Positions 1 to 64,000 of a stretch of 64,000 nucleotides of DNA are shown piece by piece. A program made the position numbers and the translations under genes. Positions within the stretch are counted from its first letter, which is position 1, and each line of letters begins with the position of its first letter. The notes beneath the pieces are model-generated. The model was not told where the DNA came from and did not search any database. It saw only the letters and a list, made by a program, of their open reading frames with translations. The DNA is taken from NCBI GenBank assembly GCA_033002965.1, contig JAURVB010003427.1, positions 1-64,000 of the forward strand, in the 5' to 3' direction. This DNA comes from Piper betle. Taxonomy: Eukaryota > Streptophyta > Magnoliopsida > Piperales > Piperaceae.

Positions 1-780
1 ACCCAGCACCTCCACAGAGACTTGCACTCCTAGCTCTCGAGTAACAATCATGACAGGGAGGTCGACAAACCAAGGTCAAGGTTAGAGAGGCGAAGACCAA
101 CAACCACGTAGACAACAGCAGATGAGATAGAACTAGAGAGGGTACATGGCTGCAGGGCAAGCTAGACTGAAGAGTGGTAGACAACAGGCACCGCTGGCTT
201 ATAATTAGTCTTGTGCCACCAACAGCATCTCCTACCCCAGACAGCAGCAGCCAGTGACGATGTATGTGGCCACTATGGTAGAGGCACTCGAGGATACGAC
301 AGTCGTGACAAGTATGCTTTTACTAGGCTTTGTACTTGCACAAGTCTTATTTGATACTGGCTACACACACTCATTTATTTCATACATGCACACAAGTAGA
401 ATTGGATGTAAAGTAGAAGAGTTAGGACATTCATTATTAGAGTCCACTCCCGCCGGTAGTGTGACAGCGATGGGCGATTGTGGCATACTGTCTCTATTGA
501 GATTCAACGTGACAACTTGTAGCCGATTTAATATTGTTCAAGCTATAAGAATTTGATGTGATATTTGAAATGAACTGGATGTCCAAGCAAGGAGCCATGA
601 GAGATTGCCAAAAAAAGACGGTGACTTTTGGCCACAGAAGACGCTACTTTCTCTTCCAACGTCAGGGCAGAGATAGAGAATAAAGATGGATATCCTATCA
701 CAATGCAATGATACAACTAGAAAGAGGTAGTGAGTTGATAATGGCAGTGTTAGTCTTGGCTGAATCGAGTGGTTATGGGG
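1..780 (+). pseudogene. Family-A Ty3/gypsy gag end and aspartic protease remnant
   Basis: Degenerate start of a Ty3/gypsy polyprotein. Bases 254-556 stay open for 100 codons and hold the retropepsin active-site block LFDTGYTHSFIS, with the catalytic Asp of the DTG triplet intact. After a frame change near 545-650, the sequence reads FDVIFEMNWMSKQGA, the region that typically follows the retropepsin core in these elements. Bases 1-250 are Gln/Arg-rich in translation, as expected after the gag zinc knuckle, but no knuckle is visible. The protease would process gag-pol inside virus-like particles. Several stops and frame changes make it non-functional. The 5' LTR, primer binding site and most of gag lie left of the window. 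Confidence 0.8.
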
Positions 781-1287
781 ACAGGCCGAGAATTGAGGAG
801 ATTTCAATTGTAAGAGAATTCACTGACATATTCCTAGGGGAGATTACTAGATAGCTACCATACAGAGAGGTAGACCTCACCATAGAGCTAATGCCAGGCG
901 CAATGCCAATCTCTAGAGATTTGTACAGGATGGCACCTCTTGAGCTCAAGGAACAATTTCAAACACTATTGGATCAAGGATTGATCAAACCGAGTGTTTC
1001 CTCATGCGGTTTACTAGTGTTATTCGTGAGGAAGAAGGATGGAAGCATGCATTTATGCATCGATTACAAGATGTTAAACCATGGAACTATTAACAATAAA
1101 TACCCTCCTATTTGCATTGATGAACTATTTGATCAGTTGAGGTCAGTAGTCATCTTTTCGAAGATTGATTTGAGGTCAGGATACTACTGTTGAAGATTAG
1201 AGCAGAGGATACCCCGAAGACTGCATTCATGACCAAATATAGACAGTACAAGTTTTTGGTCATGCCTTTTGGATTGAACTACGAAGA
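781..1287 (+). pseudogene. Family-A Ty3/gypsy reverse transcriptase N-terminal fragment
   Basis: In-frame RT palm and finger segments characteristic of Ty3/gypsy: PYRMAP-like [12 protein letters not shown] near 921, [20 protein letters not shown] around 1020-1078, and [11 protein letters not shown] at 1156-1191. A stop follows, then a frameshifted copy of the next block to about 1285, ending in VMPFGLN. The catalytic YxDD-type motif should come about 110 bases later but is absent, because the reading is cut at 1287 by an LTR fragment. This is the same polyprotein as the protease upstream. It is not functional. RT identity is secure; the Tekay/Del-like lineage is suggested only by the chromodomain downstream and similarity to the B2 element. 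Confidence 0.85.
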
Positions 1288-1864
1288 ATGAGAGCTGTGG
1301 GGACTGCAGTGGAGCAGCACTAAAATCACGCACACATATACCTGCCAACTGTAATTAGTGATGTTTTGAACTATGTAGATAATGAGATTTGAATGCTATT
1401 TTGTAAACTACTAATGATATTTTGTATGTGAATGAAAATGGAAAGTGGAAAATAAACAAGGTGAGCTACAGAGAAGGGATAAATAGACTGTGAAAAATAT
1501 CTTGTGCTTGGACTGTGTTTTCTATTGTCATTGCTATAAATATATACTAATTGTTGTTGATAGAGTGGCCCCTATTGCGCTTTTAAGGGAGACTTTGTCC
1601 GTTTTGTTTTTAAAAATAGATAACTCTTTGAGCTTGTCGTTCCCTTGGTTTATTTGTTTACTTTTTTGCACATCATGGCATGCATATAGTAGTACAACAT
1701 TAGAACCTAAGCATCTCGTCCATGCTTTGCATGCTACATCGCCATCTTGAGATGTCGAGGGTAGAACTTGGTTGGGTTAACCAAATCTAGTTGATTAACG
1801 AACATTTTGGTTGCTAGTAATATTTTTGGGTTGGTTCACAGGTGAACCAAAACAAAATGTTATA
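1288..1864 (+). mobile_element. 3'-terminal fragment of a family-A LTR replacing central pol
   Basis: This piece matches the last 575 bases or so of the other family-A LTRs (compare 60460-61060 and 42510-43069). It contains the conserved block GCGCTTTTAAGGGAGACTTT near 1576, the palindrome TTGGTTCACAGGTGAACCAA at 1831-1850, and ends TGTTATA, a mutated form of the usual TGTTACA terminus. It sits exactly where the second half of RT, RNase H and most of integrase should be. The likely history is insertion of an LTR or element into pol followed by deletion of its 5' part with neighbouring pol. No TSD can be recovered. Confidence 0.75.
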
Positions 1865-2480
1865 GGTTCAAGGCAATGAGCTGATGGTGGTGGCTAGTCC
1901 AGAGATGATTCAGAAGACACAGAAGGTAGATGAACTAAATCCGAGAGGGAATGAGGTCAGCTCAGGACCAACAGAGGAACTATGCTGACCAGCACCGACG
2001 TGAGGTTCACTTCATGGTTAGAGATCATGTTCTCTTAACAGTCTCCCTGAGCAAAGGAAACATGAGATTTGATAAGCAAGGGAAACTTAATCCTCGATAC
2101 ATTGGCACATTCGATGTTCTAGAGTGCATCGGCCAAGTGGAATATCGCCTTGCATTACCACCTCCATGATGTATTCCATGTATCCTTACTGAAGGAGTAC
2201 CATACAAACAACTCTCACTTCATCAGCTTCCTAGAAAAAGAGCTTCACCCCGACTTGACATATAAAGAGGATGCTATGAAGATTGTTGATCGTAGGATGA
2301 AGAGTCTTAGACAAAAGGAAATTCCCTTGGTACGAGTGCAGTGGACTCGACAAGGAGTTGTAGAGTCTACATGGGAATGTGAAGACGAGATCAAGATGAG
2401 ATATTAGAGTCGTTTGAGCAATCAGCTACTTGACAAGGTATTGTAGCTCAAGATTTCTGTTTGGATAAGTAGTGCATGTT
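1865..2480 (+). pseudogene. Family-A integrase C-terminus and chromodomain remnant
   Basis: Reads as the carboxy end of a Ty3/gypsy integrase. The stretch from 1951 includes QQRNYADQHRREVHF and KLNPRYIGTFDVLE, the GPF/Y-like module with G-T-F in place of G-P-F. After a one-base frame change near 2150 the next reading (2150-2407) gives VFHVSLLKEY and then a chromodomain with EIPLVRVQWTRQGV and STWECEDEIKMRY. A chromodomain places the parent in the chromovirus branch, where it is thought to direct integration to chromatin. The reading ends at a TAG at 2405. Catalytic integrase residues are not present here, having been lost with the deleted centre. Confidence 0.8.
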
Positions 2481-2509
2481 AGCCAAATCTCCTTGATTTC
2501 AAATTTTGG

Positions 2510-2537
2510 AGACAAAATTTTTATAAGGAGGGAACGT
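2510..2537 (+). promoter_or_regulatory. Polypurine tract region before family-A 3' LTR
   Basis: The text ACAAAATTTTTATAAGGAGG followed by GAACGT lies directly before TGTAAAACCC. This is the usual plant Ty3/gypsy arrangement of a conserved AAATTTTTATAAGG block and a purine run that primes plus-strand DNA synthesis. The same block precedes the 3' LTR at 40154. It fixes the left end of the LTR. Confidence 0.75.
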
Positions 2538-5361
2538 TGTAAAACCCGTGACTCAAGTTAGGGTTTTATACTCGTCAACTGATCAGTTTAGTTGTCGGTC
2601 CAAGTTGAGTCAGTTTTAGAACACGTGCGCAGAGCTGAGACCTACTATATGCTATGAGCTATGGGGGTAAAATGTACTCGAGTGTATGATGATAACGTCA
2701 GTAACACAACAGGAAAATGAGTTATTAAAATATATGACAGTATGCTAGATATTTTTTATTTTATTTCATGCATTAGACATGTAGAAATTATAATTAGGTC
2801 GTTTACTATGCTAGGATGTGTTATATAGGATTTTTAAGTGGGTTGGTAGGTCTTTAACATGTTATTTTATTTTATTGAGCATATTTTATTTTAATTTTGA
2901 TTAGAATTTATTTATTATTATTAACTCGATTTGGGAGTGAGTCAAGTTTTATTTACAAAACTGCCCCCGACTAATTTTTCTTCCCTTACATACTTCTCCA
3001 AAATGCCGCCCAACCCTATCATTCCCCGACCCTTTGCCTACGACCACCCTCGCCGTTGCCCTCACCTCACCCACCTCCTTTCTTCCTTCCTCTTCTTCCC
3101 TTGTCTCCCCATTTTCCCCTCACGGCCACCCACTGCCTTTGCCTTGTAGGCATCGCCACCGACCACTGACTCTGGTGACGGCGTCCAATCACCATTACTA
3201 GCCCCTCCCTATCCTTCCAGACCCTTCCTCGGCCTAGACGACCGCATGCATGGTGAGCCATGCAAAACAAGGTTGTCGCTTGCATGCACCTTCACTGGCA
3301 ACTAACGCCACCACCGGCCAGTCGCGCACCGCTGCCGGCCATGCCACCCGCCCCCTAGCTGACCTGACCTCCCCAGCCCTCCTCCCCTCTTCCTAGCTGA
3401 CATTACTCTCTTAGCTGCTCCTGCCCTAGCCGGCCACAGCCCACAGCTGCCACCGGCGACTAGTCGTGGCCACCGGCCAATGGCGTTCTGGCCACATCGA
3501 GCCATTCCCCCATTATTGACTTCACTAGTGGGACGACAATCATAGCCATCGTTTCCCTCCTCACGGCAACCACGGCCATCGCTACCGTCGCCACGTGATT
3601 GCCAACTTTTCATTTTATATGATTGATCATCATTAGCATGCACATCATTGTGGTTATATTCATAACTTTGATTTGTATACTGATTTTAGGATCTGGAGAT
3701 TTATTGCTTGTTATTGTGAATGCTTATGTTGTTGTAAGTATGGGAAAATATTTGATTAATTAATTCAAAATACGTGCTTGTTGATATTTCCTGTTAATTA
3801 ATTTTAGATAATTAAACTTGTGAATTATACACCTATTTCTAATGATTAATTTTTCATAATTGAGTATTAGTTTGATTATCAATATTATGATCTTTATTTA
3901 GTTAATTGTTATGTTTAATTACATATCATAAATTTGTGATGTTGATGGGATAATTACCTAGGAATGTAGATTCATATGGCTAATTACTAATTGATGAAAT
4001 TGTTGTACGATAATAGTTATATTTTATTAGTGATGGCATTTGAATTTAATTGCATTACCATGACATGGAATTAACTACAGTTTTATCACACGTATATGAC
4101 ATGATTATTAGGGTTACTTTACCATGTTGAGTGTTGCCGGAAATATTATCATGTTATCTCGGTATCATATAGTTGCACATGATTACATTGTTAACTGAAT
4201 TTGGGTTTGTTTAGATTGATTACATGCTTGTGTAGGTTCGGTGTAGAAGCTCCCTGCATAGGCACAATACCCTGGTTGGAGCTTCTACCAGGTTTGTTTA
4301 GGACTCGTACTCTTGTTTGTCGATCTCTTCTAATGTTGCTTTGGATTGTATGTTGCAGGACATGCTAAGTGGTTGTTTTATCATACCCCACTTAACACAA
4401 GCCATTTTAGCGAACCAGTTTCTTGGATTAATAACCCTCAAGGATAAAATCCCTTGAGTCTAATTTAAAAACAAGGTCCACAGCAAGTTGCCTTTGGGCC
4501 TAAAATATTAAATACCTTTTCAGACCTATATGTGATTTTGTCGAGTTTTCAATTAGACGAGATATGGTGAAACTGACTCGCAAATACTATGAGTGGGTGC
4601 ACGTGTTAGTCATAGCAGACTCTAGATTGGTGAAAATGTTGTTCTATTCCTGAGGGATCCTGACAACCCACGTTTTGAGTTCCTTACACCTGGTGAAATG
4701 TGCGGTTTGTGGGTACTATTTGGTACAGGGCACATTCAGACATGTGGTTTAAAGGGTACTAAAGGCGAATGCCTGAGAATACTCGGCTTTTGTGGTCGGG
4801 GTCAAGAGAAATTTAGAGGATCAGAGTGAGTTTAGGATATACTGGTAGTCCTGAGGGAGTAGAAAAATGAGAAAATGCTGATAGAGGCATCAAACCAATT
4901 AGTTTTGTGATGTTATCTAGACTATAGCTCAATGGCTCTTCAGTAGTTACCCTTATGGGAGTTCTGATGAAGTATATGCATGTTTTCTTTTCATGAGAGT
5001 CGGCTCTCATTGATAGTTTGATATTAGTCATTTTCTGAGCCAATGATAACTATTTCTGGCGATTTTCTATTATATATGTAGGTGAGCATCAGGCATGATA
5101 GGATATGCCGGACTTGACAAATGAACAATGACATCCTTGTACACACACATGCTTGACGATAGGACATTTTATTGTGATGTTGGTGAATGTGTAAAACTTT
5201 TGATGAAATATCTTGATGATGTTGAATGCATGGTTAACTTGTTTTGTGAATGAAGTTAGTAAACTTGAAGTTAGTGAATAGTAGATGGTCAAGACCCAGT
5301 CAGGGATAATGATATAGAAATATTATAATGTTAACAGAATGTAATGTTGTGATATATCTTG

Positions 5362-5399
<38 letters not shown>

Positions 5400-5712
5400 G
5401 ATATAATAATGGGCACGGTGGTTCCCTTATTACACTTTTAAAAGAAGCTTTGTCTATTTATTTACAAGATTTTTATAATATTTAATCGATTGAAGTGTGA
5501 TTTTTTGTTATCATATCATCTACGTAGAGTCCTGCTAGGTTGTGCATTACATATATTCATTGTGGCATTCCTTTCATCTTATGATGCTTAGAGTAAATCC
5601 CTTTTGCTTAAGTTCGAGGGTAGATCAAATTAATTAAATTTGAGAATCAGTTTGGTCTCCCGTAACATTTCCTAGTTAGTTTAATAGCAACCCGGATTTC
5701 GGGTGTTGCTGT
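2538..5712 (+). mobile_element. Family-A 3' LTR, about 3.2 kb, diverged
   Basis: Begins TGTAAAACCCGTGACTCAAG right after the polypurine tract and parallels the other family-A LTRs in order: a GC-rich block (about 3000-3600), the TAAGTGG/TTTTATC segment near 4366, a TATA-like CCTATATGTGATTTTG near 4525, the FEFLT-like block near 4670 (GATCCTGACAACCCACG), and CACTTTTAAAAGAAGCTTTG near 5430. The end is blurred, with GGGTGTTGCTGTA near 5700-5712 in place of GGGTGTTACA. It is the most diverged copy in the window and so probably the oldest. The short ORFs inside it, including proline-rich readings at 2931-3643, are not genes. Confidence 0.75.
5367..5396. repeat. (AT)n microsatellite
   Basis: About 15 uninterrupted AT dinucleotides inside the family-A LTR. 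Confidence 0.95.
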
Positions 5713-6046
5713 ATTAGTCATGGGCTTTGTTCATATGTGACCGTGGCCAACTTATTCACTATATTTTTTTTTGTCCGATTATTTATCCCTTCCTTATCCT
5801 AGAGAATTTATCTTGAACAAATGTATCCTTACATAATAAACCATTGAACATCGATCTCACATATCTGTACTTACTATATTCAACTAACCACATATCATGA
5901 AAATTCTATGTATTTCATTATAAGTCAAAACTAAATATATTAAAAAAAATTATGGCTAAAAATAAAGCGTACTTGCTAAGGTTTTACCTTTTTAGGAGAG
6001 GAATAAAGTTTAGAGTAATATTGGTAAAGGCATCAATTATTACATT
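5713..6046 (-). other. AT-rich stretch, possible 3' LTR of a minus-strand gypsy element
   Basis: No coding signal. It lies immediately left of a minus-strand polypurine-like tract (complement of CATTCTACCCTCTC at about 6049-6062), so by position it should be the start of that element's 3' LTR (minus-strand reading TGTAATAATTGATGCC). The outer LTR limit is not visible and no second copy is present for comparison. Confidence 0.35.
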
Positions 6047-6400
6047 CTACCCTCTCAATGAAATTTCCTCCTGAAATTTGCTTAAGGAAAAAGTTCTTGA
6101 TACTTGGCCTATATGTCTTCTCGAGTGTGAGTCCTCCCCCATAGTCTTCACCCTTGCGATGGTCTTAGTCCTTACCACCTTTGTCTATAATCGTGAGGGG
6201 CTTTTTAATATAACACATATCCTCCTATATTTATAAATCCTTGTTATCAATTTTATAAGATACATCGGGGACATATTTCTCTAACACTAATATACTTGTC
6301 TACCGCAAATGGTCCCATGTATCTCAGACTTAACTTTCTAGATTTGAAACTTGCAATCACCCTCCTAATTAGTGATATTTTAAAGAAACTAAAGCTTCAC
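6047..6400 (-). pseudogene. Ty3/gypsy integrase end/chromodomain remnant
   Basis: On the minus strand the region reads, with frame changes, FKSRKLSLRYMGPFAV (integrase GPF/Y module, complement of about 6300-6365). Further on comes a chromodomain-like tail ending AKYQELFP (about 6090-6115), then the block before a polypurine tract (GAGAGGGTAGAATGTAATAA on the minus strand). The order GPF/Y, chromodomain, polypurine tract, LTR is diagnostic for chromoviruses. It is heavily decayed, and the rest of pol is absent to the right. It differs in sequence from families A and B and is an independent older element. Confidence 0.65.
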
Positions 6401-9400
6401 GTGATGTGTGCGGTGTGCTAATGATATTCAATGTTATTATACAATATTTTTTGATTTAAATTATATTAAAGATGTAAACTATGAAATGATTTAACCCTAC
6501 AAATTATTAATTAATTATAAAAATTAAATTATTAAATTTCTAGATAGAGAGTTTATAAGGACACTCCCAATAGCATTGACCACTTGTGTTCTTAAAATAC
6601 ATCCCACTACTCAATTTTCATTTTCCTGATAGGAAAATCTCCACACTTAAGCCGGTCACAATGGTAGATATTGATAATTTAATTCTTTGCTATTTAAGTG
6701 TAAAAACACGGCATCGGTATTGGCAATATTTTAAGTTATGGCTTCTACTAATTATTCGATATGAAAAATAGATATATACATTACTTCATAGCCGTTAAAA
6801 AATTAGTGTTAGCCATAAGCAATAAATGAAACATGCAATTATGCAATATGATAAACAGATATATACATTCTTCATAGCCGTTGTAAAATTATTGTCAATC
6901 ATAAAGCAATAAATGAAACAGGAACCTTCGATTCTGCCCTCTTATAGGAACGTCAACATTCCAATTCTCCATCACACATCAGCATTTGCTATACGCTAGA
7001 AAAAATCAAAAAACAAATAAAAAAAGCTAGATATAACTAAATATAGAATAAGGTATTTAGCTGGAAGTGTTAGCCTATATTTATTTCAATATTTGTTGTA
7101 CAATAAGGCGATTGTTAGAACATAAAAACCAAATATGTTGTAAAGATTCTTGCAAAATAACTAATAATGAAAAGCAAAGAATGGAAATTCAGACCGAGGT
7201 AATAAAAGATTTTGTTGTTGAACCCATCACAACGCAATGGACTATGAAAAAATAAAATAATCTTCCACGTTTCCTTTTGCCGATATGACAAGCTTCAGTT
7301 ATGTTTGATCCTTCAAATATTTCTATATAGTACTCAAGAAACAGCCATAACTACATAATGTATCACAGCCATAATAAATTGTAGTACCTCTAAGGCAATA
7401 GGGTAATTTATGTCTTTTAATGAGGTAGTTTAAACAACAGATCAGAAAATGATTTAAGGATAGTGTGGCATAGATTTATTGCCCATGGACGAGACAGTCT
7501 AAACAATGGAGTAGTTTATTGCCATCAACGGGATTTCCCTCTCTAAATTTAGTTATTTTCTTCTTCGTGGAGGAATTTTATGCAAAACATCCGATTGAAG
7601 ATTGAAAATGTTTAACATGTATGCATTTGAGAATACCATTGTGCAAGAACAGAGTGCTGAATACATGGGATGCAAAAAGATGATACTATGTTATCAACTT
7701 CCTTATTTTATTGTGTGTAATTCGAGAGAGAAGTTGCTCTTTCCCTTTTCCCTTTTATTCATTGCTACCAACCGAACAAGATAATAATGAGCTAACAAAA
7801 AAATGGTATCTAACAAAAGAAAATGGTATCTAACGAAAAGACGCCGATAAAAGAACAATTATTTAGTAAAGAAGATGGCTATTGGATGTAGATAATGACG
7901 CTTAATATCTCCTAATAGAATGTCATAAGCGAAAGAGAACATGATTTATCATTAACTCAGTTTGCAGAAGGCTTTATGAACTGTATTGGCAACCAAACTA
8001 AAAACCTTCTTAATCATGAAAAAATTACGATAGATAAACAATGTTAGATAGGATAACTAATCTCTTAAAAGTAATTTAAGTGCACATTGTACTTGGTGAA
8101 GTGACATGAAAAGATTTTTTTTGTCATATTATTTTTTCTAAAAGTGGGAGACTAAAAACTGAATGTAGAAACCTCTTTTTTTTTTTGCAATCATCTCTTC
8201 ATCCATATTAAAAACTTGAAAAGTGGTTAATTGGACGTTATATTTATCATATTGATCACTTAGCTATAATTCATCAAATAAAAATTAGAGAAAGTCAAAA
8301 GAACACAATAGATCCTTATTTTACTGGATAACTATTTTCTATGGCAAGGGAGAGATCAGGAAAATGAAGGAAGGAGTAATCGAGGCCGCAACAGGGTCGG
8401 TCGAAGGACAAAGGTGATAAAATGCATATGTCTATATGTCTGTTATTTCCTTCCATGTTTTGTGGAGACGACTTCTCCAAAGCCATTAAAATTCTTCTTT
8501 CTTTGGAGGAACCATGAAGCTGTGACGCTTCCATAAATAAAAAAATATTGGCTCTTCTCTATGTGGAAAGGCTTCAGGCCAAACAGGGGAAAAAAATAAG
8601 ACACGAAATACCAGCCTACGCTCTTCACTCTAAATGTGAAGAAATAAAATTTGCTTCACACTCTTTGAGTAAATATAATAAAATATATTATCAGACAATT
8701 CCATTAATCAAGTTTGCAATAATATAATTAAACCAAACTTTTCTAATAAATCCCCTCTGCAATATTTACAATTTTTTTTTCTTTTTGGAGGTGACTTTTG
8801 CAAAAAGAAAAGAGTCAACTTCATGTCCAATGTTTTTGGCATAAAAGATTATCAAGCACATTTGCACAATACCTCATATTAACTTTCGATAACTTAACAA
8901 TGCCATTGCACACACAAAAAGTTTCACTCTTCCATATGCATATTAGATATACACAATACAAATAACACATAAAAGAATTGCTCATCTTGGAAGAACCTTT
9001 CCCTTGGGCATTAGTGAGGAGCCAAGCACTACAAATAACACATTCGTCTTTCCACACTACTGACTATAATGTAAATTTTTATCTAAACATTTAAAAAAAA
9101 AAACGCACACACAAAATGACTCAATAATATCATCCAATCTCTACTATGTTTATAATAATCTCAGGCACAACTATGACATGGGAATGATACACCAAAAGGT
9201 TAATTAAACACGACCGTGAGAATTGACTACCGAAGAAGAGTTAAGACCTCATTAGATGAAAAAACGTACTAGAAGGGCATAAGTGGGTAATTCTTCAATG
9301 GTTGATTGCACAGAATGATGACAACATTTAGAAGAAATTCATTGTGGCAAACTTTTTTACGTGAAGGCTTAAATTCGTCCATGGTAGTCACGTTTTTTAT

Positions 9401-9694
9401 TAATTTTTGGCAGGGTAATGAATCGATCACAAATTGTCGGCAAGCCATCCATCTACTAGCAATCTCGCAACCTGTTATGCCCACCAAGTGGTGCTTGGCC
9501 ATGCTGCCCAACAAGGCCATTGCTCCAGTATTGCACATATAGTTGTTATGGGCTCAAATAAGCTACCAAAGGTGCATTAGGAGGGATGAGATAGAACAGA
9601 AAATTGAGAACAAATAGAAAAATATTCATCACAAAGACTAAGAAGAAGAAGAAAGAGGCACAATAGTCGCTTTTGATAACTCTTAGATGTAACA
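6401..9694. other. AT-rich interval with no recognised gene
   Basis: About 3.3 kb of AT-rich sequence. Open readings are all below 90 codons, have no familiar motif and often overlap on both strands (for example 9269-9542). An imperfect direct duplication of about 63 bases lies at 6771-6833 and 6858-6920. The text around 6559-6660 (ACACTCCCAATAGC and GCCGGTCACAATGG) recalls PIF/Harbinger-type MITEs, but no matching second terminus was found. This is the longest part of the window without an assigned element and the best candidate for true intergenic DNA. Confidence 0.5.
6771..6920. repeat. Imperfect tandem duplication, period 87
   Basis: Two copies, 6771-6833 and 6858-6920, both starting GATATATACATT and ending CAATAAATGAAACA, separated by about 24 bases. 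No function is apparent. Confidence 0.7.
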
Positions 9695-9994
9695 ACCCCG
9701 AAAAGCTTACTTAAAGATTTGATCGGAACCAAAGCCATCACCACATGGCATGTGTAAACATAATATATAAAAGATTAACCATAAAAGTAACGTGAAATTA
9801 AACTAAAAATTATCTAAACGTACCATAATTTTCAATAGTACAAGCATATAAATCAAATCATGACTACAGTTGTCCAAGTGACTTGAGTTCATAAATTTAG
9901 CAATGTTTACGGTATACTAAATAAAAATAATAAAGAAAAGCACCAACTCTAGGATGAGTATAATCTCCATTCTAGCTCTACCACCAACGCTCTT
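9695..9994 (-). mobile_element. Possible LTR terminus fragment
   Basis: Starts TGTAACAACCCCGAAAAGC, the kind of terminus seen in several plant gypsy LTRs in this window when read from their 3' end. It continues to the left edge of the family-A LTR at 9995. No polypurine tract, PBS or second copy supports it, so this is an inference from the terminal motif only. Confidence 0.3.
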
Positions 9995-12352
9995 TGTAAC
10001 ACCTCAAATCCGGTTCACACTTGTGAACCAAACCGACATGTTATAGGCCCCGGTTAAATCGGCTAACCCGAACCCAACTTGTGCGGATCAAATCTCGGCG
10101 TCTTAAGATAAAGATATGACTCGTCATACATTGATGAATGCCCAGAATCCTAACATGATACTATATGAATGACATTCAAACTAATTTACACACCAATACA
10201 ATTACGATGAAAATCGTATAAAAATTCTGAAATATAACGGACAAAGTTTCCCCTAAAAGTACAATTAGGGCCCACATCATCACAATAATATATACAAACA
10301 GATATGCATATATCAACAATTTCAATCACACATAATCTTATATGCTTTATACTCATTCTGGAACTCAGGTTTCAACCCACCACACTTCTGCTGTGCAATC
10401 TATAAACATTTCCTTTTCCTGTCATCATGTCTTAGATTTCATCTCATCATGTCCTCATACTTTAGCATTTAATCACATCACATCAATATAATAACATCAT
10501 AACAAAATATTAACCACTCTATTGACTGACATGTGTGCAAGAGACATCAGTACTCCTCCGTCCAGGCTCGCTCCTCCAACTTGTGATTATTATCTACATA
10601 TAATATAAAAACACAGTCATTAAGAAGTGTTACTGGTCCAGAAAAAAATAACTATAACGAGCTGGCTATGAGTGCAAATTCTCATATGAAAGAAAACACC
10701 ATATACTCCTCGTGAACACTCTAAAGGGCACCTACTGAGGATCCACTGGGCTACATACCCAGTAGCATCCCGAACTGACTGATTTGTTCATGTCAATGCT
10801 TCTCTCGGCATTCTCTTACTTCATTTTCTGGTCTTGAATCCTAAGTCCTCTCCTTACCTCCATATTTCTCTTGGCCTTGAGCACGAAGGCTAAGTACTTT
10901 CAGGCAGTCGCCTTTAGTACCCTTTAAACCACAACTCCGGACATGCGTTGTACTAAACAGTACCTGTAAACCACCACGTTCTCCGAGTGTGAGGAACTCA
11001 AACGTGAAGTTGTCAGGATCCCTCAAGAATGGAACAGTCAGCTTCACTAATACACAGCCCGCTTAGATTGTCATGACATCTGCTCATGGTACGTGTAGTC
11101 GATTTTTCCATCTCTCGTCTCATTGAAAACTCGAAAAAATTATATATATAGGCCTAGCAAGGGATTTGTATAATAGGCCCGAAGGAAACTCGTGGTGGAT
11201 CTTATTTTTGAAATCATCCTCGAGGGATCTCATCCTCGAGTGGTTATTAATCCGGAAAACTATTCGGCTAAATGTCCCGAGTTAAGTGGGATCTGATAAA
11301 ATGCCACTAAACCCGGCCTACAAGCATTAAAACAAACATACAATAGAATAGAGTAAAATAGAGACGAGTCCTAAACGGACCTGGTAGAAGCTCCAAGAGT
11401 GTCATTACGCCTAGGCGGCAAGCTCCTACTCCGTACCTACAAATCAAATCTAGAAACTAATGCCCGCTAACTGAATGATGCATCAACTCGACATGACCAA
11501 TACACACTTACAATACAACCAACATCAATCAACAATCAAATAATCAAAAGTATGAAAGTAATTCTAACTCATTCTATTCATACCAATTTTGCTATGTTTT
11601 TACGTCATACTCGATTAGCATGCTCATATTTACTTTATCTCATTAGGACACTTATCCTCCATGCACTATTAATCACATCATGTAACTTATCACTTCATCC
11701 ATAATTAGTCATTATTATGACAATTAATCAGTCCTAACATACTATGCTAGCAATTATCAATTTTAAATAATTAACTCGGAGGTAATTATACCTCACGTCA
11801 TCAGCAATCGGCGACGGCTAGGGTTTTCTCGCGCCTCCCAGAGCTCGAATTCGGTGCTCGTCAACGACCAAACTTTGATCGGGATCAACTGGATGAGCTC
11901 CACAGAAGATTCAGCGAATTTCAGCGAATCCGGTTTTTTGGCAGGTTCCGGCGGTTTTCCAACAGGTTTCAATGGCTTTGCGGCAGCTTCCAACGGTTTT
12001 TCGGCGACAGTCGCCGGCGGCACCTACTGGCTAGATAGGGGTCATATTGGGTACCATTGGAATCGCCTAGTCGAGCCGGACACGTCTTTGACCTAACGTG
12101 GTAAATAGTCTAAAACTAATGTAATGATCCAATAAAAATAACTGGCATACTCTCATATATTCTAATAACTCATTCTTTTCTATTCTGTTCATGACATTAT
12201 CATGTATACTTAGGTATGCATGACCCACATGGCTCATACATGCAACTGGGCGTCGACTCAGTGCACGTGTTCTGAAACATACTCAACTTGAAAATAACGG
12301 TTGAACTGACCGGTTCTGAATAAAAATCCTAAATCGAATAGCGGGCTTTACA
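9995..12352 (-). mobile_element. Family-A 3' LTR of a minus-strand element
   Basis: Plus-strand text runs from TGTAACACCTCAAATCCGG to GCGGGCTTTACA, the reverse complement of the family-A LTR layout. The terminal hairpin GGTTCACACTTGTGAACC lies at 10012-10029, the CACTTTTAGGGG block near 10250, the TATA-like TATATATATAGGCC at about 11141-11154, and the CGTCAT...CGGCGACGGCTAGGG segment at about 11797-11823. It is 2358 bases, shorter than its relatives because much of the GC-rich block is missing. Immediately right of it is ATCTTCCC, a polypurine tract on the minus strand, so this is a 3' LTR with the internal region to its right. The 5' LTR of this copy is missing. Confidence 0.85.
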
Positions 12353-12903
12353 ATCTTCCCTTATAAAATATTCGTCCCTCAAATGTCAGCTCAAGGAGTG
12401 TCTCACCGAACTAGTACCTGGAAGCTGGACAACATCAGCTTGTATCCTCTATTGCTCAAGAGTCATAGACATTCACCAATTATAGTGGTGCCAACATGGT
12501 GAATCCTACTAGTGATGTTGTTAATATCAAACTTCTGATTCTACACTTCCTGTGCCTATTCTAAGATTATCATCATCCTTCTCTTCTATCACAATCCTTA
12601 CTGTTGTATGTGCCTATTCTAACATTACCATCATGATTCTCTTTCATTCTGATCCCCACTGCTAACTCCGCGGAAAACCTAGATCACCCCTATGGCCTAC
12701 TGGGTTGGTCAAGTAGATACTCTAGAGTATCGCAAGGTGCTAATCTGGGCTATGTCTGGGAAAACTATGCCGAGGTTAAGGCCTACTTGCTAACATCTAC
12801 CCATCTCTCTAAACCTCATTTATGTGAAAAGTCAACTACATGTATTCTCAGGAAACTCTATCCTACGTCCTACAGCCAACCTAAAGTGTGCTATGAGTCT
12901 CCT
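12353..12903 (-). mobile_element. Internal 3' region of minus-strand family-A element, non-coding
   Basis: Starts with the minus-strand polypurine tract (complement of ATCTTCCCTTAT) and the block GTCCCTC, and matches in reverse complement the stretch 39720-40153 of the + strand family-A element (for example TACTCTAGAGTATCGCAAGG at 12718 against CTTGCGATACTCTAGAGTAT at 39762). No protein motif is recognisable in any frame, and the 64-codon reading at 12787-12981 has none. The element may be a long non-coding derivative dependent on an autonomous relative such as the one at 1-5.7 kb. It is interrupted by the TRIM at 12904. Confidence 0.65.
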
Positions 12904-13369
12904 TGTGAGATCCCTCAACTTAGTCCCACATCTAATACCTACTGGGAGAAGATCCTGTTTATAAGTGGGAATGGATTATAGATCTTTAACTTTCGGGGTA
13001 CCCATTTTAAAGAAATGACTTAGCCCATTACGTTGCACTTTGGGCTGGGTCGTTACAAATGGTATCAGAGCCGACCTGGTTCCGTGTTAGATGGTGGGCT
13101 GGATTAGAAACGTTGGCTAGGCTGCCGGTCACGGCCGAAAGGTCGTGGGCTGGGGCTAGCAACGAGCCAAGAATAGGCATTTCGGGGACGAAATTCCCTA
13201 AGGTGGTGATTGTGAGATCCCTCAACCTAGTCCCACTATCTAATACCTACTAGGAGAAGATCCTGCTCATAAGCGGGAAACGAGACGTATGGATCTTTGA
13301 CCCCTGGGTACCCATTCTACAAGACACGGCTTAGCTCCATTACGTCGCACTTTGGGCTAGGTCGTTACA
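12904..13369 (+). mobile_element. TRIM retrotransposon, single copy with perfect TSD
   Basis: A complete terminal-repeat retrotransposon in miniature. LTR 12904-13057 (154 bp, TGTGAGATCC...CGTTACA), internal 13058-13210 (153 bp), LTR 13211-13369 (159 bp). The internal region has only a tRNA-iMet primer binding site, TGGTATCAGAGC at 13060-13071, and a purine-rich end AAGGTGGTGAT before the second LTR. There is no coding capacity. The flanking 5-bp repeats are CTCCT at 12899-12903 and CTCCT at 13370-13374, a perfect TSD. It is inserted in the internal region of the family-A element. Termini and PBS recall widespread dicot TRIMs of the Cassandra type. Movement would need enzymes supplied by other elements. 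Confidence 0.93.
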
Positions 13370-14931
13370 CTCCTACATAAGCTTCGAGTGCATAAACTAA
13401 TGAGTCGCTGTGGCTACTATTATTGGCAGCCTAGATCCAACTCTCAGGGCCCCTGTGTAAGGAACTGAATCCAGTCCGTCACCAAGTCCTGAGTTGAATC
13501 TCGATCCCTAATTCAAGCATCTCACTGCTGTTCTATATAAGAGCAACATGTGATGACACTGCTATGTATCCACTTTATGCTATGGCTCAAGGTGGCCATC
13601 TGTACAACTACTAACTGCTGTTGTAAGAGCTCTTTGTGATGGAATGGAGGCGAGAACACCTGTACATACACAGCGTGTCTCAAGGAGTATGATAACATAC
13701 TTTGCATGGGACTGTAGAGTCTGCATCTGGTCTGTGGCATATGCTCTAATCAATGTATACTCATTTCAATCTTCTAGATAAACTGATAGTAAAACTGATA
13801 CATACTAAGGGGTGAGTGGAAATCCTCAAGTGAAAACTCTACTCTATTTGACATCTTTGGGTTATAGGAAGGAAACTAAATCTAGTGAAAATCTAGTCAC
13901 ACTGCTCAAGAATTCTCACTAGGTGATATCTCATCCTCACATGTGGTGTCTGACATCAGGTAAATGAGGGAATCCACTAGGCTAAGAAAACCTAATACAT
14001 AGGTATGTCTCTCTAATCTATGGTAAGGTCATGGTATCATACAAGTGGCAAGGGAGATGAAATCCCTATGTAGCATACTGGGTAGCCAAAATATCGGTAG
14101 GTCTATGGACTTGTCTCTAAAATCACCACGATTTACTATGCCACAGGTGCTTAGTCTGTGGAATAGCCAATCACTGACGAATCTCAGAAACGGATCCTAA
14201 GTGGTTCTAGTTCAATCAGCTAACAGTAGGCACATGTTTCTCAATATCGTACTAGTCACGTACTTCTAAATGGGTGGTGTTCAAATGACCTAAAGAACCA
14301 CTGTCTCCCCTCAAGTCTACGGGGACTCATAGTGAGGTTTGACACGTATCTCGTATGCTCTTCAGTGGTGTGTGACCTACTGTCCCGTACGGCTTTGTAG
14401 CACTAATCTTGACTCACATGACTACGTATCTGCTCTGGTAGACTCTCAAGAAAGGCTATCGATCAAGATGAGCATACACTGGTATCACTCTGTCTGGTTA
14501 GCATGGTCTGTCCTGTCTAAAATCCCTATCTACATCACTCTTAAGCTGGGTGAAATCGTCATCATAAGATCGATCTACAAACATCAACCTGCATTGTAAC
14601 CCTAATCAGTACTATGAAGGTACCTCTATACTCAGGGCAAGGCTCAACCCTATGGTTCAAGGTGAGAACCTAATCATGCTAGGCGAAACATAAGGGAATC
14701 ACTATGTCTCTGAAAGACTTCCTCACTAACCCTCTATCTATGCCCAATACTCTAATACAAGTCAACTTCCTATCGCTAGCTGGCGAATCGCTAAATGGAT
14801 TAAACTACGTGTGTGATCATCTACTAACCATCTTATCTGTGTATGCCAGTTGTGGGCCCATGGGTGTACTATTGTGTTAGGTACAAACCCTAACCTTAGA
14901 GAATACAGAAGGCCAGTGGCATTAGGGAAGA
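13370..14931 (-). other. Continuation of non-coding internal region, unassigned
   Basis: This carries on the sequence interrupted by the TRIM. No gag, pol or RNA motif is recognisable. Readings such as 13522-13740 (minus) and 14339-14599 (plus) lack family features. The right part (14883-14931) is an inverted copy of LTR text found at 14968-15020. The expected PBS and 5' LTR of the family-A element are not present before the family-B1 sequence begins at about 14932, so a deletion or rearrangement occurred at that junction. Confidence 0.5.
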
Positions 14932-15020
14932 CGTACCCCATCATCCGTTCATGAATCAGTATTCTCTAGGTTGGGTTCGTCTTCCCTAATGCCAGAGTTT
15001 GGCCTTACGTCTTCTCTAAG
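14883..15020. repeat. Imperfect inverted repeat at the A/B1 junction
   Basis: Left arm AACCCTAACCTTAGAGAATA... with CATTAGGGAAGACG at 14883-14931. Right arm CGTCTTCCCTAATGCC... with CTCTAAGGTTAGGGTTT at 14968-15020. Arms are about 50 bases with small gaps and a spacer of about 37 bases. The right arm belongs to the B1 LTR (also at 39470-39524); the left arm is unexplained. Confidence 0.7.
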
Positions 15021-15158
15021 GTTAGGGTTTGGCTTTACGTTGAACCGTGACCGGTCTACTTGATAACCAACCATATCCATTCATCGAAAATAATATTTCA
15101 TAATACTTAGGTTCAAGTCTTGAAATAAAAATTTTCACATATTTTCACGGTTCTTACA
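14932..15158 (-). mobile_element. Family-B1 3' LTR, truncated
   Basis: Matches 39425-39649 almost base for base (CCCCATCATCCGTTCATGAA to TTCTTACA) and ends directly at the polypurine tract. Only the 5' 227 bases of the LTR (in element sense) remain; the rest is missing at the junction with the family-A internal region. Confidence 0.85.
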
Positions 15159-15195
15159 ATCTCCCCAACTTAGAAATATTTCGTCCCCGAAATAT
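15159..15195 (-). promoter_or_regulatory. Polypurine tract of the B1 element
   Basis: Plus text ATCTCCCCAACTTAG with GAAATATTTCGTCCCCGAAA. On the minus strand it reads ...AAGTTGGGGAGAT immediately before TGTAAGAACC. The same block precedes the B2 LTR at 30789. It lies only about 30 bases past the gag stop, which proves that no pol lies between. Confidence 0.85.
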
Positions 15196-15224
15196 TATAA
15201 CATCAACAGGATGATCATGATTAA

Positions 15225-16330
15225 CTATATCTTCGGAACCTCAGGTTGCTCTTGTTGTTGCTTCGGAGGCTGACGACAGTCCTTATGTATGTGTCCCGTC
15301 CTTCCGCAATTGTAGCACCGACGGGGCTCAGTGCATTGCCCGGAATGCGTCTTGTTGCAATTTTTACATTGTCTAAGTAGAATCTCCTCAAACTTCCTTT
15401 TGTGGTTCCCCTCTACGTCCCCTTGGAAATTCTTAGCCTTTCCTTGTTTCTGTGCACGGTCATGCTCGTACACCAACTCATGAGTGGTGGCTGCCTCGAT
15501 CACTTCTGTTATAGTGCCTCTTGGTGCAGTAGCAACCCTACTCCTCAATGCGGGCTTCAACCCCCAGAAGAATTTGTCCGCTCTAGCCTTATCAGTTGCC
15601 AGAATCCCAGGTGCAAATCGTTCCAACTGCAAGAAATTCTTGGCATATTCCCGGACAGAATCTTCCCTCTGAGCCAGAGTGGCGAATTCTAGTGCTTTTT
15701 GTTGGACAACGGACTCGGGAAAATACTGTCCATTGAAAACTATTATAAATTCCGCCCATGAGATGGATGAGATCTCACGGCGATAAAAGGTGGTCTTTTC
15801 CATGGATTTCCACCAATAAGATGCTTCCTCCTGAAGCATGCATGTTGCCAACCTCACCTGATGGCGATGGGGCACCGATAGAGCTCTAAATGCTTTTTCA
15901 GTAATGTCTATCCAGCTCTCCGCCTTCATTGGATCAGTCCCTCCAATGAATACCTCAGCTCCATTCTTCCGGAACTTCTCCACAGTGTATCGTTCACTAT
16001 CATCCACAACTGGCGGCACCACTTGTCGGACTACCGGTGGCACAGGGTTTGGAAACTCCCTTTGCACGCCCGGGTCAGATAACCCTGCCCGCCCTTGGGC
16101 ACTCCCCTGATCACCATCTAGGACATTACTTGGACCCGCTGCCGAGTTTAAGGTTCCATTCCCTGCTACCATTCCCGGTAACCGCTGAACCATATTTTGA
16201 ACCACAGAATGTGTATTTTCTGAAGCCTGCGCGAGTCCTTGTATGGCCGTCAGGATCTGGGCCAATACATTCTCTATGTATTCATACTTGACGGAGTAGA
16301 TTGGTTTGTCCGTCTACGAGTGCCGGCCAT
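15225..16330 (-). CDS. Gag polyprotein of a gag-only (TR-GAG-like) Ty3/gypsy element
   Basis: An open reading of 346 codons (16265 down to 15225) encodes a near-intact gag, the structural capsid/nucleocapsid protein of retrotransposon particles. Residues about 115-265 are a typical retrotransposon gag domain (AESWIDITEKAF, QEEASYWW, WAEFIIVFNGQYFP). A variant knuckle CKNCNKTHSGQC is at 300-311, and a perfect CX2CX4HX4C knuckle CYNCGRTGHIHKDC at 317-330. The 346-codon frame opens at a TTG. The natural start is more likely the ATG at 16328-16330, whose first 15 codons (MAGTRRRTNQSTPSS) are followed by a small frameshift near 16280-16290, judged against the B2 copy at 33880-33930. The protein ends PEVPKI, about 30 bases from the polypurine tract, with no protease or RT. 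Its integrity in a decayed neighbourhood suggests relatively recent activity or selection for gag. Confidence 0.9.
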
Positions 16331-16470
16331 CTGAAACGTCGAAAAGGTCTTCATCATTGTTTACTAACTTTTTTTATATTTATATTTATAATAAAACATT
16401 GGGAAAAGATAATTATTGGACTTTTCAACAAGGTACTTGAGTCATAAGATGTGAGCTTTTGGGAAACCGT
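16331..16470 (-). other. 5' leader of the B1 element
   Basis: This lies between the primer binding site and the gag ATG. It is closely related to 33930-34106 of the B2 element (shared AACATTGGGAAAAGATAA and GACTTTTCAA), showing that B1 and B2 share a common origin for their packaging/leader region. Confidence 0.75.
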
Positions 16471-16482
16471 GCTCTGATACCA
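16471..16482 (-). promoter_or_regulatory. tRNA-iMet primer binding site of B1
   Basis: Minus-strand TGGTATCAGAGC, two bases inside the LTR end, complementary to the 3' end of initiator methionine tRNA. Confidence 0.93.
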
Positions 16483-16484
16483 CC

Positions 16485-17523
16485 TGTAATGACCCGGCCA
16501 TTTTTAACAATATTGTGGGCCTTGTTGGCCAGGTGTTACCAAAATAAAACTACTAAATGTCGAGTAATAAGTTATAAAATAATGGTTCCCACAGTCTTAG
16601 ACCATTTCCCATAGCCACATTTATAACTCAAAACAAAATAAAAAGAAGTCCCATTTATTACCCATTCTCCTAACCTGACTATCCTATCATACTTTTATTC
16701 TACCTTATTTGAGCTGAAATCAAACAATCTTGATTGGCCTACATACCCATGTCGGGATCAAGCTCGATGTAGTTCTATTGGCTGATGGGTTAGTCCACCG
16801 TGCCACTATAAAATATTGGGCTGATGGGTCAGTCCATCGTGCCCCCTTATTGGCCGATTGGTTCATTCCATCGTACCCCCTATTATGTTGGGCCGATGGG
16901 TCCATTCCACCGTACCCCCTATTGGCCGATGGGTCCATTCCATCGTACCCCCTATTGGCCGATGGGTCCATTCCACCGTACCCCTTATTGGCCGATGGGT
17001 CCATTCCACCGTACCACTTATTAGGTTGAGCCGATGGGTCCATTCCACCGTACCCCCTATTGGCCGATGGGTCCATTCCACCGTACCACTGTATTAGGTT
17101 GAGCCGATGGGTCCATTCCACCGTACCCCCTATTGGCCGATGGGTCCATTCCACCGTACCACTGTATTAGGTTGAGCCGATGGGTCCATTCCATCGTACC
17201 CCCTATTGGCCGATATTTATTTATGGACTGTCCGTTCCATTCTGACATGTCCATTATTAGATTTTGAACAGTGCGGCTAAAAAAATAGGGTTTCTTGAAA
17301 CTAGTCAAACGTGAATTTCATATCTGCCATCTAATTTGCAACCATACAATATCTCAACACCCAAAGACCTATTGCAATTTATACCAAAAAGTTCCAACAA
17401 CTTAGCAAGGTATTTCTAATGAATTTATGCGTTGCAACCATGCATGTAAGAGTTCTAATGGAAAAGAAACTAAGAAGAAGTATGAAATACTTACACCACA
17501 ATGGAAAGGCACTGGAGAGGACT
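16485..17523 (-). mobile_element. Family-B1 5' LTR, interrupted at the TRIM
   Basis: Starts TGTAATGACCCGGCC just outside the PBS and continues to 17523, where a TRIM begins. The segment 17327-17523 matches 39082-39280 (CCATCTAATTTGCAACCATA onward). The remaining LTR text, as seen at 39288-39649, is not found on the far side of the TRIM. The LTR carries a 33-bp minisatellite. Intact length would be about 1.4 kb. Confidence 0.85.
16774..17217. repeat. 33-bp minisatellite within the B1 LTR
   Basis: About a dozen units built on GGCCGATGGGTCCATTCCAC followed by CGTACCCCCTATT. Longer variants carry TTAGGTTGAG. Because the basic unit is a multiple of three, open readings with repeated WTHRP or YGGMDPSAN motifs appear on both strands; these are artefacts of the periodicity. 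Confidence 0.95.
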
Positions 17524-17987
17524 TGTAACGACCCAGCCCAAAGTGCAACGTAATGAGCCAAGTCATTTCTTTAAAATGGGTACCCCGGAAGTTAAAGATC
17601 TATAGTCCATTCCCACTTATAAACAGGATCTTCTCCCTATAGGTATTAGATGTGGGACTAAGTTGAGGGATCTCACAATCCACCCACCTTAAGGAATTTC
17701 GTCCCCGAAATGCCTATTCTTGGCCCGTTGCTAGCCCCAACCCACGACCTTCTGGCCCGTGACCGGCAGCCTAGCCAACGTTTCTAATCCAGCCCACCAT
17801 CTAACAAGGAACCAGGTCGGCTCTGATACCATTTGTAACGAACCAACCCAAAATGCAACGTAATTGGCCAAGTCATTTCTTTAAAAATGGGTACCCTGGA
17901 AGTTCAAGATCTATAGTCCATTCCACTTATAAACAGGATCTTCTCCCAGTAGGTATTAGATGTGGGACTAAGTTGAGGGATCTCGCA
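17524..17987 (-). mobile_element. TRIM retrotransposon, single copy without TSD
   Basis: LTR 17524-17677 (154 bp), internal 17678-17833 (156 bp), LTR 17834-17987 (154 bp). The internal region contains the complement of a polypurine tract (ATCCACCCACCTTAAGG) at its left and the PBS (complement of GCTCTGATACCA) at its right. Outer flanks are GGACT and GCTTC, which do not match. The left flank is B1 LTR, while the right flank is unrelated to it. Ectopic recombination between two TRIM copies, or a deletion ending at the TRIM, is the likely cause. Confidence 0.9.
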
Positions 17988-18789
17988 GCTTCATCTTTGC
18001 AACTTGGCATCCACAACTTCTCCTCAGCAACCCTCAACTTGGGAGTACGAAAGATGAAGAGAGGAAAAATGGGTTTTCTCCTTCAGATGCCTTCTCTAAT
18101 CCATGGTATCTCTAAAAGAAGTATGATCTCTAATAAGTCATCTCTCTTCTCAATGTAAGTGGGGGTATATATAGCCGAAGCATTGGAGCTCCTCTTGAAC
18201 ATGTAGTAGCTTCCCCGGTGCTTTCCTTCCTCCGATTTTGGGTAGATGTTAACCTCATCATGGTGTTTTATGCTTGTTCCTTTGTGCCGTTGAGATTGAG
18301 TAGACATGGTGGACTTGTCTCAAATAGTCCAAATTATTCAAGGTGCAAACCAAAGGAAGTCAAATTGGAGGAAGCTTCCTTACACTTTCACATTCAACTA
18401 CACACGAGTGGCCTCCTAATCATTGGTGGTTGGTGACTATGTTTCTTACTTTTTCCTCAAGTTGGCCATCAATGGTTTAGAAGTGTGAGTTGGTGGATCT
18501 GTTCAAGAGTAAAGGACAAGCGCAGGGGTGTAGGTACTTTTATTGGTCAAAAGGTGTGCTGCAGGTATACAGGTCTAAATTTGGAGGTCTAACCATACTA
18601 AGAAGTGTTTCACATGGTTCATCATAGGTTGGGGAGAAGGTGGCTTGCTCCATTTATACATGTACACAAGCTTGGTCCCACTTCTTCAAAATATCATTGT
18701 TTATTCAAATTTGACTCTCGATTTACCAATATTTATCAATTTTTTACCAAAAATAGCATAAACACTGCTGCAGGGGCAGGAAGATGATA
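17988..18789. other. Unassigned sequence right of the TRIM
   Basis: No coding or element motif is recognised. A TATA-like TATATATA at 18166-18173, near a pyrimidine-rich stretch, could be an LTR promoter on the minus strand, but no LTR terminus is visible. Readings at 17853-18436 have no family features. Confidence 0.4.
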
Positions 18790-19339
18790 TATAAAAACTA
18801 GCTAAATGTTACACTAATCTATGACTTACCAGAAATACCTTAAGATGAATTTTTTGGGTCATGTCCTCCCAAGTATTGATTGAATTAGGTGCTAAAGAAT
18901 TCAACTACAACTGAGCTGATCCATTAAGCGAGAAAGGGAACAGCGTCAGTCAGATTGCCTCCTCCAACAGTTCATATTGCTTGAAAGAATCACAAAAGCC
19001 ACAAAATTGAGCAAATGCATGCAGGAATCTTCAAATGGTAGCCCCTTAAGCACCTGAAACATGATTGTTTTCATTTGAAGTTTTTAGCAAGGATTTTAGG
19101 CCTCACAATACTTGAACTGAATCCGCCCACTTGATGAACAACAAGTTCTACCAAGGCCCTATTTTTGGCATTATTGACCTTGGCCAAAATCTGGTGCACT
19201 TTCTCACTATCATTTCCAGAATTTTGCATCATGGCTTGCTTTCTTTCCTTCTTATTTTGCTTGCAAGTTTTCTGATTTTTGGAACAAAGGGCATGATAAT
19301 GTATGAACGACACCCTCGCATGCAAAATAACGCTTCCTC
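18790..19339 (-). pseudogene. Athila/Tat-like Ty3/gypsy gag remnant, left piece
   Basis: On the minus strand, with frameshifts, the complement of about 18835-19040 reads QFCGFCDSFKQYELLEEAI, then LTLFPFSLNGSAQL, then NSINTWEDMTQK. This order is characteristic of gag from the non-chromovirus Athila/Tat branch. The part nearest 19339 would be the N-terminal side of gag. The element is split here: its leader, PBS and LTR resume at 43075. The 5-bp repeat TCCTC at 19335-19339 and 43070-43074 marks the insertion that split it. Several stops make it non-functional. Confidence 0.65.
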
Positions 19340-20185
19340 TGTAAAACTTGTGATCCAAGCTAGGGCTTTATGCTTATGAACCGATTGATTCAGCCATTGG
19401 TTTGAGTCGAGTCAGTTCCAGAACAAGTGTACTGAGCCGACGCCGGTCGCATATATGAGCCATTAGGGTCGGTGTGTACCCAAGTATATGATGATAACAT
19501 TATAATACAACAGAAAAGAATGAGTTATCAGAATGTATGAGAGTATGCCAGTTTACAGTTTATTTTATATTTATATATAGTGGATCGTAGAATTAGTTTT
19601 AGGTCGTTTACTGCATCAAGACGCATTATGGGGAAGTTTGGGTGGGCTATAGTTACAGAGCATGTCATTGTTGTATTATAGTGTGTAATATATTTTATGT
19701 GATTTTTCCCTATTTCTCTATATTTTTTTAAAATTATTACAAACTAGTTATTATCTTAAGTAGAGTCAGACTCGAGCCAAGTCTTACTTATGATATTGCC
19801 ATTGACCACCCCATAACCCTTTTCCTTCTTCCTCGTCAAAACCCTTGCCGCGCCTCCCCTTTTGATTGTCATAGCCGCTGCCATCGCTGACACCAGCCTA
19901 CTATCGATCGTCTCCGCTGTGGCGTTTCCCTGCTAGCCCGAGTGCCCCCACCGTCGTCATGGCTCCAGGAGCAAGCAAGCTGCACCCTTGCACCACGCTT
20001 CCATCACTGATCGCGCCGCCATTGACTGTTGCCTCCACGTATCTAGTGGTCTCCGCGACAACTTTGACCCTCTAGTGACCTTCCCAGACCAGAGCAGAGT
20101 CCATCCCCGCCCAGGCCGGCTAGATCTAATCACCCACCACAGCTGCCTCTATTTTAGCCATTTTTCGGTGAGCTGCCACCTCTAC
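19340..20185 (+). mobile_element. Family-A 5' LTR, first part
   Basis: Matches 40154-41006 of the 3' LTR, including the GC-rich block with CACCACAGCTGCCTCT near 20137 against 40958. It ends at the TSD TCTAC (20181-20185) of the B2 insertion; the partner TSD TCCAC is at 36833-36837, where the LTR continues. Confidence 0.9.
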
Positions 20186-20653
20186 TATAACGAACTGGCA
20201 GAACTAGACTGGGTGTTACCTAAAAATATAATTGATGTAACAATAACATTCTAGAGCATGATTCATAATACAGCAAATAAGTCTTGAATTTATAAATCAT
20301 AAAAACAAATCTTGTTCACATAGCATGTAACAATATATAAAATAATCCCACAGTCTCGGACCGTTTCCCATAGCCACAATTATAATACAAGAGAATAGAA
20401 AGGAAGTCCAATTTATTATCAATTCACCCAACCTAGGTTGGTAAAAGATTGACCAACACACTTTTAGTCCTCAATCCAAAACTGCTCACCTGCGAAGGTA
20501 ATTCCACGTTAGTGATAAAACCACTAAGCTGCATAATTAAATGAACAAGTCAATACAATCCTCATTATCATTTCACGAGTCTTTTAGTTATTATGAGCCT
20601 ATGATGAGCTCTTAATATGTTGGGAGGGGTAGCCACCCATCCAGCTCCAATCC
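20186..20653 (-). mobile_element. B2 left LTR, first part
   Basis: TATAACGAACTGGC (mutated TGTAACAACCCGCC) followed by GGGTGTTACCTAAAAATATA, matching 34121-34594. It is interrupted after AATCC (20649-20653) by a solo LTR and resumes with the duplicate AATCC at 27292. Confidence 0.9.
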
Positions 20654-20745
20654 TGTAATGACCCGCCCAAATCGGACCGAATGTTACTTAAAAATATAAT
20701 TGATGTAACGGTAATATTCCAGAACATGAACTGAAATACAGCAAA

Positions 20746-23591
20746 TGTAACACCCTGTTTCGGCTCACCCGTGAACCAACCCGGAAATGTCACCGGCGAC
20801 CGAACCGTTCGCTAATCTACTAGATTTGGTTAAGCCGACCAGGATCTACTCTCGGCGTCTCAAGATGGAGATGCAAATATGAAATGCATGAATGGGAACG
20901 ATTGGGTTCTAACGCGGTCCTACATGCATGCTATGATGTACAAGCAAAATAAGACAAAACAACAAATGAGAAACCAAAAGAAAATATATACTATTTTATG
21001 AAAATACGATAACACATAACAATCTACCATGACATTAAATCATTATCTCATTCGTTTTTACCCGAGCCGAGTCTGAACTCCAAGGCTCCCTACTCATTCA
21101 TATTTATCAGTTCGTTTCATAACAAGTAATTCATTCAAACAAACACATCAAAATTATCATTTACATAACAATAACACACCATCATTATACATACGTTACA
21201 CGCGGCAGGTACATGTGTGCGCGGTTCTGTGCTGCTCCTCCGCAGTCCCGACAGCTTTCATCGCTCGCATTCCTCACCTACATATATATAGAAAAACCAT
21301 CAGTAACGAGTGTTACCGGCCCGGAAAATAACTAATATCAATCTGGCACAGGAGAGCAAACTCTCCTGTTGAATCAAAACCATATACTTCCTCAAGAACT
21401 CTCATCAGGGCACATACGGGAGCCGTCTCGTCGGGCCGTGCCTGGGTCGACAGCGTCCCCTTTCTTTCTCATTCTCATACCTTGGCCATTTCTCTATCGC
21501 TTCTCGCATCAAATTTCATTCCTTACCGCCCTCTGCACCTTCCATATTACTCCTGGCCTTGAGCACAAAGGCCGAGCACTCTCAGGCAGTCGCCTTCAGT
21601 ACCCTTTGAACCACAAGTCTAGACATGCGCTGCATTGCAGTACCCGTAAACCTCCACACTTCTCCGGGTTTGAGGAACTCAAAGGTGGAGTTGTCCGGAT
21701 CCTTCGGGAACGAAGTGGGTTCTCCCCAGCTCCAGAGCCCGCTCTTCCGAGCACACGCCCTATCTGAAGACGTGGCCGCAAGTAACCCTCATCCCATCTC
21801 TCACCGAAAATGTTAAAACTATACATATATAGGCCTGGGTTGGGATTTATACAATAGGCCCAAAGGCAACTTGAACTGGATCTGAAGTTCGAAAACAAAC
21901 TCGAGGGATCTCATCCTCGAGGGTTATTAATCCAAAAAAACTGTTGGCTAAATGGCCCGAGTTAAGTGGGATCCGATAAAACTCCACTTAACTCGTCCTG
22001 CACAGGATAAATCAAATGCACAATAGAGTAGCGTAAATCAGAGAACGAGTCCTAAACGGACCTGGTAGAAGCTCCAAACGGGTCCACGCGCCTAGGCGGC
22101 GAGCTCCTACACCGTACCTACACAATCAAGCTAAAAACTAACGCCCGCATGATGAATCACACATCCTATAGCATGCACACACAATCAACACAATCACTCA
22201 TCAATTAACACACATCAACCTATATCAATTCTAGCAAGCCTACTTAAGCTAATTTGCATTAGATCATGATCATTACCTAGTTACCCTAATTTATTTCTTA
22301 GCCTCCATTTTTAACACCACTCAATCAAGCAAATTTCATATTTTATCCTTAATCAAATCTACATTTATATATATTATTATAACATACAATTCACCAATCC
22401 TAGCATGCAATTCTAATAATCAATACTTTCAAATAATTAAATTAAAATAAATTATACCTCGCGTCGTCGAAAATCGGCGACGGCTAGGGTTTCCGTTTCG
22501 TGGCTCGAAACTCGAATTCGGCACCTAGCGGAGTCCGAAGTCCAATCAGATTGGACCAGGTGTGTTCGGCGGATGATCCGGCGAATTTCCCACGAATCCA
22601 ATTTTCCGGCGGTTTTCCGGCGAGTGTCGGCAAATTTCGGCGGTTTTCCGGCGACGATTCGGGACGGAGCAATCAGGGGGTCTATCGGCACCAGCTCGAT
22701 GAGCTTGGTCCGATGGCGGTGTCAAACAAGGTAGCCGAGGCGGCGATGGCCGTCGACGGCGGCGTCGAAAATGGGCGGCGGTGGCGGCGTACTTCGATCG
22801 GGGCTCCGGCCGGCCTCGACGGCGGTCAGGATGATGGGGGAAACTTTGGCAACGGCGAGGGGGTGGTCGTCGGGGTCACAGCGGTGGCGGCGGCGGCGAC
22901 CGAACGGCGGCGGAATCCGGCTTGGAGTGGCGACGGCCGAGGCGGTTTCGTGGGGCGATTCCGACGTCCTGGCGACGAGATGGTGGCCGGGGTGGGTCGT
23001 GGCGGCATGGCGACTGCACGGCGGGGCAGGGCGGCGTTGATCGGCGGCAGCGCGGCATCGGCGGCGGCGGTGGCAGCAACACACAATGACGGCGGCTAGG
23101 GTTTAGGGTGAGGAAGGTGTCGGGGAAGATGAAGGGGCGTGCGATGGCATTTTTGTAAATTAAACTTGACTCGACTCCGACTCGAGTCAATAATAATAAC
23201 TATCTCCTAATAAATCCAAAAAATCCAAAAAAATTTGGAAAAATCCCGTAAAATCAAACGAACACAACAACATCCAAATGATATGTTCTATAACTAATAA
23301 CCCACCCGAATATAATCCAAAGCGTCTTAATGCGTTATTCGGCCTAAAACTATTCTACGATCAAATAAAAATAACAATCAATACTGTATACCTCCATATA
23401 CTTGATAACCCATTTCTCATCATCTTTTAGGCATTATCATCGTACACTTGAGCATACATGACTCTCATCGCTCATAACTCACAGCTGGCCTCAACTCAGC
23501 TCGCGGTCCATGAAGCTGACTCGACTCAAACCGACAGTTGAACCGACTGGTTCACTCCCGTAAAACTCTGACTCGAGTCACGGGTTTTACA
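20746..23591 (-). mobile_element. Family-A solo LTR, perfect TSD
   Basis: Plus text starts TGTAACACCCTGTTTCGGC at 20746 and ends GAGTCACGGGTTTTACA at 23591 (2846 bp). It is flanked by GCAAA at 20741-20745 and GCAAA at 23592-23596. Both ends carry intact TG/CA, the terminal hairpin GGCTCACCCGTGAACC is at 20762-20777, and the GC-rich block is complete at 22480-23100. It is very close in sequence to the copy at 58151-61060. It is one of the youngest insertions in the nest. The long readings in 22500-23100 are artefacts of the GC-rich LTR block. Confidence 0.95.
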
Positions 23592-23934
23592 GCAAAACTG
23601 TCTCGCAACATATAATATAAATCATAACAATAAATCATGTTCTCTAAAATATAAAATAACCGTCCCACAGTCTCGGACCGTTTCCCATGGCCACATTTAT
23701 AACACAAGAGAATAATAAGGAAGTCCAACATTATTATCGATTCACCATACCTAGGTTGGTAAAAGAACCACCAACCACACTTCTATTCTTTAGTCCAAAG
23801 CTGCTCACCTGCGGAGGCAATTTCGCATTAGTGATAAAACCACTAAACCGCATAATTAAATGAAACAAGTTAATAAAATCCCTATTATCATTTCACCCAT
23901 TTTTTATTATAGTTTCACAAGTATTTTAGTAATT

Positions 23935-25283
23935 ATCTCTCAAGTCATTCTGAGATTAGTAATTTGTCTCTCAGGTCATTCTGAGATTAGTAAAAGTCAT
24001 CTCCCAGCTCATTCTGAGATTAGGTGGTCTCCCAATTCATTTTGAGATTAGTCATGGTCTCCCAGATCATTCTGAGATTAGAAATCGTCTCCCAGCTCAT
24101 TCTAAGATTAGGTGGTCTCTCAATTCATTTTAATATTAGTCATGGTTTCCCAGTTCATTCTGAGATTAGAAATTATCTCCCAGCTCATTCTGAGATTAGG
24201 TGGTCTACCAATTCATTTTGAGATTAGTCATGGTCTCCCAGTTCATTCTAAGATTAGAAATTGTCTCCCAGCTCATTCTGAGATTAGGTGGTCCCCAATT
24301 CATTTTGAGGTTATTCATTGTCTCCCAATTCATTCTGAGATTAGAAATTGTCTCCAAGCTCATTCTGAGATTAGGTGGTCCCCCAATTCTTTTCGAGGTT
24401 AGTCATGGTCTCCCAGTTCATTCTAAGATTAGAAATTGTCTCCCAGCTCATTCTGAGATTAGGTGGTCCCTCAATTCATTTTGAGGTTAGTCATGGTCTC
24501 CAATTCATTCTAAAATTAGAAATTGTCTCCCAGCTCATTCTTAGATTAGGTGGTCCCCCAATTCACTTTGAGGTTAGTCATGGTCTCCCAGTTCATTCTG
24601 AGATTAGAAAATTGTCTCCCAGCTCATTCTGAGATTAGGTGGTCCCCCAATTCATTTTGAGGTTAGTCATGGTCTCCAAATTCATTCTGAAATTAGAAAT
24701 TGTCTCCCAGCACATTCTTAGATTAGGTGGTCCCCCAATTCATTTTGAGGTTAGTCATGGTCTCCCAGGTCATTCTGAGATTAGAAAATTGTCTCCCAGC
24801 TCATTCTGAGATTATGTAGTCCCCCAATTCATTTTGAGGTTAGTCATGCCTCCCAGTTCATTCTGAGATTAGAACATTGTCTCCCGGCTCATTCTGAGAT
24901 TAGGTGGTCTCTCAATTCATTTTGAGATTAGTTATGGTCTCCCAGTTCATTCTAAGATTAAAAATTGTCTCCTAGCTCATTCTAAGATAAGGTGGTCTTC
25001 CAATTCATTTTGAGATTGGTCATGGTCTCTCAGTTCATTTTGAGATTAGAAATTATCTCCCAGCTCATTCTGAGATTAGGTGGTCTCCAATTCATTTTGA
25101 GATTAGCCATGGTCTTCCAGTTCATTCTGAGATTAGAAATTGTCTCCCAGCTCATTCTGAGATTAGAAAATGTCTCCCAACTCATTCTGAGATTAGGTGG
25201 TCTCCCAATTCATTTTGAGATAGTCATGGTCTCCCAGTTCATTCTGAGATTAAAAATCTTCTCCTAGCTCATTCTGAGATTAG
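23935..25283. repeat. Minisatellite with about 87-bp higher-order unit in the B2 solo LTR
   Basis: About 15 copies of a three-part unit. The subunits are close to TCTCCCAGTTCATTCTGAGA + TTAGAAATTG, TCTCCCAGCTCATTCTGAGA + TTAGGTGG, and TCTCCCAATTCATTTTGAGA + TTAGTCATGG, each 28-30 bases. The three subunits alternate in fixed order, a true higher-order organisation. Because 87 is a multiple of three, readings such as those at 24112-24632 stay open with SQFILRL motifs. They are not genes. Confidence 0.97.
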
Positions 25284-26130
25284 TGCTGACAAAGGCTACT
25301 AATTTGGGAAAATACAACATTTCATATAGTTATACCAATTTGAGAAAATATAACATTTCAAATAATTATACGGACACACAAAGTAATTTTAAAGGTGCGT
25401 CCCTATGTCAGATTGAGTCAATTCCTTGACCCCGATTGCGTTACAGCACATAGTGGTCGAATCTGGGCTCAGGCTTACTAAGGCTGCCAAGAAGGGAAAG
25501 TAGAACATTTCAAATGATTATACGGACCTGGATATTTCAAACTCGCAACTACGCCCAACGATGTTAATCTGAACGAGAACATAAAATTATACATAAGTAT
25601 AATATTATTCGAGTAGGAATTCATGCAACTAATATGACTAATATATATATATCACTATTAAAATTCAATAATATTAAATATTAAATTATTCAGGTGATTT
25701 AATTATTTAAGTCCTACTTTACATTTTAAATTAATTATCTAAATCATAAATAATGCCTAACAATTGATAAAATAATTATTACTAATAAACATGTATTTAA
25801 TTTTCTTTTGCGACGATAATTACTTAACCCCGATCTTGATGATTTAGTTTACGGTTATAATTTTTTTATCGCTACTATTATTTATAACAATTTAATTAAT
25901 TAAGTTGTTCGATTAAATTATTTAAAATAATTTGTATTATTTAAAATTATTCGACTCAATAAAGTTTCGAACTTTATTTATTTTCATTATTATATTTAGG
26001 TTCGGCGCTAGTGATTGTTACCCGACTATAGTTTAATAACCCATTAAAATAATTATTTTTAAAGATTTATTACGTGTTCGTATTATTTTTAACTCGAGTC
26101 GGTATCGAGTCAACCTATATTTACAAAACT
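25284..26130. other. AT-rich part of the B2 solo LTR
   Basis: No gene. The sequence parallels 34860-35830 in the right B2 LTR (GAGTCAATTCCTTGACCCC, then AT-rich text with AATTAATTAAGTTGTTC). It is part of the LTR. Confidence 0.85.
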
Positions 26131-26144
26131 ACCACCCTCCTTCG

Positions 26145-26173
26145 TCTTCTTCTTCTTCTTCTTCTTCTTCTTC
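26145..26173. repeat. (CTT)n microsatellite
   Basis: About nine CTT triplets in the B2 solo LTR. The corresponding place in other B2 LTRs (28540, 35830) has shorter CTT-rich text. Confidence 0.9.
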
Positions 26174-27291
26174 CCATCGCCACTCTTCTCTGCACCAAAA
26201 CCAGACCATGCCCTTCTTCCCCACCCCTTTTCGTGGCACCCAAACCCAGAATCACGTCCTCCCTCAACTTCAACCTTCTTCAGCAACCAATTGGAAGCCT
26301 AAAGTGCGTGTTTTACAGCAATTAACCAAGACGACCATGTGCTGCACTATGGCGCCCAACTCATGGCCTGTTCTTCTTCTCCTAGCCTCAAGACCCCTCT
26401 TTTCTTGCACCTTGCTCCAATTCAGATGATCCACGACCTCAGGCCGGCCTCAAAACAGTAAGGATCAGCCACCTTTGGACGTTGCATGGAGTATGGTCAT
26501 CCTCCCCACTTCTGCATGTCGCTGCCATGAATTCCGGCGAGAAGGTGGTCTGTAGTGGATTGTTCCGGCGGCCTGAACTACTGTGATGGAACCCATGATG
26601 CTGTCGACAAAGCACAACTGGCGTTTGCCCCTCTGAAGCTTCCATTACAGCATCAATTGCAGCAAAACGTTGCCACTTCCGTCACCCTTGCAACTCCGCC
26701 CCCTCACAGCTGCAATTCTGCCACCCACTGGAAAACATGGACATGACAAGCCATCCCTTCGACCCAGCAACCAGAGGGGTTGTCAAGGGTGTGAGGGGAA
26801 GCCTTGTAAACTTGTTTACAGTTGCCCATCTCGCCAGCAATTTGCACCCGTCAGCCATGGACGGGATTTCAGTTTTCCAGTCTAGTTTAGTTCTTTTCTT
26901 TCTTGTTGATTTGAGACTTAAGTTACATGATTAACAAGCTTACTATCAATTAAAAAGAACATGCATACAAACTAAGAATAGGGAGATAAGAAGGATACCC
27001 AATAAATGAAGAAGCCCTAGTAAGGAAGAGGAGAACTAGGCGGCTAAGGTGAGGAAGACGCCCTTACACCCATATGTGAAAAATGACGTCCCCTTTCCAA
27101 ATTTATAAAAATGAAAATGATGGCTAGGGTACGTGAAAACACCTCTACACTCGTATTTCATTTAACCAGGTAAATAATAAAATGGGTAAATAATTAACCG
27201 GGTAGAATTAACCCGGTAAAGAAAATATAACACGTTCGATCTTTCCCGAACTGCGTCCGCATCTAATTTTTTTTTTTACACAGTCTTTACA

Positions 27292-28554
27292 AATCCCATG
27301 CATGCGCACACACGCTACATGGCCCACAGGCTGTAGTTACTAATATTTTTCATTGACTCACCCTCTCGGTATCACAAGTGCATAATGAGCCTTCTTGCGC
27401 CACTGTGCACTGTTACCCCTTTCGGCATGCGGGCAAGTGTTTAATCTTTCCAAGGGGTGCTGCCTTATGCCGAATTGAGTCGAGCCCAGTTGCATTCCAA
27501 CGCATGGTGGTCAGATACTCAAGTCAACAAGGACTCCCACATAGTAATTTTAAACGGTGCGGCCCCATGCCGGATAGAGTCAATTCCTTGACCCCAGTTG
27601 CACTCGGTTGCAAGGTGGTCGAATGTGGGCTCACGCCGACCAGGGCTGCCAAAAAGGGAAAATACAACATTTCAAATAATTATACTGACCTGAATAGTTC
27701 GTAAGTGAACCTGCAACTATGACTAATGATCCTAACCTTAACGAGAAAATAAAATTATAAACAAGTATAATTTTATTCGAGTAGAAATGCTTGCAACTCT
27801 CACTAATCGATATCATGATTAAAATTCAACAATATTAAATATTAAATTATTCATGTGACATAATTATTTAAATCCTACTGTACATTTTAAATTATTTATC
27901 TAAATTATAGTTCACACTTAACAAATGATAAAATAATTATCAACTTATAAACAAATATTTAATTACTATTATTAGTATATTTTCCTTCAGTTATAATTTT
28001 TAATCGCTATCATTATTCATAGAAATTTAATTAATTAAGTTGTTCGATTAAATTATTTAAAATAATTTGTATTATTCTAATTCAAAGATATTACTAATAC
28101 AATTATTTGAAATTATTCAACTCAATAAAGTTTTAAACTTTATTTATTTCCATTATGCTATTTAGGTTCAATGCTTATGATTTTTACAAGATTATAGTTT
28201 ATGAACCCATTTTCTACCTTACTAACCTATTATCAAAATAATCACATTATTTACCTAATATTAAATTTAATATGATAAAGGTAAAATTTTTATTTTATTA
28301 ATTACTTATAACCATCTGATTTAAATTAATCGCTTGTAGTACGCCAATTAATTATCGACCATTTTTCATTACCGTATTTTTATTAACTTATGGTGATTTC
28401 GTACAATAATTAATTAGTTTAACAACTTTAATTATTTTTAAAGATTTCTTATGATTTAGTATTATTTTTAACTCGGGCCGGTGTCAAGTCAACCATTATT
28501 TACAGATCTGTCATTTTCTTCTGCCCCAACGTTCTTCTTCTCCTACCTTCTTCT
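27292..28554 (-). mobile_element. B2 left LTR, second part
   Basis: Resumes with the TSD AATCC and CATGCATGCGC, matching 34590-35860 of the right LTR, up to the TSD CTTCT (28550-28554) of the TRIM array. The protein-like reading at 27378-27704 lies in this LTR and has no family match that I can see. Confidence 0.9.
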
Positions 28555-29856
28555 TGTAATGACCCAGCCCAAAGTGCAACGTAATGGGCTGAGTCATCTC
28601 TTTAAAATTGGTACCCCGGAAGTTAAATATCTATAGTCCATTCCGACTTATAAACAGGATCTTCTCCCAGTAGGTATTAGATGTGGAACTAAGTTGAGGG
28701 ATCTCACAATCCACCCACCTTAGGAAATTTCGTCCCCGAAATGCCTATTACTTGGCCCGTTGCTAGCCCCAGCCCACGTCCTTTCTGGCCCGTGACCGGC
28801 AGCCTAGCCAACGTTTCTAGTCTTGGCCAGTTGCTAGCCCCAGCCCACGACCTTTTTGGCCCGTGACCGGCAGCCTAGCCAACGTCCCTAGTCCATCCCA
28901 CCATCTAACACGAAACCAGGTCGAGCTCTGATACCATTTGTAACGACCCAGCCCAAAGTGCAACGTAATGGGCTAAGTCATTTCGTGAAAATGGGTACCC
29001 CGGAAGTTAAAGATCTCTAGTCCACTCCCACTTATAAACAGGATCTTCTCCCAGTAGGTATTAGATGTGGGACTAAGTTGAGGGATCTCACAATCTACCC
29101 ACCTTAGGAAATTTCGTCCCCGAAACACCTATATTTGGCCCGTTGCTAGCCCCAACTCACGTCCTTTCTGGCCCGTGACCGGCAGCCTAGCCAACGTTTC
29201 TAGTCTTGGCCCGTTGCTAACCCCAGCCCACGACCTTTTTGGCCCGTTACCGGCAGCCTAGCCAACGTCCCTAGTCCATCCCACCATCTAACACGGAACC
29301 AGGTCGGCTCTGATATCATTTGCAATGACCCAGCCCAAAGTGCAACGTAATGGGCTAAGTCATTTCTTTAAAATGGGTACCCCGAAAGTTAAAGATCTCT
29401 AGTTCATTCCCACTTATAAACAGGATCTTCTCCCAGTAGGTATTAGATGTGGGACTAAGTTGAGGGATCTCACAATCCACCCACCTTAGGAAATTTCGTC
29501 CCCGAAATGCCTATTCTTGGCCCGTTGATAGCCCCAGCCCACGTCCTTTCTGGCCCATGACTGGCAGCCTAGCCAACGTTTCTAGTCTTGGCCAATTGCT
29601 AGCCCCAGCCAACGACCTTTTTGGCCCATGACCGGCAGCCTAGCCAACATCCCTAGTCCATCCCACCATCTAACACGGAATCAGATCTGCTCTGATACCA
29701 TTTGTAATGACCCAGCCCAAAGTGCAACGTAATGGGCTAAGTCATGTCTTTAAAATGGGTACCCTGGAAGTTAAAGATTTATAGTCCATTCCCACTTATA
29801 AACAGGATCTTCTCCCAGTAGGTATTAGATGTGGGACTAAGTTGAGGGATCTCACA
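28555..29856 (-). mobile_element. Tandem TRIM array: 4 LTRs and 3 internal units
   Basis: LTRs at 28555-28708, 28939-29092, 29321-29474 and 29703-29856 (each 154 bp). Internal units at 28709-28938, 29093-29320 and 29475-29702 (228-230 bp). Each internal unit has a polypurine tract complement (ATCCACCCACC or a variant), two copies of a 75-bp-class repeat (GGCCCGTTGCTAGCCCC...AGCCTAGCCAACG) and a PBS complement. The middle PBS is altered: its minus-strand reading is TGATATCAGAGC at 29307-29318. The outer flanks are a perfect TSD, CTTCT at 28550-28554 and 29857-29861, so the array behaves as one insertion. It has no coding capacity. Confidence 0.95.
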
Positions 29857-30788
29857 CTTCTTTGCACCAAAAACCAAACATGATGTCTTCTTCTTCAACC
29901 CAAAACCAGATCACATCCATGTCAGCATAAAGCTTGTGCTTTACAGCAACTATCCATGTCAAACTCTGTTCTGCACCAAGGCGTGTGATGCCTGGCCAGC
30001 AGCACTGTCGGGACTACAAGGTGAACTCCGTCCGGCCAGCAACACTGCCAGAAACACTCCCCTTCTCCCTGCACAACAACCCAATGTCAAGGCCAAGCGC
30101 TGTGAGCATGCACGGCGTGAGCCTTGGCCGGCGAACTGTTATGAATGTCTCAAATCCCTCACAACATTGTCCATTATCCCCATCCTTGAAATTTTGCCCA
30201 CTAACAGGTGCAATTCTGCCACCCACAGGAAACTAGGGACATGGCGAGCCATCCCTTCGACCCAGCATTCAAAGAGATTGCCGGGAGTGTTAGGGGATGC
30301 CTTGCAAACTTGGTTACAGTCGCCCATCTTGCCAACATTTCAAACTCATCGGCCATGGCGAAATTTCAGTTTTCAGTTTGGTTTTCTTTTCTTTCTTGAT
30401 GATATAAGACTTTAATTCTCATGATTATCAAGCTTATTATTCATAAAAAGAAATATGCATGCATGAAAATTAAGAATAGGGAGATATGAGGAATACCCAA
30501 GCAAGGAGGAAGAAGCAGCACCAGTAAGGAATAAGAGAAGAAAATGAGAATGAAGGTTGCTAGGGTGAGGAGGACGTCCTTATAAAAAATAAAATGAAAA
30601 TGACGGCTAGGGTATGTGAAAACACCCCAACACTCGCATTTCATTTAACCAGGTAACCAGGTAAATAATAAAATATAATTAACGAGATAGAATTAACCCG
30701 GTAGAGAGTATAATATAATTAATATTATTAATTCTCCAATGTTTGATCCTTCCCCGACTTAGTCGATTTTTTTTTCACAATCTTTACA
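29857..30788 (-). mobile_element. B2 left LTR, third part
   Basis: Matches 35860-36832 of the right LTR (TTTGCACCAAAA near 29862 against 35868) and ends TCTTTACA next to the polypurine tract. The overlapping readings at 29934-30415 on both strands are shadows within the LTR; equivalents occur at 35912-36447. Confidence 0.9.
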
Positions 30789-30825
30789 ATCTCCCCAGCT
30801 TGGAAATATTTTGTCCCCGAAATAT
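30789..30825 (-). promoter_or_regulatory. Polypurine tract of the B2 element
   Basis: Plus text ATCTCCCCAGCTTGG and TTTTGTCCCCGAAATATC. The minus strand ends in GGGGAGAT directly before TGTAAAGA. It is shared with B1 at 15159. Confidence 0.85.
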
Positions 30826-30869
30826 CATAACAGGCAACAGAACAATCATGATTAATTTTATCTTCGAGA

Positions 30870-31345
30870 TCAGTTCATGCTACAATGATAAGAATCTAAT
30901 GCCACGAATAGGCTAGGGTATTTCCTTGCCATTTCTTGTTCAGTCTCCCATATAGTTGCATTTGACCCCTGATTTTTCCACAATGCTTTTACCAAAGAAA
31001 TTTCCTTGTTCCTGAGTGTCTTTATTTCTCTTGCCAGGATGCGAATTGGCTTTTCCTCGTAGGTTAAATTTGATTATAGCTCTAAGTCTTCACAGTTTGT
31101 GATTATATAATCTTCATCTCGTACATATTTCTTTAGCATTGAGACATAGAAAACATTGTCTACTCCAACTAGGCTTGGTGGTAATGCTAGTTTATATGCA
31201 CAATTTCGATCTTGATCCAAGATTGGGAATGGTCCTATGAATCTTGGCTTCAACTTCCTTGATGTTCTAAATCTGATCACCCCCTTCGTAGGAGATGTCT
31301 TTAGGTACACAAACTCCCCAACTTGGAACTCTAGGTCCATCCTTC
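30870..31345 (-). pseudogene. B2 integrase C-terminus and chromodomain
   Basis: The 88-codon reading at 31074-31340 contains QVGEFVYLKTSP, KLKPRFIGPFPIL (GPF/Y module) and VFYVSMLKKYV. After a stop-containing joint near 31070, the same strand continues with ILAREIKTLRNKEISLVKAL and ATIWETEQEMARKYPSLF, a chromodomain, to about 30890. This module is believed to guide chromovirus integration into heterochromatin. It lies directly before the polypurine tract, as expected. Stops at the joint make it a pseudogene. Confidence 0.88.
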
Positions 31346-32040
31346 GAGTACCATCATAACTCTTCTGTCAATCCTGAGCTATCTTAAGCCTTTACTGAAT
31401 GAGTTTCACCTTTTCAATTGCTTCCCTCACCATCTCTTGCCCGACTATAACTACTTCGGTAGATTCCAGCAAGCACGATGGAGACGTGCAAGGCCTACCA
31501 TATAAGGCTTCAAATGGTGCCATCCCTATACTGGCTTGGTAAGAGTTATTGTAGGTAAATTCAGCCAAGGCTAAGTGTTTCTCCCATTCACCTCCCTAGT
31601 CAAGAATGCAAGCTCTCAACAAATCATCCAAAGTTTGAATAGTCCTCTCACTCTAACCATCAGTTTGGGGATGATATGTTGTACTCAACTTTATTACCAT
31701 TTGGTATGTTCGCTTTAAATTCTTATACATTTTAGTAAGTCCAGGGTGTATCGAGAACTTTGAGCGATGATCCTCCTCCAAGATATTCCGTCTCAGTGCA
31801 TCATCCTTGGGTACACACAACCTTCCTCTAAATCTAATCACACTATTGGAATCAGCTACACTGTCAGGAGTCTTGTCCAACATTCCATTTAGCTCATCAT
31901 CACCCATTTGTGCTAGCTTAACACAATCAATTAAATCATTGGAAATAACCAAATTTGCCAGTAGCCATGTTAATTGCTCCACAGGGTTGATAGCCACCAC
32001 TTCTGCTGACATGGACCAAAGTCTAACTAGCTCTTAACTT
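31346..32040 (-). pseudogene. B2 integrase with deleted catalytic core
   Basis: The reading at 31653-32012 contains the sequence before the integrase zinc finger (RFRGRLCVPKDD) and HPGLTKMYKNLKRTY, where it jumps straight to IKLSTTYHPQTDG. In intact integrases these two blocks are separated by the remainder of the HHCC finger and most of the DDE core. The joint near 31700 therefore removed the two catalytic aspartates, while the region of the third acidic residue (after TDG) remains. Further on, the frame reads AEFTYNNSYQASIGMAPFEA with stops. The protein cannot be catalytically active. Identity is secure from the flanking motifs. Confidence 0.88.
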
Positions 32041-32463
32041 TTGTCCACCTTGCCTTTCTGACTCAACACGTTAGCTACAATGTACGTTTTCCCTGGGTGG
32101 TATAAGATTTGGAAGTCCTAGTCCTTCAAATATTCTATCCACCGCCTCTGTCAAAGGTTAAGGTCATTCTGAGTGAAGATATACTTCAAACTCTGGTGGT
32201 CAGTAAAGACTTCGAACTGGGCTCCATTCAAGTAGTGTCTCCAAATGTTCAGGGCAAAAACCACTACTGCCAGTTCCAAGTCATGGTTGCATAATTTTGC
32301 TCATGATTCTTCAATTGACAAGAGGCATAGGCCACCACTTTACCTCCCTGCATATGAGGACACATCCTAAAACCAACAAGGATGCATCACTGAAGACTAC
32401 GAATCCTTCATTACCATTTGGTTGTGTCAAGACTGGAGCAGTTGTTAGACTCTTCTTTAGAGA
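32041..32463 (-). pseudogene. B2 RNase H domain remnant
   Basis: Minus-strand translation, with small frameshifts and stops, shows FSDASL (near 32395), a block around the second acidic residue near 32270 ([12 protein letters not shown]), [20 protein letters not shown] (about 32165-32225), and a tail with KTYIVANVLS near 32070. This is the ribonuclease H that removes the RNA template during reverse transcription. The acidic residues are recognisable but the frame is broken several times. Confidence 0.8.
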
Positions 32464-33452
32464 CTAGAAACTCTCTTCACACTTACTACTCCATTCGAAC
32501 TTGACTCTCTTCCTTGTGAGTTTGGTCATCGGTGATGCTACTAAGGAGAAGTCTTTAATGAATTTCCTGTAGTAACCCGCTAAACCAAGAAAGCTTCTGA
32601 TGTCAATGACTAACTTGGGTTGTGGCCAATCAGTGACTGCTTTCACTTTTGATGGATCCACTACAACTCCAGCCTTTGAGATAATATGACCAAGGAAGTT
32701 TACCTCCTTCAACCAGAAGTCACATTTTGAGAGCTTGGTGAATAGTTGATTTTCTCTTAGAACTTGAACCGTAATGGACAGGTGCTTCATATGCTCTTCT
32801 TCATTATTTGAATAGATTGGAATGTCATCCACAAACACGATAATGAACTTGTCCAAGTATGAATGGAATACTATGTTCATGAGTGACATAAAGGCAGCTG
32901 GTGCATTTGTTAGACCAAAAGGCATAACCAGAAACTCATAATGTCCATACCGAGTTTGGAAAGTTGTTTTCTGTATGTCTGACTCCTTTACTCGTAACTA
33001 GTCATAGCCAGACTGCAAGTCTATCTTAGAAAATACTCCGGCTATTTTTAGTTGATCAAACAACTCATCAATCCTTGGTAAGGGGTACCAATTCTTGACG
33101 GTCACTTGATTGAGTTGTCGATAGTCAATACACAGCCAGAGTGATCTATCTTTCTTCTTCACAAAAAGAACAGGGGCTCCCTAGGTTGAAGTACTTGGTC
33201 GGATGAAACCTACTTATAACAACTCTTCTAGTTGACTCTTTAACTCCTTGAGTTCTGCTAGAGCCATGCGGTATGGTGCTTTAGAAATTGGTGTCACTCC
33301 AAGTGCTAGATCAATGGCGAACTCCATTGCCTGATTAAGAGGTAACCCTGGAAGTTCGTCTGGGAATACATCAGGAAACTCTGCTACCATAGGAATCATG
33401 GACAACTCTTTGGGTTTGGACTCAGACTCAACTAAGCTAGTCGAAAAGGCTT
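32464..33452 (-). pseudogene. B2 reverse transcriptase
   Basis: The longest open part, 32464-32925, encodes 153 residues beginning [17 protein letters not shown]. It contains the active-site motif FVDD (residues 31-34, at about 32824-32835), [20 protein letters not shown] and [13 protein letters not shown]. Upstream in the same sense, 32926-33210 holds [14 protein letters not shown] and [11 protein letters not shown] followed by a stop. The 63-codon reading 33214-33405 holds FPDVFPDELPGLP and PYRMALAELKELK, the linker before RT. The catalytic residues remain but stops interrupt the frame. The protease that should precede the linker is missing: at about 33452 the sequence joins directly to gag. 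Confidence 0.88.
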
Positions 33453-33930
33453 TTCAACCCTCACCTGATGGCGGTGGGGCACAAACAGAGCCCTAAACGC
33501 TTTTTCGGTAACGTCTATCCAGCTCTCCACCTTTATTGGATTGATCCCTCAGATAAGTACCTCAGCTCCATTCCTACTGAACTTTTCCACAGTGTAACTG
33601 TCACTATCATCAACAGCTGGCGACAACACTTGTTGGACTACCAATGGCACTGGGTTTGGATGCTCGCCCGGGTTTGCTAACCCTGCCCACCCTTGGGCAC
33701 TTTCCTAACCACCATCTGGGCTGATTCTGGGACCCGCTGCTGAGTTTGAGCCTCCATTCCCTCCTACCACTCCCGGTAACCGCTGAACAATATTTTGAAC
33801 CACAGAATTTGTATTTTCTGAAGCCTGCGCCAGTCCCTATATAGCCATCAGGATCTGGGCCAATACATTCTCAGTGTTCAAAGTCGACTGAGTAGATCGG
33901 TTCGACTGTCTACGAGCGCCTGTCATCTGA
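33453..33930 (-). pseudogene. B2 gag N-terminal fragment fused to pol by deletion
   Basis: The complement reads MTGARRQSNRSTQSTLNTEN from about 33929, then VLAQILMAI with a stop, and continues in parallel with B1 gag residues 1-140 (VEKFSRNGAEV, SWIDVTEKAFRAL, VPHRHQVR). At 33452/33453 it jumps to the pol linker, so the C-terminal half of gag, the zinc knuckles and the protease are deleted. Comparison with the intact B1 gag at 15225-16330 places the breakpoint within the gag domain. Confidence 0.85.
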
Positions 33931-34106
33931 AACATCAAAAAATTTTCCCATCATGGTTCAATAATATGTTCTTTTTCAGTTATGCCTTAGGTTTATTAGT
34001 ATCGAATGAATTTGTTAATTAATAACATAAAACATTGGGAAAAGATAAGTATTGGACTTTTCAATAAGGTATTTGAGTCATAAAGTGTGAGCTTGTGGGA
34101 AACCGG

Positions 34107-34118
34107 GCTCTGATACTA
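34107..34118 (-). promoter_or_regulatory. tRNA-iMet primer binding site of B2
   Basis: The minus strand reads TAGTATCAGAGC, one mismatch from the TGGTATCAGAGC seen in the other elements, two bases inside the LTR. Confidence 0.85.
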
Positions 34119-34120
34119 CT

Positions 34121-36832
34121 TGTAACAACCCGCCCGAACCGGACCGGGTGTTACCTAAAAATATAATTGATGTAACAATAACATTCTAGAACATGATTCA
34201 TAATACAGCAAATAAGTCTAGAATTTATAAATCATAAAAACAAATCTTGTTCTAATAACATGTGACAATATATAAATAACCGTCCCACAGTCTCAAACTG
34301 CTTCCCATAGCCACAATTATACCACAAGAGAATAAAAATGAAGTCCAATTTATTATCAATTCACCAAACCTGGGCTGGTAAAAGTTTCACCAACACACTT
34401 TAAGTCCTCAGTCCAAAACTACTCACCTGCCTAGGCAATTCCGTGTTAGTGATAAAACCACTAAACCGTATAATTAAATAAAACAAGTCAATATAATCCT
34501 CATTATCATTTCACAAGTATTTTAGTTATTATGAGCCTGTGCCGAGCTCTTAATATGCTGGGATGGGTGGCCACCCCATCCAGCTCCAATCCCATGCATG
34601 TGCATGGACGCTACGTGGCCCACAGCCTGTAGTTACCGATATTTGTCATTGACTCACCCACTCGGTATCACAAATGTATAATGAGCCTTCTTCCGCCACT
34701 GCGCTCTGTCACCCATTTCGGCATAGGGGCAGGTGTTTAATCTTTTAGGGGTGCTGCCTTGTGCCGAATTGAGTCGACCATGGTTGCGTTCCAAGGCATT
34801 GTGGTCAGATACTCAAGTCGACCAAGACTCCCACATAGTAATTTTAAAGGGTGCGGCCCCATGTCGGACTGAGTCAATTCCTTGACCCCGGTTGCACTCG
34901 ATACATGGTAGTCGAATCTGGGCTCAGGTCGACCAGGGCTGCCAAAAAGGGAAAATACAACATTTCAAATAATTATACAAACCTGGATAGTTCATAAGTG
35001 AACCGACAACTGTGACCAATGATCCTAATCTGAATGAGAAAATAAAAGTATACATAAGTATAATTTTATTCGAGTAGAAATGCATGCAACTAAATGACTA
35101 ATTGTTATCATATTAAAATTCAACAATATTAAATATTAAATTATTCATTTGACATAATTATTTCAATGCTACTGTACATTTTAAATTAATTATCTAAATT
35201 ATAGTTCACGCTTAACAAATGATAAAATAATTATCAACTTATAAACAAATATTTAATTACTATTATTAGTATATTTTCCTTCAATTATAATTTTTAATCG
35301 CTATCATTATTCATAGCAATTTAATTAATTAAGTTGTTCAGTTAAATTATTTAAAATAATTTGTATTATTCTAATTCAAAAATATTACTAATACAATTAT
35401 TTTAAATTATTCAACTCAATAAAGTTTCGAACTTTATTTATTTCCATTATGCTATTTAGGTTCAACACTTGTGATTTTTACACGATTATAGTTTATTAAC
35501 CAATTTTCTACCTTATTAACCCGTTATTAAAATAATTATTTTATTTACTTAATATTAAATTTAATATGATAAAGGTAAAATATTTATTTTATTAATTACT
35601 TATAACCATCCGATTTAAATTAATCACTTGTAGTACGCCGATTAATTATCGACTGTTTATCATTCCCGTATTTTTATTACTTATGGTGATTTCGTACAAT
35701 AATTAATTAGTTTAGTAACTTTAACCCATAACCCATTCGAATAATTATTTTTAAAGATTTATTACAAGTTAGTAATATTTTTTACTCGAGCCGGTGTCGA
35801 GTCAACCATTATTTATAGAATTGCTATCTTCTTCTTCCCCAACACTCTTCTTCTCCGACCTTCTTATTTGCACCAAAACCCAGACCTGATGTCTTCTTCT
35901 TCAACCCAAAACTAGATCACGTCCTTCACTAACTGCTTCCCTTCCCTACCCATCCAATTGGAGGCATAAAGCGCATGCTTTACAACAACTATCCATGTCA
36001 AACTCTGTTCTGCACCAAGGCGCACGACGCCTGGCCAGCAGCACCACTGGGACTGCAAGGTGAACTCCGCCTGGCCAGCAGCACCAACGGGAACGTTCCC
36101 CTTCTCCCCGCACGACAACCCAACATCAAGGCCAAGTGTTGTGAGCATGCACAACATGAGCCTTGGCTGGTGAACTCGTATGGATGTCTCGAATCCCTCA
36201 CAGCATTGTACATTATCCCCATCCTTGAAATTCTGCCCACTAATAGGTGCAATTCCGCCACCCATCGGAAACCAGGGACATGGCGAGCCATCCCTTCAAC
36301 CCAGCATCTAGAGAGACCGTTGGGGGTGTGAGGGGATGCCTTGCAAACTTGGTTTACAGTCGCCCATCTTGCCAACATTTCAAACTCGTCGGCCATGGCG
36401 GAATTTTAGTTTCCAGTTTGGTTTTCTTTTCTTTCTTGTTGATTTAAGTCTTTAATTCTCATGATTATCAAGCTTATTATTCATCAAAAAAATATGCATG
36501 CATGAAAATTAAGAATAGGGAGATAGGAAGAATACCCAAGCAAGGAGGAAGAAGCAGCACCGGTAAGGAAGAGGAGAAGAAAATGAGAATGAAGGCGGCT
36601 AGGGTGAGGAGGACGTCCCTTATAAAAAATGAAATGAAAATGACAGCTAGGGTATGTGAAAACACCCCAACACTCGCATTTCATTTAACTGGGTTACCAG
36701 GTAAATAATAAAATATAATAATTAACCTGGTAGAATTAACCGCGTTGAGAATATAATATAATTAATAATATTAATTCTCAAACGTTCGATCCTTCCACCG
36801 ACCGAGTGGATTTTTTTTTCACAGTCATTACA
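34121..36832 (-). mobile_element. B2 5' LTR (right), uninterrupted
   Basis: TGTAACAACCCGCCCGAACC to CACAGTCATTACA, 2712 bp. It serves as the reference copy for the split left LTR and the solo LTR. An imperfect duplication lies at 34745-34825 and 34852-34945 (GGTGC(T/G)GCC...GGTCGACCA(A/G)G). Readings at 35912-36447 have counterparts in the other B2 LTRs, carry no family motif and are probably not genes. Confidence 0.93.
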
Positions 36833-38720
36833 TCCACCGACCATGTCGACATCATAGACACGTCAGGCTCGCCGAGCCGGTTCCAATGGTACCCAATACC
36901 CCTACTATTCCGCCAGTATACGCCGCTAGTGACTACCACTGGAAAACCGCCGGAAAGCTACCAGAAAACCACTGAAACCGCTAGAACCATTCGGAAAACC
37001 AGATTCAATGGAATTTGCTAGATCATCTATGGAGCTCATCCAGTTGAACCTGATCGAACTTCGGACGCTGACGAACGCATGCGAACTTCGGACGCTGACG
37101 AACCTGATCGAAAAGAGAGGTATACTTACCTCTGATTTAATTAATTAGAACTGATGATTGTTAGCACAGCATGCTAGGATTGATTAATTGATGTGATTAA
37201 TGCCTAATTAAAGATGACATGATAAGTGGCATGAATTGATTAATAGTAAATGAATATTAAGTGAGCTAATGAGGTAAATTGAATCTGAGCATGCAAATTG
37301 ACTATGATGTAATTTAGAAAACAAAATAAAATTAGTATAAATAGGATGAGTTACAATTATTTTCACATTTAAGATTATTTGACTGTTGATGGATGTTGGT
37401 AGTATTGTGAGTGTGGTTATCCTATCGAGTTGATGCATCATTCAATTAGCGGGTATTAGGTTCTAGATTTGATGTATAGGTACATAGTAGGAGCTTGCCA
37501 CCTAGGCGTAAGGACATGCTTGGAGCTTCTACTAGGTCTGTTTAGGAATCATCTCTATTTTTATGCTCTATCTATTGTATGTTTGTTTTAATGCCTGCAG
37601 GACGGGTTAAGTAGTGTTTTATCGGATCCCACTTAACTAGGGCCATTTAGCTGAACAATTTTCCGGATTAATAAACCCTCAAGGATGAGATCCTTCGACG
37701 ATGATTTTGAAAACAAGATCCATCACAAGTTTCCTTCGGGCCGATTATATGAATCCCTTCCTAGGCCTATATATATAATTTTATCGAGTTTTTAGTGAGA
37801 CGAGAGATGGAGAAACCGACTGCACGTACCATGAGCGGATGGCATTACAATCAAAGTGGGCTCTAGATTAGTGAGTGGACTGTTCCATTCCTAAGGGATC
37901 CTGACAACTCCGCATTTGAGTTCCTCACACCCTGAGAACTTGGAAGTTTACGAGTATTGTTAAGTACAACACATATCCAGACTTGTGGTTCAAAGGGTAC
38001 TAAAGGTGACTGCCTGAGAGTACTCGGCCATCGTGCTCAAGGCCAAGAGAATTATAGAAGAAAGGAGAGGGCTTAGGATATACAAATAGTCTTGATGGAC
38101 CAGTGAAAAATGAAATGAGGAAAAATGCCTAAAGAGGCAACAACAAAGCAAACAGTTTGGGATGCTACAGGGTTTGCAACCCAATGGCTCCTCAGTAGGT
38201 GCCCTTCAGATAGTTCACGAGAAGTATACGAGTGTTTTTCTTTCAAATGAGAGTTTGCTCTCATAGCCAGTTTGTTATAGTTATATTTTGGACTAGTAAC
38301 GCTTGTTATTGACGTGTTTTTACACTATATGTAGGTGATAACTAGGAGTTGGATGTGCTAGCCTAGACAGAGGAGCAATGATGTCACTTGCACACACATG
38401 TAAGTCGATAGAGTGGTTGATATTTTGTTTATGATGTTATATCATTGAAAATGATATGATCAAATGCTAAGACATGATGATATAACGTGATTAAACGCTA
38501 CGATATGATGACATGATGTGAAATGTGAATAGATTGCACAAGTGGGTTGTGAATGAAATTGTTGATATGCATATATGTTTATATATATTATTTTCACAGG
38601 ATGGCCCTAATTGCACTTTTAGGGGAGACTCTGTCCGTTTTGTTTCAGAATTTTTATTGATTTTGATCACAATTGTATTAGTGTCTAAATTAATTTGCAT
38701 GTCATCCAATGTGAGTATTA
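36833..38720 (+). mobile_element. Family-A 5' LTR, second part
   Basis: Continues from 20185 after the TSD. It matches 41007-42890 of the 3' LTR through GACGGGTTAAGTAGTGTTTT, TCCTGACAACTCC and GCACTTTTAGGGGAGACTCT (about 38609). Similarity stops at about 38720, roughly 180 bases before the expected LTR end, so the LTR end, PBS and start of the internal region are deleted. Confidence 0.9.
37768..37779 (+). promoter_or_regulatory. Putative TATA box of the family-A 5' LTR
   Basis: TATATATATAAT after GGCC, at the same LTR position as 41922-41932 and 59902-59910 and, in reverse, 11141-11154, 21821-21834 and about 48026-48034. Conservation of place across copies supports a promoter role. No transcript evidence is available. 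Confidence 0.5.
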
Positions 38721-40153
38721 TGTTAGACGGATTGCATGAGATACCATGTTATGAGAGTAGATGTGTGTGCAAAGACTCCTCCAAGTCCAGCTGGCAGGTA
38801 TGTTTCTGTTTATTTTCTTTACCTACAAATTTTTCTTCATAAGTTGTTTGCATTAACAATGTATTCACGACTTGATTAGAAATATGTAAAATTAGCCTTA
38901 ATTGAGTTGATAGGTTATTTATATGGATTTTTATCAAGATATCAGACTGTGAGGAGGGCATGTTGTAGTGCTAGCAGAGGTAGAATGGGTATAAGATCCC
39001 ATCTTATATTAGATCTAGATGTCAACAGATGTCAGTAGGAATCTGACAAGAATGCCGTGATGTGCTTAGAGACCCGCCAGTTCTGTTGCCATCTAATTTG
39101 CAACCATACAATATCTCAACACCCAAAGACCTATTGCAATTTATACCAAAAAGTTCTAGCAACTTAGCAAGGTATTTCTAATGAATTTATGCGTTGCAAC
39201 CATGCATGTAAGAGTTCTAATGGAAAAGAAACTAAGAAGAAGTATGAAATACTTGCACCACAATGGAAAGGCATTGGAGAGGAGGCAAGAAGGAGTGGAC
39301 TCCTTTCCTCCCTAACCCCCTCCTCCTATATATATATGCTTCAACGAGTTCCTCAATTAAATTCTCACATCTGTTCATGTGTAGGTATTCCCTAGGTTCA
39401 ACGAGTCCCTTTATTAAATTCTCTTACCCCATCATCCGTTCATGAATCAGTATTCTCTAGGTTGGGTTCGTCTTCCCTAATGCCAGAGTTTGGCCTTACG
39501 TCTTCTCTAAGGTTAGGGTTTGGCTTTACGTTGAACCGTGACTGGTCTACTTGATAACCAACCATATCCATTCATCGAAAATAATATTTCATAATACTTA
39601 GGTTCAAGTCTTGAAATAAAAATTTTCACATATTTTCACTGTTCTTACAGTACATGTAGTTGACCTTTCACATAGATGAGGATCAGAGAGACATGGGCAG
39701 ATGTTAGCAGGTAGGCCTTACCCTCGACATACTTTTCCTAGACATAGCCCAGATTAGCACCTTGCGATACTCTAGAGTATCTACTTGACCAACACAGTAG
39801 GCCCGTAGGGGTGATCTAGTTTTCTTGCCGAGTTAGCACTAGGGATCAGAACAGAAGAGAATTATGATGGTAATGTCAGAATAGGCACAGACAACAGTAA
39901 GGATCAGGACAGAAGAGAAGGATGATGATAATATCAGAACAGGCACAAGAAGTATAGAATCCAGAATGTTTGATATTGACAGCATCACTAGGAAAACACG
40001 CCATGTCGGCACCACTACAGTTAGTGAGGATGTATATGGTTGTAGAAGCAGTAGAGGATACAATTGATGTGTATCCCAGCTTCTAGGTGCTAGTTTTAGT
40101 AGACCTCCTTGTGTTAAAATTTCGAGGACAAAATTTTTATAAGGAAGGAAGAT
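38721..40153 (+). other. Family-A internal remnant, non-coding
   Basis: Between the two LTRs of the 19340-43069 element. Bases 38721-39081 have no recognised content. Bases 39082-39649 are a B1 LTR fragment. Bases 39720-40153 match the non-coding internal region at 12353-12840 in reverse complement and end in the polypurine region AAATTTTTATAAGGAAGGAA before the 3' LTR. The + strand text has no gag or pol motif. Confidence 0.75.
39082..39649 (-). mobile_element. B1 LTR fragment
   Basis: From CCATCTAATTTGCAACC to TTCACTGTTCTTACA. Its left part equals 17327-17523 and its right part 14932-15158, so it bridges the two damaged LTRs of the B1 element and shows what lies between (39288-39424). The first part of the LTR, including the minisatellite, is absent. 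No polypurine tract follows it, so it is a 5' LTR end or a truncated solo LTR. Confidence 0.88.
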
Positions 40154-43069
40154 TATAAAACCCGCAATCCAATCCAGGGTTTTATGCTTATGAACCGATC
40201 GGTTCAGCCATCCGTTCGAGTCAAGTCAGTTTCAAAACATGTGTACTGAGCCGACGCTAGTCGCGTGTATGAGCCATGAGGGTCATGTGTACCCAAGTAT
40301 ATGGTGATAACATCATGAATACAGCAGAAAAGAATGAGTTATCAAAATATATGAGAGTATGTCAGTTTACAGTTTATTTTATTTTTATATAAAGTGGATC
40401 GTAGAATTAGTTTTAGGCCGTTTACCGTATCAGGATGTGTTATGGGGCAGTTTGGGTGGGCTAATAGTTATAGAGCAAGTCATTGTTATGTTATAGTGTG
40501 TGATATATTTTATGGGATTTTTCCTTACTTCTCTATATTTTTTTAGAATTATTACGAACTAGTTACTATTTTGACTCGAGTCGGACTTGACCTAAGTCTT
40601 ATTTATGATATTGCCATCGACCACCCCACGACCCATTTCCTTCTTCCCCGTCCAAACCCTTGCCACACCACCCCTTTTGCTTGTCATCGCCGCTGCCGCC
40701 AACGCCGGCCTGCTGCCGATTGTTGCCACCATACTCCGTCGCGACGTTAACGTGCTGCCCCGAGGGCCCCCAATAGTCGTCAGGCCTCCACGACATGAGG
40801 AATTCGCACCCTTGCACAGCGCTTCTGTCGCCGATCGCACCACCGGCGATCGTCGCCGCCACGATCTAGTGGTCTCCTCGACACCTTCAACCCTCTACTG
40901 ACCTTTCCCGACTAAAGTGGAGCCCATTGCTTCCCAAGCCAGTCAGATCTAGTCACCCACCACAGCTGCCTCTGTTTTAGCTATTTTTCAGTGAGCCGTC
41001 ACCTCCACCAACCGTGTCAATGTCGTAGATGAGTCGGGCTCGCCGAGCCAATTCCAATGGTGTCCAATACCCCTGCTATTCCTCCAATAAATGTCGCTGG
41101 GACTGCTACCTGAAAACCACTAAAACCGCTGGAAAACTGCCAAAAAACCAGATTTGCTAAAATTTGCTAGATCTTCCACGAAGCTCATCCAGTCGAACCT
41201 AATTGAACTTTGGACGTTGACGAGCGCCAAATTTGAGCTCCGAGACATACTATAAAACCCTAGCCGTCACTGATTGTCAACAAAGAGAGGTATAATTACC
41301 TCTGATTTAATTATTTAAAATTGATGATTGTTAGCATAGCAAGCTAGGATTGATTAATTGATGTGATTAATGCCTAATTACGGATGAAGTGATAAGTAGC
41401 ATGATTTGATTAATAGTAAATGAATGTTAAGTGATCTAATGAGGTAAATTGAATCTGAGCATGCTAATCGACTAGGATGTAATTTAGAAAAGCACAATAA
41501 AATTGGTATGAATAGGTTGAATTAGAATTATTTTCACATTTATAATTATTTGACTGTTGATAGATGTTGGTTGTATTGTGAGTGTGTTGATCATGTCGAG
41601 TTGATGCATCATTCAGTTAGCGAGCGTTAGGTTCTAGATTTTATGTATAGGTACAAAGTAGGAGCTCGCCGCCTAGAAAAGAGGGCATGCTTAGAGCTTC
41701 TACCAAGTCTATTTAGGGCTCTTCTCTGTTGTAATGCTCTGTCTATTGTATGTTTGTTTTAATGGCTGCAGGATAGGTTAAGTCATATTTTATCAGATCC
41801 CACTTAGCTCGGGCCATTTAGCCGAATAGTTTCCGGATTAATAAATCCTCAAGGATGATTTCGAAAATAAGATCCACCACAAGTTTCCTTTAGGCCTATT
41901 ATATGAATCCCTTCCCAGGCATATATATATAATTTTATCGAGTTTTCAATGAGACGAGAGATGGAGAATCCGACTGCACGTACCATGAGTGGATGCCGTG
42001 ACAGTCAAAGTGGGCTCTAGATTAGTGAGTGGACTGTTCCATTCCTAAGGGATCCTAACAACTCTGCATTTGAGTTCCTCACACCCGAAGAACTTGGAGG
42101 TTTACGGGTATTGTTAAGTATAGTGCATGTATGGACTTGTGGTTCAAAGGGTACTAAAGGCGACTGTCTGTGAGTACTCGGCCTTCGTGCTCAAGGCCAG
42201 GAGAATTATGGAGGAAAGGAGAGTGCTTAGGATATACATCTCCCGATGGACCAAAGAAAAATGAAATGAGAAAAAATGCCGAAAGAGGCAATAGTAAACC
42301 AGACAGCTTGGGATGCTACCGGGTCTGCACCGCAGTGGTTCCTTAGTAGGTTCCCTTCAGATAGTTCATGAGAAGTATACAAGTGTTTTTCTTTCACATG
42401 AGAGTTTGCTCTCATAACTAGTTTGTTATAGTTATTTTTGGGCCAGTAACATTTGTTACTGACGTGTTTTTATACTATAGGTGATAACCAAGAGTTAGAT
42501 GTGCCAGCCTGGACGGAGGAGCAATGATGTCACTTGCACACACATGTCATTCGATAGAGTGGTTAATATTTTGTTTATAATGTTATAACATTGAGACTGA
42601 TATGATCAAATGCTAAGACATGATGATATGACGTGATTAAATGCTACGACATGATGATATGATGTGAAACGTGAATAGATTGCACAGGTACATTGAGACC
42701 CAAGCTTCAGAATGAGAATACAGTAGATTAGATTCTGTGTGAATGAAATTGTTGATATGCATATATGTTTATATATATTATTTTCGTAGGGTGGCCCCTA
42801 ATTGCACTTTTAAGGGAGACTCTGTCCGTTTTATTTTAAAATTTTTATTGATTTTGATCACAATTGTATTAGTGTCTAAATTAGTTTGCATGTCATCCAT
42901 GTAGTATCATTTTAGGATTCTGTGCATTCATTCATGCATGACAAGTTATATCTTCATCTTAAGATGCCGAGATTAGATCCATATAAGTTAGGTTCGGGTT
43001 AGCGACCTAATCGGTCCTTACAACATGCCGGTTCGGTTCACAAACATGAACCAGATTTGGGGTGTTACA
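40154..43069 (+). mobile_element. Family-A 3' LTR, complete
   Basis: TATAAAACCCGCAATCC (mutated TG) at 40154 to TTTGGGGTGTTACA at 43069, 2916 bp. It contains the GC-rich block (40660-40870), the CTAGCC...GAGGTATAATTACC segment (41263-41302), a TATA-like motif at 41922-41932, the conserved GCACTTTTAAGGGAGACTCT at 42806, and the terminal hairpin GGTTCACAAACATGAACC at 43035-43052. Confidence 0.93.
41922..41932 (+). promoter_or_regulatory. Putative TATA box of the family-A 3' LTR
   Basis: TATATATATAA, about 1.77 kb into the LTR, leaving about 1.1 kb for R and U5. The position is conserved among copies. Confidence 0.5.
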
Positions 43070-43074
43070 TCCTC

Positions 43075-43172
43075 CAATAATCCAATTAAAGCAATAATTA
43101 GTTAAGCAAATTTACTAGATGAATGAAATAAAAATTTAAAGAAAAAGAAATTGCTCCCCAACAACGGCGGCA
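43075..43172 (-). mobile_element. Athila-like leader and tRNA-Asp primer binding site
   Basis: The minus strand reads TGCCGCCGTTGTTGGGGA at 43155-43172, two or three mismatches from the complement of the tRNA-Asp 3' end commonly used as PBS by Athila/Tat-type elements. The AT-rich leader lies to its left and continues into the gag remnant at 19339 after removal of the family-A element. This links 18790-19339 and 43075-44339 as one older element. Confidence 0.7.
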
Positions 43173-43189
43173 AAATCTTGTTGTGAAAT

Positions 43190-44339
43190 TGATATAACTG
43201 AGCTATACGTATCAATCAATTAATAAAATGATGAGAAAAGTATTGTTCCCTTAAAGAGCAATTGAATAATTTTCAATTTTCTATCCCACTTCACTCAATT
43301 AATCTACCTAACTCAGAATGAAATTTTTAGAAAGATTTAACTCACAACGAAAGACTAAAATGGAAATTACCAACACTAACAAAACAAAAATCAAATATGT
43401 AATCGAATTCAAGAGATTAGATCTAGGACTCTCAACTTCACCTATCTACTTTGGATTTGTTGTAACTATTACTTCCGTCTACTTACTATTGATCTTGGTT
43501 GATTAGTAAGGAGACTACTGTAATTGTAACAGGCTCTTGCAAAGTATTACTACTTATCATTCTAATATAATTACTATATTCTACGTAATTGAACTTTGAA
43601 TAACACGTTAAACACAATTCCTTAATTGGCTATTTAAAGCGACATGTATAACCATAAACTATTCTATTCATGATATATTCAATTCCCCTATGTCTAGGCA
43701 AAATCAAATCACTAATTGTAACAAAAGTTGGTCAAGCTTAAATTGTAGCATCAAGAACAAAATAGCATAATCAACCCATCACAATGAAAAGCAAATAAAA
43801 AATAATAACATTATTTAAACTAAGATCCATTGACTGTCCTAGAATAATCATCCCCATAAAATAAACTGCAATCCTAATGAAATTCATTGCATCAATCATA
43901 AATATCAATACAAAAGAAGAAAATAAAAATAAAAAGTAAAATCTATAGAGAAGAATCCTTCCAAACATTTGATGTCACCCTTCTTTTGATTTTCTCCACA
44001 ATGTTAAGTGTCTCTTAAATTTTTTCTTTGGAGCAGCATTTTCCCCCTCTAAACCCTCACAAAAAGATGTATTTATGTAGATAACAAACACATGAAATAA
44101 TCTTCATGTAAATAAATAAACATCACATCTTTCCAAATAATTTCAGAAAATCACTTAACCTGCAAATCAAATAGGATCATAATTAGACTCGAATTTCTAT
44201 AAAAAATGCAATGTTTCACCACCTTTATTTTAAAAACTAAAATTCCTAATTATTATTAAACCTAAAATTAAAATTCACCCAAAACTAACAAAAGCAATAC
44301 AAATTAAATCAAAGTAATAACACTTTCAGAGAGTTATCA
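43190..44339 (-). mobile_element. Athila-like 5' LTR (limits tentative)
   Basis: It begins TGATATAACTGAGC 17 bases beyond the PBS and may end GAGAGTTATCA, giving short terminal inverted repeats TGATA(TA)ACT and AGTTATCA, length about 1150 bp. Without a second copy in the window the limits are inferred. The readings 43318-43506 and 43771-43968 within it have no recognised motif. Confidence 0.5.
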
Positions 44340-44420
44340 AAAAGTCGAACATTGGAGCCTCGACCAGCTATAGTCTTTGAACCGGTACATATGTTTGTCT
44401 TCGAGCTTAAACATCTACAA

Positions 44421-44906
44421 TGTAATAGCCCAGCCCAATGTGTAAATTAATGGGCCAAAGTTATCTTTTGAAAAGTGGTTTTAAGATCTATAGTTTATTC
44501 CTATTGATAAACTGGATCTTACCCTAATAGTACCTATTAAATATGGGACTAAATTACGGTTATTACAATCCACCTACCTTAAAAAATTTTGTCCTTAGAA
44601 TCTCCTACACTCTGCCCATCGCCAACCCTAACCCACGATTCCTACACTCTGCCCATCGCCAACCCTAGCCCACGTCGTTCTTGTCCTATGGTCAGCAACC
44701 TAACCTATGTTCTTACTCCAACTCATCATTTAACATGGAACTAGGTTGGCTCTGATAACATTTATAGCGACCCAACCCAAAGTGCAAAGAAAGTCATCTC
44801 TTTAAAAATGATTAACTGAAGATAAAAATCTAAAATTTATTCTCACTTATTAACCGGATCTTTCCCCCGTACATATCAGATGTAAGACTAAGTTAGAACT
44901 ATCACA
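44421..44906 (-). mobile_element. Old degenerate TRIM
   Basis: LTR 44421-44567 (TGTAATAGCCCAGCCC to GGTTATTACA), internal 44568-44762 with ATCCACCTACC and GGCTCTGATAAC, LTR 44763-44906. It is clearly the same family as the other TRIMs but heavily mutated. A short CTACACTCTGCCCATCGCC repeat occurs twice in the internal region. Possible TSD: TACAA against TAAAA (one mismatch). Confidence 0.8.
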
Positions 44907-46883
44907 TAAAATGTAAAACCTAGCCTTTGGCCCAATGTATTATTTTTGGCTTGCTTTAGTTTGGCTTGGTTGGTTTGGTATGATCTAGTTCTACGTGTGT
45001 GATGGGTTGACCTTGCCTTGTGTGTGGTTTTCATACCGATGGGTATGGGGTACTTAGTGGTTGTTTAGGCGGTTGTATTTGCATTAGAGGGGCATTTTTA
45101 TCTTCTTGGGTGTATTAGCTCATGTAGTGTGGAACCAAAAATCGTGCATTAGTCTTCATTGTTCGTGTTGTGGAGTTTGGTTTGGTTTCATGCGTTGGTT
45201 GTCTGGTGGTTTGTGTTCGGTTGGTTTGTGCATTCGATTTAGGGTTTTCGCACACACCCGATGAGTTCAGCCCAGTTACGAGAGCTTTACATAAGGTATA
45301 TATGAGTTTTGCCGCCTCACACTCTTTTGGACACGTGGCATTCACGTCAGTAGTATTGGTTGCACGTCATCAGGAAACTGGAAAGTGGGAGTTGCACCCT
45401 TTCCCTTGGACTTACAAAACCTAAATTTGGACGGCCATAACTCCTTTTGGAAGTGTCTGAGTGAGATGCGGTTCGGATTGTTAAAAACTTTGTTCCTCAT
45501 ACTTTCCAACTAGCTGTCACCAACGTCTATCCGCTATCGGAGATCGTCGGAATCCTTGTTGGAAAACAGGTCGATTTCGGTTACTTGTGAAAACGCCAAA
45601 CTTTGGGCCTGTAGAAGTCTACCGTCAGGTCATCTCTGGTCGTGTTGTAAGTTGTGGTCGATTCTTTGCCACGAGCTTTGTCATGTGAAGGTGATAGTTT
45701 GCCTAATTAAGCTGGAGTCGTCGCTGGAAATGTCGAGAAATGGCCGCCTCTCGGTTTTCCCTTGCCGGAGCTGATCTTTCTGACGTTGGTGCGCTGCCAT
45801 CCGGCCTTCTTGGACCTTCCCGTCAAATCGGCCGTGCTCCTTATAGTGATGAAAATCTATCTGGGGAGTCGGCCCCGGCTGCCGCCGCCGTGGTAACCAC
45901 CAATGAAGCCGAGAAGTCCGGGCCATACTCTTGTTCGTCACCAATTTTTTGCCCATTTTTTGGCCATCCACGCCGCCTTGCCCCCTGGCCGTCAACCACT
46001 GCGACTGGGGTGTTACCCGGTGTCGGGGCTGTCGACTCCGACAGGAAACTGGCCTTGTATTGCCCCGTTCGCCACCGGGAAGCCTCTAAAGTCCGGCAAT
46101 AATATGCAATCCCGCGTATCCTGGGCAAACTGCCCTTGACATGGAATTCTATAATCTCTTAACCCTGCTTAGTTGGCTATTTCTTGGAGGCCCTTTCTCA
46201 GTATTTTATATCTTAAATCCTTTGTGTATCAATCTCTTGCTTTTGGTTCATTTGATGTGATTACTAGTTCCTTAGACTGCTGGTAGAGTCTAAAATCATT
46301 TCATAACATTCTCATATTTTTTAAATTGGCAGTGATTTATTGTTCATTATTGAATAATCAATAATTATTATTTTTAATGTGTTTAATTTAATTTGAGGAT
46401 TTTAAAATATTTTTATTATATTTTTATGACAAACTATGTGTTAAATCGTGAATTTTGATAAAAAATTAATAATTTTCTGATTTTTCATTAAATCATTATA
46501 TATATTTCTTTACTAATTTAATTGCATTTTTAATCGATTAAAATTTTATTATTTTTGGTAAAATGACCAAATGTTTTACTGGTATTTTTATGTTAATAAT
46601 TGGCTTAAATGAAGGTTCAGATTTTTATTTATGGTATTTTTTACCCACTTAATTGAATTCTGTTGACTATTTATAAAGATTTGTGCCTGTTATTTTATTA
46701 TTATTTTGGGAAATTTGTTTAACAATTCTTTTGACATTTTCCCCATATAATAATAATTATTTTGATGTGTTTGGTGATGAAGTCATATTATGTAGTTTTT
46801 GGAAGGATTATTTAAATATTATTCTTTGTCTCATTATGCATGCCATATGATATTGTTGCCGATTGACTTTTTGTCATTGTGCA

Positions 46884-49800
46884 TCTAACAACTCAAATCC
46901 GGTCCATACTCGTGAACCGAACTGGCATGTTACAGGCCCCAGTTAGGTCAATTAACCCGAACCCAACTCGTGCAGATCCAATATTGGCGTCTTAAGATGA
47001 AGATACGACTCGTCGTGCATGGATAAATGCACAAAATACTAACATGATACTACATTGATGACATTCAAACTAATTTACACACCAATACAATTACGATAAA
47101 AATTACATAAAAATTCTCAAATACAACGGATAGAGTCTCCCCTAAAAGTGTAATTAGGGTCCACCCTGTTAAAATAATATATACAAGTATATATGCATAT
47201 ATCAACAATTTCATTCACACACAATCTAATATGTTGTAAACTCACTTAGAAGCTTAGGTCTCAACCCACAACGCTTCTATTGCGCAATCTATTCATGTTT
47301 CACATTCTGACATCATGTCTTAACAATTAATCACATCATATCATCATGTCTCAAGCATTTAATCACACCATATAATAATATCATAAACACAATATAACCA
47401 ATCAATTGACTGACATGTGTGCAAGTGACAATAGTGTTCCTCCGTCCAAGCTGGCTCCTCCAACTTGTGATTCTTACCTACATATAGTATAAAAACACGT
47501 CATAACAAGTGTTACTTGTCCAGAAAATAAAATAACTATAACAAGTTGGCTATGAGAGCAAACTCTCATATGAAAGAAAACATCATATACTCCACGTGAA
47601 CACTCTGAAGGGCACTACTGAGCAGCCACTGGCCTGCAGACCCGGTAGCATCCCGAACTTACTGATTTGCTACTGCTGATGCCGCTATCGGCATTTTCTT
47701 ACTTCATTTTCTGGTCTCAAATCCTAAGCCCTCTCCTTACCTCCATATTTCTCCTAGCCTTGAGCACGAAGGCCGAGTACTCTCAGGCAGTCGCCTTTAA
47801 TACCCTTTGAACCACAAGTCCGAACATGCGCTGTAATAAACAGTACCCGTAAACCTCCACGTTCTTCGGCTGTGAGGAACTCAAACGCGGAGTTGTCAGG
47901 ATCCCTCAGGAATGGAAAGTCCACTAGCACTAATCCAGAGCCCGCTTTGACTGTCATGGCATCCGCTCATGGTGCATGCAGTCGGTTTCTCCATCTCTCA
48001 TCTCACTGAAAACGCAAAAACTACATATATATAGGTCTGGGTAGGGATTTATATAATAGGCCCGAAGGTAACTTGTGGTGGATCTTATTTTCAAAATCAT
48101 CCTCGAGGGATCTCATTCTCCAAGGGTTATTAATCTGGAAAACTGTTCGGTTAAATGGCCCGAGTTAAGTAGGATCCAATAAAACACCACGTAACCTGTC
48201 TTGCAAATAATAAAATAAACATACAATAGAAGAGAACATAAAACAAAGATGAGTCCTAAGCAAACCTGGTAGAAGCTCCAAGAGTGTCATCGCGCCTAGG
48301 TGGCGAGCTCCTACTCTGTACCTACACATCAAAACTAAATACTAACGCCCGCTAACTAAATGATGCATCAAACTCATCATATAATCAACACACAAAATAA
48401 TAGTCATCCATCACAATTAACAATCAAATAATCATAAATGTAAATAATCCTAACTCATCCTATTCATACCAACTTTATTGTGTTTTTCTAACTTATGTCC
48501 TGATCCCTCATCATGCTCAGACTCGATCTAGCTCATTAGATCACTTACATTCATCCATTACCAATCAAATCATGCATATCATTACTTCTTTCATGCTCGG
48601 ACTTTTATCATGTGAATCAATCAATCTTATCATACTATGCTAGCAATCATTAATTTTAAATAATCAAATCAGAGGTAATTATACCTCTCGTCGTCGACAA
48701 TCGGTGACTGCTAGGGTTTCATCACGTGTCTCAGAACTCGAATTCGGCGTTCATCGGCGTCCGAATCTCGATCGGGTTCTACTGGATGAGCTCTGCGAAA
48801 GATTCAGTGAATTTTAGCGAATCTGGTTTTCCAGCAAGTTCTGGCGGTTTCCCGGTGGCTTCAATGGTTTTCTGGAAGCTCTCCAACGGTTTTCCAGCGA
48901 TAATCACCGGCGACGTGTGAGATCCCTCAACTTAGTCCCACATCTAATACCTACTGGGAGAAGATCCTGTTTATAAGTGGGAATGGACTAGAGATCTTTA
49001 ACTTCCGGGGTACCCATTATAAAGAACTGACTTAGTCCATTACGTTGCACTTTAGGCTGGATCGTTACAAATGGTATCAGAGCCGACCTAGTTCTGTGTT
49101 AGATGGTGGGATGGACTAGGCACGTTGGCTAGGCTGCCGGTCACGGGCCAAAAAAGGTCGCGGGCTGGGGATAGCAACGGGCCAAGACTAGAAACGTTGG
49201 CTAGGCTGCCGGTCACGGGCCAGAAAGGACGTGGGCTGGGGCTAGCAACGGGCCAAGAATAGGCATTTCGGGGATGAAATTTCCTAAGGTGGGTGGATTG
49301 TAAGATCCCTCAACTTAGTCCCACATCTAATACCTTCTGGGAGAAGATCTTGTTTATAAGTGGGAATGGACTATAGATCTTTAACTTTCGGGGTACCCAT
49401 TTTAAAGAAATGACTTAGCCCATTACGTTGCACTTTGGGCTGGGTCGTTACAAATGATATCAGAGCTGACCTGGTTCCGTGTTAGATGGTGGGATGGACT
49501 AGGGATGTTGGCTAGGCTGCCGGTCACGGGCCAGAAAGGTCGTGGGCTGGGGTTAGCAACGGGCCAAGACTAGAAATGTTGGCTAGGCTGCCGGTCACGG
49601 GCCAGAAAGGACGTGAGTTGGGGCTAGCAACGGGCCAAGAATAGGCATTTCGGGGACGAAATTTCCTAAGGTGGGTGGATTGTGAGATCCCTCAACTTAG
49701 TCCCACATCTAATACCTACTGGGAGAAGATCTTGTTTATAAGTGGGAATGGACTAGAGATCTTTAACTTCCGGGGTACCCATTTTAAAGAAATGACTTAG

Positions 49801-51163
49801 CCCATTACGTTGCACTTTGGGCTGGGTCGTTACAAATGGTATCAGAGCCGACCTGGTTCCGTGTTAGATGGTGGGATGGACTAGGGACGTTGGCTAGGTT
49901 GCCGGTCACGGGCTAAAAAAGGTCACGGGCTGGGGATAGCAACGGGCCAAGACTAGAAACGTTGGCTAGGCTACCGGTCACGGGCCAGAAAGGACGTGGG
50001 CTGGGGCTAGCAACGGGCCAAGAATAGGCATTTCGGGGATGAAATTTCCTAAGGTGGGTGGATTGTGAGATCCCTCAACTTAGTCCCACATCTAATACCT
50101 ACTGGGAGAAGATCCTGTTTATAAGTGGGAATGGACTATAGATCTTTAACTTTCGGGGTACCCATTTTAAAGAAATGACTTAGCCCATTACGTTGCACTT
50201 TGGGCTGGGTCGTTACATGGCGTCTACTGACTGGATGGGGTCATATTGGGTATCATTGGAACTGGCTCGGCGAGACCGACACATCTACGACATCGACGTG
50301 GCCAGTGGAGGTGGTGGCTTACTGGAAAATGTCTAAAACAAAGCGGCGGTGATGGGTGAAGAAATCTGGTCGATCTGGGCGGCGATGGCCTCCTCTCTTG
50401 TTGGGAAAGATCACTGGAGGGTCGAGGGTGCCGAGGCTACCACCCGATCGTGGTGGCGACGATCGCCGATGGCAAAATTGGTGATGCGACCGCGGTGCTA
50501 GGCACGGCGATTCTGCCATCGTGGAGGTTGGGCGACGGCCGGGACTAGTTGGGGCGGCACGGCGACGCTACAGCGAGGCTTGGCGGCACTGATTGGTGGC
50601 AAGGTGGCGTCGGCCGCGGTGGCGGTGGCATGAACAGTGGGCGGTGCACGGCAAGGGTTGGGAAAGAAGAAAGGAAAGGTCCGGGGAGAGGAAGATAAGG
50701 GCTGGTGGCAAACTTGTAAATATTACTTGACTCGTCTTCGGCTCGAATCAAGAATAATATTTAAGTCGTCGTAAATCCTAAAAAAGTTCAAAAAATTTGG
50801 GAAAAATCCTAGAAAATAAAACAATCACTAAAACATCATAATGATATGCTCTGGGACTATCAACCCACCCAAACTACCCGTAACGCGTCCTAACACAGTA
50901 ACAGCCTAAAACTAATTCTACAATCCACTATATATAAAAAGAAAAAAATAACTAGCATACTCTCATATATTCTGATAACTCATTCTGTTCTACTGTGTTC
51001 ATGACGTTATCATCATATACTTGGGTACGCATGCCCCTCATAGCATATACACGCGACTGGCGTCAGCTCAGTACATGTGTTCTGAAACTGACTCGACTCG
51101 AAAATAACGGTCGAACCGATTGGTTCTGAATATAAAACCCTAACTCGAATCGTGGGTTTTATA
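46884..51163 (-). mobile_element. Family-A solo LTR with TRIM array inside
   Basis: Plus text from TCTAACAACTCAAATCCGG to CGTGGGTTTTATA; both termini are mutated from TG/CA. The perfect TSD GTGCA occurs at 46879-46883 and 51164-51168. Without the 1302-bp TRIM array the LTR is about 2.97 kb, as expected. Hairpin GGTCCATACTCGTGAACC is at 46901-46918, a TATA-like stretch near 48026, and the GC-rich block at 50220-50700. Confidence 0.93.
48916..50217 (+). mobile_element. Tandem TRIM array: 4 LTRs and 3 internal units (second copy)
   Basis: LTRs at 48916-49069, 49299-49452, 49681-49834 and 50064-50217 (each 154 bp). Internal units at 49070-49298, 49453-49680 and 49835-50063 (228-229 bp). Each has a PBS two bases inside the LTR and a polypurine run GGTGGGTGGAT before the next LTR. 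Total length is 1302 bp, identical to the array at 28555-29856. The middle PBS reads TGATATCAGAGC (49455-49466) as in that array. Outer flanks are CGACG and TGGCG (two transitions apart), a weak TSD. The host is the GC-rich block of a family-A LTR; the uninterrupted text resembles 12006-12050. Confidence 0.93.
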
Positions 51164-51429
51164 GTGCATACATATTCATGCATCATATAGATTAGTTGTT
51201 GCATTTGTTGAGTATTAGTTTGTGTGTATAAGTGATGATGTAGAGTGTGATCATTTGGAGTTTCAGTTAAGTCCGTAGGATTTAGCTCCTGATTTATCAC
51301 TATAATCTATTGTTGTTTTGTTTTATATCGTAAGATGAGTTAAAGAGCGGATTTTATAGAAAACTCCCGTAATCCATCTTATTGTCATAAATTTTGAGTT
51401 TAATAACTATTGAACCTTGTTTTGATTTA

Positions 51430-53090
51430 ACAACAACTTCAAAACTCTTTGAGTACAAACTTTGAAGACCAAGTAACCAAATGAAAACTTCAAGATTGAA
51501 GAATCATTTAAAGTGCTGATGTGGTAAAGACTTCGGTTACACTTTAGTCAAGACTTAGGCAACCGAAGACATGAGGTGTAGGCTAAGGAAGAATGGAGTT
51601 CAACCTTCGGCTAACCTTCAATTAGTGGTTCAGCAAGCGAAGACCTAAGGCTTGGTGAACAGTCAAAAAACATTAGAATTCGGCAAACCTTTGGTTGAGA
51701 GTTCAGCAACCAAAGTACTTGGATGATGAACCAAGGATTCGGCAGCCGAAGAGGGTTTGGGAAACCCTAGTGCTGACGTGGTGCAAAGGAATCTAAAGGT
51801 GAGGAAACTTCAACTAAACTTAACTCGCAAGTTTGGCAGCCAAAGCTAATGTGGGTAGTTTTAAGTGAACGTTTGGCTAGCATTCGGTTGATCGTTTGGT
51901 AGCCAATTATTATGGAAAAGTTATCAAAACTAACCATTATAAAAAATAACATGGGAATTTCAAACCTCAATGGCTACTATTTTGAGAGAGGCTATACAAG
52001 CCTACAAATAGGGCCTTGAGGAGTGTATTTTGAACAACTTTCGATATCATTATCAACCTTAGACTCTCTTGGATCAAAATTTGAAGGACATGCTTGTATT
52101 AGAAGTGGTTTTACCTATTAGTTTGTATTTCTAGGCAATTTGATTATGTGCCAAGTAGAGTTCTTTGTATGTGTATTTACTCAAGTGTTTTTGAGCTAGT
52201 TGTTATCTCCCTTGGTGTGGGGAGAGTGAGAGGCATTTTGCTTGGAGAGGAGGTGTTTGGCTATGATACTTCCTTGGCTCAAGGTGTGAGTTTGTAAAGG
52301 AAGGTAGCTTCCATGTGGTGGAGCTTTAAGTTGTTTGGAACCGTTTGGTTAGGATCATTAGCACTTAGCGTTAGAGAAGGAAGGCTTGTTAAGACTCATA
52401 AAAAGTTTAAAGTGCAAGCTTCCTTAGTGCTTGTGAACTGCTTGTGAACAAGACCTAGCTTGTTGCCTATAAGATGTACAAGTGGTTTGTCAAAGTTCAG
52501 CTATGAAGACTTACCCAACTAAAGGACGTGGTGGATAGAAGTGAGGAGTATTAACTAGGAACCTCTTTTAAAAAATGTTTGTGCCTTCTCTCTTCTTCTT
52601 CTCTTGTGTGCTTAGTTTATTTGTTTTCACTTACTTTAGCACATTTCACTTAACTCTCTTGTGTCTGACTTAATTGCTTTAGAGACTTAAGTAAATCAAT
52701 TTCAAAGCCACCTAGTGAACTTGCATAGTTTGATCTATTCATCAAAGTAAGTGGCTTTGTGATCTTGATCTTATGTTGTCTCGTACACTGCCTACTTGAT
52801 TGAATTCATTCATCTTTGTTATTGCCTTGTTACAGTGTTTCTTGTGTTTATTTGATGTATCTGATTATGTTTAAATCATTTCCACTTAAGATCTAAGGGG
52901 AAAGGAAATGTAGCGCTTGGTGGAGAGCCAGAGTGGCTACAATACGGCATCTGGCGAGGAGCAAGGATTGTCGTAGCTTCTTGGGGTTGTCACTTACTTG
53001 CCTAATCGAGCCACGAAAAAAACCTAGAGAGGGTTTTGTTGTATTATCAACCCTTTTCATTTCATCTTATTAGAGGAGGCTTGTATAGTG
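51430..53090 (+). mobile_element. Probable Ty1/copia-type LTR inside family-C LTR
   Basis: Family-C text that parallels family A breaks near 51430 and resumes near 53100, so about 1.65 kb is foreign. The foreign piece has a TATA-like ACAAATAGGGCC at about 52003 followed by a pyrimidine-rich leader. It also has repeated TTCGG/CCGAA motifs, including the palindrome TTCGGCAGCCGAA near 51730, a style common in large plant copia LTRs. No terminus, TSD, PBS or protein motif was established, so both limits and class are tentative. Confidence 0.4.
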
Positions 53091-53431
53091 ATTCATTTGT
53101 CCAAGTAGTAATCATTGACATTCATGCGTCTATGAGCTTCTCACACCCGGAGAGGCATAGGATTTATAGGTACCTTATTCTGTGACGTATGTCATGACTG
53201 AGCATACTTGGTTCCCCTTCAGAGCTCAAAAGAGTGGTGCATGGGGTGTGGGATGGATAGGACAGGGTGCCCCATCTACAGTGGTGTGCAGGCTGATGTA
53301 GTTCCTTGGCAAGAGTTCTTTCGTTGGTGACCTGTCACTTTTAGTTTTACTTTTGTAGGATGTGATATCATTCCCATTTGCCAGTTGGTATTTAGTTATG
53401 TGTTGGGACCAATATTTTGTACTAACCTTGT

Positions 53432-53435
<4 letters not shown>

Positions 53436-53462
<27 letters not shown>
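53436..53462. repeat. (AT)n microsatellite
   Basis: About 13 AT dinucleotides in the family-C LTR. Confidence 0.95.
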
Positions 53463-54027
53463 AATGTTGTTGTTGTCTTGTTGTTTTTGTGGCCGGCAGG
53501 CATGAAGCAACGAGGAATGCTTCTTACACACATTACTTGTGTTTCTTGAAGTTGTAGTTGTGTTTCTGGTTATATATGTATTCATATAACTTTTATCTTA
53601 GTATTATTTATTGTAATTCTTTCTGGATGACAAGTAGTTGGAATGCTTAACCCATAATTTGGGAAATCTAAAACAAGCACTTGACATGCTTACCCCATAT
53701 TTGGGAAGTTATGTATGAATCGATATATTTATACTTGTTATTGTTTTCACTATATGATCTCTTCCTTCTTGGTTTATGTGGGATTTTGTATTGTGTCATC
53801 ATGTCATGTCATTGCACATAGTTGTATTCCTCAAATTGTTTCATATCATCTATGCATTCATTCATTAAGCTATGCCTTGAAGTTATCTTCCATTTTAATA
53901 CACCAAGAGAGTTGCTCGATCTGTCATTGTTTACCTTTTCCATTAAATCGATTCAAAATGTAGACCATCTTAGTTATAATAATATTCCGGTTCGGTCCAA
54001 GTCTAAACTGAACATTAGGATGTTACA

Positions 54028-54784
54028 CATAAGGCACGCCACTTGTTGTCACTGACGACATTCTCCATGAACATGAAGATTCAACTTCATTATTGACATC
54101 CCCACATCTTCTTGTGTGGGAGCCCTATACTTCATACGAGTCAGAGATAACGCAAAATGAGGTATCCCATAAGGCTATCACCCTCCTCACTACCTCAACC
54201 TCATCGACAACATCAACGCAATTGTTGCTTGACACTGCTAAGTCATCTCAAACATAGGTTGTGCCCTAGCAATCAACCCCTCTTCAGAGTGATGCCCAGT
54301 CTTTGCCTCTTCAAGGATCATCCACCGCTTTTGGCTCAATTTCTTTGCAGTCTACAAAGGTCACCCTTGTGCTGGAATATGTATTGAAGTTTCCATTGGA
54401 AGTTCCTCAATTCTTCCCCGACAAAGAAAGCAAGACACAGCAAGAGTTTCATCTTGATGCCTCTGTCATGATTGGAGCTCTTGCTAGCTGTGACAACCAA
54501 GACCTACTTGACAAGGCAAGCTTGAGCTTATATATGCATTTTATTTTCAATACACCACATGCAGCCAGGTCTACTGGGGGCTTCAACTTATTAAATATTA
54601 TTGGAAACATGATGAGGAATCGCTTAAGGCTAGCTATTATACCATGGAAAAACTTGGTTGCTCAATTACTCCATATTCCACATAGGTCTCTAAGCTCCTG
54701 TGTCCACTTTTCAAAGATGATCTTCATACTCCTACACTAAGACTTTGCTTTGACCCAGGTGGGTTCGCTTTTTGTGAAAATCTT
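54028..54784 (+). CDS. Unrecognised open reading, possibly transposon-derived
   Basis: Bases 54303-54740 stay open for 145 codons (LEYVLKFPLEVPQFFPDKES, ASLSLYMHFIF, GFNLLNIIGNMMRNRLRLAI). The sequence has ordinary protein-like composition, unlike the LTR shadows. I do not recognise a family. It is on the same strand as, and upstream of, the MULE transposase remnant, and may be part of the same element or an independent fragment. Bases 54028-54300 contain only short open readings. No start or promoter can be argued. Confidence 0.3.
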
Positions 54785-55055
54785 GTATATGTCACTAAAA
54801 GTTGGTTAACTAAGTTGAAGACTTATAATTTACTCTCACCAATAAACCAGATTTTACCACAATAGGTATTGGATGTTGAACGAAATTAGAGGTTATTACA
54901 ATCCACCTACTAAGGTAAGTTTTGTCCTTAAAATCTCTACACTTAGCCCATGACTAGTAACCTAACCCATAACCTATTTGGCCCATGGCTAGCAGCCTAG
55001 CCCACGTCCCTAGTTTAGCCCAATATTCAATATAGTTCTGGATTGACTCTAATGC
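54785..55055 (-). mobile_element. TRIM remnant (one partial LTR and internal region)
   Basis: The partial LTR at about 54785-54900 ends GGTTATTACA. It is followed by ATCCACCTAC, then CCATGGCTAGCAGCCTAGCC, then GATTGACTCTAATGCC where the PBS complement should be. The second LTR is missing: the text turns into TGTTGGATCCAAGATTTTGA, which looks like the start of a copia LTR. Confidence 0.75.
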
Positions 55056-55589
55056 CTGTTGGATCCAAGATTTTGATAATGAAATGCTACAAGACACACT
55101 TATGATTTTGAACCAAGACTCAAAAGGTTGGGAAACAAGAGTCTCAACAATAGAGTTCAGAAGGTGTTTCAGAAGATTGATCAGCTGCCTATCAAACTAG
55201 GGCACAAGTCATCCCCCTTAGAAATATATTATTTTGTGAGAAATTTTCTCCAACTTGTTCTTGTCAAACTTATAGAAGCTACAAGTGTAAGTACGCGAAT
55301 TTTCAACCCTCATAATATTAGTTTCTTGCTCTTCTATAGCCACGGGATTCATATTCATTAGTATTATTGGTTTCTTACTCTTCATACAAATATTCATGTT
55401 ATTCATACTATTAGTTTCTAGTTCAATATAACCAAGTGGTTGGTAGTCATTATCTTCCAAACCTTCTTTGGACAATCTAGGAGTAGTTTTCTTGTAGTTC
55501 AATCGCTGAGGTTAGCATCATGTGTGTTGTGTTAAGCATGTTCAATCAATGTGTAACTAGAGAGTGAAGGTTGTAGGACATGATGTTGG
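55056..55589. other. Unassigned; possible copia LTR start
   Basis: TGTTGGATCCAAGATTTTGA at 55058 resembles the terminus of some plant copia LTRs. No second copy or other motif is present. A minus reading at 55218-55502 (94 codons, low complexity N/M/E rich) has no recognised domain. Confidence 0.3.
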
Positions 55590-57115
55590 TGTTCGTATCA
55601 GCCATTTTGATACGAAACACGTGTGGTGGTTTGAAGAGGACAAGAGGTAACAAGCATGCTACATGTTTTTGGATTGCGAATAAGTGCCTCGAGCTCTATG
55701 ACAATCTAATAAAGTATATTGGCTAAACTATTTAGGACCACATATGCAAGTTCATGGAGTGGATTGTGAGCTATAAGATAGCTTGGATGGCAAAAAATGT
55801 ACTTCGTGAATTGAGTTTGGGAAACTTTGAGAGGTCTTACAAGTTGCTGCCTGGGAAGAGATTGGTAAGGGTCATTCCGGATAGTGTGTTCAAGGTAGTT
55901 GCACAAAGATTTGCATCCAATGAGGGGTGCACATTCTTCCATGTCTTTTGGGCTTTTAGGCCTTGCATTAGGGCCTTCCAAACTTGTCTATGGCCGATTC
56001 TCATGGTAGATGACACTTTCCTTAAAGGGAAGTATGATGGGTGTCTACTCATTGCATATGCTGCTAATAGAAACAACGGAACAATTCCTATTGCATATGT
56101 TGTAGTTGAGGTCAAGTGTGACTCTTTACGGATATGGTTTTTAGCTCTCATCTACCATCATATTTGCAATGAACAGTTTACACTGAAGACCATAATATCA
56201 AATAAAATGAAAGGATTTGCAACGGCAATGACAAATATTGTCCCCAAGGTCGTGCACAAGTATTGTATGAGGCATCTAACCGAGAATTTGTGGTCACAAC
56301 ATAAGAATGTCTATGCAAGGAAGCAATTTTAGAAAGCTGAGATAATACATAGACTATTTGACTTTGTGCAAATATTGAAACATATAGATGATAATGATTG
56401 TGACATCCACACATGGATCAACTAGGTGGCACACCATAGGTGGGCAAACACTCACTTTCAGGAGAGAAGATATGGCATCCTCACTACAGGCAGATTAGAC
56501 AGTTGGAATGCATTCTTAAATCATGCAAGAAGATATCCAATATGTTCCCTTATAGTGCATATGAGAAAGGTAAAGGCCAACCACTTCCACAAATGTCAGT
56601 GTCAGGCAAAAGGGTGGGAGGGGACTTTGACACTAAAAACTTATGCAACAATTGAGGCTTCAAGGAGGAAGGCACGACGCATAGACATGATGCCAATAGG
56701 GATGTATGATTTCCAGGTAAACTCGGAAGCATTCTAAAACAAGGTAAGTATGTCAATCCTTTCCTGCACATGCAATGAGTACCAAGGGACAGGACTCTCT
56801 TGGCCACATGTTGGAAGTGTATTGATTATCAAAATTAGTAAGTGGAGGAATTTTGTAATGAATGATTTTTTATGGCCAAATACAAGAAATTTTACATTGA
56901 GATAATCAATCTCATGCTTGATCAAAGCTAGTGAGAGCATGTGTACGCAATGACCTTCCGCTCATTAAGCCACCACTATTTCACAGACCACCAAGTTGCC
57001 CTAAAGAAAAACGCATTGAATTTCAGTCGTCCAAAAAAGAGTCATGCCATTATAGTGGATGTGACACTCTGAGACACAACATTCGTCATTGTCCGACTAA
57101 AGGGAGATAACATGT
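55590..57115 (+). pseudogene. Mutator-like (MULE) transposase pseudogene
   Basis: The main reading 55754-56332 (192 codons) carries the MULE transposase core: FFHVFWAFRPCIRAFQTCLW, then MVDDTFLKGKYDG with the first catalytic Asp at codon 86 (56009-56011), LLIAYAANRNNGTIPIAYVV and the CX2H block HKYCMRHLTENL. The second expected Asp is Asn at codon 150 (ISNKMKG, 56201-56203). The same frame continues past stops at 56330 and 56423 with WANTHFQERRYGILTTGRLD, past a stop at 56735, to a SWIM-type zinc motif CTCNEYQG...WPH (56765-56809) in which one Cys is Trp. A CCHC-like knuckle with the first Cys as Tyr lies at 57051-57092 in another frame. Stops and lost residues mean it is inactive. No terminal inverted repeats were found. 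Confidence 0.88.
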
Positions 57116-58150
57116 GGGAGGAACTGGAAATCAGACTCCACGAGGACAAAGGTGAACTAAACCGAGACAAGCAAATGAGCTAGGGATACACAAGTATGCA
57201 TATAACAATTTATTGTAAACCTCGTATGCCAGTAATACAATATAATAATTTTTAAGCTTTCACTCTAGAGGACAAGAGCTCATTTTAAGCTTCCTATGCT
57301 TATTTGAGGTTAGAGCGCAAGTCGATATATTTTTTTGGATATGAACGACTGAGAACTTAAAAAGGTCCAAGCACCTAATTTAGGAAAATATTATTTTGAT
57401 TTTTCATCATTCCAATCAAAATCTATGGAAAAAAATGACATAAAATGGTTTGAATGCCATCTATGTATTATAGTTGTAAGTGATACTTTAGTTTGTAATT
57501 TTGTGCAACTACATGACTGTCACTCCTCTTTTGTGGCTGGTTGTCATAACATGGCAATATTTCCATTTAGTACTTTACTTTTAAGTAAGTTGTCAAGCTT
57601 GACACCTATTAATAGGATATGTAAAAAGGTGATAACAAATGACTTGAATATCGTCTACGTAGTATGGTAGTAACTATTAATGGGTTTGTAATTTTGTGCA
57701 ATTGTATGGTTATGTCACTCCTTTTGTTTTGGTTGGTTGTGATATCATGACAATGTTTTTGTTTAGTATTTTACTTATAAGTAACTTGCCAAGCTCGACA
57801 CCTGTCGAAATGATAGGTAATATGGCTTGAATTTTGACTATAAATATACTGCATGTGCTCCTGTTGGCCACAAATGTCATTGAAGAATATAGAGGCATAT
57901 ATAACAAGCATTTTGTAGGCCGGTGAACTTTTTGGCAACATGCATATTTTGCAAATTTTTTGTTTCAAAGTACGAAGTGATGTACAAGGTAGTTAGAATA
58001 ATCATTCCTTCCAAAATATGATTATTGTAAACCGTGCGGATGGTCCAATCAGTATCTGATTATAGCATTCATATGCCTCGAGGAGGTTATGTGGCTCAAA
58101 AAGTTATAACAATGAAAAATGAAAAACTAAAAGTTATCTTTGACTCCTTA
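57116..58150. other. AT-rich tail after the MULE transposase, unassigned
   Basis: No coding motif. It contains two diverged copies of a segment (about 57470-57620 and 57680-57800, both with AATTTTGTGCAA, CACTCC and TAAGTAA(G/C)TTG), a direct repeat of roughly 120 bases. It is probably transposon-internal sequence between the transposase and the Ulp1-like gene. Confidence 0.45.
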
Positions 58151-61060
58151 TGTAAAACCCGTGACTCGAGTCAGGGTTTTATGTTACCGAACCAGTCGGT
58201 TCAACCGTTGGTTCGAGTCGAGTCAGTTTCATGAACCGCGTGCTGAGTCGAGGCCAGCCGTGAGTTATGAGATGGTGAGATATGATGATAACATCGAGAA
58301 GATGGTGAGATATGAGTTATCAGAATATACGAAAGTATGCAGTATTTTTTCTTTTTATATGTTTGATCGTAGAAATAGTTTTAGGCCGAATAACGCGTTA
58401 GGACGTGTTGGATTATATTCGGGTGGGTTATTAGTTATAGAGCATGTCATTTGGATGTTGTTGTGTTTGTTTTATTTTATGGAATTTTTCCATATTTTTC
58501 TAGATTTTTTTAGAATTTATTACGAACTAGTTATTATTTTGACTCGAGTAGGAATCGAGTCAATACTTATTTATGAAATTGCCACTAGAGCATTTCTTCT
58601 CCCTCCCGACCCTTCTTCACCCAAACCCTCGCCGTTGTGTGCTGCCGCCGCCGCCGTCGACGCCGCGCTGCCACCGATCGACGCCGCTCCGCCTTGCCGT
58701 GCCGTCGCCGTGCCGCCACGACCGACCTCGGCCATCGATCACCTGCCGGCGCGCCGCCGCGATGCCACGAAGCCGCCTCGGCCGTCGCCACTCCGAGCCG
58801 GATTCTGCCGCCGTTCGGTCGCTGTTGCCACCGCTGTGACCACCAGTCTCACCCTCTCGCCGTCACCGACGTTTCCCCCATCATCCCGACCACCGTCGAG
58901 GCCGGCCGCAGCCCCGATCGGAGCATGCCGCCGCCGCCACCCATTTTCGACGCCGCCACCGACAGCCATCGCCGCCCCGGCTACCTTGTTTGACACCACC
59001 ATTGGACCAAGCTCGTCGAGCTGGTGCCGATAGACCCCCTGTTTGCCCCGTCCCGAATCATCGCCGGAAAACCGTCGGAATCCGCCCGAAAACTGCCGAC
59101 ACTCGCCGGAAAACCGCCGGAACCGCCGGAAAATTGGATTTGTGGGAAATTCGCCAGATCATCTGCCGAACGCACCCGGTCCAATCTGATCGGACTTCGG
59201 ACGCCGCTAGGTGCCGAATTCGAGTTTCGAGCCACGAAACGGAAACCCTAGCCGTCGCCGATTTTCGACGACGCGAGGTATAATTTATTTTAATTTAATT
59301 ATTTAAAAATATTGATTATTAGAATTGCATGGCAGGATTTGTGTGTGTGTTATAATAATATATATAAATGTAGATTTGATTAAGGATAAAATATGAAATT
59401 TGTTTGATTGAGTGGTGTTAAAAATGGAGGCTAAGAAACTAATTAGGGTAACTAGGTAATGATCATGATCTAATGCAAACTAGCCTAAGTAGACTTGCTA
59501 GAATTGATATAGGCTAATGTGTGATGATTGATGTGTGATTGTGTTGATTGTGAGTGCATGCTATAGGATGTGTGATTCATCATGCGGGCGTTAGTTTTTA
59601 GCTTGATTGTGTAGGTATGGTGTAGGAGCTCGCCGCCTAGGCGCATGGACCCGTTTGGAGATTCTACCAGGTCCGTTTAGGACTCGTTCTCTGTTTTTAT
59701 GCTACTCTATTGTGTATTTGATTTATCATGTGCACGATGAGTTAAGTGGCGTTTTATCGGATTCCACTTAACTCGGGCCATTTAGCCAACGATTTTTTCG
59801 GATTAATAACCCTCGAGGATGAGATCCCTCGAGTTTGTTTTCGAACTTCAGATCCAGCTCACGATGCCTTCGGGCCTATTGTATAAATCCCAACCTAGAC
59901 CTATATACATATGTTATAGTTTTTCGCGTTTTCAGTGAGAGATTGAATGAAGGAAATCCGACTACCGTGCTACGCGAGCGGGCACGTGTGAGTCGATAGT
60001 GGGCTCTGGAATGGTGTGCGGGCCGTTTCATTCCCGAGGGATCCTGACAACTCCACCTTTGAGTTCCTCAAACCCGGAGAAGTGTGGAGGTTCACGGGTA
60101 TTGCATTGCAGTGCATGTCTAGAACTTGTGGTTTCAAAGGGTACTAAAGGCGACCGCCTGAGAGTACTCAGCCTTCGTGCTCAAGGCCAGGAGTAATATG
60201 GAAGGTACAGAGGGTGGAAAGGAATGAGATTTGATGCGAGAAGCGATAGAGAAATGGCCAAGGTATGAGAATGAGAAAGAAAGGGGGACACTGTCAACCC
60301 GAGGGCGACGTCTCCCGTATGTGCCCTGATGAGAGTTCTTGAGGAAGTATATGGTTTTCATTCAACAGGAGAGTTTGCTCTCCTGTGCCAGATTGATATT
60401 AGTTATTTTTTGGGCCGGTAACACTCGTTACTGACGGTTTTTCTATATATATGTAGGTGAGGAATGCGAGCAATGAAAGCTATCGGGACTACGGAGGAGC
60501 AGCACGAAACGGCGCACACATGTACCTGCCGCGTGTAATGTATAATGATGGTTGTTTAATGCTGTGTGAATGATTGTTAGAATGTTTTTGTCTTGATGAA
60601 TTGCCTGTTATGAAATGAATGGATAGATGGGAATGAGAAGGGAGCCTTGGAGTTCAGCCTCGGCTTAGATGAAAACAAATGAGATAATAATGGAATGCCA
60701 CGATAGATTGTTATATTTTGTCATATTTTGATAAAATATTTATATACCTTTGTTGTGGACAGGTTGGCCCTTATTGCACTTTTAAGGGAAACTCTGTCCG
60801 TTTTTAAGTAGTAGTATATATTTTCTTTTGGTTTCTCATTTATTGTTTTGTCTTGTTTTTGCTTGTACATCATAGCATGCATGTAGGACCACGTTAGAAC
60901 CCAATCGTTCCCATTCATGCATTTCATGTTTGCATCTCCATCTTGAGACGCCGAGGGCAGATCCGGGTCAGCTTAACCGAACCCAGTAGATTAGCGAACG
61001 GTTCGGTCGCCGGTGACATTTCCGGGTCGGTTCACGGGTGAGCCGAAATGGGGTGTTACA
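58151..61060 (+). mobile_element. Family-A solo LTR, near-perfect TSD
   Basis: TGTAAAACCCGTGACTCGAG at 58151 to GGGGTGTTACA at 61060 (2910 bp), flanked by CCTTA (58146-58150) and CCTTG (61061-61065), one mismatch. Both TG/CA ends are intact. It is very similar over its length to the reverse-oriented copy at 20746-23591. It contains the CpG-rich block 58600-59270, the segment CCCTAGCCGTCGCCG...GCGAGGTATAATTT (59247-59288), a TATA-like TATATACAT at 59902, GCACTTTTAAGGGAAACTCT at 60776 and the hairpin GGTTCACGGGTGAGCC at 61029-61044. The 297-codon reading from 58140 runs through the CpG-rich block and is not a gene. Confidence 0.95.
59902..59910 (+). promoter_or_regulatory. Putative TATA box of a family-A solo LTR
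   Basis: TATATACAT in the conserved LTR position after GACC. Confidence 0.45.
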
Positions 61061-61065
61061 CCTTG

Positions 61066-63836
61066 CCCTCAATTAGAGAAGCTGTTGCATGGAAGTGTCT
61101 CTATATCTCAATCTTTCACTATAGCAGACAAACGAAAAAAATAAACAATTAAGGATAACAAATTGCAAGTAGTTGAAACTACATTTATATTGACTTGTTG
61201 CATTGTTAACATCCAATTTTCACTAGTCGAAACACATAAAGCCACCATTAATATGAATATAGCATAGTCATATTCATTGGCAGGTTGATGATTTGGACTA
61301 AGTTGAATGGATTTGACTGCAATGCCACTAGGGTCTATGTTCATCCAGGAGAGGGTTGAGTTTGCCACCTTCATTACATACTTAAGGTGGATTTATGTGT
61401 GGCCAAGGGAGTTGAAAGAGTTGTACTTCTATCATTTCTTGTTGTGGATAAGGAGATGCCAATGGGCCTCATTGCACAGTGGAATCATGATAGTGTTCTA
61501 CCACTTCTTATTAGTGATACAGACGGATTTGTATGTTTGGCTTTCATGGCCCTCGTCGGCGGTCTGGAGGGCTTACACTTTCATCAATATTTACTGTTCC
61601 AGCCATTTAATATTGGGGCAACGTGATTTTCAACATATAGAGTATAGACCAATAAATACCTTTGCAACATAGAAACCATCTATGGAGCTGTAGCAACTAA
61701 TTTCCGAAAGCTTTTTGTCCACCCACCTCAACCGCAATTGCCTGTCTACGAGCATGGTTGTGTACGCATCAACGACCTACCAAACATTTTCTCTGTGGTT
61801 ACAAACATGAACCTAGTAATCAATTCAATACAAATTGAAATTAAACTTCATTTATGGACTTACTTTGTCTGATATGAATTTCTTATAGAGTAGGTCATAT
61901 ACGTCAATATTCCTTACAATGTCATTGGACACATGAGAATGGTTAGAGGTCATGTATGACTCAAGCATCACCTTGTTGTCATCTTCAACCAGTCCATATG
62001 GTCGTAAAACTATCCAATAAGAAAATATGAATTCAATTGTCCCCCTATAAAGTACAAATTGAAAGGAAATAGTGTAATACTCAAGTTGTCATATTCTGCC
62101 TAATCATTATTTGACATACGATGGTATGCCTCTAGCACAACAAGTTGTACATTGCTTAAACTAGGTCTGGTGGGGGAGGTAGTAATATTGATCATTTCAA
62201 AGTCCTTGGCAATGGGTTTGGTCAACTTTCTTGCCCACATTTTCCATCTCAACCTTGGTCTTGGTGGAATTGGATGGTGTTCAACTACCACCTACTTGGC
62301 CTCCCTTGCATCTCTTAGTGGAGTGTCACCCTCCTCGACCAGGGGCTGCTCAACTTGACCCTCCCTAATCATATTACCGTTCACCTATCCCACCTCATCA
62401 TCTAAGTTTATCGCCCCTACTTCTACTTCCAATGCCCACTCCAAACCTTGTTGCCCTCACACCTCATCCTCCATGCTAGTAGGTGGTAGGTGTGAATCAA
62501 CACCCATCCCCAAATCTTGTGGCAGTACCACCTCCTCTTTCAATTTGGCCAATCTAAGTGGTGAGGGCTCCTATGATAGGTGAACTCCTTCGAGACGAAA
62601 GACAAGACTGTGATGAGGGCTATGGTGGGGTTGTCGAACATTCTCCACCCTCGCCATCCTCCTCTCAAGTTCCGAGATCCAGTGTCCATGGTCACCCTTC
62701 TCAGCCCCTCCATCATCCTCAAAACACACAATATACTTCATACATTACAATGGAAATAATCATTACAAGAACCGTAGCAGCATTCACATGCCATCACATG
62801 AACCTGGATGGTGTCAAGTGGTAGAAGATTCTCTCCTTACGACATATAGCCAAAATGAAGGCCACATCTAACAAACAACATGTAATGCTTGTTGTATTCA
62901 TGTTAATATCACGTAAATCACACGATGTACCTCATCATGGCTCATGTGAGTAAAAAGGTTTATGTGAAACCCTCACTTCCAATGATAGAACTTCTTATCA
63001 GTGTCAACAATGATCCTAACCCAACCCAATTATATGCCTTTGGAATAATTTATGTCCTCGGCTTCCTCTATATATTAGTGTGCTCAAATAGTCCCCCCTG
63101 CATAAACACATTAATGAACAAGACATCAATCCAACTTGTACACCATTTGAACATAATTTGCATATTACCATACTACTATGCCTCTGCTTTGGCCAATGAA
63201 ATACCTATAGGACAACCAAGATCCCATTGAGGAAACCTATCGTATTGTGATGCCCACTTCGGCATGAGGAGATATTTGCAACAACTTTATTAAGTGAAGC
63301 AACGAGGAACCCGTACACCATTTTTGCCCAATTATATTCTCCAAGTCCCTCTAAGTTTGCAACTATGCCCTACAATCCGGCTTCCACACGTTGGTTCCCT
63401 CTTGCAAAAAGAAAACTTCATAGTTGTGTACCACTACGCACCTCACAGTGTCAAGGACCATATCCTTTGTCCTCAAAGGTTCTAAGTCCTCTATTTTCTT
63501 CTCCAAGAGCTTGTAACTTACATCCTCATTTTGGCCTAGAAAGAGCCTATTTCATACCATTAGATCAAGCATACACTTCATATGCAACTTTCTTCCCCTA
63601 TCCGGAAGGCCCAAAACGTGGGCTACATCTGACCTTGTGAATGGAATAAGGGTGTTGTGTAGTATAAACCCTTGTTCGTCCTTGGTCCACAACTCTGTAA
63701 GCTCATCAAGTAGAAACGTGTGAAAAAATATGCCAACTCCATCTACTAGTTGGCCAAACGGGGTTTGCTTAATGAGCTCCATGTGCTCGTCCCTCACATT
63801 GACCTTTTTTAATATACTTGTAGTCCTTGTAGCCAT
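61066..63836 (-). pseudogene. Ulp1/C48-type SUMO protease-like gene, transposon-associated, decayed
   Basis: The first exon-like reading, 63552-63836 (94 codons, ATG start), has the plant N-terminal domain often joined to Ulp1-like proteases in MULEs: TPFGQLVD, then LLDELTELW and IPFTRSDVAHVLGLPDRG. Further down, the complement of about 63300 gives EYNWAKMVYGFLVASLNKVV. The middle (62100-62850) is a poorly conserved linker. The C-terminal reading 61108-61374, and the same frame upstream, gives the cysteine-protease core: IPLCNEAHWHLLIHN with the catalytic His at 61462-61464, KYNSFNSLG with Asn (61420-61422) where Asp is expected, and QPANEYDYAIF with Tyr (61264-61266) where the nucleophilic Cys is expected. 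Three stops lie between. It would have cut SUMO-like tags; it cannot now. It faces the MULE transposase. Confidence 0.75.
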
Positions 63837-64000
63837 GCTGGCCGACCGCAGTAGAGATCGATCCTTTTCCTCTCCCTACTCAATGTCAACAAAATTGTTA
63901 GTTTCACAACATCAGAGAGTACATTCTCACTACCATCATTATCAACTTTCAGCCACCGTAACAACATACCTTCGCTTTCCCATAGTTCATACTTGTCCTT
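63837..64000. other. Sequence upstream of the Ulp1-like start
   Basis: Pyrimidine-rich text with no recognised motif, possibly the 5' leader or promoter of the Ulp1-like gene. The window ends here. Confidence 0.3.

Follow-up and report, generated by a model that had tools for sequence, protein, structure and literature searches.

The two multi-LTR arrays in the window (the whole 64,000-nucleotide stretch of Piper betle DNA analyzed here) are TRIM arrays of a large, noncoding plant family with several subfamilies, and we think it probable, though well short of certain, that the units of such arrays are joined at reverse transcription and later reshaped by unequal exchange. The resemblance of the two arrays, which an earlier note had ascribed to one trimer being copied to both sites, would seem from the sequences to be due mainly to a family that often forms such arrays.

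Two four-LTR arrays of one TRIM family

An nhmmer parse and alignment bear out the architecture given in the earlier note. Each array is 1302 bp long and is made up of four 154-bp LTRs and three internal units of 228 to 230 bp, the unit lengths being, from 5′ to 3′, 228/228/230 in the left array and 229/228/229 in the right array. The features of the arrays and of two related two-LTR copies are as follows.

28555..29856, minus strand: left array, LTR-INT-LTR-INT-LTR-INT-LTR (L4I3), by nhmmer parse and alignment
29857..29861, unstranded: target-site duplication CTTCT, outside LTR1 of the left array
28550..28554, unstranded: target-site duplication CTTCT, outside LTR4 of the left array
29703..29856, minus strand: left LTR1
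29475..29702, minus strand: left internal unit 1, 228 bp, long subfamily
29321..29474, minus strand: left LTR2
29093..29320, minus strand: left internal unit 2, 228 bp, with PBS TGATATCAGAGC, GGGGTTAGC, and GAGTTGGGG
28939..29092, minus strand: left LTR3
28709..28938, minus strand: left internal unit 3, 230 bp
28555..28708, minus strand: left LTR4
48916..50217, plus strand: right array (L4I3), flanks CGACG/TGGCG
48916..49069, plus strand: right LTR1
49070..49298, plus strand: right internal unit 1, 229 bp, four markers in common with unit 3
49299..49452, plus strand: right LTR2
49453..49680, plus strand: right internal unit 2, 228 bp, with PBS TGATATCAGAGC, GGGGTTAGC, and GAGTTGGGG
49681..49834, plus strand: right LTR3
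49835..50063, plus strand: right internal unit 3, 229 bp
50064..50217, plus strand: right LTR4
12904..13369, plus strand: two-LTR copy, short internal unit of 153 bp, duplication CTCCT
17524..17987, minus strand: two-LTR copy, short internal unit of 156 bp, without duplication

With LTRs of 154 bp around an internal domain of 157 or 228 bp, which is too small for the usual retrotransposon genes, the family belongs among the TRIMs, and both window arrays are tandemly arrayed TRIMs in that at least three LTRs alternate with at least two internal domains. The PBS, TGGTATCAGAGC, starts two bases past the LTR and appears as a TGA variant in both window middle units; we take it to be a match to tRNA-Met. 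Target-site duplications of 5 bp are found around the left array, where the perfect outer CTTCT reported earlier is confirmed, and around two-LTR copies (CTCCT, GCACA, and others). The flanks of the right array, CGACG and TGGCG, have two mismatches in five bases, leaving this array without a recognizable duplication.

The whole left and right arrays differ at 69 aligned positions. The right array has an A′-B-A′ order: its units 1 and 3 have four common markers and are, at 7 differing positions, mutual nearest among the six window units. Units 1 and 3 of the left array have two common markers of their own, which are absent from the right units. LTR sites 52, 76, 90, and 149 follow no order common to both arrays, in line with the earlier observation that some LTR variants differ in order between them.

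An A′-B-A′ order is also seen in C992 (L050), which has a perfect duplication and an LTR1 one substitution from LTR3. The long internal unit (e.g., 29093-29320) appears, by eye and from overlapping profile hits, to contain a duplicated stretch of about 71 bp that is single in the short subfamily.

Middle-unit variants in the family and the genome

As had been claimed, unit 2 of both window arrays, and none of the four outer units, carries the PBS A, the A and T of GAGTTGGGG, and the T of GGGGTTAGC, but these variants are not specific to a trimer. In a set of 87 long units taken from the window and from fetched loci (the long units of L057 and L058 included), the T of GGGGTTAGC, at the TTAGC site, is the commonest family state (56/87), with the outer units carrying a minority C or A. 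Of the 87, 28 have the T of GAGTTGGGG and 3 the A of GAG, the third carrier of the latter being a lone two-LTR element on C809 (L014:5191) that has GAGTT with a normal PBS and its own duplication, GCACA. PBS A occurs in 8 of the 87 in this sample, which is enriched for PBS A; genome-wide, exact-flank PBS matches number 70 for the A form and 3200 for the G form (70/3270). Because the variants are largely family background, their occurrence in the same unit of both arrays is weakened as proof of a moving trimer.

A pattern search of the whole genome for a TGA or TGG PBS together with TTAGC and GAGTT gave 18 matches, the TGA form being found only in the two window units; the search was exact and overlooks any copy whose three motifs are altered in some other way, the lone C809 copy among them. 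PBS A occurred together with the A of GAG in none of the long units among 40 fetched PBS-variant loci.

The two middle units differ from each other at 10 positions, and each has equally near or nearer units elsewhere; differences at INT positions 16, 55, 74, 84, and 127 interrupt the stretch that they have in common. When unit pairs are ranked by rarity-weighted shared minority states, the window middle units come 44th of 3537 cross-locus pairs. With the genome-wide PBS frequency entered, the window arrays rank third of 78 array pairs for best unit match, which falls at the middle position, and two unlinked pairs of the 78 share as much or more. These rankings are suggestive of some shared history of the two window arrays, not of a copied trimer. 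Homology between the flanks of the two loci was absent within 2 kb on each side, and segmental duplication is rejected on this ground.

Units group by array

For comparison of units by position, we used 14 arrays with at least four LTRs, taking one four-LTR stretch from each (C2312, C7292, C2195, and C778 extend past four LTRs, and C3859 stops at the contig end). The trees contained 39 internal units from 13 arrays, C809 having been dropped for its third unit of 267 bp. In the internal-unit tree, array labels required 24 changes, a number that none of 300 shuffles (mean 31.3) matched or undercut; position labels required 23 against a mean of 18.9 and thus did not cluster. The LTR tree gave 32 changes against 41.2 for array labels (0/300 as low) and 30 against 29.4 for position labels (214/300 as low). 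All five starred forks of the unit tree unite units of a single array, and the fork uniting the second units of the left and right window arrays (winL_2 and winR_2) has a support of 71/83 and no star. Grouping of units by array and not by position is the outcome that the earlier note itself had named as speaking against a copied trimer.

Pairwise matching agrees with the trees. The best-matching units occupy equivalent positions in 25 of the 78 array pairs, with 26 expected, and the mean shared-variant score is 1.92 inside an array, as against 0.65 between units at matching positions and 0.60 between those at nonmatching ones. The trees and these best-pair counts lead us to reject positional homology between the units of separate arrays. 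Near-copies stand side by side in C11004, C2312, C3859, and C2195, and units have clearly spread inside arrays.

Arrays enclosed by a single target-site duplication

Comparison loci were mostly chosen by PBS variant or BLAST rank rather than at random, and 22 arrays with at least three LTR hits and an LTR at both ends were in hand. One flanking 5-bp repeat with clean LTRs was found in 12 of the 22, perfect in 11 and with one mismatch in C4074, which was retained as its flanks become perfect after a one-base shift on both sides of the fixed ends. Six of these arrays have four LTRs (the left window array, C992, C11004, C9389, C9548, and C3194) and six have three (C3190, C1084, C340, C4074, C3422, and C37). 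L016 (C888) was left out of the 12 for its split LTR in spite of the duplication CGGTT. The flanks of L038 (C5141) match only after a three-base shift, those of L020, L047, and L044 match with one mismatch and only after shifts, and L008 (C3859) is missing one flank. At fixed ends, duplications were absent from the second array of L014, L019, L055, and the right window array. Six further loci (L057, L058, L059, L060, L061, and L073) are cut or continue into further units and were not counted as arrays.

A long unit of about 228 bp is combined with a short unit of about 157 bp in four of the six three-LTR arrays (C3190, C1084, C340, and C4074). In C3190, C1084, and C4074, the subfamily marker also differs between the units (GGGATGGACTAG versus GGGCT-GATTAG), making a simple deletion within the array an unlikely source of the length difference. 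Both units of C340 carry the short-type marker; it may represent a variant in length or the product of recombination, and a simple deletion inside the array could still account for the difference. The wider proposal of the earlier note, that a multi-LTR TRIM may insert as a single unit, is supported by these other loci through their duplications, their two-subfamily composites, and their outer LTRs, which in most three-LTR cases are more like each other than like the inner LTR (see below). Recombination of an extrachromosomal circle with an inserted copy would likewise keep the duplication.

Outer and inner LTRs

The clearest case is C4074, where the outer LTRs are 0 substitutions apart and the inner LTR lies 7 from each. 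Across the six three-LTR arrays with a duplication, private substitutions in LTR1, the inner LTR, and LTR3 number 21, 41, and 20 (binomial P = 0.0013), and minority alleles common to the outer LTRs alone number 11, against 5 common to an outer and the inner LTR. Neither C1084, which is a two-subfamily array, nor C37, both with a perfect duplication, has minority alleles common to the outer LTRs alone.

Among the 12 arrays with a duplication, 9 have outer LTRs that lie nearer one another than they do the inner LTRs; among the 4 for which no duplication is known, the count is zero. Adding four more arrays, L020 and L044 not among them, brings the tally to 10 of 14 arrays with some form of duplication and 1 of 6 lacking one. 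L016 gives a tie (outer-outer 7 versus 7.0) and L038 has closer outer LTRs (4 versus 5.0), as does C1294 (L019), a long-plus-short array without a duplication (5 versus 7.5); in the second array of L014 they are not closer (6 versus 3.0).

In four-LTR arrays with a duplication, this signal is mixed to poor. Minority alleles are common to the outer LTRs alone at 2 sites, both in C3194, to one outer and inner LTRs at 8, and to the inner LTRs alone at 5. The LTRs of C992 alternate, LTR1 going with LTR3 and LTR2 with LTR4; in C11004, the two inner LTRs are identical and the three units close, an outcome expected of local duplication; and the LTRs of C9389 have no such alleles in common. The outermost LTRs of the left window array are separated by 8 substitutions against an outer-inner mean of 9.0, with one supporting site (position 76), and this site and the duplication are all that the array offers for insertion as a unit. 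The right window array departs from the pattern, with its outermost LTRs at 7 against a mean of 5.5. A single duplication, the other feature of template-switching elements, is present around the left array (CTTCT/CTTCT) and absent from the right one (CGACG/TGGCG).

Mixing of two subfamilies across the genome

The subfamily marker separates the two unit lengths well but imperfectly, A..C being found in 67 of 77 long units and 3 of 62 short units. Mixing was counted by exact 17-base markers, and the counts are therefore lower bounds. The genome contains at least 1821 long-type markers and, on 112 contigs, at least 69 long-to-short and at least 73 short-to-long junctions. Unmixed junctions number at least 363 long-to-long, most of the 100 matches listed (of 363) falling in a few long arrays, and at least 168 short-to-short.

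Exact markers also reveal alternating triples, at least 12 long-short-long and at least 9 short-long-short. Around a short unit (C1 to C8728), there are 5 long-short-long, 8 long-short-short, 3 short-short-long, and 19 short-short-short triples, and the excess of alternation in this set is not significant (Fisher P = 0.12). Around a long unit (contigs to C1759, with long arrays counted once or omitted), the 3 short-long-short, 1 short-long-long, and 1 long-long-long triples are too few for a test.

Regular long/short alternation with a combined period near 692 bp is seen at C1401:10989-12389 and C7123:6971-8374. Satellite-like arrays made of long-subfamily units, very long and extending over several to many kilobases, lie on C1462 (L022), C137, C1565, C9740, and C620.

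Origin of the arrays

Retrotransposition of one whole trimer with a marked middle unit to both window sites, the origin put forward in the earlier note, would explain the equal size and copy number of the two arrays, the genome-wide restriction of exact matches to PBS A with TTAGC and GAGTT to these two units, the third place of the pair among 78 at the matched middle position, and the fork uniting winL_2 with winR_2 (71/83). We consider it quite improbable all the same: a third exact match is missing, the support of that fork is below the star, and the middle units are 10 differences apart with equal or nearer neighbors elsewhere. Nor do the outer units match their positional counterparts (the nearest of the six to right unit 1 is right unit 3 and vice versa, and two markers common to left units 1 and 3 are lacking on the right), the LTR variants at sites 52, 76, 90, and 149 have no shared order, the right array is without a recognizable duplication, and the unit and LTR trees, with 25 of 78 same-position best pairs, weaken the proposal further. 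The exact haplotype matches are confined to two neighboring arrays, and with flanks devoid of homology within 2 kb, no segmental duplication is seen; both facts would suit a local exchange in which one middle unit was partly converted by the other array, 20 kb off and inverted, after both existed. Such an exchange is unlikely, if not negligibly so, given that the common stretch is broken at five INT positions, differences that would require the conversion to be old, and that two unlinked pairs among the 78 share equally or more.

Growth of all arrays through nothing other than unequal crossing-over of single two-LTR insertions agrees with the grouping of units by array, with the adjacent near-copies in C11004, C2312, C3859, and C2195, and with the very long arrays on C137, C1462, C1565, and C9740. 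It is hard to fit to two subfamilies inside one duplication (perfect in C3190 and C1084, one mismatch in C4074), for which local duplication of one insertion is not readily the source, or to the identical outer and divergent inner LTRs of C4074, and as a full account it strikes us as highly doubtful. Fusion of two adjacent insertions via recombination of their proximal LTRs, proposed earlier for complex LTR elements in the accounts of PMC1950507 and PMC4528315, suits arrays that lack a duplication (the right window array and C8690 are examples). It predicts unequal flanks and would not leave the matching 5-bp flanks found in 12 arrays (11 perfect, the left window array included), which makes it a very improbable general source.

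In the reading that we favor, we infer that strand jumping joins the units and that unequal exchange follows. Minus-strand DNA reaching the R end of one copackaged RNA would jump to the 3′ R of another or, as an alternative joining step, a multiunit transcript would be copied whole. The joined product would integrate once, giving one 5-bp duplication, with outermost LTRs that start identical and with inner LTRs and units that may belong to another subfamily. Unequal exchange between LTRs after insertion would then add or remove units, and the units of one array would grow alike. Both insertion as a unit and spread inside arrays seem to be needed because the four-LTR results are mixed and units have spread within arrays, some of them many kilobases long. 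On this account, the left window array would be a single insertion event, marked by its duplication, whose units are now diverged. A similar origin would apply to the right array, where the duplication would have been lost or replaced and where units 1 and 3 are related to each other. Most of the similarity between the middle units would come from variation shared by the family, to which a single local exchange across the 20 kb between the arrays may have contributed.

A further step, to which we would give something less than an even chance, is that reverse transcription in this family regularly yields composite multi-LTR elements, copackaged RNAs of two subfamilies being linked end to end in a single insertion, and that the composites are themselves copied, yielding alternating arrays. 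Alternation is not what one unequal exchange of a two-subfamily dimer would produce, the expected result being blocks (AAB or ABB). If the composite reading is true, TRIM arrays record which RNAs were packaged together.

Relation to known elements

TRIM tandem arrays with outer duplications (PMC4717578 and PMC4528315), Cassandra arrays (PMC7215508), and template switching (PMC1950507) are already in print. TA-TRIMs of plants, for which L3I2 and L5I4 forms are described and which are reported in 35 of 43 genomes (PMC4717578), resemble the present arrays in having LTRs common to adjoining units and, in a figure legend of that paper, outer 5-bp duplications; the present analysis differs from that account in building unit-by-position trees, in describing arrays that mix long and short units, and in comparing outer LTRs. 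Sabot and Schulman (2007, PMC1950507) proposed template switching for four elements of large grass families. Their complex elements are like ours in the single duplication, three LTRs, similar outer LTRs, and proposed mechanism, and unlike them in that ours belong to a TRIM family with mixed-subfamily junctions on 112 contigs. Closer outer LTRs within one duplication match the template-switching signature published there, which the four-LTR arrays show poorly.

Cassandra is likewise a TRIM with arrays of tandem units; PMC7215508 describes many-unit arrays and multiunit transcripts detected by RT-PCR, discusses template switching, places a 5S rRNA-like promoter in the LTRs, and includes the string TGGTATCAGAGC in its search pattern. 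The Wukong TRIM of maize has elements with 3, 4, 6, and 7 LTRs, the majority with duplications, and in this it is like the present family, although its authors, unlike us, prefer recombination between adjacent elements (PMC4528315). Tandem LTR retrotransposons with shared LTRs in rice and other plants have been judged single insertions by authors who leave the mechanism open (PMC11899658); these tend to gypsy, unlike the TRIM family here. For ONSEN of Arabidopsis, pairwise recombination between copackaged transcripts is reported (PMC5668417). Reports of two-subfamily TRIM arrays were absent from the literature searched, whose coverage leaves out many journals.

Two-subfamily arrays inside one target-site duplication offer a better natural test than shared middle variants, since their outer and inner LTRs are directly comparable. 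If the outer-LTR signal holds genome-wide in loci taken at random, the choice between unit insertion and later recombination, open in PMC11899658, becomes a counting exercise.

Other features of the window

The window also contains a diverged two-LTR copy of the TRIM family (44422-44894) and a fragment of the family (54812-55056). Pfam matches identify retrotransposon gene remnants on the minus strand at 15225-16265 and 32464-32925, namely, a Ty3-type gag with a zinc knuckle and a partial reverse transcriptase, and an open frame with a MULE transposase domain at 55754-56332.
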